From contig CADCTB010000003.1 of assembly GCA_902805665.1 (NCBI GenBank), forward strand, positions 1 through 35,759: a stretch of 35,759 bases of DNA, read 5' to 3'. A program made the translations under genes and the position numbers. Of the stretch, positions 1 through 35,759 are shown piece by piece (the first letter of the stretch is position 1; each line of letters begins with the position of its first letter). Source of the stretch: an uncultured Acidimicrobiales bacterium. GTDB lineage: Bacteria > Actinomycetota > Acidimicrobiia > Acidimicrobiales > AC-14. The notes under the pieces were generated by a model. That model ran no database searches. It saw only the letters and a program-made list of their open reading frames with translations, and was not told where the DNA came from.

Positions 1-1
1 G

Positions 2-235
2 AGGGCCGGGTCACCGGTTCTCCTCACGGCCATTGAGTTCCGGTTGCTCATCGTTCTGGCCCACAACTCCTCGCGTGTCGTGTCGAAGACCGAGCTCGTC
101 CGCCAGGTATGGGGGTACAGCGCCGAGGCCCACCTCCTTGCCGTCCATATGAGCTCTCTGCGGCGAAAACTGGAGGAGCACGGGCCGCGGATCATCCACA
201 CCGTTCGAGGCAGCGGATACGTCCTGCGCCCATGA
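2..235 (+). CDS. Response regulator, C-terminal winged-helix domain (5' end outside window)
   Basis: The frame is open from the window edge and ends in TGA at 233-235, so only about the last 77 residues are present. They match the effector domain of OmpR/PhoB-type response regulators: a T-x-IEFRLL strand-helix start, then the recognition-helix region (KTELVRQVWGY, HMSSLRRKLEE), and the wing ending VRGSGYVL. The family binds tandem DNA half-sites as dimers and is driven by phosphorylation of a receiver domain, which would lie upstream of this window together with any partner kinase. The gene converges on the methyltransferase at 254-1645. Family assignment is firm; the regulon is unknown. Confidence 0.9.
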   Translation, partial: RAGSPVLLTAIEFRLLIVLAHNSSRVVSKTELVRQVWGYSAEAHLLAVHMSSLRRKLEEHGPRIIHTVRGSGYVLRP

Positions 236-253
236 CCCCGCCGGTCCGATCGC

Positions 254-1645
254 TCAGTCCTTCTGCAGGACGTAGAGCAGGACGACCCGCTCCTGGTCCG
301 CACTCCTTACCCCCCGCTGAAACTTGCGCAGGATGGTGAAGCCGATGTCGGTGATGACGTGGTCGAGGTCGTCCTCGGAGTACTCGTGCACGTACGCCAG
401 ACGCACGTCGTGCCAGGTCTTGTCGCCGCACCGAACCTGCTCGCATCGGGTCACGGTCGTGACCGTGTTCGGGATGACGCTGCGTGATCTTTCGCGTCGG
501 ATCGTGATGCGGTCCTGGTGGTCGTCGTACGTTGCCCCCAGGATCTCGAGCGGCCCGAAGTTGAACCGCTTCTTCAGCTCCTCGCCGATGCCGGGGGCCC
601 GCACCGCCTCCTGGTCGACGTGGCAGCGGACCTCGAGAAGAAGGACGTCGCCCGTCCACATCCCGCTGGAGAAGAGCGTCTCGAGGAACCCGCTGTCGTC
701 GCTCATGTTGCCCAGCGTGTTGCCGAGCAGGGCCAAGACGTTCGGGCCGGCGCGGTCCTTGTAGACGTAGGAGAACAACCCGAGAGAGTCGAACGGGGCG
801 ATGATCCCCTTGACGTTGACCCGGCTCTCCAGCTCACCCGAGAGCACGGTCTGGATGGCATGGACGATCATGGCCGGGTTGATGTCGTAGGGGTAATACA
901 GGAGTGGGCCGCCCTCCGGCTCGGTCGCGACCAGGCTCGAGATGAGGGCTCGGTCCTTCGAGCCGGTGCCGGGGCCCAGCGCCACGTAGTCGAGGTTGCT
1001 GCGCCCGGCCGCCCGAACGATCTCGGCACCGATCTCCGTGGCATTGGCCTCGCACAGCTCGACGCTCGACCGGTAGTACGTGTAGCGGTGGTCCTCGGTG
1101 AGGCGCACCCAGTTGAGATACCCGTGGTGGGTCAGGTAGGCGTAGTAGGTCGGGATGGGCTGGCCGGTGTTCAGTAGCTCCCGCAGGCGGTGGTCGACGC
1201 GCCCCAGCAGGCTGTCCATGTGCAGGTAGATGGTGGCGTCGATGATCCCCTCGAAGTGCTCGCCGCGCGCCAACCGGACGTGGCCGGCGTCGACGGGAAC
1301 GTTGCCCGGATCCCCGTCCGCACCGCTGCGCCGGGACGCCCTGGCCGCCTTGTCCGATCGCCAGGCGGCCAGCAGCTCCTCCTCGGTCACGGTGACCTGG
1401 TCGAGATCGCACAGCCACTGGGCCAGCAGCTGGACCTTGGCCTCACCGGGTAGCGACGGCTCGCCGGTGGTGGTGTGGGGGCGCCGCCAGGAGTCGATCG
1501 TGTTCTCAGGTAGGTCGTAGCCCGTCCCGCGGAGCAGTTCGCGGTGCAGCGAATGCGTGGTCAGCCGGGCCTGCCACAGGCACTTCTCGAACAGCTCCTT
1601 GAACTCCTGGGCCACGTTCCGCGAGGAGGGCCCACCGCCGTTCAC
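254..1645 (-). CDS. EgtD-like (Methyltransf_33) SAM-dependent methyltransferase with N-terminal HTH-like domain
   Basis: About 463 residues from a GTG at 1645. The frame stays open to 1855, but that extension would overlap the divergent gene and reads as Arg/Pro-rich noise. The C-terminal ~320 residues show a SAM-binding loop (VALGPGTGSKD), the acidic motif YYPYDINPAM and the LLGNTLGNM motif of the histidine-specific methyltransferase family (PF10017), which includes the ergothioneine enzyme EgtD. Residues ~10-100 (FKELFEKC..., NTIDSWRRP, AKVQLLAQWL, ELLAAWR) resemble a divergent XRE-type helix-turn-helix, a feature EgtD lacks. No egtB or egtC is nearby, so ergothioneine synthesis is not supported. 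The protein may be a DNA-binding methyltransferase or a SAM-sensing regulator (inference). No good ribosome site precedes the GTG; a purine-rich AAAGGAG lies more than 20 bases upstream. Confidence 0.8.
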   Translation of the reverse strand: MNGGGPSSRNVAQEFKELFEKCLWQARLTTHSLHRELLRGTGYDLPENTIDSWRRPHTTTGEPSLPGEAKVQLLAQWLCDLDQVTVTEEELLAAWRSDKAARASRRSGADGDPGNVPVDAGHVRLARGEHFEGIIDATIYLHMDSLLGRVDHRLRELLNTGQPIPTYYAYLTHHGYLNWVRLTEDHRYTYYRSSVELCEANATEIGAEIVRAAGRSNLDYVALGPGTGSKDRALISSLVATEPEGGPLLYYPYDINPAMIVHAIQTVLSGELESRVNVKGIIAPFDSLGLFSYVYKDRAGPNVLALLGNTLGNMSDDSGFLETLFSSGMWTGDVLLLEVRCHVDQEAVRAPGIGEELKKRFNFGPLEILGATYDDHQDRITIRRERSRSVIPNTVTTVTRCEQVRCGDKTWHDVRLAYVHEYSEDDLDHVITDIGFTILRKFQRGVRSADQERVVLLYVLQKD

Positions 1646-1683
1646 GGTCGGAATGTACCCGCGCCTTCTCCTTTGGAGGCTGG

Positions 1684-1721
1684 TTCGAGGCAACTTCGGG
1701 GAACTTCGGGGCAGTTCGGGG
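1684..1721. promoter_or_regulatory. Helically phased TTCGRGG direct-repeat array in divergent promoter region
   Basis: Four copies of TTCG(A/G)GG start at 1684, 1695, 1705 and 1715, so they are spaced 11, 10 and 10 bases on the same DNA face. They lie in the ~111-base gap between the divergent methyltransferase and the TIGR04222 gene. Direct repeats with one-helical-turn spacing are typical of response-regulator or cooperative-dimer operators. An operator role and the cognate protein (the response regulator at the window edge or the HTH part of the methyltransferase) are inferences. Confidence 0.4.
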
Positions 1722-1756
1722 TTCCGTTCGTGACGGTCGGTCGTCAGCGTGGCGGC

Positions 1757-2815
1757 ATGAGCACATGGGGCATCGACGGACCGGTTTTCCTCGGCATGTA
1801 CATCGGGCTGGCGGCGGCGATCGTGGTCGCCGCGGTGCTGGTCGACCGGCGGCACGGATCACCGCCGGAGGTCGAGGACCTTGACGAGTATGAGATCGCT
1901 CTCCTCACCGGCGGGGCGCGCCTGGCCGCGATCGTGGCCCTCGTGAACCTCGATCGTCGAGGCGCCATCGAGCTGGGCGACGGCCTCCTCCGGCAGCTGA
2001 GCGACTCGGGTGACCTCGACCTCGACGCCATTCGCGACGCGAACCACCTCGCCGAGCTCGGCGTCGAGTTGCACCTGAGCCTGCCGAAGGCCGTCAGTGC
2101 GACCGACGCAGTCGGGCACCCCGTGGAAGCCGCCGCCTTGCAGGCGGCGCAGGGCACCAAGCCGCGGACGCCGTGGCGTGTGGTGTCCGCAATCACCGGC
2201 ACGCGCGCCATTCGCGAGCTGCAGGCCGGGCTGGTGCGCCGCGGCCTCCTCTACGGAGCGGGAGACGTCGAGCGCCTGCAGGACCGGTGGCGCTGGCTGC
2301 TGCCGTTGCTGGTCATCGGCGGGGCCCGGGCGCTCACAGACGCCGGAACCGGCGAACCGGTCCTGGCACTCCTCGCGGCGATGCTCGTCACGGTGGTGGC
2401 GATGAGGCGCCTGGCTCGCCGGCAGCCGGTAAACACCCGCCGGGGCGACCGGCTGGTCGGCGATTTGCGCCGTCGGCGGGCGGAGCTGGAGGACGCGCGC
2501 ACGGCCAGCGGGGCTTCGCCAGGCCTGGCCCTCGCCCTGGCCGGCATCGGCGGCCTGTACGCCATCGATCCGGCCCTTGCTCTGGCCGTCGCCGCCCCCA
2601 CGCCCATGGAGGACGAGTCGTCCGGCGAGGGCTGGTGGGACTCCGCACGCGGCTGGCTCGGGTCAGGAGGCCACCACTACGGCGGGTGGTCGGGCGGAGC
2701 CGGGTGCGGCGGAGGCGGAGGGTGGAGCGGTGGTCACGGCTGCGGAGGAGGCGGCGATGGTGGCGGTGGGGGCGGGGGCTGCGGTGGCGGCGGAGGCTGC
2801 GGCGGTGGCGGATGA
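1757..2815 (+). CDS. TIGR04222-like membrane protein with Gly/Cys-rich C-terminal tail
   Basis: A 352-residue protein from ATG 1757. There is a hydrophobic segment at ~9-30, a soluble region at ~40-165 (DEYEIALLTGGARLAAIVAL; LVRRGLL), more membrane segments at ~180-215 and ~255-280, then a low-complexity tail. The layout matches TIGR04222 domain proteins, which typically end in a glycine-rich stretch. The last ~45 residues are mostly Gly with four cysteines (C317, C329, C342, C348), two Trp and several His. The stop overlaps the start of the downstream DUF692 gene by ATGA, so the two are probably translationally coupled. Function is not established for the family. I infer that the tail could be a substrate or metal-binding partner of the DUF692 enzyme. 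The tail coding sequence is nearly pure GGN/TGC codons and is prone to slippage. Confidence 0.85.
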   Translation: MSTWGIDGPVFLGMYIGLAAAIVVAAVLVDRRHGSPPEVEDLDEYEIALLTGGARLAAIVALVNLDRRGAIELGDGLLRQLSDSGDLDLDAIRDANHLAELGVELHLSLPKAVSATDAVGHPVEAAALQAAQGTKPRTPWRVVSAITGTRAIRELQAGLVRRGLLYGAGDVERLQDRWRWLLPLLVIGGARALTDAGTGEPVLALLAAMLVTVVAMRRLARRQPVNTRRGDRLVGDLRRRRAELEDARTASGASPGLALALAGIGGLYAIDPALALAVAAPTPMEDESSGEGWWDSARGWLGSGGHHYGGWSGGAGCGGGGGWSGGHGCGGGGDGGGGGGGCGGGGGCGGGG

Positions 2816-3828
2816 GCGCCGACCTCGGTCTCGGGCTGGGTTGGCGCCACGCCCTCGCGGCCGTGCCGTTGCGGCGGGACCATCTCGGATTCCTCGAGGT
2901 GGTGGCCGAGGCCGTCCCCACCGGGCGACCCCTCCCCCCGGCGCTGGCGGCGGCCCGGCGTCGGGGGGTCCAGGTGGTGCCCCACGGCGTGCGCCTGTCG
3001 TTGGGTGGAGCCGATCGTCCCGACCCCGCCCGGTTGGCCCACCTGGCGACCCTCGCCGACCGCCTTGATGCGCCGTTGGTCAGTGAGCATGTTGCGTTCG
3101 TCCGGGCGGGAGGACGAGAGGCCGGCCACCTGCTTCCCGTTCCCCGGACCCGGCTGGCGCTCGACGTGCTCGTGCACAACGTGACCGAGGCCATGGCCGG
3201 CCTGCCGGTACCGCTCGCCTTGGAGCCCATCGCCACCCTGTTCGAGTGGCCGGACGCCGAGCTCGACGAGGCCGCCTTTCTCGCCGAGCTGCTCGACCGC
3301 ACCGGCGCGCTGCTGTTGCTCGACGTGGCCAACGTATGGGCCAACGCCCGCAACGCCGGCTCCGACCCGATGGCCCTCATCGAGGCGCTACCTCTTGACC
3401 GGTTGGCGTACGTGCATGTCGCCGGTGGGACGGAGCGCTCGGGCCTCTACCACGACACGCATACGCACCCCGTCCCGGCAGGTGTCCTGGAACTACTGGG
3501 ACGGCTGGCCGACCGGGTCGACATCCCGGGCGTCATGCTGGAGCGTGACGGCGACTTCCCGCCGACCGAGGAGCTCGACTGCGAGCTGGACGCGATCAGG
3601 GCTGCCGCTCACCCGACGGGTGGCACCCCGCCCGTTCGAATCCCGCCGCCCCTTCGGCAGTCGTCGGAGCCGTCCGGCCGTCAGCGGCGGCGGCTGGCCG
3701 TCGAGCAGGCCGCCCTGGTGAACGCCCTCGTCGACAGGACGGCGCCGCCGCCGCGCTTCGACCCGGTCCGGCTGGGTGCTGCCGGGGCCGCCCTCGCGGT
3801 CAAGCGTCAGGAGATCGGTATGTCGTGA
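2812..3828 (+). CDS. DUF692 family multinuclear non-heme iron oxidative enzyme (MNIO)
   Basis: A 338-residue protein whose ATG overlaps the upstream stop (ATGA). The DUF692 TIM-barrel metal-ligand pattern is visible in order: GLGLGWR at the N-terminus, PHGV (H58), SEHV (E92, H93), GHLLP (H106), LALEP (E138), LLDVANVWANA (D171, N174), YVHVAGG (H202), HDTHTHP (H214, D215, H217, H219) and LERDGDFP (E244, D246). Characterised members (MbnB, TglH) use two or three irons and O2 to rearrange cysteines in ribosomally made peptides. A ~60-residue helical extension (RRRLAVEQAALVNALV to the end) follows the barrel and resembles a C-terminal module seen in other actinobacterial DUF692 proteins. No short precursor peptide is nearby; the only Cys-rich candidate substrate is the tail of the upstream protein. 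Confidence 0.9.
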   Translation: MSADLGLGLGWRHALAAVPLRRDHLGFLEVVAEAVPTGRPLPPALAAARRRGVQVVPHGVRLSLGGADRPDPARLAHLATLADRLDAPLVSEHVAFVRAGGREAGHLLPVPRTRLALDVLVHNVTEAMAGLPVPLALEPIATLFEWPDAELDEAAFLAELLDRTGALLLLDVANVWANARNAGSDPMALIEALPLDRLAYVHVAGGTERSGLYHDTHTHPVPAGVLELLGRLADRVDIPGVMLERDGDFPPTEELDCELDAIRAAAHPTGGTPPVRIPPPLRQSSEPSGRQRRRLAVEQAALVNALVDRTAPPPRFDPVRLGAAGAALAVKRQEIGMS

Positions 3829-3853
3829 GGGTGCTGCCGGGCTCCACCTCGAA

Positions 3854-4399
3854 CTAGCGGCGTCCCCTGACCGAGGCCAGCACCCGCTGCACGTCCCGCA
3901 GATGATGGGAGCCCTCGTGGACACCGTCGCGCGCAATGGTGAGCGCATCACGTGGCACCCCGGCGACCAGTGCGGTCCTGGTCCAATCGTCGGCGTTGAC
4001 CGCTTCCAGCACCGATGCCAGCTCGGCGCACGCGAAGTCCAACCAGCCAAGCACCTCGGTGCGATCAAGGTCGTTGTAGGCCTTCTCCGCCGCCCGTTCG
4101 TCGCTGTCGAAGACCTCGATGACCGGCTGGTCCTCGAAGGTGGTCCGCCGGACTGCCGGGCCCAGGTGGTCGAGCCGGTCGGCGACGTGGGCGGTGTACT
4201 CCAAGGCGGACCAGGTCGACGGGTTCGGCCGGCGGCGGAAGACGGCGTCGGGGCCGTCAGCCGATCCCGGTGCGGCCAGGAGGGCGCGATAGCGGCGGGG
4301 GAACGAGCGCACCGACACCACCGCGTCCTGCGGCGACACGCTGTCGTAGTCCAGGCCGCACTCCGGACAGATCCAGCCCCTCGCCGGCCGTCGCCTCAG
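3854..4399 (-). CDS. DinB-fold protein, second copy; probable CTG start
   Basis: Four-helix DinB/YfiT-type protein with the expected metal-site histidines: the His of STWSALEYTAHV and the HEGSHHLRDV motif. It is a diverged paralogue of the gene just upstream. The first conventional start is GTG at 4339 (161 aa), but the frame continues upstream through WICPECGLDYDSV, which matches the N-terminal CEECGFDYEAL of the paralogue. The only possible start that includes this CxxC motif is CTG at 4399, which overlaps the upstream stop as CTGA and gives 181 aa, equal to the paralogue's 180. I therefore extend the gene; if only standard starts are allowed, use 3854-4339. DinB-fold proteins include metal-dependent thiol transferases such as mycothiol-dependent enzymes, but the substrate here is unknown. 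Confidence 0.8.
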   Translation of the reverse strand: MRRRPARGWICPECGLDYDSVSPQDAVVSVRSFPRRYRALLAAPGSADGPDAVFRRRPNPSTWSALEYTAHVADRLDHLGPAVRRTTFEDQPVIEVFDSDERAAEKAYNDLDRTEVLGWLDFACAELASVLEAVNADDWTRTALVAGVPRDALTIARDGVHEGSHHLRDVQRVLASVRGRR

Positions 4400-4938
4400 G
4401 TGGCTGCCTTGCGCTGGTCACGCACGGCCCGTAGGCCGCGACCGATGTCGAGCAGGTGGTGACTGCCCTCGTGCACGGCGCGGCGGGCGTGTAGCCGGAC
4501 GGACCGCTCCTCGTCCCTGCGCAACCCCACGCGGTCCCAGCCCTCGGCCGGCACCGCCTCCAGGGTGGCGGCCAGGCGCTCGGTATTCGCGGCCAGTGCG
4601 TCGGCGACAGCCACCGGATCGTCCTCGTTGTACCGCCGCTCGGCGGCCAGGTCGTCGGGGCCCGGTCCCTCGAGCACCGGCCGGTCCTCGTCCAGGATCT
4701 GGCGGATCCAGCGGTCGTACGACTCGAACACGTCACGGACGTGAGCCGCGTACTCCAAGGCCGACCACACCTCCGGCGCGGGCCGCTGCCGCACGAGCAC
4801 TTCACCGTCCTCGTCGCGCAAGAAGCGGGTGAGGGGGGCGCGGTAGCGCTTGGCGAAGGACCGGATGGCGGCCGGAGCGTCAGCCGGATCGAGCGCCTCG
4901 TAATCGAAGCCGCACTCTTCGCACGGCGGCATGGTCAC
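4396..4938 (-). CDS. DinB-fold protein with N-terminal CxxCG motif
   Basis: A 180-residue protein. The GTG at 4938 overlaps the stop of the EF-G-like gene (GTGA); an ATG two codons later is an alternative start. The N-terminus has CEECGFDY, which looks like half of a zinc knuckle, followed by a DinB four-helix bundle with EVWSALEYAAHV and the HEGSHHLLDI motif supplying the His metal ligands. It sits between the EF-G-like gene and a second DinB gene, all joined by 4-base overlaps, so the three should be made together. The role is unknown. The family ranges from stress-induced proteins to thiol-dependent isomerases and hydrolases. Confidence 0.85.
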   Translation of the reverse strand: MTMPPCEECGFDYEALDPADAPAAIRSFAKRYRAPLTRFLRDEDGEVLVRQRPAPEVWSALEYAAHVRDVFESYDRWIRQILDEDRPVLEGPGPDDLAAERRYNEDDPVAVADALAANTERLAATLEAVPAEGWDRVGLRRDEERSVRLHARRAVHEGSHHLLDIGRGLRAVRDQRKAAT

Positions 4939-6998
4939 TCGGACGTCGCCTTGGCCACCCTGTCGACAAGATGGGACGGGAGAACGTCGTAATGGTCGTG
5001 CCGCACGGTGAACCGGCCGCGGCCACCGGTGATGGAACGGAGGTCGATGGCGTAGCGCAGCACCTCCGACGTGGGCACCAGGGCGGTGATCATCTGCTCG
5101 CCCATGGCCGCCATCTCGGTCCCCTGCACCCGACCCCGCCGTGAGTTCAGGTCACCCATCACGTCGCCCTGGTAGGCGATGGGGACGGTTACCTCGAGCA
5201 GCGAGATGGGCTCCAGCAGGACCGGCCCGGCCTTGGCCATGGCTTCCCGGAACCCGAGTGACCCGGCCATCTTGAAGCTCATCTCCGAGGAGTCCACGGG
5301 ATGGAACTTGCCGTCGAAGACGGTGACCCGCACGTCGACCACCGGGTAGCCGAACACGCCGGCGGTCGACATGGTCTCGAGCACCCCCTTCTCGACCGCG
5401 GGGATGAACTGCCGGGGGATGGCGCCGCCGACGATCTTGTCGACGAACTCGAAACCGCCGCCGCGCTCCATCGGCTCGACCTTGAGGAACGCCACGCCGA
5501 ACTGGCCGTGGCCACCGGTCTGCTTCTTGTACTTGCCCTCGGCCTCGGCCGAGCTGGTGATCGTCTCCCGGTAGGGGACCCTCACGTCCTCGGTGACGAC
5601 ATCGACCCCGAACTTCCGGTGAAGCCGCTCCGTGACGATGGACAGGTGGGTGTCGCCCATGCCGGAGAGGAGCGTCTGGTGCGTCTCGTCGTCACGCCGG
5701 ACCTGCAGGGCCTGGTCCTCGTCCTGGAGCCGGTGCAGCGAGGTCATGAGCTTGTCCTCGTCGCCCTTGGACTTGGGCTGGATGGCGATGGTCAGGACCG
5801 GTATGAGCGGCTCGGGCGGCGTGACCACCACCGGTGTGCCCTTCGGCGCCAGGGTGTCGCCGGTGGAGGTGTCGGACAGCTTCGCCACGGCGCCGATGTC
5901 GCCCGCGGGCAGCTCGCTCAATCCCTCCTGTTCCTTGCCCCGCATGGTGAAGAGGTTGTGCAGCTTCTCGTCGGAGTGGGTGCGGGGGTTGGTGAGCGTC
6001 GAGTCGGGCCGGATGGTGCCCGAGAGGACCTTCACGAACGACACCTTGCCGACGTAGGGGTCGGCAAGGGTGCGGTACACCAGCGCCAGCGGCTGGCCGG
6101 ACGGGTCGGGGGCCACCTCGGTGGCCCCGCCGGGCGCCTCGACGCTCACCGGCGGCCGGTCGAGGGGAGAAGGTCCCACCTCGACGATGAACTGGGCCAG
6201 GCGGTCGATGCCGATCATCTTGGTGGCCGAGCCGCAGGCCACCGGGAACACGCTGGCCTCCGCGACGCCCTTGGCCAGGGTGTCCTCCAGCTCCTTGGGG
6301 GTGATGGTCTCACCCTCGAGGTAGCGCATGGTGAGGTCGTCGTCGGCGACGACGATCCCCTCCACCAGGTTGTCGCGGACGGCATGCTCGCGCTCGGCCA
6401 TGTCCTCCGGGATCTCGGCGATGGTGGGCTTGGGGCCACCGTCGTAGAAGACCGCCGTGTCGGTGAGGAGATCGGCCACCCCCCGGAACGAGGCTTCCTC
6501 GCCGATCGGCAGCTCGAGAGGGGCGACGCCGGCGCCGAAGCGCTCCTGGAGCTGGGCGAGGGTGCGGTCGAAGCTGGCCCGCTCCCGGTCGAGCTTGTTG
6601 ATGAAGAACATCCGGGGAAGCCCGATCTCCGCGGCCATCCGCCACGCCACCTCGGTCTGGACCTCGACCCCTTCGACCGCGCTCACGACCAGGATGGCCA
6701 GGTCGGCCACCCGGAGGGCGGTGTGCACGTCGCCCACGAAGTCGGCGTAGCCGGGCGCGTCGAGGAGGTTGATCTTGAAACCGTCGTGCTCGAAGGGCGC
6801 CAGAGAAAGGGAGAGGGAGAGGCGCCGCCGGACTTCCTCGGGGTCGAAGTCGGTGGTGGTGTTGCCGTCCTCGACCCGCCCCAGCCGACTGATGGCCCCG
6901 GAACAGAACAGCAGGGCCTCGGCCAGACTGGTCTTGCCGGCGCCCCCGTGCCCGACGAGGGCGACGTTGCGGATCTTGGCGGGAGGGAAGCTCTTCAC
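4935..6998 (-). CDS. Elongation factor G-like protein (EF-G2 type)
   Basis: 687 residues from GTG 6998 with GAGG about nine bases upstream. GTPase motifs are clear: G1 GHGGAGKT (16-23), G3 DAPGY (80-84) and G4 NKLD (134-137), followed by EF-G domains II-V to the C-terminus, at normal EF-G length. The G3 motif has Tyr84 where canonical EF-G and EF-Tu have the catalytic His (DxPGH). This is a feature of the actinobacterial EF-G2 paralogue class, which has been reported in mycobacteria to lack normal ribosome-dependent GTPase activity. It is thus unlikely to be the main translocase; a ribosome-associated regulatory or stress role is inferred. There is no rpsL, rpsG or tuf nearby. It heads a three-gene operon with two DinB genes. 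Confidence 0.92.
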   Translation of the reverse strand: MKSFPPAKIRNVALVGHGGAGKTSLAEALLFCSGAISRLGRVEDGNTTTDFDPEEVRRRLSLSLSLAPFEHDGFKINLLDAPGYADFVGDVHTALRVADLAILVVSAVEGVEVQTEVAWRMAAEIGLPRMFFINKLDRERASFDRTLAQLQERFGAGVAPLELPIGEEASFRGVADLLTDTAVFYDGGPKPTIAEIPEDMAEREHAVRDNLVEGIVVADDDLTMRYLEGETITPKELEDTLAKGVAEASVFPVACGSATKMIGIDRLAQFIVEVGPSPLDRPPVSVEAPGGATEVAPDPSGQPLALVYRTLADPYVGKVSFVKVLSGTIRPDSTLTNPRTHSDEKLHNLFTMRGKEQEGLSELPAGDIGAVAKLSDTSTGDTLAPKGTPVVVTPPEPLIPVLTIAIQPKSKGDEDKLMTSLHRLQDEDQALQVRRDDETHQTLLSGMGDTHLSIVTERLHRKFGVDVVTEDVRVPYRETITSSAEAEGKYKKQTGGHGQFGVAFLKVEPMERGGGFEFVDKIVGGAIPRQFIPAVEKGVLETMSTAGVFGYPVVDVRVTVFDGKFHPVDSSEMSFKMAGSLGFREAMAKAGPVLLEPISLLEVTVPIAYQGDVMGDLNSRRGRVQGTEMAAMGEQMITALVPTSEVLRYAIDLRSITGGRGRFTVRHDHYDVLPSHLVDRVAKATSE

Positions 6999-7119
6999 GG
7001 GCGCCTCGCTGCTTCGTCGGCGGGAAGCCGCCGGTCCTTGGTGAAGTGGGGAAGACCATCAGACTACCGGTCTGCCCTGGTAGCCTCTAGGGGCGGAATC
7101 GGTTTTCTAAAGGAGTTTG
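6999..7119. promoter_or_regulatory. Divergent promoter region between the EF-G-like gene and the pgsA-like gene
   Basis: This 121-base gap must hold both promoters. Possible -10 elements are TAGTCT read on the minus strand at 7066-7061 and TAGCCT on the plus strand at 7081-7086. No convincing -35 elements were seen. A strong ribosome site, AAAGGAG at 7109-7115, precedes the pgsA-like ATG. Confidence 0.3.
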
Positions 7120-7887
7120 ATGTTCGACAAGCGGTGCCGAGCGGGCGTCGAGCGCAGTCTGCGCCCCGTGGGCACGGGTCTGAAGCGAGTCGGCATCAGC
7201 GCCGACCAGCTCACGGTGCTCGGCCTGCTCCTGTCGGCAGCCTGCGCCGTCGCCATCGGCAACGGCTGGCTGTTCGTGGGCTGGTGCCTGCTGGCCGCCT
7301 CCGCCGTGCCCGACGTGCTCGACGGGGCGGTGGCCAAGGCGTCCGGCACCTCCTCGCCCCGGGGGGCCTTCTTCGATTCCGTGGTCGACCGGGTGAGCGA
7401 CACCCTGGTCCTGGGCGGCCTGGCCTGGTACCTGGCCTCCACGCACAGCGCCCACTCGGCGTTGCTGCCTCTGGCAATCCTCGGCGCCTCCAACCTGGTC
7501 TCCTACGAGCGGGCGAGAGCCGAGTCGCTGGGCTTCACCGCCCGGGGCGGCCTCATGGAGCGGGCCGAGCGCATGATCGCCATCGGCCTGGGCCTGCTGT
7601 TCAGCGCCATCCTGATCCCTCTGCTGTGGCTGATGCTGGGCCTCACGATCCTCACGGCCGTCCAGCGCTTCGTCATGGTCTGGCGCCAGGCCAGTGCCAC
7701 GGTCCCCGGCCGCCCGAGCGGCGACCGGCTGGCCGCCCGCTGGTCGGCCCGGCGGCCGTCCGTCGGCTTCGGCGACGGCGAGGGCTCCAGGCTCCGGGGC
7801 CAGCGCAGCGATTCCGGTAGTTGGCGGGCACGGCGCACGTCTCAGTCGCGGCCTGCCACCTGGCGGCGGGCCCGCACCCGGCCGTAA
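7120..7887 (+). CDS. pgsA: CDP-alcohol phosphatidyltransferase (phosphatidylinositol phosphate synthase-like)
   Basis: 255 residues from ATG 7120, with AAAGGAG four bases upstream; a TTG one codon earlier is less likely. It is a polytopic membrane enzyme that transfers a phosphatidyl group from CDP-diacylglycerol to an alcohol; the adjacent patA suggests inositol phosphate as acceptor. The signature reads D65-VL-D68-G69-AV-A72-K73, eight residues, G82, AFF, D86, SVV, D90. All four Asp are kept, but the usual Arg after Ala is Lys73. After the last membrane helix (~residue 190) there is an Arg/Ser-rich tail of ~60 residues that runs into the start of patA. In mycobacteria the same gene pair is followed by pimA; here pimA is at 22.3 kb. 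Confidence 0.85.
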   Translation: MFDKRCRAGVERSLRPVGTGLKRVGISADQLTVLGLLLSAACAVAIGNGWLFVGWCLLAASAVPDVLDGAVAKASGTSSPRGAFFDSVVDRVSDTLVLGGLAWYLASTHSAHSALLPLAILGASNLVSYERARAESLGFTARGGLMERAERMIAIGLGLLFSAILIPLLWLMLGLTILTAVQRFVMVWRQASATVPGRPSGDRLAARWSARRPSVGFGDGEGSRLRGQRSDSGSWRARRTSQSRPATWRRARTRP

Positions 7888-8813
7888 CCGATCCCGACGG
7901 CCGCTCCGGCGGGCATCTCGAGTCCGCACGTTCCCTCGCCCGAGCGCATTGGGAGCGGCGGCTCTTCTACTACATCCGAGCTGCAGCCTGGGCGGCGTGC
8001 GCCCTGCCCCGGCAGACTGCCGTCCCCGTCTCGCGCCTGCTGGCGCTGGCCGTGCTCGCGTCACCCAGGTCGGCTCGCGACCGTCACTTCGTCGCCCTCC
8101 ACCAGTCGCGAGCCCGAGGCGTCGTCCTTGAGGGCCCGGCCCGTGACGCCGCGGTGCGGGAGGCCTTCGTCTCCTATGCCCGGTACTGGATGGAGTCCCT
8201 GCGCCTCCCCAAGATGCCGCCGGCGGACGTCGACGCCGCCTTCACCATCGAGGGCTTCGAACACATCCAGGCCGCGATGGACGCGGGCACCGGCGCCATT
8301 CTGGCCCTCCCCCACGTCGGTGGCTGGGAGGTCGGGGGGTCGTGGCTCGTGCGCCAGGGCGTCTCGCTGTCGGTGGTCGTCGAGGCGCTGAAGCCCCCGG
8401 AGCTGTTCCAGTGGTTCGCCGAGCTGCGGAAGTCACAGGGGATGACCGTCATCCCTCTGACCAAATCGGCAGGGGTCTCGGTCGTCCGGGCCCTGCGGGC
8501 CAACCGGATCGTCGCCCTGGTCTCCGACCGCGACATCGCAGGCGGAGGCGTCGAAGTCGACTTCTTCGGCGAGCGCACCAGCCTCCCGGCCGGCCCGGCC
8601 GCCCTGGCGTCGCGCCTGGGCGTCCCCCTCCTGCCGACCGCCGTCTACTTCAAGGGCGCCGGCCACCACGCCGTCGTCCGTCCGCCCTTGCCGCTCGACG
8701 GCGACCCGACTGCGATCACCCAGGCCTTGGCCCACGAGCTCGAGGACCTCATCCGGGCCGCCCCGGAACAGTGGCATCTCTTCCAGCCCAACTGGCCGTC
8801 AGACCGGTCCTAG
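7821..8813 (+). CDS. patA: PIM acyltransferase (PatA-like, LpxL/HtrB family)
   Basis: 330 residues. The family motif Hx4(D/E) is present as PHVGGWE (H165, E170), followed by LRANRIVALVSDRD and FFGERTSLPAGPAALA, as in lysophospholipid-type acyltransferases. In mycobacteria PatA adds a fatty acid to the 6-position mannose of PIMs at the inner leaflet. Placement directly after a phosphatidylinositol-phosphate synthase-like gene supports that role. The only standard start that keeps the N-terminal amphipathic region (RRLFYYIRAAAWAACALPRQ) is TTG 7821, which overlaps the upstream gene by 67 bases and has no ribosome site. The true start is therefore uncertain, and the first ~40 residues may not be translated. 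Confidence 0.85.
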   Translation: MAGTAHVSVAACHLAAGPHPAVTDPDGRSGGHLESARSLARAHWERRLFYYIRAAAWAACALPRQTAVPVSRLLALAVLASPRSARDRHFVALHQSRARGVVLEGPARDAAVREAFVSYARYWMESLRLPKMPPADVDAAFTIEGFEHIQAAMDAGTGAILALPHVGGWEVGGSWLVRQGVSLSVVVEALKPPELFQWFAELRKSQGMTVIPLTKSAGVSVVRALRANRIVALVSDRDIAGGGVEVDFFGERTSLPAGPAALASRLGVPLLPTAVYFKGAGHHAVVRPPLPLDGDPTAITQALAHELEDLIRAAPEQWHLFQPNWPSDRS

Positions 8814-8924
8814 GTTTGGCGACCTGAGTTCAGGCTTGGCCCGCGGGTCTCGGTCCGGGGGCATCTGGCGGATTGGGACTACCTCTGTGCGAAGCGGCAC
8901 AACAGGCGAGTGGGAGGAGCGCTC

Positions 8925-11039
8925 TCAGGCCGCGGTGAGCGCCCGCAGGGCTTGCTCCAAGCTCTGGACCCCCCGCACGGGGATCTCGGCGCGAGGTGCC
9001 TCCTCAACCTCGCCGCCGGGCACGAGGAACAGCTCCGCTCCCGCACCCTCGGCTGCCTCCGCTTTCTGATTCACGCCCCCGACCGGACCCACGTCACCGT
9101 CGGCGTCGATCGTCCCCGTCGTGGCGATAACCCGGCCGGCGGCGTAGTCGCGGGGAGAGAGCATGTCGGCGATGGCGAGCGCGTACGCCAAGCCCGCCGA
9201 CGGGCCACCCACGTTGCGTTCGGCGAACGAGACGGTGAAGGGGAGGTCTGCCTTCAGGCCACGGGTCTCGATGGAGATGCCCAGGCCGACGCCGCCCGAG
9301 ACTTGCGGCAGTCGTCGACTGGTGACCTGGAGCTCCATCCGATTGCCGCCGCGCTCGACCGTCACTGCGAACGTGGTGCCGGCCGGACGGGAGGACACAG
9401 CCTGGGACAAGTCGGACGCCTCCATGACCGGTTGACCGTCGACGGCCACGATCACGTCACCGACGCGGAGAGCATCCGCCGTCGGTGAGTCCCTGAGCAC
9501 GTCGACCACAGCCACTCCGGTGCCGCTCACGGAAACCGCCAGGCCCTGCGACCGGGCCGCAGCCACTGCGGCCACCATCTGACTCTCTGCGAAGACGGCC
9601 CGCTGGCGACGGGAGAACTCACCGGGTTCCACACCCCTCGGGATGACCGTCGAGAGGGCCAGCACCTCCCGATCTGGATGCACAGCGGCGACCAGGAGAC
9701 GAAGCGCGCTGGGCTGGCTGACCCGCACACTCGTCAGCAGGTACTTGCCATTCAGCTGGGTGACGGGGACCCCGCTGATGGTGATGTCCTCCGCCGCGTT
9801 GGCCGCCTCGCCCGGGGCGATGACCACGTAGGGCGGGTGATAGAGCGCGGCCCCGGCTCCCACGATGAGGAGGGTCACCGCGACCCAGACCAGGAAACCT
9901 GCTCGCCTGGCAGTCTCCGGAGGGCGCCTCGCCGCTCCCACTTCGACGGCCCGCACGATGTCGGCGCCTGAAATCACCCCGACCAGCCGCCCGGTGTCCG
10001 TGACCAGCGCTCGGTTCGCGCCACTGTCGAACCGGGGTAGCACCTCGAGAATCTCAGAGTCGGCCGAGATGGTCGGGATGCCGTCCAATGGGGTCATCAC
10101 CTCCGCAACCCGCCGCCGATGCCGTTCCGGCGCCGGTACGGCGGCGGCTTTGCGAAGAGAGACGACTCCCTGCGGCTGACCGCGCTCGACCACCGGGTAC
10201 GTCGAGAAACGCTGCTCCGGCGCGACTCCATCGAGGAGGTCGGCTACCGAGGCGTCCGGCGAGACGACGACCGGATCGGGCGTCATGACATCCCGAACTC
10301 TGACGCCTCCGAGTGCCCACCGGGCCTGGGCCATCGAGGTCTCCGACTGTGCCGCCTGCAGCACGAACCATCCCAGGAACGCGAACCAGATCCCTCCTTG
10401 GCCTCCGCCGCCGAACAGCCCGAGCAGCCCAATGGCGATCAGCGTCAGCCCGAACGCCCGTCCGGCACGGGCGGCCGAGCGCGTCGCGGCAAGAAAGCTC
10501 TCCTGTCGTCGCCACAGCCACGACCGCAGCACTCGCCCGCCGTCGAGCGGCAGAGCGGGCACGAGGTTGAACCCCAGGAGGAGGAGATTCAACCGGGCCA
10601 CATAGTCAACGACCCCCTGGACCGGATCGGGCCAGTCCAGCTGGTTGCCGGCCATGGCGGCGGCGCCGAAGGCGACGGCCAGGCCCAGGCTGACGACGGG
10701 GCCACAGATCGCCACCCGGAACTCGCTGCCGGCCGAGGGCGGGTTGCCGCGCATCTTGGCCACGCCGCCGAGGAGCCACAGGGTGATGCCCTCGATGGGG
10801 AGTCCTTCACGCAGGGCGCGCAGGGCGTGGCCCAGCTCGTGCAGCAGCACCGAGGAGAAGAGCACGACCGCCGACACCCCGGCCATCGCCAGGTACACCC
10901 ACCCATCGAGGCCGGGGTAGGTGGCGGGGAACAGCGCGGTGGCGAGGGACCAGACCACGATGGCGAACACGAACAGCCATGACCAGTGCACGCCGATCGG
11001 AATGCCGCGCACCCGAACCAGGGTGAACGTCGACTCCAT
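8925..11039 (-). CDS. Fused M50B site-2 protease, CBS pair, PDZ and Lon-type serine protease
   Basis: 704 residues from ATG 11039 (residue numbers below count from the adjacent GTG at 11042, one residue longer). Residues 1-240 form a site-2-type intramembrane metalloprotease with HELGH (68-72) and the distal ligand motif NLVPALPLDGGR (D167). Two CBS domains follow (from DVMTPDPVV at 251 and VAEVMTPLD at 313 to ~366). A further membrane helix (381-400) leads into a YlbL-type module with a PDZ domain (~505-575) and a Lon S16 protease domain whose dyad is Ser615 (GGPSAG) and Lys660 (VGGVNQK). M50-CBS proteins and YlbL proteins are normally separate, so one polypeptide carries two intact proteolytic sites on opposite sides of a CBS sensor. 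A role in regulated intramembrane proteolysis is inferred. It lies downstream of, and in the same direction as, an HtrA gene. Confidence 0.92.
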   Translation of the reverse strand: MESTFTLVRVRGIPIGVHWSWLFVFAIVVWSLATALFPATYPGLDGWVYLAMAGVSAVVLFSSVLLHELGHALRALREGLPIEGITLWLLGGVAKMRGNPPSAGSEFRVAICGPVVSLGLAVAFGAAAMAGNQLDWPDPVQGVVDYVARLNLLLLGFNLVPALPLDGGRVLRSWLWRRQESFLAATRSAARAGRAFGLTLIAIGLLGLFGGGGQGGIWFAFLGWFVLQAAQSETSMAQARWALGGVRVRDVMTPDPVVVSPDASVADLLDGVAPEQRFSTYPVVERGQPQGVVSLRKAAAVPAPERHRRRVAEVMTPLDGIPTISADSEILEVLPRFDSGANRALVTDTGRLVGVISGADIVRAVEVGAARRPPETARRAGFLVWVAVTLLIVGAGAALYHPPYVVIAPGEAANAAEDITISGVPVTQLNGKYLLTSVRVSQPSALRLLVAAVHPDREVLALSTVIPRGVEPGEFSRRQRAVFAESQMVAAVAAARSQGLAVSVSGTGVAVVDVLRDSPTADALRVGDVIVAVDGQPVMEASDLSQAVSSRPAGTTFAVTVERGGNRMELQVTSRRLPQVSGGVGLGISIETRGLKADLPFTVSFAERNVGGPSAGLAYALAIADMLSPRDYAAGRVIATTGTIDADGDVGPVGGVNQKAEAAEGAGAELFLVPGGEVEEAPRAEIPVRGVQSLEQALRALTAA

Positions 11040-11057
11040 CACAGGAGGCCTCTACCC

Positions 11058-11097
11058 CGCTGAACCAGCGAGTCACGCCGACGAGCGGGGTTCAGCG
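11058..11097 (-). promoter_or_regulatory. Inverted repeat upstream of the M50/Lon fusion
   Basis: A perfect 9-base inverted repeat, CGCTGAACC at 11058-11066 and GGTTCAGCG at 11089-11097, with 22 bases between. It lies about 19 bases before the ATG of the protease fusion. It could be an operator or a leader hairpin that masks the start region; the sequence alone does not decide. Confidence 0.3.
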
Positions 11098-11282
11098 CAC
11101 CCTCTGGAGGACAGCCCCACTGGCGACCAACACCACTGAGCGAACGCCGGGCGAAGGACGGAACCGGTCTTCCTTTCTGGATGAACACCAGCCGTCAGGG
11201 CCAGTCCAGAGAACCGTCGAGAACCGAGATCCCCAGTGGGCGTCGTCGAGCGATACCGGCCGAAGGATGCGGACGAGCCGCT

Positions 11283-11310
11283 CTGCATCGTCGGCGTGTC
11301 ACTGATGCAG
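11283..11310 (-). terminator. Possible weak hairpin after htrA
   Basis: A perfect 7-base inverted repeat, CTGCATC at 11283-11289 and GATGCAG at 11304-11310, begins about 38 bases past the htrA stop in the direction of transcription. There is no U-rich tail, so it is at best a weak terminator or an RNA-stabilising hairpin. Confidence 0.25.
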
Positions 11311-11347
11311 CCGAGGAATTCTTCAGGACACCTTGCGGCCCAGCGCC

Positions 11348-12427
11348 TTAGGGGCGCTCCCCGAGACGGACCGTCACGCCTCTCTGGTCTCCGTCCCGAG
11401 CCACGGTCAGCTGCATGCTGTCGCCGGGACTTCTGCCCCGGAGCGCGCCCAGGAAGTCCTCCACCGTGTTCAGCTGGCGGTCTCCCACTCGGACGAGAAC
11501 GTCTCCTGGCCGGATTCCCGCCGCCGCCGCCGGAGATCCAGCCGTCACCTCGAGAACCAGGACGCCTCGATCCTGGCGGAGGTTGAAGCGCTGAGCGATC
11601 TCCGGCGTCAGGGGAGCGGGACTCACCCCCAGGAAGGGGTGACGGACCCGTCCGCTCTCCAGCAGCTGGGTCACCACGTGGCGCACTGTAGGCGCCGGGA
11701 TGGAAAAGCCGAGGCTCTCGGCCCCCTGCGCCGGGGGGATGTAGGCGACGTTGATGCCCACAACCCGGCCCCCGGCGTTGACCAGAGCACCGCCGGAGTT
11801 GCCGGGAGAGATCGCCGCGTCGGTTTGAATGAGGTCCACCAGTGCCGGGGCCTCCTGGGCCGCGCCGGGAATGGCCCGGCCCAGCCCCGAGATGATGCCC
11901 GCGGTCACGGTGTTCTCGAAGCCGAGCGGATTGCCGATGGCGATAGCCAGTTCCCCGACGCGGGGGAGGGCGTCCGCGAACGACGCCGCCGGCAGCTGCG
12001 AACGCGCCGCCCGCAGCACTGCCAGATCCGTCCGGGGGTCTGTGGCCACGACCTCGGCACTGGCCCGCTGGCCGTCGGCGAAACCGACATCCACCCGACG
12101 GGCCCCCGCCACCACGTGGTGATTGGTCACGACGACGCCGTCGGCGTTCCACACCACGCCGCTGCCCTGACCGCCATCAGTGAGGATGGCCACCACCGAG
12201 GGCTGGGCGCGGGCGACAAGGTCGGGAATCTCGGCGAAGACGCCACCGGCAGACACCGGTGCGCTGACCCCGGTTGAGCCCGCCACCGCCTTGGGCTCGT
12301 CACCGCCGTCCGAACAGGCGGCAAGTAGGCCGGCCAGTACGACCAGCAGCGCCGCCCACCTCGAGGCATTGGCGAGCGTGCGCCGGGGCGGAAGAGAGCG
12401 ACGGAATCCCTGCCTCCTGGTATCCAC
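11348..12427 (-). CDS. HtrA/DegP-type serine protease, predicted lipoprotein
   Basis: 359 residues from GTG 12427, with AGGA about nine bases upstream; the frame is open further but without a signal-like N-terminus. A twin-Arg-rich n-region and hydrophobic core end in the lipobox LAAC (Cys38), so the protein is predicted to be lipid-anchored outside the membrane. The trypsin-like triad is His104 (TNHHVV), Asp134 (RTDLAVL) and Ser211 (GNSGGAL). One PDZ domain follows (HPFLGVSPAPLT onwards, with GVLVLEVTAGSPAAAAGI). HtrA proteases degrade misfolded envelope proteins or make the first cut in signalling cascades. The next gene downstream in the same direction is a site-2 protease fusion, which fits a site-1/site-2 pairing (inference). 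Confidence 0.92.
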   Translation of the reverse strand: MDTRRQGFRRSLPPRRTLANASRWAALLVVLAGLLAACSDGGDEPKAVAGSTGVSAPVSAGGVFAEIPDLVARAQPSVVAILTDGGQGSGVVWNADGVVVTNHHVVAGARRVDVGFADGQRASAEVVATDPRTDLAVLRAARSQLPAASFADALPRVGELAIAIGNPLGFENTVTAGIISGLGRAIPGAAQEAPALVDLIQTDAAISPGNSGGALVNAGGRVVGINVAYIPPAQGAESLGFSIPAPTVRHVVTQLLESGRVRHPFLGVSPAPLTPEIAQRFNLRQDRGVLVLEVTAGSPAAAAGIRPGDVLVRVGDRQLNTVEDFLGALRGRSPGDSMQLTVARDGDQRGVTVRLGERP

Positions 12428-12814
12428 AGCCGGTTCCTGCCCCTCGCCGGAGGGCCTAACCCTCGCTCGGCGCGCCGCAAGCAGCCTCGCGGGCAGTCGA
12501 GCGTGAGCGAGATGGCGATCATCGCTCCAGCACCCACTGGCGTCGTCGCGATGCCCCGACACGCGACGTCCGCCTGAACGGTATGACCACTGGCGGGTGT
12601 ACGACGGCAGCGGCCCGCCCGATTACCCCGAGGGGTACGGCTACTGACGGCAGGTCAGACCTGGTCTGGGACCAAACCGCACAGCCTCAGCCTGGCAGCC
12701 TGGGCGGCTCGCTCGCCTACGACTACGGGTTCAACGTGGAAACCGCCGGTGACAGTCCGGTGTGGCACCCCTCGGAGGTCGACGTCTTCCCCGCCGACAA
12801 GGCCTGACCCCCTC
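12428..12814. other. 387-base region without a convincing gene
   Basis: It lies upstream of htrA and downstream of the GAF-ANTAR gene at 12815 (both minus). A plus-strand frame from 12583 to 12807 (74 codons, ATG, no ribosome site) ends with WHPSEVDVFPADKA. Another plus frame ends RVYDGSGPPDYPEGYGY with TGA at 12645-12647 but has no start codon. Both tails look more protein-like than random G+C-rich noise, so a decayed gene is possible. I saw no clear promoter or repeat. Confidence 0.3.
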
Positions 12815-13561
12815 TCAGGGCTCCTCGCGCAGGATCGTCTCCTGCTCGAGCAACGGGGGACTGGTCGGCCGCTCCTCGAGCACCCACTTGGCGACGGTCC
12901 GCATGGGCTCACCACTGCTCAGGGCCAGCTCACGAAGGCGATCCAAAGCCTGCGCGCTCGACCGCTCCTCCGTGGCCATGAGCACGCCCGTGGCCTGGTC
13001 GATGAGCGCCTGGCTCTCGATCGTCTCGGCCAGCCCGTCGACCATGTCCAAGGAGTAGGCGTAGATCGGAGAGGTGCTGATCACCTCGGCGGCGTAGTCG
13101 ACCATCGGCTGTACCGCCTCCTCCGACCGGTCATCGAAGGCGTCGGGCTGTCGGGAGTACATGTTGAGGGCCCCGACCGACCGACCGTTGGCGATGAGGG
13201 GCATCGACAGGACGCTGCTGAGCTCCAGGTCGAGGGCTCCCGGCGCGAAGTGGGTGAACCTGGTGTCCGCCTCGAGGACGTCGATTCGGATGACCTGGCC
13301 CGCATCCAGCGCGGCCAGACAGGGCCCTTCTGCGGTTCGGTACTGCACGAGGTCGATCTCCACCGCCAGCCGGTCGGAAACCGCCACGCTGGTCGGCTCG
13401 CCGTCGATGACCAGGCAGACGCCGGCTGCATCACATCCGGGAATTGTCCTCTTGACCAAGGCGACGACCGCCTCGAGCTTGGCGGGGAGCGTTCGCTGCG
13501 TCTTGAGCAGCTTGGTCACCCGGGCCAGCTTCTCGACGGTCTCTGGCGGGAGATGTTCCAT
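12815..13561 (-). CDS. GAF-ANTAR domain protein
   Basis: 248 residues from ATG 13561. A GAF sensor domain spans ~25-165, including the RTAEGPCLAAL and SMPLIANGRSVGALNMYS segments typical of actinobacterial GAF-ANTAR proteins. An ANTAR domain lies at ~175-230 (LIDQATGVLMATEERSSAQALDRLRELA in outline). ANTAR domains bind paired hairpins in nascent RNA and block termination; the GAF input is unknown. No receiver domain is present, so control is probably by ligand or partner binding. It is divergent from a second GAF-ANTAR gene at 13681. There is a possible gene relic or non-coding stretch downstream. Confidence 0.9.
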   Translation of the reverse strand: MEHLPPETVEKLARVTKLLKTQRTLPAKLEAVVALVKRTIPGCDAAGVCLVIDGEPTSVAVSDRLAVEIDLVQYRTAEGPCLAALDAGQVIRIDVLEADTRFTHFAPGALDLELSSVLSMPLIANGRSVGALNMYSRQPDAFDDRSEEAVQPMVDYAAEVISTSPIYAYSLDMVDGLAETIESQALIDQATGVLMATEERSSAQALDRLRELALSSGEPMRTVAKWVLEERPTSPPLLEQETILREEP

Positions 13562-13680
13562 GGCAGGCTCCTAGCCTGAGCTTTCCTTGAGCCTCCGTCC
13601 TGAAGCCGAGAGCGCTGGCGTCCTACCCCCTCGGGATGTTCTCCGAACTCCCTCGCCGAAATCCGGGGGTAGGCCGTAGG

Positions 13681-14424
13681 ATGGCATCAGTGGTCGACGA
13701 TCGAGGGCACGACGTCGAACTGGCCGAGGTCTTCGCCGACGTGGCGCGAGCGCTCACGGAGGAGCACGACGTCGAGCACACCCTCGACCGCATCTGCGTC
13801 CTGGCGGTCAAGACCATCGACGGCTGCGAGGCGGCGGGCATATCGATCGCCTCGGGACCCCACATCACGTCGCTGTCCACCTCCGATCCACTACCCCGCA
13901 TCCTGGACGACATCCAGTCCGAGACGCAGGAGGGCCCCTGTGTCGACGCCATCAAGGAGCACGAGGTGTTCCTGACCGGCTCGCTGTCCCAGGAGACGCG
14001 GTGGCCCGATTTCTCCCGCCGAGCCCATGAGCAGACCGGCGTGGACAGCATCCTCTCACTGCGCCTCTTCGTGAGCGAGAACACCATGGGGGCGCTCAAC
14101 CTCTACAGCACCCAGGCCGATGCGTTCGACGACCAGGACATTGCCATGGGATCGGTGTTCGCCGCCCACGCTGCCGTCGCGCTCGGCCATGCCCGGCGCG
14201 AGGCTCAGCTGGAGGACAAGGCTGCGACCCGTGATGTGATCGGGATGGCGAAGGGCATCATCATGGCCCGCCAGGAGGTTTCCGACGACGAGGCCTTCGC
14301 CATCCTGCGGCGGGCGTCGCAGCGCATGAACGTCAAGATCCGGGAGCTGGCCGACCGCGTGGTCCACCCACGGCCCGATGAGCAGCAGGGGCCGGGGTCG
14401 GCCGGCACCGGGTTGGAGAGCTAG
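13681..14424 (+). CDS. GAF-ANTAR domain protein
   Basis: 247 residues from ATG 13681; an in-frame ATG at 13636 would add 15 Arg/Pro-rich residues and is less likely. The GAF domain covers ~20-165 (DGCEAAGISI; ETQEGPCVDAI; LRLFVSENTMGALNLYS), and ANTAR ~175-228 (VIGMAKGIIMAR, AFAILRRASQRMNVKIRELA). It shares the domain order and the EGPC and GALN(L/M)YS landmarks with the divergent gene at 12815-13561, so the two are likely old paralogues. Its stop overlaps the stop of the convergent methyltransferase gene (TAG on both strands at 14421-14424). An RNA antitermination role is inferred from the family. Confidence 0.9.
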   Translation: MASVVDDRGHDVELAEVFADVARALTEEHDVEHTLDRICVLAVKTIDGCEAAGISIASGPHITSLSTSDPLPRILDDIQSETQEGPCVDAIKEHEVFLTGSLSQETRWPDFSRRAHEQTGVDSILSLRLFVSENTMGALNLYSTQADAFDDQDIAMGSVFAAHAAVALGHARREAQLEDKAATRDVIGMAKGIIMARQEVSDDEAFAILRRASQRMNVKIRELADRVVHPRPDEQQGPGSAGTGLES

Positions 14425-15305
14425 GCCGCCGTTCCCGGCCACCACAGGGCGGCGACCCGCTGCTCCTGCGGCTCCCGCTCGCGGAGGAACTTCTCGATCT
14501 CGGCGTCGCGCTCAGGCCCGACGTAGAGCCGCCGGCGGGCGAACGCCACAAGTTGCGGCGTGACCTCCTGGACGCGGGGCGGAAGGAGGATGTCCTCCCG
14601 CTCGACGGCGAGGCCCATCCACGTGAGGACCGCCTGCGCCTCGTCGGCCACGAGCGGGTCGGGCCGGTCGATCCCGTGGATCGTCCTCCACAGTGGGTTC
14701 AGCCCGGCCAACGGCGAGTGGGCGGAGACCTCCACGACCACCCGATGGCGGGCCCGGGCGGTGAGGGCGGACACAAAGTCCTCGAGCTCGGCGACCCGGT
14801 AGATCGCGTGATGGCATACGGCCACGTCGGCCGGCTCGACCTCATCGGCCACATCGGGCCACGACCCGAGCACCGCCCGAACCGCCACGCCGACCTCCTT
14901 GGCGCTGGCTTCGAACGACTCGAGCATGCCCGGCATGGGGTCGACGCCGACGATCAGCCCCACCTTGGGGACGAGGCCGAGGCTGGAAGCGCCACCACCG
15001 ACCCCCACGTCGAGGACCGTCCCTCCCTCCGGGAGCGCCTCGAGGGCCCGCCGCCGTGACGGTCGCACCGGCTGGGTGGCGTCCTCCTCGGGGCGCCAGC
15101 GGAACCGCTCCGGCTCGAGCGTCACCTCCGGCTCGGGAGCGTTGTCGAGGATCGTCTGAGGAACGGCCGACCGGAGGAGCGCCTCCCGCCACCTGTCCGC
15201 CGGGCGGGAAACGGAGGCTTGCGACGACGCGTCTTCGGTCATCGTCGGATTCTGGTGCATGGCGGACCGGGCGACGACGTCACCGCTCGAGTCGACCGAG
15301 CTCAC
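14421..15305 (-). CDS. Class I SAM-dependent methyltransferase
   Basis: Up to 294 residues from GTG 15305; ATGs at 15260 and 15242 are alternatives, and homology is expected only after about residue 35. The SAM motif I is VLDVGVGGGASS (~98-108), followed by the acidic motif GVDPMPGMLE and a post-motif segment, PADVAVCHHAIYRV. The product and substrate are not recognisable; the fold matches small-molecule methyltransferases of the Methyltransf_11/25 type. It follows the GNAT gene by 12 bases on the minus strand, so the two probably form an operon. Confidence 0.8.
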   Translation of the reverse strand: MSSVDSSGDVVARSAMHQNPTMTEDASSQASVSRPADRWREALLRSAVPQTILDNAPEPEVTLEPERFRWRPEEDATQPVRPSRRRALEALPEGGTVLDVGVGGGASSLGLVPKVGLIVGVDPMPGMLESFEASAKEVGVAVRAVLGSWPDVADEVEPADVAVCHHAIYRVAELEDFVSALTARARHRVVVEVSAHSPLAGLNPLWRTIHGIDRPDPLVADEAQAVLTWMGLAVEREDILLPPRVQEVTPQLVAFARRRLYVGPERDAEIEKFLREREPQEQRVAALWWPGTAA

Positions 15306-15317
15306 ACCCGCCGGCCA

Positions 15318-16166
15318 TCAGCCTCCGGACCGGTAGGTGAAGTCGTAGCGCAAACCCTCGGCCACCGCCCGGTAGCCGAGGCGACGGTACAACGAGTTCG
15401 ACACCGGATTGCCGAGGTCCGTGTACAGCATGCATCGGAGGCCGCGGTCGAGGAGGCGGGCGGACAGGGCGGAGACGCATGCGCCGGAGTAGCCCCGGTT
15501 CCGGTGCTCCGGCGGCGTGTAGACCGCCTGTACCCGGACGACGCGTTCGGCCGGCTCCGTATGGGCCGCCATGGACCTGGGCCCGTCGTCGTCCCAGAGC
15601 CAGAAGTTCCCGGCAGCGATCCTTCGACCGGCGATCGCCCCGACGTCACTGTGTTCGCCGGTGTCGGTGTCGAAGCCGTGCATCCATTTCACGACCAGCT
15701 CGCGATCGTCCGCGCCGGCCTGCCGGAGGTGTCCGCGCACATCAGCCGGCTGTACGAGCCGGATCAGCTCGTAGATCCGCTGCCCGTCCGATGGTGCGGC
15801 GGCGGCCCCGTGTCGCTCGGTCCACTGCCCCGCGAACCGGGCCGCGGTGCGCGCCTCCCCGATGACGCCAGGGAGCCTCACTCCGGTCTCTACGACGGCG
15901 TCCACCATGGCGTCCACCACGTCGTCGGCCATCGGCGTGAGCGCGGCCCGAAAGTGCTCAGGTGACTGGAACACCACCCCACGGGGTCGCCCGTCCTGCG
16001 CCGCGACCCAATACCGCCCCGGCTCGAAGTGGCGGGCCCGGGCGTGCAGCAACGACAGCACAAGGTTGTGGACGACGGGCTGGGAGACCAGGTGCTCGTG
16101 CGCGGCCTCGAGCGCCGCCTCCGGCCGGTCGGTGAAGAGGACGGTCGTGACCACACGGTCAATCAT
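15318..16166 (-). CDS. GNAT family N-acetyltransferase
   Basis: 282 residues from ATG 16166. The C-terminal GNAT core is clear: the strand and acetyl-CoA loop VQAVYTPPEHRNRGYSGA (~213-229) and TDLGNPVSNSLYRRLGY (~249-265). The N-terminal ~150 residues appear to be a degenerate second GNAT-like half, an arrangement seen in actinobacterial two-domain acetyltransferases. The acceptor is unknown. It is divergent from the ABC exporter at 16244 and upstream of a methyltransferase, consistent with small-molecule modification or resistance (inference). Confidence 0.85.
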   Translation of the reverse strand: MIDRVVTTVLFTDRPEAALEAAHEHLVSQPVVHNLVLSLLHARARHFEPGRYWVAAQDGRPRGVVFQSPEHFRAALTPMADDVVDAMVDAVVETGVRLPGVIGEARTAARFAGQWTERHGAAAAPSDGQRIYELIRLVQPADVRGHLRQAGADDRELVVKWMHGFDTDTGEHSDVGAIAGRRIAAGNFWLWDDDGPRSMAAHTEPAERVVRVQAVYTPPEHRNRGYSGACVSALSARLLDRGLRCMLYTDLGNPVSNSLYRRLGYRAVAEGLRYDFTYRSGG

Positions 16167-16243
16167 CGTCGGCGTCCCGTAGACCGGGCTTCGATTTTGT
16201 CGCGCCGGGGCGGCCTCGGTCGAAGACGTGACAGGGTGTCGCC

Positions 16244-17257
16244 GTGAGCCCCCGGATCGCCATTGAGGTGGACGAGCTCACCAAGGAGTTCCCCGGTGGA
16301 GTGCGTGCTCTCGACGGCGTCAGCTTCACGGTCGACGAGGGTGAGGTGTTCGGCTACCTGGGCCGCAACGGGGCCGGGAAGTCGACGACCGTGCGCATCC
16401 TGACGACCCTCCTGCGGCCGACGTCGGGCACGGCCAGGGTTCTCGGCCACGATGTGAGCAGCGATGGGGGAGCGGTGCGCAAGGTCTTCGGCGCCGCTCT
16501 GCAGGACGCCGCGCTGGACGAGCTGATGACGGGCCGGGAGCACCTCGAGATGGCCGCCCGCCTCGCCGGCCGCAGCAAGGCCCAGTCCGTGGCGCGGGCC
16601 GCCGAGCTGCTGGAGAGCTTCGGCCTCCGGGCGGCCGCCGATCGCATCGCCGCCGGCTACTCCGGAGGCATGCGCCGTCGGTTGGACGTGGCCATGGCCA
16701 TGGTCCGTCGACCGGAGGTGTTGTTCCTCGACGAGCCGACCACCGGCCTGGATCCGCAGGGGCGCCGCGCCGTCTGGGACCTGGTCGGTGACCTGCGCGA
16801 CACCGGCTCCACGGTGTTCCTCACCACCCAGTACCTGGCCGAGGCCGACGAGCTGTCGGGACGGGTGGCCGTGGTCCACGACGGGCGCATCGCCGCCATC
16901 GGCTCCCCGCAGGAGCTCAAGGACCGGCTGGGGACGACGACGGTGCGCATACGGGTGCCCGATGCCGACGAACAGCGGATCCGCGACGCGGTGGCCCCCA
17001 ACGCCGTGGCGCCCGCAGCCGACGGCTGGCTGGAGATCACGGTGCAAGGCGGGGAGGCGGCGGTGCCCGCAGTGGTCGGACAGCTGACCGGCGCAGGGGC
17101 GCAGGTCGATCGGCTCAGCATCCGGGCCCCGAGCCTGGAGGACGTGTTCGTGAGCCTCACCGGCACCCAGATCGAATCGTCGCCGGGCGGCGCAGACCAC
17201 GGCAAGATCACCGCCGTCCGGCGAGGCCTGGGCGTGCCGAGCGGACCAGGGCGATGA
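16244..17257 (+). CDS. ABC transporter ATP-binding protein, DrrA type
   Basis: 337 residues from GTG 16244. Walker A is GRNGAGKST (40-48), signature YSGGM (139-143), Walker B VLFLDEP (158-164) and D-loop TGLDP. The H-loop position is Gln196 (LTTQYLAEAD) rather than His; this Gln is usual in the DrrA subfamily of daunorubicin-type exporters. The last ~100 residues form the C-terminal regulatory domain with the family's RAPSLEDVFVSLTG motif. The stop overlaps the permease start (ATGA). A CAGGGT element six bases before the GTG could be a -10 of a leaderless promoter. The substrate is unknown; lipids, glycoconjugates or drugs are usual for this class. Confidence 0.93.
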   Translation: MSPRIAIEVDELTKEFPGGVRALDGVSFTVDEGEVFGYLGRNGAGKSTTVRILTTLLRPTSGTARVLGHDVSSDGGAVRKVFGAALQDAALDELMTGREHLEMAARLAGRSKAQSVARAAELLESFGLRAAADRIAAGYSGGMRRRLDVAMAMVRRPEVLFLDEPTTGLDPQGRRAVWDLVGDLRDTGSTVFLTTQYLAEADELSGRVAVVHDGRIAAIGSPQELKDRLGTTTVRIRVPDADEQRIRDAVAPNAVAPAADGWLEITVQGGEAAVPAVVGQLTGAGAQVDRLSIRAPSLEDVFVSLTGTQIESSPGGADHGKITAVRRGLGVPSGPGR

Positions 17258-18027
17258 GCCCCTTCGCCCAGCTGCGCCTCCTGCTGTTCCGCAGCCTGCG
17301 CGAAGGTGGGCGGAACCCCGTGCTGGCCTACGCGCTGCCGATCATCATCCCGTTGGCCGTGCTGGTGCTCGTGGCCAAGACGCTGTATCGGGTGACCGAT
17401 CTTCCCGGTTTCCCCACGAGCAATTACGCCGAATGGATGACGCCGGCCATCATCATGCTGACCGCCATGACCGGCGTGGGCTACGCGGCCACCAGCCTGG
17501 TCGTCGACATCCAGTCCGGATTCCTCGACCGCCTCCGGCTGCTCGACGTGCGGCCACCGGCGCTGCTGATGAGCCGGGTGCTCTTCGACGTGGTCCGGGT
17601 CGTGCCCGCCGGCGCGGTCCTCCTCGTCGTAGGTCTGCTGCTCGGGACCCGTTTGAACGAGGGGGTGCTCGGCGTCGTCCTGCTCTTCGGGCTCCTGGTG
17701 CTGTGGGCCGCGGCGTACGGCGGGCTCTATTTCGTCGTCGCGCTCACCACCGGCAACGCGCAGGCGCCGCTGGCGCTGGCTCCGCTCTTCCTGCCCCTGC
17801 AGTTCCTCTCCACCCAGTTCGTGCCCCGCTCTCTGCTGCCGGGCTGGGTGCAGGCGGTCGCCGCGTGGAACCCCTTCACCTACATGGTCGACGCTGCTCG
17901 GGCCATGACCACCGGGCCGATGACCTTCGCTCCGGTCGCGAAGGCGGTCGGCGTCGCCCTGGCCATGCTCGTCGTGACCCAGACCGCCAGCCTGCGGGCC
18001 TACAAGCGGGCGTCCGGGGGGCTCTGA
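17254..18027 (+). CDS. ABC-2 type permease, DrrB type
   Basis: 257 residues from ATG 17254, translationally coupled to the ATPase gene. It has six predicted membrane segments and the ABC-2 landmarks SGFLDRLRLLDVRPPALLMSR (coupling region, given in part) and FLSTQFVPRSLLPGWVQ before the last helices, with AWNPFTYMVDAAR at the end. It should form the membrane half of an exporter with the preceding ATPase. It converges on the NYN gene, with only four bases between stops. Confidence 0.92.
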   Translation: MSPFAQLRLLLFRSLREGGRNPVLAYALPIIIPLAVLVLVAKTLYRVTDLPGFPTSNYAEWMTPAIIMLTAMTGVGYAATSLVVDIQSGFLDRLRLLDVRPPALLMSRVLFDVVRVVPAGAVLLVVGLLLGTRLNEGVLGVVLLFGLLVLWAAAYGGLYFVVALTTGNAQAPLALAPLFLPLQFLSTQFVPRSLLPGWVQAVAAWNPFTYMVDAARAMTTGPMTFAPVAKAVGVALAMLVVTQTASLRAYKRASGGL

Positions 18028-18031
18028 CGGC

Positions 18032-18400
18032 TCAGGGCCCGAGCCGGTCGAGAAGCCAACCTGGCCCGACGACGTCTGCCCCGACGGCCCGACATCGATC
18101 TGCGAGCGCCCGGTCGGCGGAGACGACCACGACCGCCTCTGACGCACCGGTTGCGACGGCCACGACGGTGTCGTCGCCTTGGCCGGGCGCATGGACGACC
18201 TGGACCCCGGCGGTGCCGTCATCCTCGGCTGCCCCCGGCCTGGCCGCGCCCTCGAGGACCACGACAACGGGGGGCGTGAGCGCGCCCTCGGAGACGGCGA
18301 CGCGCAACCGATCGACGAGCCGGGCTGCCGCTCCGGCCCGGTCCCGCCACCAGCCGTCGGGGCGGGAGCCCACGACGTTGGCGGCGTCGACGAGCAGCAC
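18032..18400 (-). CDS. Small NYN/PIN-like domain protein
   Basis: 122 residues from GTG 18400, starting 11 bases after the upstream stop. The N-terminus LLVDAANVVGSRPDGWWRDR holds the first acidic residue and Asn of a NYN/PIN-like ribonuclease fold; further acidic residues are in GQGDDTVVAVA and VVSADRALADRC. The size and the WWRDRAGAA motif match a conserved actinobacterial family often annotated as NYN domain or NTP pyrophosphohydrolase-like. An RNA nuclease function is inferred from the fold only. Confidence 0.8.
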   Translation of the reverse strand: MLLVDAANVVGSRPDGWWRDRAGAAARLVDRLRVAVSEGALTPPVVVVLEGAARPGAAEDDGTAGVQVVHAPGQGDDTVVAVATGASEAVVVVSADRALADRCRAVGADVVGPGWLLDRLGP

Positions 18401-18411
18401 GCGAGGACGAC

Positions 18412-18729
18412 CTAGGGCTCGATGACGATCCAGCCCCGACGCTGCAGCTCCGCGGCCAGCTCTTCGGTCGGCACCCGTCCGAGCGCTTTCGCCGCCGCGG
18501 ACAGTCGTGCAACGGGCTTCGCATCTTCATCCGGCGCCGCGTCCTGCAGCCGTTCTATGAGGGCGGCGGCCTCGTCGCGGGTGAACTTGCCGGCGCCCTG
18601 GCGCTGGGTGAATCCCATGGGCCCACGGGCGTCGCGGAAGTCGGTGTGGCCCGCCTCCTGGAGAAGCGCCAGCAGCTCCTGGATCTGCCTCGCCGACGCC
18701 GGCGGGCCTGCTTGTTGACCGAAAGCCAT
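18412..18729 (-). CDS. Conserved small actinobacterial protein of unknown function
   Basis: 105 residues from ATG 18729, starting MAFGQQAGPPASARQIQEL. Recurring features are the GHTDFRDARGPMGFTQRQ segment, a KFTRDEAAALIERLQ helix, and a C-terminal helix-strand ending RRGWIVIEP. The composition is soluble and mostly helical, with no signal peptide or Cys. I recognise it as a conserved actinobacterial hypothetical but know no function. It lies between the dehydrogenase and the NYN gene on the same strand and is probably co-transcribed with them. Confidence 0.8.
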   Translation of the reverse strand: MAFGQQAGPPASARQIQELLALLQEAGHTDFRDARGPMGFTQRQGAGKFTRDEAAALIERLQDAAPDEDAKPVARLSAAAKALGRVPTEELAAELQRRGWIVIEP

Positions 18730-18753
18730 GTGACAGTCTCGCCGAAGCGCTCC

Positions 18754-19665
18754 TCAATATCCGAGCTCTGGGTCGACGACGCCGAGGAGCGGTTCATTTC
18801 GCAGGTACCGGCCGACGTTCGCCCCGACCCGTTCCGCGAAGAGCGGCTCGGCCATCTGCCGGGTGTTGGCGGTGTGGGGCGTGATGAGGCAGTTGTCGAG
18901 CGTCCACAGCGGATGGCCCGCGGGAAGCGGCTCGGGGTCCGTCACGTCGAGGGCGGCACCCCCGATGACGCCGTTCCTGAGCGCGTCCACCAGGTCGTCG
19001 GTGACCACATGGGCGCCACGGGCCACGTTCACCAGCCACGCGTCCTCGTCCATGCAGCGGAGCTCGGCCGCGCCGATGATGCCGGCGGTCTCGGGCGTCA
19101 GGGCCAGGGTCAGCACGACGAGCCGCGCGCCCTCCAGCGCGCCGTGCAGGTCCTCACGGCCGATGACCCGCGCCGCGCCCTCGATGGGAGCGACGTGCCG
19201 GCGCACGACCGTGGCCTCCACACGGAAGGCAGACAGCAGCCGGAGGAGCGCCTCCGTGATCCCGCCGCCACCCACCACGGTCACCCGGCTCCCGCGCAGC
19301 TCGATCCCGCCCTGTGAGCCCCAGGCCGTGGCCCGAGCCCGTTGCGGCAGCTGGCGCAGCCCGGCCAGTCCCAGGGCCAGGGCGTGCTCCGCCACCGGTT
19401 CGGAGTACGCACCCTTGGTGCTCGTCCACGTCCGGCCGTCGCCGAACAGACCGGCGAAGCGGTCGACGCCTGCGAAGGGCAGCTGGACCCACCGGATGTC
19501 CGGCCGTGTCGCCAGCAGCGCGGCAAGGCCTTCGGCGTCGAAGGGATCGGTCCACACCAGGGCCGCCGCATCTTGGCTGTCCACCAGCTCGCCGCCCGCG
19601 GCGGTGATGGCTTCGGCCAGGACCGGCGCGATGGGGCCGGGAGAGACAGCGCACCGCAGGCTCAT
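18754..19665 (-). CDS. D-2-hydroxyacid dehydrogenase family protein
   Basis: 303 residues from ATG 19665. The NAD-binding loop is VVGGGGITEALL (130-141), where the usual GxGxxG reads G-G-G-G-I-T. The catalytic set is Arg216 (NVARG), Glu245 (DPEPLP) and His264 (ITPHTAN), all intact. The enzyme should reduce or oxidise a 2-keto/2-hydroxy acid with NAD(P)H in the cytoplasm; the substrate cannot be told from sequence. It follows pepN after a 69-base gap holding overlapping inverted repeats that could act as an attenuator. Confidence 0.9.
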   Translation of the reverse strand: MSLRCAVSPGPIAPVLAEAITAAGGELVDSQDAAALVWTDPFDAEGLAALLATRPDIRWVQLPFAGVDRFAGLFGDGRTWTSTKGAYSEPVAEHALALGLAGLRQLPQRARATAWGSQGGIELRGSRVTVVGGGGITEALLRLLSAFRVEATVVRRHVAPIEGAARVIGREDLHGALEGARLVVLTLALTPETAGIIGAAELRCMDEDAWLVNVARGAHVVTDDLVDALRNGVIGGAALDVTDPEPLPAGHPLWTLDNCLITPHTANTRQMAEPLFAERVGANVGRYLRNEPLLGVVDPELGY

Positions 19666-19683
19666 GGTCTGGACGCTACGGCG

Positions 19684-19733
19684 GTCTTCGGGCTCACGGA
19701 CACCGTGGCAGCGTCTGAAAGCCCGAAGACGCT
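19684..19733 (-). promoter_or_regulatory. Two mutually exclusive hairpins between pepN and the dehydrogenase gene
   Basis: Read in the transcript (minus) direction, a 7-base-pair hairpin forms first from AGCGTCT and AGACGCT (19733-19727 with 19716-19710). A longer hairpin pairs GTCTTCGGGCT (19730-19720) with AGCCCGAAGAC (19694-19684), an 11-base perfect match enclosing a small CACGG/CCGTG stem. The two share bases 19727-19730 on the 5' side, so they cannot coexist. This resembles a terminator/antiterminator switch, but no U-tract follows. Confidence 0.4.
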
Positions 19734-19734
19734 T

Positions 19735-22266
19735 TCACGCCGGCCGGTCGGCGGCGCGGGCGCGCAGGGCTCGGGCCATGCCGTCCTTGCCCTCGAGCAG
19801 GATGCGGCGGACGGGGCCGGGCAGCGCGTCGTCGGCGAGGGCCGCGTCGGTGGCGTCGAGCACGTCCTGGCCGATCAAGGTTCTGGGGTACAGGCCCCCG
19901 ATGAGGCTGAGAGCCTCGTCCCGTGTCCGCTCCTCCCAGAAGCGGGTCACGTTGGCGAAGTACGGCTCGACGTAGGGCGCCAGGAGGTCGTCCTGGCCGT
20001 GGACGCCGAAGCCACCGGCCACGGCGCGAAGCGTGGCGAGTGGCAGGTCCCGGTCCTCGACCAGGCGGGACCACGCAGCGGCCTTGGCCTCGGCAGTGGG
20101 ACGCGATGCCCGAGCCGACGCCGCCCGGCGCTCCCCGATGTCGGTGGGGTCGCGCTCGAGCTCGGCCTCGATGAGGGCGCCGTCGTCGTCGGCGCCGACG
20201 GAGGCCAGCGTCATGACGATCTGCCAGCGCAGGTCGGTGTCCACGGCGAGGCCGGGGACCTCCTCGGTGCCGTCGAGCAGGGCCCGGGCGTAGGCGAGGT
20301 CCTCGGCGGACTCGGCGACCGACTGGAAGTGGCGGGCCCAGATGAGCTGGCGGTCGGTGCCCGGCTCCGCCGCGGCCAGGCCGGTGCGGGCCGCAGCGGC
20401 GAGGGCGGCACGGGCGGCGGCGTGGTTCCCGGGGTCGCCGTAGACGTCGACCGCGGTGTCGGCCTGGCCCAGGAGGCGGGCGAGGGTGGAGTCGTCGTTC
20501 TCGGCGGGAGCGTGGGCCAGCACGAGGTCGATGTAGCGCCGGGTCGGGAGCTCCGCATCGCGGACCATGTCCCAGGTCGCCGCCCAGCACAGGTTCCGGG
20601 CCAGCGGGTCGACGATCCGGCTCAGGTGGTCGGCGAGCGTGGCCACCGACCGGTCGTCGAGGCGGACCTTGGCGTAGGTGAGGTCGTCGTCGTTCAGCAG
20701 CAGCAGGTCGGGCACCGCCTCGCCGGCGAGCTCAGGCACCTCGGTGCGCCCACCCACCACGTCGAGCTCCACCCGGCGGTCGCGCACCAGGCCCTCGTCG
20801 CCGAGGCGGTAGAGGCCGACGGCCACCCGGTGGGAACGGATCGTGTCGTTCCCGGGCTGGCCCTCCTGGAGGATGGCGAAAGAGTCGTAGGCGCCGTCGC
20901 CCGCCAGATCGGCCCGCAGCGTGTTGACGCCGGCGGTCTCCAGCCACTCCTCGGACCACTGGGTGAGCTTGCGGCCGCTCGTCTGCTCCAGCGTCGACAG
21001 GAAGTCGGCAAGCTCGGCGTTGCTCCACTCGTGCTGACGGAAGTAGCGCTGGAGGCCCTGGCGGAAGGCGTCCTGCCCCACCCAGGCCACCAGCTGCTTC
21101 AGGGTCGACGCCCCCTTGAGGTAGGTGATGCCGTCGAAATGGAGGCGCACGGCGTCCGTGTCGACGATGTCGGCAGAGATCGGGTGCGTGGTCGGCAGCT
21201 GGTCCTGGGCCATGGCGCCGCCCTTGACGCCCGCCGCGAACCGGACCCAGCTGTCGGAGAAGCGGGTGGCCTCGGCCAGGGCGTGGTACGCCATGTAGGT
21301 CGCGAAGCTCTCGTTGAGCCAGAGGTCGTCCCACCAGCGCATCGTCACCAGGTCGCCGAACCACATGTGGGCCATCTCGTGCAGCAGGGTGTTGGCCCGG
21401 CCCTCGTGGGCGGCCTCGGTCTGGCGCGACCGGAACACCATGTACTCGTTGAACGTCACGCACCCCGGGTTCTCCATGGCGCCGAAGTTGAACTCGGGGA
21501 CGAACAGCTGGTCGTACTTGGGGAACGGGTAGGGGTAGTCGAACTCCGCCTCGAAGAAGTCAAGGCCCTGGCGGGTGAGGGTGAACAGCTCCTCGGCGTC
21601 GAGGTACTCGGCGAGGGACTCCCGGCAGTAGATGCCCATGTCGACCTGCCCGTGCGTCTCGCGGACGACGTGGTACGGCCCCGCCACCACGGCCACCAGG
21701 TATGTGGAGATGACCTCGGTAGGGGAGAAGCGCCACCGCGATCCCTCGTGGGTGGACGGGCTGTTGCTGACCACGGTCCAGTCGTCGGGCGCGGTGATGG
21801 TGAGGTTGAAGGTGGCCTTGATGTCGGGCTGGTCGAAGCAGGCGAAGACGCGGTGGGCGTCGTACGGCTCGAACTGGGTGTGCAGGTACACCTTGCCGTC
21901 GGTGGGGTCGGCGAAGCGGTGCATGCCGACGCCGGTGTGCTGGTAGGCGCAGTCGGCCACCACCCTGACCACGTTGTTGGCCAGCAGCCCCCGGAGCGGG
22001 ATGCGGCTGCGGCCCTTGTCGTAGGACTCGACCGGGATCACCCGCCCGTTGAGGCTCGCCTCCCGGACGTTCACCGCGTCGAGGTCGATGAACGTGGTCA
22101 GCCCCACCAGGTTGCCCTGGAAGCGCACCGTCGTGTCACTGACGAAGGTCTCGTCGCCCGTGGTCAGGTCGAGTGCCACCGAGTAGGAGACGCTCGACAG
22201 CTTCGAAGTGCGATCCTGAGCTTCGGCCCGGGTGAGATTGTCCACTGCCTCTTGAGCGGGAGTCAT
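19735..22266 (-). CDS. pepN: Aminopeptidase N (M1 zinc metallopeptidase)
   Basis: 843 residues from ATG 22266, the normal length for actinobacterial PepN. The substrate-binding motif GAMEN is at 262-266, and the zinc site HEMAH (296-300) with Glu319 in LNES follows HEx2Hx18E spacing. The N-terminal beta-domain, catalytic domain and C-terminal helical ERAP1-like domain (from about residue 525) are all present. It trims N-terminal residues from peptides in the cytoplasm. No ribosome site precedes the ATG; instead a -10-like AATACT lies six bases upstream, suggesting a leaderless message. It is divergent from pimA, with only 38 bases between the start codons. Confidence 0.95.
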   Translation of the reverse strand: MTPAQEAVDNLTRAEAQDRTSKLSSVSYSVALDLTTGDETFVSDTTVRFQGNLVGLTTFIDLDAVNVREASLNGRVIPVESYDKGRSRIPLRGLLANNVVRVVADCAYQHTGVGMHRFADPTDGKVYLHTQFEPYDAHRVFACFDQPDIKATFNLTITAPDDWTVVSNSPSTHEGSRWRFSPTEVISTYLVAVVAGPYHVVRETHGQVDMGIYCRESLAEYLDAEELFTLTRQGLDFFEAEFDYPYPFPKYDQLFVPEFNFGAMENPGCVTFNEYMVFRSRQTEAAHEGRANTLLHEMAHMWFGDLVTMRWWDDLWLNESFATYMAYHALAEATRFSDSWVRFAAGVKGGAMAQDQLPTTHPISADIVDTDAVRLHFDGITYLKGASTLKQLVAWVGQDAFRQGLQRYFRQHEWSNAELADFLSTLEQTSGRKLTQWSEEWLETAGVNTLRADLAGDGAYDSFAILQEGQPGNDTIRSHRVAVGLYRLGDEGLVRDRRVELDVVGGRTEVPELAGEAVPDLLLLNDDDLTYAKVRLDDRSVATLADHLSRIVDPLARNLCWAATWDMVRDAELPTRRYIDLVLAHAPAENDDSTLARLLGQADTAVDVYGDPGNHAAARAALAAAARTGLAAAEPGTDRQLIWARHFQSVAESAEDLAYARALLDGTEEVPGLAVDTDLRWQIVMTLASVGADDDGALIEAELERDPTDIGERRAASARASRPTAEAKAAAWSRLVEDRDLPLATLRAVAGGFGVHGQDDLLAPYVEPYFANVTRFWEERTRDEALSLIGGLYPRTLIGQDVLDATDAALADDALPGPVRRILLEGKDGMARALRARAADRPA

Positions 22267-22272
22267 GGGCTC

Positions 22273-22297
22273 AGTATTGCCCGCCCCCAGCTAACCT
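22273..22297. promoter_or_regulatory. Overlapping divergent promoters of pepN and pimA
   Basis: Between the two start codons are AATACT on the minus strand (22278-22273), six bases before the pepN ATG, and TAACCT on the plus strand (22292-22297), seven bases before the pimA GTG. Both fit the actinobacterial -10 pattern TAnnnT or close to it, with transcription starting at or next to the start codon. The -35 regions would overlap each other and the opposite gene. No experimental start is available. Confidence 0.45.
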
Positions 22298-22304
22298 CCC
22301 GGTC

Positions 22305-23393
22305 GTGCGAGTCGGCCTGGTGTCCCCGTACAGCCTCTCGCTGCCCGGGGGCGTGCAGGGCCAGGTCCTCGGCCTCGCCAGGGCTCTACGGGGTCTGGGT
22401 CACCAGGTCCGGGTGCTGGGCCCGTGCGACGGTGCGCCACCCGAGGTCGGGATCACGCCGCTCGGCAACAGCATCCCCACCGCGGCCAACGGATCCATGG
22501 CGCCGGTCGCCCCTGACCCGTCGAACGCGCTCCGCACCATCTCCGCGCTGCGTGACGAGCACTTCGACGTCATCCACCTCCACGAGCCGATCGCCCCGGG
22601 CTGCACGGTCACCACGCTGGTGTGGAGCAGCGTCCCGATGGTGGGGACGTTCCACGCCGCCGGCGTCAGCGCCGCCTACCGTTGGCTGGCGCCGCTCACC
22701 TGCTGGCTGGCAAGCCGGCTCACGATCCGCTGCGCGGTGTCGGAGGACGCCCTGGAGCTGGCTGCGAGCGGGCTGGGAGGCGAGTACGAGCTGCTGCACA
22801 ATGCGATCGACGTCGAGCGGTTCGCCAAGGCCACGCCCTGGCCCACGGAGGGCCCTACGGTGCTGTTCCTCTCCCGGCACGAGGAGCGGAAGGGCCTCGA
22901 CGTGCTGATCGACGCCCTGCCGGCGCTGCCCGAGCACGCCCGGGTGTGGGTGGCCAGTGACGGGCCGGACACTGCCCGGTTGAAGGCGGCCGCGGCCGGC
23001 GACCGGCGGGTGGAATGGCTGGGGCGCATCGACGAGGAGGAGAAGATCCGCCGGCTGCGGGGCGCCGACGTGCTGTGCGCGCCCTCGCTGCGGGGGGAGT
23101 CCTTCGGCATGATCCTCCTCGAGGCCATGGCCGCGGAGACTCCGATCGTGGCCAGCGACCTACCGGGGTACCGCAAGGTGATCGGCGAGGGCGAGCCGGC
23201 GGCCCTCCTGGTCCCGCCCGGCGACCCCGTCGCCCTGGGGGCGGCGCTGCGGCGGGTGCTCGAGGATGCCGCGCTCGCCGCCTCACTTTCGGCCGCCGGC
23301 GACCTCCGGGCGGCCACCTTCTCCATGGACAGGCTGGCCGCGCGCTACGTCGAGCTCTACCACTCGGCCATCGCCAAGGCGGCTCCCGTATGA
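22305..23393 (+). CDS. pimA: Phosphatidyl-myo-inositol mannosyltransferase (GT4, PimA-like)
   Basis: 362 residues from GTG 22305, with no ribosome site but a -10-like TAACCT seven bases upstream. It is a GT-B fold glycosyltransferase: SPYSLSLPGGVQGQV at the N-terminal acceptor side, HLHEPIAPG, GTFHAAG, and the nucleotide-sugar motif PSLRGESFGMILLEAMA (E..FG..LLEA). These landmarks match PimA, which transfers the first mannose from GDP-mannose to phosphatidylinositol at the cytoplasmic face. In mycobacteria pimA directly follows patA; here it is separated from pgsA/patA. It is followed by lemA after a five-codon frame (23390-23407) that overlaps both genes by ATGA. Confidence 0.88.
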   Translation: MRVGLVSPYSLSLPGGVQGQVLGLARALRGLGHQVRVLGPCDGAPPEVGITPLGNSIPTAANGSMAPVAPDPSNALRTISALRDEHFDVIHLHEPIAPGCTVTTLVWSSVPMVGTFHAAGVSAAYRWLAPLTCWLASRLTIRCAVSEDALELAASGLGGEYELLHNAIDVERFAKATPWPTEGPTVLFLSRHEERKGLDVLIDALPALPEHARVWVASDGPDTARLKAAAAGDRRVEWLGRIDEEEKIRRLRGADVLCAPSLRGESFGMILLEAMAAETPIVASDLPGYRKVIGEGEPAALLVPPGDPVALGAALRRVLEDAALAASLSAAGDLRAATFSMDRLAARYVELYHSAIAKAAPV

Positions 23394-23403
23394 TGGCCAC
23401 TGC

Positions 23404-23952
23404 ATGATCACGATCATCGTCGTCGCTCTGGTGGTCCTCCTCCTCTTGTACGTGATCGTCACGTACAACGGCCTGGTCCGGCTGCGGAACCGAATCCAGA
23501 ACGCCTGGGCCCAGATCGACGTGCAGCTCCGCCGTCGCTACGACCTGATCCCGAACCTGGTCGAGACGGTCAAGGGCTACGCCACCCACGAGAAGGGCAC
23601 CTTCGAGGCCGTCACCCAGGCCCGGGCCAACGCCATCAACGCCCAGGGGCCGGCCGAGCAGGCCCAGGCCGAGAACATGATCAGCGGCGCCCTGAAGTCC
23701 CTCTTCGCCGTGTCCGAGGCGTACCCCGACCTCAAGGCCAACCAGAACTTCCTGTCCCTGCAGGAGGAGCTGAGCGGCACCGAGGGCCGGATCTCCTACG
23801 CCCGGCAGTACTACAACGACGCCGTGCTGCGGATGAACACCAAGATCCAGAGCTTCCCCTCGAACATCCTCGCCGGGATGTTCGGCTTCAAGGAGCACGA
23901 GTACTTCGAGGCGGACGACACCTCCCGCGGCCCGGTCTCCGTGCAGTTCTGA
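23404..23952 (+). CDS. lemA: LemA family membrane protein
   Basis: 182 residues from ATG 23404. A single N-terminal membrane helix (2-20) is followed by the LemA helical-bundle signature YNGLVRLRNRIQNAWAQIDV, then RRYDLIPNLVETVKGYA, and the ARQYYNDAVLRMNTKIQSFP motif. The topology is expected to be N-out with a long coiled helical domain. LemA genes are widely paired with HtpX-type proteases, as here, though the molecular function is unresolved. It is probably in one operon with pimA, htpX and the DUF3048 genes. Confidence 0.95.
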   Translation: MITIIVVALVVLLLLYVIVTYNGLVRLRNRIQNAWAQIDVQLRRRYDLIPNLVETVKGYATHEKGTFEAVTQARANAINAQGPAEQAQAENMISGALKSLFAVSEAYPDLKANQNFLSLQEELSGTEGRISYARQYYNDAVLRMNTKIQSFPSNILAGMFGFKEHEYFEADDTSRGPVSVQF

Positions 23953-23961
23953 GCGACGCTC

Positions 23962-24873
23962 CTGTACGACCAGATCTCCTCCAACAAACGGCGTTCGGTC
24001 CTGCTGGTCCTGCTCTTCGTGGGCCTGGTGATGGTGGTCGCCTGGGCCGTCGACCTCCTGCTCGGGTTCGGCCTCGCCGGGCTGGCCGTCGCCCTGATCG
24101 TGGCGGCCGTCGGCGCGGGGGTGGCCTACTGGAAGTCCGACTCCATCGCCCTGGCCATGAGCCACGCCCGACCGGCCGACCCGACCGCCCATGCCCGGCT
24201 GCACAACCTCGTCGAGGGCCTCTGCATCGCCGCCGGCTTGCCCAAGCCCCGTATCTACGTGATCGAGGACGACGCGCCCAACGCCTTCGCCACCGGCCGC
24301 AACCCCCGCCACGCGGCGGTGGCGGTGACCACCGGCCTGATGGACAAGCTCACCCGGATCGAACTGGAGGGCGTCCTCGCCCATGAGCTGAGCCACATCA
24401 AAAACTACGACATCCTGGTCTCCACCCTGGCGGTGACGTTGGTGGGGGTCGTGGCCCTGCTCGCCGACTTCAGCCTGCGGTTCCTGTGGTGGGGCGGTCC
24501 GCGACACCGCGACGACAGCCGGGCCGGAGGTGGCGGCCCCGTCGCCGCCCTCGCCATCGTGGGGTTCCTGCTGCTGCTGGTCGCCCCACTGGTGGCCAAG
24601 TTGATGCAGGCCACGATCAGCCGCCGGCGCGAGGCGCTCGCCGATGTGAGCGGCGTGGCCCTCACCCGGTACCCTCCGGGACTGATTTCGGCATTGGAGA
24701 AGCTCAAGGACGACACGACCGTCGTCCATTCGTCGTCGAGGGCCACGGCCCACCTCTGGGTGGAGTCCCCGCTGGCCCGCACGCCGGAGGAGGGGCGGCT
24801 CTCTCGGTTGAACCGATTGTTCGACACGCACCCTCCCCTGGAGGAGCGAATCCAGGCCCTCAAGGAGCTGTAA
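23962..24873 (+). CDS. htpX: HtpX-like M48 membrane metalloprotease; probable CTG start
   Basis: The conserved start of the family (YDQISSNKRRSVLLVLLFVG) is encoded from codon two onward, but its first codon is CTG at 23962, nine bases after the lemA stop. The first standard start is GTG 24019 (284 aa), which would cut off the cytoplasmic N-terminus and half of the first membrane helix. I therefore extend to CTG (303 aa). The zinc site HELSH lies at 141-145 in this numbering, with the third ligand in RRREALADVSG. The membrane segments at ~20-55 and ~160-220 are typical. HtpX degrades damaged membrane proteins and is usually stress-induced. Confidence 0.9.
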   Translation: MYDQISSNKRRSVLLVLLFVGLVMVVAWAVDLLLGFGLAGLAVALIVAAVGAGVAYWKSDSIALAMSHARPADPTAHARLHNLVEGLCIAAGLPKPRIYVIEDDAPNAFATGRNPRHAAVAVTTGLMDKLTRIELEGVLAHELSHIKNYDILVSTLAVTLVGVVALLADFSLRFLWWGGPRHRDDSRAGGGGPVAALAIVGFLLLLVAPLVAKLMQATISRRREALADVSGVALTRYPPGLISALEKLKDDTTVVHSSSRATAHLWVESPLARTPEEGRLSRLNRLFDTHPPLEERIQALKEL

Positions 24874-24878
24874 AAGAA

Positions 24879-25901
24879 ATGAAGCGCAGAACGATCTCGC
24901 TGGCCGTGACGCTGGTGCTCGCCCTCACCGCCGCATGCGGAGGCGGCGGCGGCGACGCGGCCGACGTCGGGTCGGTGGGCCCCGGGCCCAACGACCCCCC
25001 CGCCGAGGCCACCCCCGTCGTCGGTAGGTACCCGCTCACGGGCATGCCGGCCACCGACGCGGCCAAGCTCCGCCGGCCGGCCGTCGCCGTGAAGATCGAC
25101 AACAACGCCCAGGCCCGTCCGCAGGCGGGGCTCGAGGCCGCCGACGTGATCTACGAGGAGTTCACCGAGGGCATCACCCGCTTCGTCGTGGTCTTCCAGT
25201 CCTCCGACGCCGCCCAGGTGGGACCGGTGCGTTCGGTACGGCCGGGCGACCCCGGCATCGTCAAGCCGTTCGGTGGGCCACTGGTGTTCTCCGGCGGGTC
25301 ACCTGCGGTCCTGGACGTCGTCCGGACGGCCGGCATCACCCAGGTGACCGAGAACGACAGGGAGACCCTCAAGCGCCGCAGCGGCAGGAGGGCCCCCCAC
25401 AACCTCTACACCGACACCGGACTGATGTTCCGGAAGGCCGGCGCCGGATCTCCTCCGCCGGCGTTCTCGACGTTCCTCGCCGCCGGCCCGCCGCCGGCGG
25501 TACCGGGCGCCACGCCCGCTCTCAACGTGCGACTGTCCCCGGCGCCGGGCGTGACCGCGCAGTACCAGTGGGATGCCGCGGCCAACGTCTGGAAGCGGTC
25601 GACTGACGGCCGCCCCCACACGCTCGAGGGCGGTGCGCAGCTCTCGCCGCGCAACGTGATCGTCCAGTACGCGCCGTACGTGGTCTTCCCTCCCGATGCG
25701 AAGGTGCGCTACCCCGAGGTCGTCGGCTCCGGCGACGCGGTCGTCTTCCTGGCCGGCAGCCAGATCAAGGCCCGCTGGAACAAGGCGTCCGCGGGCGCGA
25801 TGACGACGTTCTCCGACGCTGCCGGGAGGCCCATCGCCCTGACCCCCGGGCAGACCTGGGTCCACCTGCAGGCCCCCGGCTCGGCCGTCACCGTCGGGTG
25901 A
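24879..25901 (+). CDS. DUF3048 (YerB-type) lipoprotein, first copy
   Basis: 340 residues from ATG 24879. The upstream htpX end supplies AAGGAG at 24860-24865, a longer than usual spacing. A signal peptide ends with the lipobox LTAAC (Cys20), followed by a Gly-rich linker. The DUF3048 core shows [51 protein letters not shown], and the C-terminal [20 protein letters not shown] and GQTWVHL segments. The family is related to Bacillus YerB; its function is not established. It is immediately followed by a second copy with a 4-base overlap. Confidence 0.93.
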
Positions 25902-26932
25902 GGCGCGGCATGCGCCGTCGCACCCCCGCCGTCGCACTCGCCGTCGCCCTGGTCCTGACCGCCTGCTCCAGCGGCGGCGACGAGGCGGGCGGTGGACCCC
26001 CGCCGGCCGACGTCACGACCACGACCCTTGCGCCGTTTGCCCCACTCACCGGCCTGCCCTTGACGGACCAGGCCCGTCTGGCCCGGCCCGCGCTGGTGGT
26101 CAAGATCGAGAACGCTCCGGCGTCGCGACCGCAGTCGGCGCTCGACGTCGCCGACGTGGTCTACGAGGAGATCGTGGAGGGAGGGATCACCCGGTTCCTC
26201 GCCGTGTTCCACTCCACCGACGCCGACCTCATCGGTCCGGTGCGCTCCCTTCGACCCTCCGATCCCGACATCATCGCCCCCTTCGGCGGCCTGTTCGCCT
26301 ATTCCGGCGGCATTCCCAACTTCATCGACATCCTCCGGAAGACGCCGGGGATCACCGACGTGGGGGTCGACCTTCTCGACGAGGGCCCCGACAAGCCCTA
26401 CACGCGCCGGGCCGGCCGCACCCCGCCCAACAACCTCTACACCTCGACCTCCAAGCTGTACCCCAGGGCCCCGGGCACCGGCACCAGGCCGCCGGGGCGC
26501 TTCGCCGAGTTCCTTCCGGCCGGGCAGGCGTTCACCGCAGCCGGCGCCACCCCTGCCGTCAACCTCACCGCCACCATCGGGATCACCACCGTCGTGTTCA
26601 ACTACGACGCCCAGTCGATGACGTACCGGCGCAGTGGATTGGTGGAGGGGGCCGGGGTGGTGGCGCCGACCAACCTCATCGTGCAGTTCACGTCGTATGT
26701 GGAGACCGACGAGACGGATCTGACCAATACGACGGTGGAGAAGGCGGTCACCGTCGGCTCGGGCGACGCGATCATCCTGTCCGGTGGCATGGCGGTGCGG
26801 GGCCGGTGGTCGAGGCCGTCGGCGACGGCGTTCACCACCTACACCGACGCCAGCGGCACGCCGATCAAGCTCTCCGCCGGCCGCACGTGGGTCGAGCTGG
26901 CCCGCAACGGCGCCGCCGCCACCACCCGGTAG
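25898..26932 (+). CDS. DUF3048 (YerB-type) lipoprotein, second copy
   Basis: 344 residues from GTG 25898, which overlaps the previous stop as GTGA. The signal peptide ends with the lipobox LVLTAC, followed by a Gly/Pro linker and Thr-rich stretch. The core repeats the first copy's landmarks: [65 protein letters not shown] and a closing GRTWVEL. It is a diverged tandem duplicate, still clearly alignable throughout. Two adjacent copies suggest non-identical binding roles at the cell surface (inference). Confidence 0.93.
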
Positions 26933-26969
26933 ACCGGGCTGTTGGCCGGAGTGGTGTGGAGGACTTCGG

Positions 26970-26975
26970 TAGAAT
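26970..26975 (+). promoter_or_regulatory. Probable -10 of a leaderless pdxS promoter
   Basis: TAGAAT ends seven bases before the pdxS ATG, and there is no Shine-Dalgarno sequence between them. The predicted transcription start would fall on or next to the A of ATG. No good -35 was seen at 16-19 bases. Confidence 0.5.
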
Positions 26976-26982
26976 CGGACCC

Positions 26983-27867
26983 ATGACCGACCGCAACACC
27001 GGCAGTTCCCGAGTAAAGCGCGGCCTGGCCGAGATGCTGAAGGGCGGCGTCATCATGGACGTCGTCGACGTCGAGCAGGCCAAGATCGCCGAGGACGCGG
27101 GCGCGGTGGCGGTCATGGCCCTCGAGCGGGTGCCGGCCGACATCCGCCGCGACGGCGGCGTCGCCCGCATGAGCGATCCGGCCATGATCGAGGCCATCCA
27201 GGCCGCGGTCACCATCCCCGTCATGGCCAAGGCCCGTATCGGGCACTTCGCCGAGGCCCAGGTGCTGGAGTCGCTGCAGGTCGACTACATCGACGAGAGC
27301 GAGGTGCTCACCCCCGCCGACGAGGCCCACCACATCGACAAGTGGCCCTTCACCGTGCCCTTCGTCTGCGGCGCCACCAACCTCGGCGAGGCGCTCCGGC
27401 GCATCTCCGAGGGCGCGGCCATGATCCGCTCCAAGGGCGAGGCCGGCACTGGCAACATCGTCGAGGCCGTCCGTCACCTGCGCTCGATCCTGGGCGACAT
27501 CCGCCGGCTCACCCAGGCCGACGCCGCCGAGCGCTACGCGTGGGCCAAGCAGCTGCAGGCCCCGATCGACCTGGTGGCCGAGGTCGCCGACACCGGCGCG
27601 CTGCCCGTGCCCCTGTTCTGCGCCGGAGGCATCGCCACCCCGGCCGACGCTTCGCTGGTAATGCAGCTCGGCGCCGAGGCCGTTTTCGTCGGATCGGGCA
27701 TCTTCAAAAGCAGCGACCCCGACGCCATGGCCCGCGCCGTCGTCGAGGCCACCGCCCACTTCCGTGACGCGTCGATCGTGGCCAAGGTCAGCCGGGGCCT
27801 GGGCGAGGCCATGCGGGGCGCGGAGATCCAGGGTCTCGACACCCGTATGGCGGAGCGCGGCTGGTGA
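26983..27867 (+). CDS. pdxS: Pyridoxal 5'-phosphate synthase subunit PdxS
   Basis: 294 residues from ATG 26983. It is a (beta/alpha)8 synthase that builds PLP from ribose 5-phosphate, glyceraldehyde 3-phosphate and ammonia supplied by PdxT. Active-site residues are in place: Asp26 (VIMDVVD), Lys83 (MAKARIGH) and Lys151 ([10 protein letters not shown]). The C-terminal phosphate loop [10 protein letters not shown] is present. The chain ends with a short tail and pdxT follows 12 bases later. A leaderless -10 precedes the gene. Length and conservation are normal for the family. Confidence 0.98.
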
Positions 27868-27879
27868 GGCGGCCTCCAG

Positions 27880-28449
27880 GTGCACAAGGTCGGGGTGCTG
27901 GCTCTGCAAGGGGCGTGGCAGCGCCACGCTGAGGCGCTGGGCGCACTCGGCGCGCACGCCGTCGAGGTGCGCACCCCCGAGGACCTGAGTGGGCTCGAGG
28001 GGCTCATCCTGCCGGGTGGCGAGTCGACCACGATGTCGAGGCTGCTCGAGCTCTCCGGCTTGTTCGAGCCGGTGGCCGAGCGCCTGGCCGAGGGGATGCC
28101 CGCGTTCGGCACGTGTGCAGGCATGATCCTGCTGGCCGGTGAGATCCGCGACGGCCGCCCGGACCAGCGCAGCTTCGGTGTCCTCGACGTCTCGGTCCGC
28201 CGGAATGCGTTCGGGCGCCAGGTGGACTCCTTCGAGGCCGACGTGGCGGTCGACGGCCTGGGCGGGGGAGGCTTCCCCGCGGTGTTCATCCGGGCGCCGG
28301 TGATCGACCGGGTCGGCGACGGTGTCGAGGTGCTGGCCTCGGTCGGCGGCCACCCCGTGCTGTGCCGGCAGGGCCGAGTCCTGGCCGCCGCGTTCCATCC
28401 CGAGCTCTCCGACGACCTACGGCTGCACCAACTCTTCCTGGAGGATTGA
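27880..28449 (+). CDS. pdxT: Pyridoxal 5'-phosphate synthase glutaminase subunit PdxT
   Basis: 189 residues from GTG 27880. It is a class I glutamine amidotransferase that passes ammonia to PdxS. The oxyanion strand LILPGGEST, nucleophile Cys79 in GTCAGM, and His173/Glu175 in FHPEL complete the triad. It is adjacent to pdxS in the same order as in other actinobacteria and ends three bases before yebC, so the three genes are probably co-transcribed. Confidence 0.97.
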   Translation: MHKVGVLALQGAWQRHAEALGALGAHAVEVRTPEDLSGLEGLILPGGESTTMSRLLELSGLFEPVAERLAEGMPAFGTCAGMILLAGEIRDGRPDQRSFGVLDVSVRRNAFGRQVDSFEADVAVDGLGGGGFPAVFIRAPVIDRVGDGVEVLASVGGHPVLCRQGRVLAAAFHPELSDDLRLHQLFLED

Positions 28450-28452
28450 CGA

Positions 28453-29217
28453 ATGTCCGGACATTCCAAGTGGGCGACCATCAAGCACCAGAAGGGCGCC
28501 AAGGACAAGGTCAGGGCCAAGGTGTTCGCCAAGGTCCTCCGCCAGGTGGAGGTAGCCGCCCGGGAGGGCGGGGGCGACATGGCCGCCAACGCCACGCTGC
28601 GCAGCATGTACCAGAAGGCCCGCGAGGCATCGGTGCCCACCGACACCATCGAGCGGGCCATCAAGCGCGGCACCGGTGACCTGGAGGGCGTGCGGTACGA
28701 GCCGGTGAACTACGAGGGCTACGCGCCGCTGGGCGTCGCCGTCTACGTCGAAACGCTCACCGACAACCGCAACCGCACCGGGGCCGACGTGCGGGCCATC
28801 TTCTCCAAGAACGGCGGATCGAGCGCCGAGCCGGGCGCGGTCGCCTGGCAGTTCGAGCGCAAGGCGGTGATCATCACCCCCAAGGGGGGGCCGGCGTCCG
28901 ACGAGGACGAGGTGATGATGATCGGGCTCGACGCCGGTATGGAGGACCTCGAGGACCAGGGCGACACCTGGCAGCTCACCGCGCCGCCCACCGACCTGGG
29001 CCGCCTCCGCGACGCCCTGGAGGCGGCAGGCGTGAAGGTGACGTCCGCCGAGCTCACCATGGTGCCCACCTCCACCATCGCCCTCGAGTCCGAGGCCGAC
29101 GCCCGCAAGGTGCTGCGCCTGGTCGACGCCCTCGAGGACCACGACGACGTCCAAGCGGTCTACGCCAACTTCGACATCCCCGACTCCGTGCTGCAGCTGG
29201 TCGAAGCGGGCGCCTGA
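28453..29217 (+). CDS. yebC: YebC/PmpR/TACO1 family protein
   Basis: 254 residues from ATG 28453. The start MSGHSKWATIKHQKGAKD is the family signature, followed by GGDMAANATLRSMYQKAR and YEGYAPLGVAVYVETLTDN. Older work calls the family transcriptional regulators, while more recent work links it to translation of proline-rich stretches. It sits between pdxT and ruvC, a position conserved in many bacteria. The secD and secF products here contain Pro-rich segments, so a translational role would be relevant nearby (inference). Confidence 0.97.
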   Translation: MSGHSKWATIKHQKGAKDKVRAKVFAKVLRQVEVAAREGGGDMAANATLRSMYQKAREASVPTDTIERAIKRGTGDLEGVRYEPVNYEGYAPLGVAVYVETLTDNRNRTGADVRAIFSKNGGSSAEPGAVAWQFERKAVIITPKGGPASDEDEVMMIGLDAGMEDLEDQGDTWQLTAPPTDLGRLRDALEAAGVKVTSAELTMVPTSTIALESEADARKVLRLVDALEDHDDVQAVYANFDIPDSVLQLVEAGA

Positions 29218-29259
29218 CCGCGGCAACCACCGGTCCACCAACCACTGAAGCGTGTCCGC

Positions 29260-29265
29260 TAGAGT
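29260..29265 (+). promoter_or_regulatory. Probable -10 of a ruvC promoter
   Basis: TAGAGT ends nine bases before the ruvC ATG with no ribosome site between. It lies in the 57-base gap after yebC, which suggests ruvC has its own, near-leaderless promoter. The -35 is not evident. Confidence 0.45.
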
Positions 29266-29274
29266 TTCGAACGA

Positions 29275-29778
29275 ATGTTCGTGCTCGGGATCGATCCAGG
29301 GGTGTCGCGATGCGGCTACGGCTGCGTCGAGGGAGGGCCTGGCGCGGCGCCGCGCGTTGTTTCGGTGGGCGTGTTGACCACCCCGCCGTCCGACGCGCTT
29401 CCCGGGCGGCTGGCTGCACTCGACACCGACCTGCGGGGCCTGGTCGCCGAGTTCCGGCCCTCGGTCGTGGCCGTGGAGCGGGTGTTCTTCCAGGTCAACG
29501 CCCGGACGGCCATGTCGGTCGGGCAGGCCAGCGGCCTGGCCCTGGTCGCCGCCGCCCAGGCCGGATGTGAGGTGGTGCAGTACACGCCGAACGAGGTGAA
29601 GCAGGCGGTCGCCGGCTACGGCTCGGCGCCCAAGGAGCAGGTCCAGCGCATGGTCCAGACGCTCCTGGGCCTCGCGGAGCTGCCCAGCCCGCCCGACGCC
29701 GCCGATGCCCTCGCCCTCGCGCTCTGCCACCTGGCCATGGCCCCCATGCGGGCCCGGGTGGCGGCGAAGAGCCGATGA
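29275..29778 (+). CDS. ruvC: Holliday junction resolvase RuvC
   Basis: 167 residues from ATG 29275. It is an RNase H-fold endonuclease that resolves four-way junctions with RuvAB. The acidic catalytic residues are visible: Asp7 (GIDPGVSRCGYG), Glu68 (AVERVFF), and Asp141/Asp144 (PPDAADALALALCH). The stop overlaps ruvA as ATGA. Length is typical. Confidence 0.97.
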   Translation: MFVLGIDPGVSRCGYGCVEGGPGAAPRVVSVGVLTTPPSDALPGRLAALDTDLRGLVAEFRPSVVAVERVFFQVNARTAMSVGQASGLALVAAAQAGCEVVQYTPNEVKQAVAGYGSAPKEQVQRMVQTLLGLAELPSPPDAADALALALCHLAMAPMRARVAAKSR

Positions 29779-30377
29779 TCGGAAGACTGCGGGGCACGCT
29801 CGTCCATCGCTCCCATCGTGGCGAGGTGGTCCTCGACGTGGGCGGGGTGGGCTACCGGATCAGCGTGTCGCCGGCCACGAGCGTCGCGCTGGGCAACATC
29901 GGCGACGAGGTCGTGGTCCACACCCACCTGCACGTCCGCGAGGACGCGCTCACCCTGTTCGGCTTCGCCACCGCCGACGGTCGGGACTGCTTCGAGTCGC
30001 TCCTCGGGGCCCACGGTGTCGGCCCCGGTCTGGCCCTGGCCATCCTGTCGACGCACGGGCCGAACGAGCTGCGCCGCGTCGTGATGGAGGCTGACCTCGA
30101 CGCCCTCACGCTCGTGCCCGGCGTGGGCCGGAAGACGGCGGCCCGGCTCCTGCTGGAGCTGAAGTCCCGGCTCGACGTGCCCGAAGGCGCCGGCTTCGAG
30201 GCCGACGGCGGGGCCGGCGGCACGACCGGCTCTCCGAGGGCCGACGTGCGGGCCGCCCTGGCCGCCCTCGGCTACCAGCCCGAGGAGGTCCGCAAGGCCA
30301 TGGGCCAGCTGCCGTCGGAGGGCGACCTGACCACCCTCGTCCGCACCGCTCTCCAAACGCTCGGGCCCAGCCGGTGA
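29775..30377 (+). CDS. ruvA: Holliday junction branch-migration protein RuvA
   Basis: 200 residues from ATG 29775, overlapping ruvC. The N-terminal OB-fold (MIGRLRGTLVHRS, VGYRISV), helix-hairpin-helix pair (LLGAHGVGPGLALAIL; LVPGVGRKTAARLLLELK) and the flexible linker plus C-terminal RuvB-binding domain (ADVRAALAALGYQPEEVRKA) are all present. RuvA grips the junction and loads RuvB. Its stop lies in GTGA, followed not by ruvB but by a chain of repeat-encoded mini-frames. Confidence 0.97.
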   Translation: MIGRLRGTLVHRSHRGEVVLDVGGVGYRISVSPATSVALGNIGDEVVVHTHLHVREDALTLFGFATADGRDCFESLLGAHGVGPGLALAILSTHGPNELRRVVMEADLDALTLVPGVGRKTAARLLLELKSRLDVPEGAGFEADGGAGGTTGSPRADVRAALAALGYQPEEVRKAMGQLPSEGDLTTLVRTALQTLGPSR

Positions 30378-30390
30378 CCGGAACAGCGAC

Positions 30391-30617
30391 GCGCGCAGCG
30401 ACCGGATGACGACCGGAGCGAGCACGGCGAGCCGGGCTGCCGGCCCTGCCGGAGCGCAGTGGAGGCCGTTGCCGGAAGCCCATCAGGGCTCGGCGCGCGC
30501 AGCGACCAGATGACGGCCGGAGCGAGCACGCCGAGCCGGGCTGCCGGCCCTGGCGGAGCGCAGTGGAGGCGGTTGCCGGAAGCCCATCAGGGCTCGGCGC
30601 GCGCAGCGACCAGATGA
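30391..30617 (+). repeat. Tandem 104-bp repeat forming coupled mini-frames between ruvA and ruvB
   Basis: Two full 104-base units (30391-30494 and 30495-30598; I count five differences) are followed by a partial third that runs into ruvB. Each unit contains an 11-base stem, GGGCTGCCGGC with GCCGGAAGCCC (30434-30444 with 30471-30481, and again 104 bases later), with one G/A mismatch. The register is exact for translation: the ruvA stop overlaps a GTG 11-codon frame (30374-30409), then 35-codon frames at 30406-30513 and 30510-30617 follow, each joined by ATGA, and the last overlaps the ruvB ATG. The function of the element is unknown. A diverged copy lies between secD and secF. Confidence 0.85.
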
Positions 30618-31645
30618 CAAGGAACGAGCTGCTGACGCCCCTGTCGGGGCCGAGCGAGCAGCCCGAGGAGGTGACGCTGCGGCCCCGCCGGCTCGAGGAG
30701 TTCGTGGGCCAGGCCCAACTGCGCCAGCACCTCGAGATCCTGTTGGAGGCGGCTCGTCGCCGGGGCGAGCCGGCCGACCACCTGCTGCTGGCCGGGCCGC
30801 CCGGCCTCGGCAAGACCAGCCTGGCCGGCATCGTCGCCGCCGAGATGGGGGTGACCCTGCGGGTGACGTCGGGGCCGGCGCTGGAGCGCGCCGGCGACCT
30901 GGCCTCGGTCCTCACCAACCTCGACGAGGGCGACGTGCTGTTCATCGACGAGATCCACCGCCTGCCCCGGGTGGTGGAGGAAGTGCTCTATCCGGCCATG
31001 GAGGATTTCCAGCTCGACATCGTCCTCGGCAAGGGCCCGTCGGCGCGCTCCCTGCGCCTCGACCTGCCCCGCTTCACCCTCGTGGGGGCCACCACCCGCA
31101 CCGGGCTGATCACCGGTCCGCTCCGCGACCGGTTCGGCTTCGTCGCCCGCCTGGACTACTACGACGTGGCCGAGCTGGAGGCCATCGTCGTGCGGGCCGC
31201 CCGCATCATGGGCGTGTCCCTCGATCCGGCGGGCGGCCACGAGGTGGCCCGGCGGGCGCGGGGCACGCCCCGCATCGCCAACCGGCTGCTGCGCCGGGTC
31301 CGTGACTACGCCGAGGTGCGGGCCGACGGCGTGGTCACCGAGGCGGCCGCCCGCGACGGACTTGCCCTCTTCGAGGTCGACGAGGCGGGGCTCGACAAGG
31401 TCGACCGGGCCATCCTCGTGGCGGTGTGCCGGCGCTTCGGAGGCGGCCCGGTCGGGCTCTCCACCCTGGCCATCTGCGTCGGGGAGGAGCCGGAGACCGT
31501 CGAGGACGTCTACGAGCCGTTCCTCCTGCAACTCGGGCTGCTGCAGCGCACCCCCAGGGGACGCGTGGCCACCCCGGCGGCGTGGGCCCACGTCGGCTTG
31601 GAGGCGCCCGAACCGGGCTCGTCGACCGCCGCCCTGTTCAGCTAG
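30614..31645 (+). CDS. ruvB: Holliday junction branch-migration ATPase RuvB
   Basis: 343 residues from ATG 30614. The frame is open further upstream, but only through the repeat. Walker A is GPPGLGKTS (61-69), Walker B FIDEIHR (~110-116), sensor 1 GATTRTG and the arginine-finger region GPLRDRFGF. The C-terminal winged helix covers [11 protein letters not shown] to the end. It is an AAA+ hexameric motor pumping DNA through the RuvA-bound junction. No Shine-Dalgarno precedes the ATG; translation probably depends on termination of the preceding mini-frame (inference). Confidence 0.97.
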
Positions 31646-31687
31646 GCAGTACCCTGAACTGCGGTCGCTCGGCGGCCCTCTTTTCTC

Positions 31688-32005
31688 ATGGGACCCCTTC
31701 TCGCGCTTCTCATCACCTTTGGCCTCATGTGGGTGCTGCTGATCCTTCCGCAGCAGCGCCGCATGAAGCAGCACCAGGCGGTGGTCGCCTCCCTGCGCGC
31801 CGGTGACGAGGTGGTCACCGCCGGCGGTGTGTACGGCACCATCACCTCGGTCGACGAAGACACGCTGGCCGTCGAGGTCGCCCCCGGCGTCGTGCTGCGG
31901 GTGCTGCGCAGCGCGGTCAGCCAGCGGGTCGGCCCCTACGACACAGACGAGGATGACGAGGACGACGACGTGATCGACCCGACGCCGGACAAGGACGGGC
32001 TCTGA
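31688..32005 (+). CDS. yajC: Preprotein translocase subunit YajC
   Basis: 105 residues from ATG 31688. A single membrane helix (3-20, LLALLITFGLMWVLLILP) is followed by the YajC motif QQRRMKQHQ, then LRAGDEVVTAGGVYGTI. The C-terminus is a long acidic tail (DEDDEDDD). YajC accompanies SecDF in the inner-membrane translocon. The stop overlaps the secD ATG by one base (TGATG). A possible -10 TACCCT lies at 31650-31655. Confidence 0.95.
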   Translation: MGPLLALLITFGLMWVLLILPQQRRMKQHQAVVASLRAGDEVVTAGGVYGTITSVDEDTLAVEVAPGVVLRVLRSAVSQRVGPYDTDEDDEDDDVIDPTPDKDGL

Positions 32006-33480
32006 TGCGACGTAGGCCTTTCTATTCCTTGATCGCGGTGTTCGTGCTGGTCATCGGCGCGCTGGCGGCAACCCTGATCTCCGGCCGGAGCCCGCAGCTC
32101 GGCCTCGACCTGCAGGGTGGGGCGTCGGTGGTCCTGCAGCCCCGGGAGCAGGTGCCCCAGGGCGTGCTCGACCAGGCCATCGAGATCATCAGGAACCGGG
32201 TCGACGCCCTCGGTGTGGCCGAGCCGGAGATCACCCGGCAGGGCGAGTCGATCATCGTGTCGCTACCCGGTGTGCAGAACCGCGAGCGGGCGCTGCAGGT
32301 GGTCGGCCAGACCGCGCAGCTCCTGTTCCGCCCGGTCATCCAGCAGCTGCCCGCGGAGCCGACGCCCACATCGTCGACCTCCTCCACGTCGACGACCTCG
32401 ACCACGGTGGAGGGTGCTCCCGCCACGTCGCCGACCACCACCACCGTCCCGATCGACCTCAGCTCCACCACCGCACCCGAGGACGACGACGAGACCAAGC
32501 AGGTGATCCTCCCCGAGAAGGACTCGCAGGGCCGGGTCACCTCCCGCTACCTGCTGGGGCCGGCCGAGGTGAAGGGCCAGGCGCTGTCGGGGGCCTCGGC
32601 CACCGTGTCCGAGACCGGCTCGTGGCAGGTGGCGTTCGACCTCACCGGCGAGGGCACCAAGCAGTGGAACGACATGGCCACCAAGGTCGGCGCCGGCAAC
32701 CAGATCGCCATCGACCTCGACGGCGTCGTGAGGTCCGCACCCCGGCTGGAGGTCACCGAGTTCCAGGGCAGCGGGGTCATCACCGGCAACTTCAGCCAGG
32801 CCGAGGCCAAGGACCTGGCTCTCGTGCTGCGCTACGGCGCACTGCCCGTCCAGCTCGACCGCCAGACCGTGCAGACCGTCTCGGCGAGCCTCGGCCGCGA
32901 CTCGCTGCGGGCCGGCCTCATCGCCGGGGCGGTCGGCCTCGGCCTCGTCGCCCTCTACATGCTCGTGTACTACCGGGCGCTCGGGCTGGTCGTCTGGGTG
33001 GGGCTGGCCCTCACCGGCGCCATCATGTACTCCCTGGTCACCCTGCTGGGCAGGACCAGTGGGCTGGCCCTGAGCCTGGCCGGGGCGACGGGCATCATCG
33101 TGTCGGTCGGCGTGACGGTGGACTCCTATGTCGTCTACTTCGAGCGTCTGAAGGACGAGATCCGGTCGGGCAAGACCATCCGCTCGTCGCTCGACCGCGG
33201 ATTTTCCCGGGCCTATCGCACGATCCTCGCGGCCGACGCGGCATCGATCATCGGCGCCGCCGTCCTCTACGTGCTGAGCGTGGGGTCGGTCCGGGGCTTC
33301 GCCTTCTTCCTGGGCCTCACCACCCTGCTCGACCTCTTCACCGCCTACTTCTTCACCCGGCCCATGGTCATGTTGCTGGGCCGTAGCCGGCTCTTCACCG
33401 AGGCCCGCTGGGTCGGTGTGGCCCGAGGCCTGAACGCCGCGCCGGCGGTGGCCAGCCCGAAGGTGAAGGAGCCGGTATGA
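32005..33480 (+). CDS. secD: Protein translocase subunit SecD
   Basis: 491 residues from ATG 32005. There is an N-terminal membrane helix, the LGLDLQGGASVVL motif (family LGLDLxGG), a periplasmic domain, and five C-terminal helices with TGIIVSVGVTVDSYVVYFERLKDE and SLDRGFSRAYRTILAAD. SecD with SecF uses the proton-motive force to pull exported proteins out. Residues ~115-165 are an inserted low-complexity Ser/Thr/Pro/acidic linker within the periplasmic part, common in actinobacterial SecD. Its stop overlaps the start of a repeat-encoded 35-codon frame instead of secF. Confidence 0.96.
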   Translation: MRRRPFYSLIAVFVLVIGALAATLISGRSPQLGLDLQGGASVVLQPREQVPQGVLDQAIEIIRNRVDALGVAEPEITRQGESIIVSLPGVQNRERALQVVGQTAQLLFRPVIQQLPAEPTPTSSTSSTSTTSTTVEGAPATSPTTTTVPIDLSSTTAPEDDDETKQVILPEKDSQGRVTSRYLLGPAEVKGQALSGASATVSETGSWQVAFDLTGEGTKQWNDMATKVGAGNQIAIDLDGVVRSAPRLEVTEFQGSGVITGNFSQAEAKDLALVLRYGALPVQLDRQTVQTVSASLGRDSLRAGLIAGAVGLGLVALYMLVYYRALGLVVWVGLALTGAIMYSLVTLLGRTSGLALSLAGATGIIVSVGVTVDSYVVYFERLKDEIRSGKTIRSSLDRGFSRAYRTILAADAASIIGAAVLYVLSVGSVRGFAFFLGLTTLLDLFTAYFFTRPMVMLLGRSRLFTEARWVGVARGLNAAPAVASPKVKEPV

Positions 33481-33584
33481 GCGAGCACGTCGGCCCGGCC
33501 TGCCGGCCCTGCCGGAGCGGAGCGGAGGCGGCTGCCGGACGGCCGTGGAGGGCCGACGAGCGCAGCGACCAGGAGGCACTATGA
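33477..33584 (+). repeat. Third, diverged copy of the junction repeat, between secD and secF
   Basis: The sequence from GAGCGAGCACG through GCGCAGCGACCAG aligns with the ruvA-ruvB repeat with small indels. It forms a 35-codon frame whose ATG overlaps the secD stop and whose TGA overlaps the secF ATG. The stem is kept at the same 48-base span (33497-33507 with 33534-33544), and one base pair is swapped from G-C to C-G compared with the ruvAB copies. The peptide frame differs from theirs, so the nucleotide sequence, not the peptide, is what is shared. It also provides AGGAGG (33571-33576) as the ribosome site for secF. Confidence 0.75.
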
Positions 33585-34813
33585 GCCAGGTAGAGGCCCC
33601 TCGGACGTCGCTGCGGCACAAGCTGTACCACGGCGAGACCACGATCGACTTCGTCGGTCGCCGGAACATCTGGTTCGTGGTGTCCAGCGTGTTCGTCCTC
33701 GCCGGCCTCATCTCGCTCCTCACCCAGGGGCTGAACTACGGCATCGACTTCAAAGGCGGCACCTCGTGGGAGGTGCCGGCACCAGGGGTGTCCGTGGAGG
33801 AGGCCCGCGACGCGGTTCGCCCCCTGGGCCTCGGCGACGCCACCATCCAGACCATCGGAGGCGACAGGATCCGCGTGGCATCGGGCAACGAGTCGCCCGA
33901 GCAGCAGGCCCGGATCAGCCAGGCCCTGGCCGAGGTGGCCAACGTCGACACCGGACAGGTGAGCGTCAACGACGTGGGCCCGTCATGGGGCAAGGCAGTC
34001 ACCAACAAGGCCCGCAACGCCCTGGTTGTCTTCTTCGTCCTCATCAGCATCTACATCTCGCTGCGCTTCGAGTGGAAGATGGCGGTGGCCGCCCTGTCGG
34101 CAGTCGTCCACGACATCTTCGTCACGGTCGGGGTGTACTCGATCTTCCGGTTCGAGGTGACGCCGGCGACGGTGGTCGCCTTCCTCACCATCCTGGGGTA
34201 TTCGCTCTACGACACCATCGTGGTGTTCGACAAGGTGGAGGAGAACGCCAAGGGGCTGGGGGCTTCGGGCCGGTTCACGTACTCGGACACGGTGAACCTG
34301 TCCATGAACCAGGTGCTGATGCGCTCGCTCAACACCTCGATCGTCGCCATCATGCCGATCGTGGCGATCCTGGTGATCGGCGCCGGCGTCCTCGGGGCCA
34401 CCACGCTGAACGACTTCGGCCTGGCCCTGCTCGTCGGCCTGCTCACCGGCGCCTACTCCTCGATCTTCATCGCCTCGCCGATGCTGGCCATCCTCAAGGA
34501 GCGCGAGCCCCGCTACGCCAGCATCCGCCAGCGGCTCACGGCCAAGGGTGGAGCCGGCCTCCTCACCCCGGCTGCGGCCGCGGCCCTCGCCGGCGGTGGA
34601 GGTGGCGGCAGTTCATCGCCGCCCCGCCCTCGCGTCGGCGCCAAGAGCGCAACCCGCACCCGGCCTCCGGTTCGCGACGCCGACGGCGACGCCGACGACG
34701 ACCTGCTCGTGCCCGCCCGTCCCGGTCCTTCCGGACAGGCCCCGCCGCCCCGCCCGAAGCCCGTTCCCCGGCCGGGCGCCCCAAGGCCCAGGAAGAAGGG
34801 CAAGAAGCGGTAA
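33581..34813 (+). CDS. secF: Protein translocase subunit SecF
   Basis: 410 residues from ATG 33581, with AGGAGG four bases upstream. It has six membrane helices with the GIDFKGGTSWEV motif after the first helix, the core SLRFEWKMAVAALSAVVHDI, and TILGYSLYDTIVVFDKVEEN. After about residue 315 there is a ~90-residue cytoplasmic tail rich in Gly, Pro, Arg and Lys (ending RKKGKKR), typical of actinobacterial SecF and likely to contact ribosomes or nucleic acid (inference). It partners the upstream SecD. Confidence 0.96.
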   Translation: MSQVEAPRTSLRHKLYHGETTIDFVGRRNIWFVVSSVFVLAGLISLLTQGLNYGIDFKGGTSWEVPAPGVSVEEARDAVRPLGLGDATIQTIGGDRIRVASGNESPEQQARISQALAEVANVDTGQVSVNDVGPSWGKAVTNKARNALVVFFVLISIYISLRFEWKMAVAALSAVVHDIFVTVGVYSIFRFEVTPATVVAFLTILGYSLYDTIVVFDKVEENAKGLGASGRFTYSDTVNLSMNQVLMRSLNTSIVAIMPIVAILVIGAGVLGATTLNDFGLALLVGLLTGAYSSIFIASPMLAILKEREPRYASIRQRLTAKGGAGLLTPAAAAALAGGGGGGSSSPPRPRVGAKSATRTRPPVRDADGDADDDLLVPARPGPSGQAPPPRPKPVPRPGAPRPRKKGKKR

Positions 34814-34853
34814 GCGGACCGGCGCCAAACCTCGGCTGAGTGTCTCCAACAGG

Positions 34854-34859
34854 TAGGCT
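34854..34859 (+). promoter_or_regulatory. Probable -10 of a leaderless apt promoter
   Basis: TAGGCT ends five bases before the apt ATG, with no ribosome site between. It fits the TAnnnT pattern seen before pdxS, ruvC and pimA. No clear -35 was found. Confidence 0.4.
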
Positions 34860-34864
34860 GGCAC

Positions 34865-35392
34865 ATGGCTGATGCGGACTGGCTCAGGGGGCGCATCCGC
34901 GACATCCCCGATTTCCCCAGCCCCGGCATCGTCTTCCGAGATCTCACGCCGCTCCTGGGCGACGTCGAGGCGTTCCGGTTCACCGTCGACGCCATCGCCG
35001 ACGCCTTCGCCGGACGGCGGGTGGACAAGGTCGTCGGCGTCGAGGCCAGGGGATTCATCCTGGCCGGGCCCGTCGCGTACCGCCTGGGAGCGGGCTTCGT
35101 GCCCGTCCGCAAGCCGGGGAAGCTGCCATGGCGGACGGAGTCGGAGGAGTACGCCCTCGAGTACGGCGTCGACCGGCTGGAGCTTCACGCCGACGGCGTC
35201 GCCCCCGGGGAGCAGGTCCTCATCGTCGACGACGTGATCGCCACGGGAGGTACTGCGGCAGCAACCGTGCGGCTGGTGGAGAAGCTGGGAGCCACCGTCA
35301 CCGCACTCGGGTTCGCCGTCGAGCTCACGTATCTCGCAGGACGCGAGAAGCTGGATGGGTACGACGTCGTGTCGCTCGTGGCGTACTCGTAG
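34865..35392 (+). CDS. apt: Adenine phosphoribosyltransferase
   Basis: 175 residues from ATG 34865. The start WLRGRIRDIPDFPSPGIVFRD is the Apt signature, and the PRPP-binding loop is VLIVDDVIATGGTAAA (118-133). It salvages adenine to AMP using PRPP. Placement between secF and relA is the usual actinobacterial order. It probably has its own leaderless promoter. Confidence 0.97.
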   Translation: MADADWLRGRIRDIPDFPSPGIVFRDLTPLLGDVEAFRFTVDAIADAFAGRRVDKVVGVEARGFILAGPVAYRLGAGFVPVRKPGKLPWRTESEEYALEYGVDRLELHADGVAPGEQVLIVDDVIATGGTAAATVRLVEKLGATVTALGFAVELTYLAGREKLDGYDVVSLVAYS

Positions 35393-35404
35393 GGGAGGAG
35401 GGAC

Positions 35405-35759
35405 GTGCCCACCGCCGATCGTGTGTTGCCGTGGCGGCGCTCGTCCCATGCCGTGCCCCACGATGTCCGGGAGCTGGTCGACACCTACCGCAGCAAGCAC
35501 CCGAAAGCGGACACCACTCTGCTGACCCGGGCGTACCAGGCGGCCGCGGAGGCCCACGAAGGCCAGGTCCGACGCTCGGGTGACCCCTACATCGTCCACC
35601 CGCTCGCGGTGGCCACCATCCTGGCCGAGCTCGGGCTCGACGAGATCACCCTGGCCGCCGCCCTTCTCCACGACGCCGTCGAGGACACCGCCATCTCCCT
35701 CGACGACGTCACCCGCGACTTCGGCCCGCAGGTGGCGGCCATGGTCGACGGCGTCACCA
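35405..35759 (+). CDS. relA: RelA/SpoT-type (p)ppGpp synthetase/hydrolase, N-terminal part (3' end outside window)
   Basis: The gene starts at GTG 35405 behind a strong ribosome site (AGGAGGG, 35396-35402) and runs off the window after 118 codons. The visible part is the start of the HD hydrolase domain: [17 protein letters not shown] and [13 protein letters not shown], with the metal-binding His and the HD pair present. So the (p)ppGpp hydrolase site appears intact as far as seen. The synthetase, TGS and ACT domains lie outside. Bifunctional Rel is the expected actinobacterial form. Confidence 0.95.

Follow-up and report, generated by a model that had tools for sequence, protein, structure and literature searches.

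Between ruvA and ruvB, the window (the whole stretch of 35,759 nt that was analysed, from a draft genome of an uncultured Acidimicrobiales bacterium) carries a tandem repeat in which stop and start codons overlap again and again. This raises the question of how an operon junction can take up repeated DNA and still offer a ribosome leaving ruvA a path to ruvB. An earlier note on this DNA had claimed a chain of 11-, 35- and 35-codon frames with GTGA or ATGA overlaps, made by a 104-bp tandem repeat, and this description is exact to the base (Table 1). Four tetramers, GTGA at 30374 and ATGA at 30406, 30510 and 30614, lie 32, 104 and 104 nt apart, each distance being 2 mod 3, and, by the sequence and its open reading frames, every junction from ruvA through the three mini-frames to ruvB is a four-base GTGA or ATGA overlap. 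Mini-frame 1 holds a partial repeat unit, its 3' end; covariance-model matches within the array lie at 30414-30522 and 30518-30626. Pfam finds RuvC, RuvA, RuvB, YajC and SecD around the array. Elsewhere in the window, at 2701-2816, there are imperfect GC-rich tandem repeats with periods of 6, 9, 18, 21 and 36.

The ruvB ATG at 30614 is supported, because ruvB of the same-genus genome G001 has the same MTRNELL N-terminus; it begins TTGACGCGAAACGAG there and overlaps the G001 ruvA stop. A caveat to this assignment is that the frame is also open farther upstream, to a GTG at 30563. No Shine-Dalgarno core lies within 20 nt upstream of this start, and both units of the array are without such a core, ATGA occupying the position that GGAG has in other copies. 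A second copy in the window follows secD and precedes a gene that we take to be secF; its tetramers are 104 nt apart, with a 35-codon mini-frame and AGGAGG ahead of the start. At the secD junction of G001 and G002, both of the same genus, there is a bare ATGA and the element is absent.

Table 1. Features of the window at the ruvA-ruvB and secD junctions.
Feature	Position	Strand	Basis or remark
ruvA, upstream gene of the chain	29775..30377	+	stop within GTGA 30374-30377; Pfam RuvA_N, HHH_5, RuvA_C
mini-frame 1, 11 codons, GTG (30374) to TGA (30407-30409)	30374..30409	+	next start 32 nt on
mini-frame 2, 35 codons, ATG 30406 to TGA 30511-30513, ATGA to ATGA	30406..30513	+	
mini-frame 3, 35 codons, ATG 30510 to TGA 30615-30617, ATGA to ATGA	30510..30617	+	
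family A tandem array, period 104, 2.2 copies, 96% match	30390..30618	+	Tandem Repeats Finder
hairpin core, first full unit	30415..30508	+	profile match; consensus stem
hairpin core, second full unit	30519..30612	+	profile match; consensus stem
ruvB, start ATG in ATGA 30614-30617	30614..31645	+	Pfam; N-terminus common to G001
secD, gene upstream of the second copy	32005..33480	+	ORF list, Pfam
second family A copy	33477..33584	+	ATGA (secD stop, 33477-33480) to ATGA (next gene's start, 33581-33584)

Extent and placement of family A

The ruvA-ruvB array is a member of a dispersed hairpin family, which we call family A and which is presumably mobile. A DNA search of the genome (a draft of 3.52 Mb in 227 contigs) gives 35 matches to the repeat; the covariance model R1, built from 31 copies, gives 48 matches at E up to 1, grouped in 38 arrays, and arrays of two or three units occur at several loci. 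A chance repeat or an assembly artefact is ruled out by these 48 matches in 38 arrays, by the empty sites and by the family-wide register rule described below. Two observations concern the draft itself. The contig ends at C182:16-339 (L011) and C89:5726-5911 (L016) both break inside the same 107-nt unit and are probably the halves of one array split by assembly. The near-identical short contigs C160 (L012) and C161 (L014) share one junction, with TTGA for GTGA in one of them, and are probably strain variants within the draft genome.

The family is narrowly distributed. Searched in 60 genomes at E up to 0.001, R1 matches elsewhere only G001 (two short matches) and G049, a genome of the same order (one match); the order is represented by about 50 families in the sample of 60 genomes, a diversity that may speak against Mycobacterium as host. 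In a wider search of 397 genomes of the order, with E up to 1e-5, matches are again confined to this genome, G001 and G049, nine candidates having been scored per genome, so that the rarity figure is a lower bound. The G049 match (G049:C20:1755-1862, L086) is weak, comes from another family of the order and likewise lies between TGA and ATGA, and G001 holds short forms without the apical stem (L296 4986-5096 on C158; L084, C181:35867-35921). At the gathering score, Rfam gives no match in the window and only one tRNA in eight copy-bearing loci. Spread on plasmids or phages was rejected for want of matches, of family A and of family B (below) in the plasmids and of family A in the phages. A 20-base core is uninformative as a marker in named genomes, many unrelated genomes being among the matches listed; for the 12 loci picked by this core, the best score is 32.8 bits.

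The consensus of family A consists of RTGA (the upstream stop), a long imperfect hairpin, CCAGGAGACAC and a second RTGA (the next start). In alignment A1 (31 of the 43 profile matches, with partial, tandem and near-duplicate copies omitted), 15 of the 26 stem pairs are changed on both sides with pairing kept; there are 62 such cells against 14.3 in shuffles, and 95.0% of the cells are paired against 85.3%. The first full unit at ruvA-ruvB has a minimum-energy fold no better than shuffles, and of six single copies folded by energy, five have z above -1.5 and one -2.45. Single copies thus mostly fold no better than shuffles, and the stem rests on covariation.

The copies are placed at gene junctions. 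Judged by their exact end tetramers, 19 of the 38 arrays have a coding frame ending at the left TGA and 23 have one beginning at the right triplet, with both in 14; of the 4463 RTGA sites sampled over 400 kb of this genome, 85 end a frame, 1183 begin one and 41 do both. Arrays and background were counted with identical thresholds and a rough codon model, without a gene finder; a looser window gives 21, 23 and 16 of 38 for the arrays, the matched count being the one given first. The excess is strong at the left and for both ends together, and a coding start on the right is about twice as frequent as in the background. At 24 of the 38 arrays at least one of the two coding tests fails, in some through contig edges or the rough codon model, and C106 is counted as failing although a coding frame clearly ends at its tetramer, also in G001 and G002. 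Clear NTGA boundaries are missing in 10 of the 48 matches. The first 85 residues of ten downstream genes resemble housekeeping genes: TsaD, a PLP enzyme, an amino acid kinase, a Mg-chelatase type ATPase, NAD ligase, a NuoK type protein, QRPTase, malate/lactate dehydrogenase, a class I tRNA synthetase and an OB-fold protein just below the Pfam cut-off. The finer names used here (argB, thrC, nuoK, mdh, yggS and the like) are our assignments from their sequences. The earlier note had asked whether copies sit at gene junctions and in register: the junction placement is far above background and the register is kept, the opposite of random intergenic sites without frame register.

Empty sites and reading register

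When the flanks of the element were joined and aligned to G001 and G002, 22 loci could be compared (C161 was omitted as a near copy of C160). At 16 of the 22, the ruvA-ruvB and secD junctions among them, one or both relatives have A/G/T-TGA precisely where the flanks meet; the joined query itself contains the tetramer, which leans the alignment toward it. The ruvA-ruvB empty site has TTGA in G001 and ATGA in G002. The six other loci are C114, C172, C189 (two loci), C82 and C94: the empty site of C172 is off by one base, CTGA stands at C114 and at one of the C189 loci and GTGG/ATGG at the other, and at C82 and C94, where the joined-flank alignment gave no clear join, tblastn finds overlaps of GTGA (G002) and ATGA (G001), respectively. 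The upstream frames picked by tblastn were wrong at several loci (C108 and C106, for example), because the overlapping frame aligned. Other insertions occupy some junctions in the relatives: before argB, G002 has a family B unit where this genome carries family A, and the thrC, nuoK and mdh junctions hold other insertions in G001.

Single-function tetramers occur as well. At C84 the upstream gene ends at a TAG 8 nt ahead of the tetramer, which serves only as the downstream start, and at C173 and C227:20522 the tetramer is no more than a CTGA stop; these cases hint that the tetramer itself is the target of insertion. A duplication of the tetramer as target site was considered and is too weak to claim: the left and right tetramers share their first letter in 23 of 33 copies, and the right end of family B is mostly GTGA regardless of the left.

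As to the register of family A, NTGA stands at both ends in 38 of the 48 matches, and 33 of these are start-capable on both sides. Measured from start to start, 31 of the 33 span 2 mod 3 (104 nt in 20 copies, 107 in seven, and 98, 101, 110 and 146 once each), a distance at which the mini-frame stops at the right TGA; it does so exactly in 30 of the 33. By contrast, none of the five CTGA-ended copies (four loci) has a 2 mod 3 distance. Where the length differs from 104, 9 of 11 loci are 2 mod 3 (binomial 0.0014), or 8 of 10 (about 0.003, by hand) if C182 and C89 are taken as one locus. The copies are related, and the +3 variants C128, C156 and C182 share one left end, so these counts overstate independence; most of the statistics are drawn from one genus. 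The two exceptions are C60 (102 nt) and C106 (109 nt), and at C96 the mini-frame ends one ATGA early. In the C60 copy (L024, G000:C60:16631-16739), the reading frame continues open into the downstream gene, and the element may now be an N-terminal extension of that gene. A tandem pair of short units in G001, 54 nt apart, does not keep the 2 mod 3 register.

Given that no internal stop interrupts the frame in 30 of the 33 start-capable copies of family A or in 52 of 54 of family B, the mini-frame could encode a functional small protein repeated throughout the genome. This is highly improbable, since variation at codon positions 1 and 2 is as high as at position 3: minority letters amount to 0.169, 0.221 and 0.146 at the three positions in 16 family A copies, and family B is similar. 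Compensated indels also shift the internal frame, as in C150 and C152. A conserved small protein was thus rejected, codon-position variation giving no sign of one. The peptide is under no visible coding constraint, and the register alone is kept.

Family B and further hairpin elements

A second family, B, apparently unrelated to family A, is present in this genome and its congeners. It consists of RTGACCGGCCCGGGAGGCCGGTC, followed by a second hairpin terminating in RTGA, and example loci are L337:1501-1699, L319:1365-1572 and L020:4962-5115. Model R2 matches 37 times in this genome (G000), 28 in G001 and 61 in G002, some matches being antisense on the same palindromes, and a few times in others, so that 11 of 31 genomes have matches; a search of 396 phylum genomes, at 12 candidates scored in each, adds three others, all weak. 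Family A and B units can adjoin: in L034 (C70), at about 2998-3170, a family A unit is directly followed by a family B unit, so that mixed chains occur.

The statistics of family B use 64 matches from 61 + 64 listed, with weaker, antisense and repeated entries omitted. NTGA stands at both ends in 54 of the 64, and 10 are without a clear boundary. The distance is 2 mod 3 in 52 of the 54, with lengths of 44, 50, 59, 62, 65 and 68 nt, and all 52 in-register frames stop at the right TGA; the two exceptions are 66 and 69 nt long. Here a stem, TCAY pairing with RTGA, has the downstream start codon as its 3' side. In alignment A3 (19 of 22 copies of 68 nt), 9 of the 22 stem pairs are changed on both sides, and four of four copies beat nearly all of 200 shuffles in folding. 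The 50-nt subclass (alignment A4, 10 of 10 copies) is weaker, with two pairs changed on both sides, a number reached by 382 of 500 shuffles; its covariation score is equalled by none of the 500.

These hairpins might simply act on the mRNA, in stability, termination or REP-like stalling near stop codons, the small frames being a by-product of GC-rich, stop-poor sequence. Stems covary in both families, and ribosome stalling is reported for E. coli REPs that lie no more than 15 nt from a stop codon (PMC12306157). An action of this kind leaves unexplained why 31 of 33 start-capable but 0 of 5 CTGA-bounded copies have a 2 mod 3 distance, and why the unrelated family B keeps the register in 52 of 54; we regard it as distinctly unlikely. 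A different possibility is that the element spaces the genes apart and brings a ribosome-binding site of its own, by which the next gene is freed from coupling. Shine-Dalgarno-like cores, by a simple measure (4 to 6 nt, 3 to 12 nt ahead of the start) and as raw counts, stand at 21 of the 33 start-capable right ends of family A and at 29 of 54 in family B, so coupling may be unneeded at those ends. Yet the two ruvA-ruvB units have no such core, the family B start codon is buried in a stem, and the register rule would serve no need, which together make independent re-initiation rather unlikely. Serial coupling through the mini-frames, in which the register has a use, is the reading that we follow below.

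Further chains were sought by walking from RTGA stops in three 400-kb samples. Of the RTGA stops, 39 of 74, 43 of 79 and 41 of 76 overlap a start directly, and 13, 11 and 12 lead on through one or more mini-frames, against 4, 4 and 2 when the walk is begun in another frame; the chains include chance links of 8 to 26 nt, and the register is a condition of the walk, so that the further hairpin types found by it are no evidence for the register rule. At gene junctions of G001 and G002, the walk meets further RTGA-bounded hairpin repeats of 62, 152-164, 77 and 80 nt (L282 5762, L287 8556, L293, L295, L287 7433, L309 18390 and L299 10448), which are apparently separate families.

We tentatively suggest, at somewhat less than an even chance, that the genus carries a guild of unrelated hairpin elements, namely A, B and probably four or more others, which have converged on one design: to target a stop/start overlap, to rebuild that overlap on both sides and to keep the start-to-start distance at 2 mod 3. 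Under the same suggestion, the family B start within its stem would be reachable mainly by a ribosome arriving from upstream. If this is true, insertion would be transparent to the ribosome, and family B would turn a passive insertion into a coupling gate.

Proposed coupling across insertions, and known systems

We propose the following for family A. It probably inserts at DTGA tetramers, mostly where an upstream stop overlaps the next start in an operon, and its RTGA ends and 2 mod 3 register would keep the two genes coupled. Insertion, presumably by transposition, would leave RTGA at each end; the left RTG would overlap the upstream stop and open a short frame across the element, and at a 2 mod 3 distance this frame would end at the TGA of the right RTGA, itself overlapping the next start. 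A ribosome terminating upstream could then start again, translate across the element, terminate once more and begin on the next gene, and coupling would survive the insertion. Tandem duplication would add identical links. DTGA target sites were reportedly proposed for MIRU by Supply et al. 1997. The idea of the earlier note, of serially coupled frames in which each duplication adds a link, finds support at the level of sequence in the register, the placement and the tandem units, and the view that serial coupling is the selected feature is well supported by the same comparisons. Whether the number of units also sets the RuvB:RuvA ratio is a separate matter: arrays of two or three units at several loci are consistent with such a dose control, as each link could shed some ribosomes, and we consider it unlikely.

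The empty sites, together with the loss of register where there is no start codon, provide comparative evidence for selection on overlap coupling at many junctions. The units may serve as ready-made parts for testing how far a ribosome passes along an overlap chain. Gene-finding programs that annotate the mini-frames as proteins, or overlook them, would misread such junctions.

Three known systems bear comparison. Termination-reinitiation at ATGA overlaps is a known process (PMC6728339), and the ancestral junctions resemble such overlaps at most of the loci compared; the difference is that in the present elements the overlap has taken up units and is restored at either side of them. REP and BIME elements are likewise short palindromic intergenic repeats of high copy number, some of them near stop codons, but an exact stop-to-start placement and a register rule are not among the REP features described in the part of PMC12306157 that was available. 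A REP is reportedly defined as a palindrome of 20-40 nt tagged by GTAG or CGTC (PMC3733652). Mobilisation of the RAYT/REP type was rejected, as no Y1 transposase (PF01797) was found in any of the 11 genomes searched, this draft and 10 relatives, with 5 of 14 control genomes positive.

The closest likeness is to the MIRUs of mycobacteria. The earlier note had held that no described element works this way, and this does not stand: a 2025 review, citing Supply et al. 1997, describes MIRUs as mobile mycobacterial repeats whose insertion site is a start codon, whose internal ORF is coupled to the next gene through a -4 nt overlap, and which probably affect the gene hit only slightly (PMC12548453). 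In the literature searched, which lacks most subscription literature, no description of such elements outside mycobacteria was found. The likeness extends, at the sequence level, from insertion at start codons and an internal ORF overlapping the next gene by 4 nt to further points. The senX3-regX3 MIRUs have tandem units of 77 and 53 bp (PMC4213456), which are also 2 mod 3, as in families A and B; between rnc and fpg, several other mycobacteria have no more than a few bp of a MIRU-VNTR region (PMC2734929), a picture like that of the empty sites of family A; and the units are interspersed as well as tandem, as family A is with 48 matches in 38 arrays and family B with 37 in the same genome. Family A, likened by description and known here from its sequence, would thus work like a MIRU, and the findings suggest that MIRU-like insertions which preserve coupling are more than the peculiarity of one element. 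The difference is that here several apparently unrelated families with covarying hairpins share one design within one genus. New beside the MIRUs are these several families, the aligned empty sites, the natural register control, and the covarying hairpins, one of which buries the downstream start.
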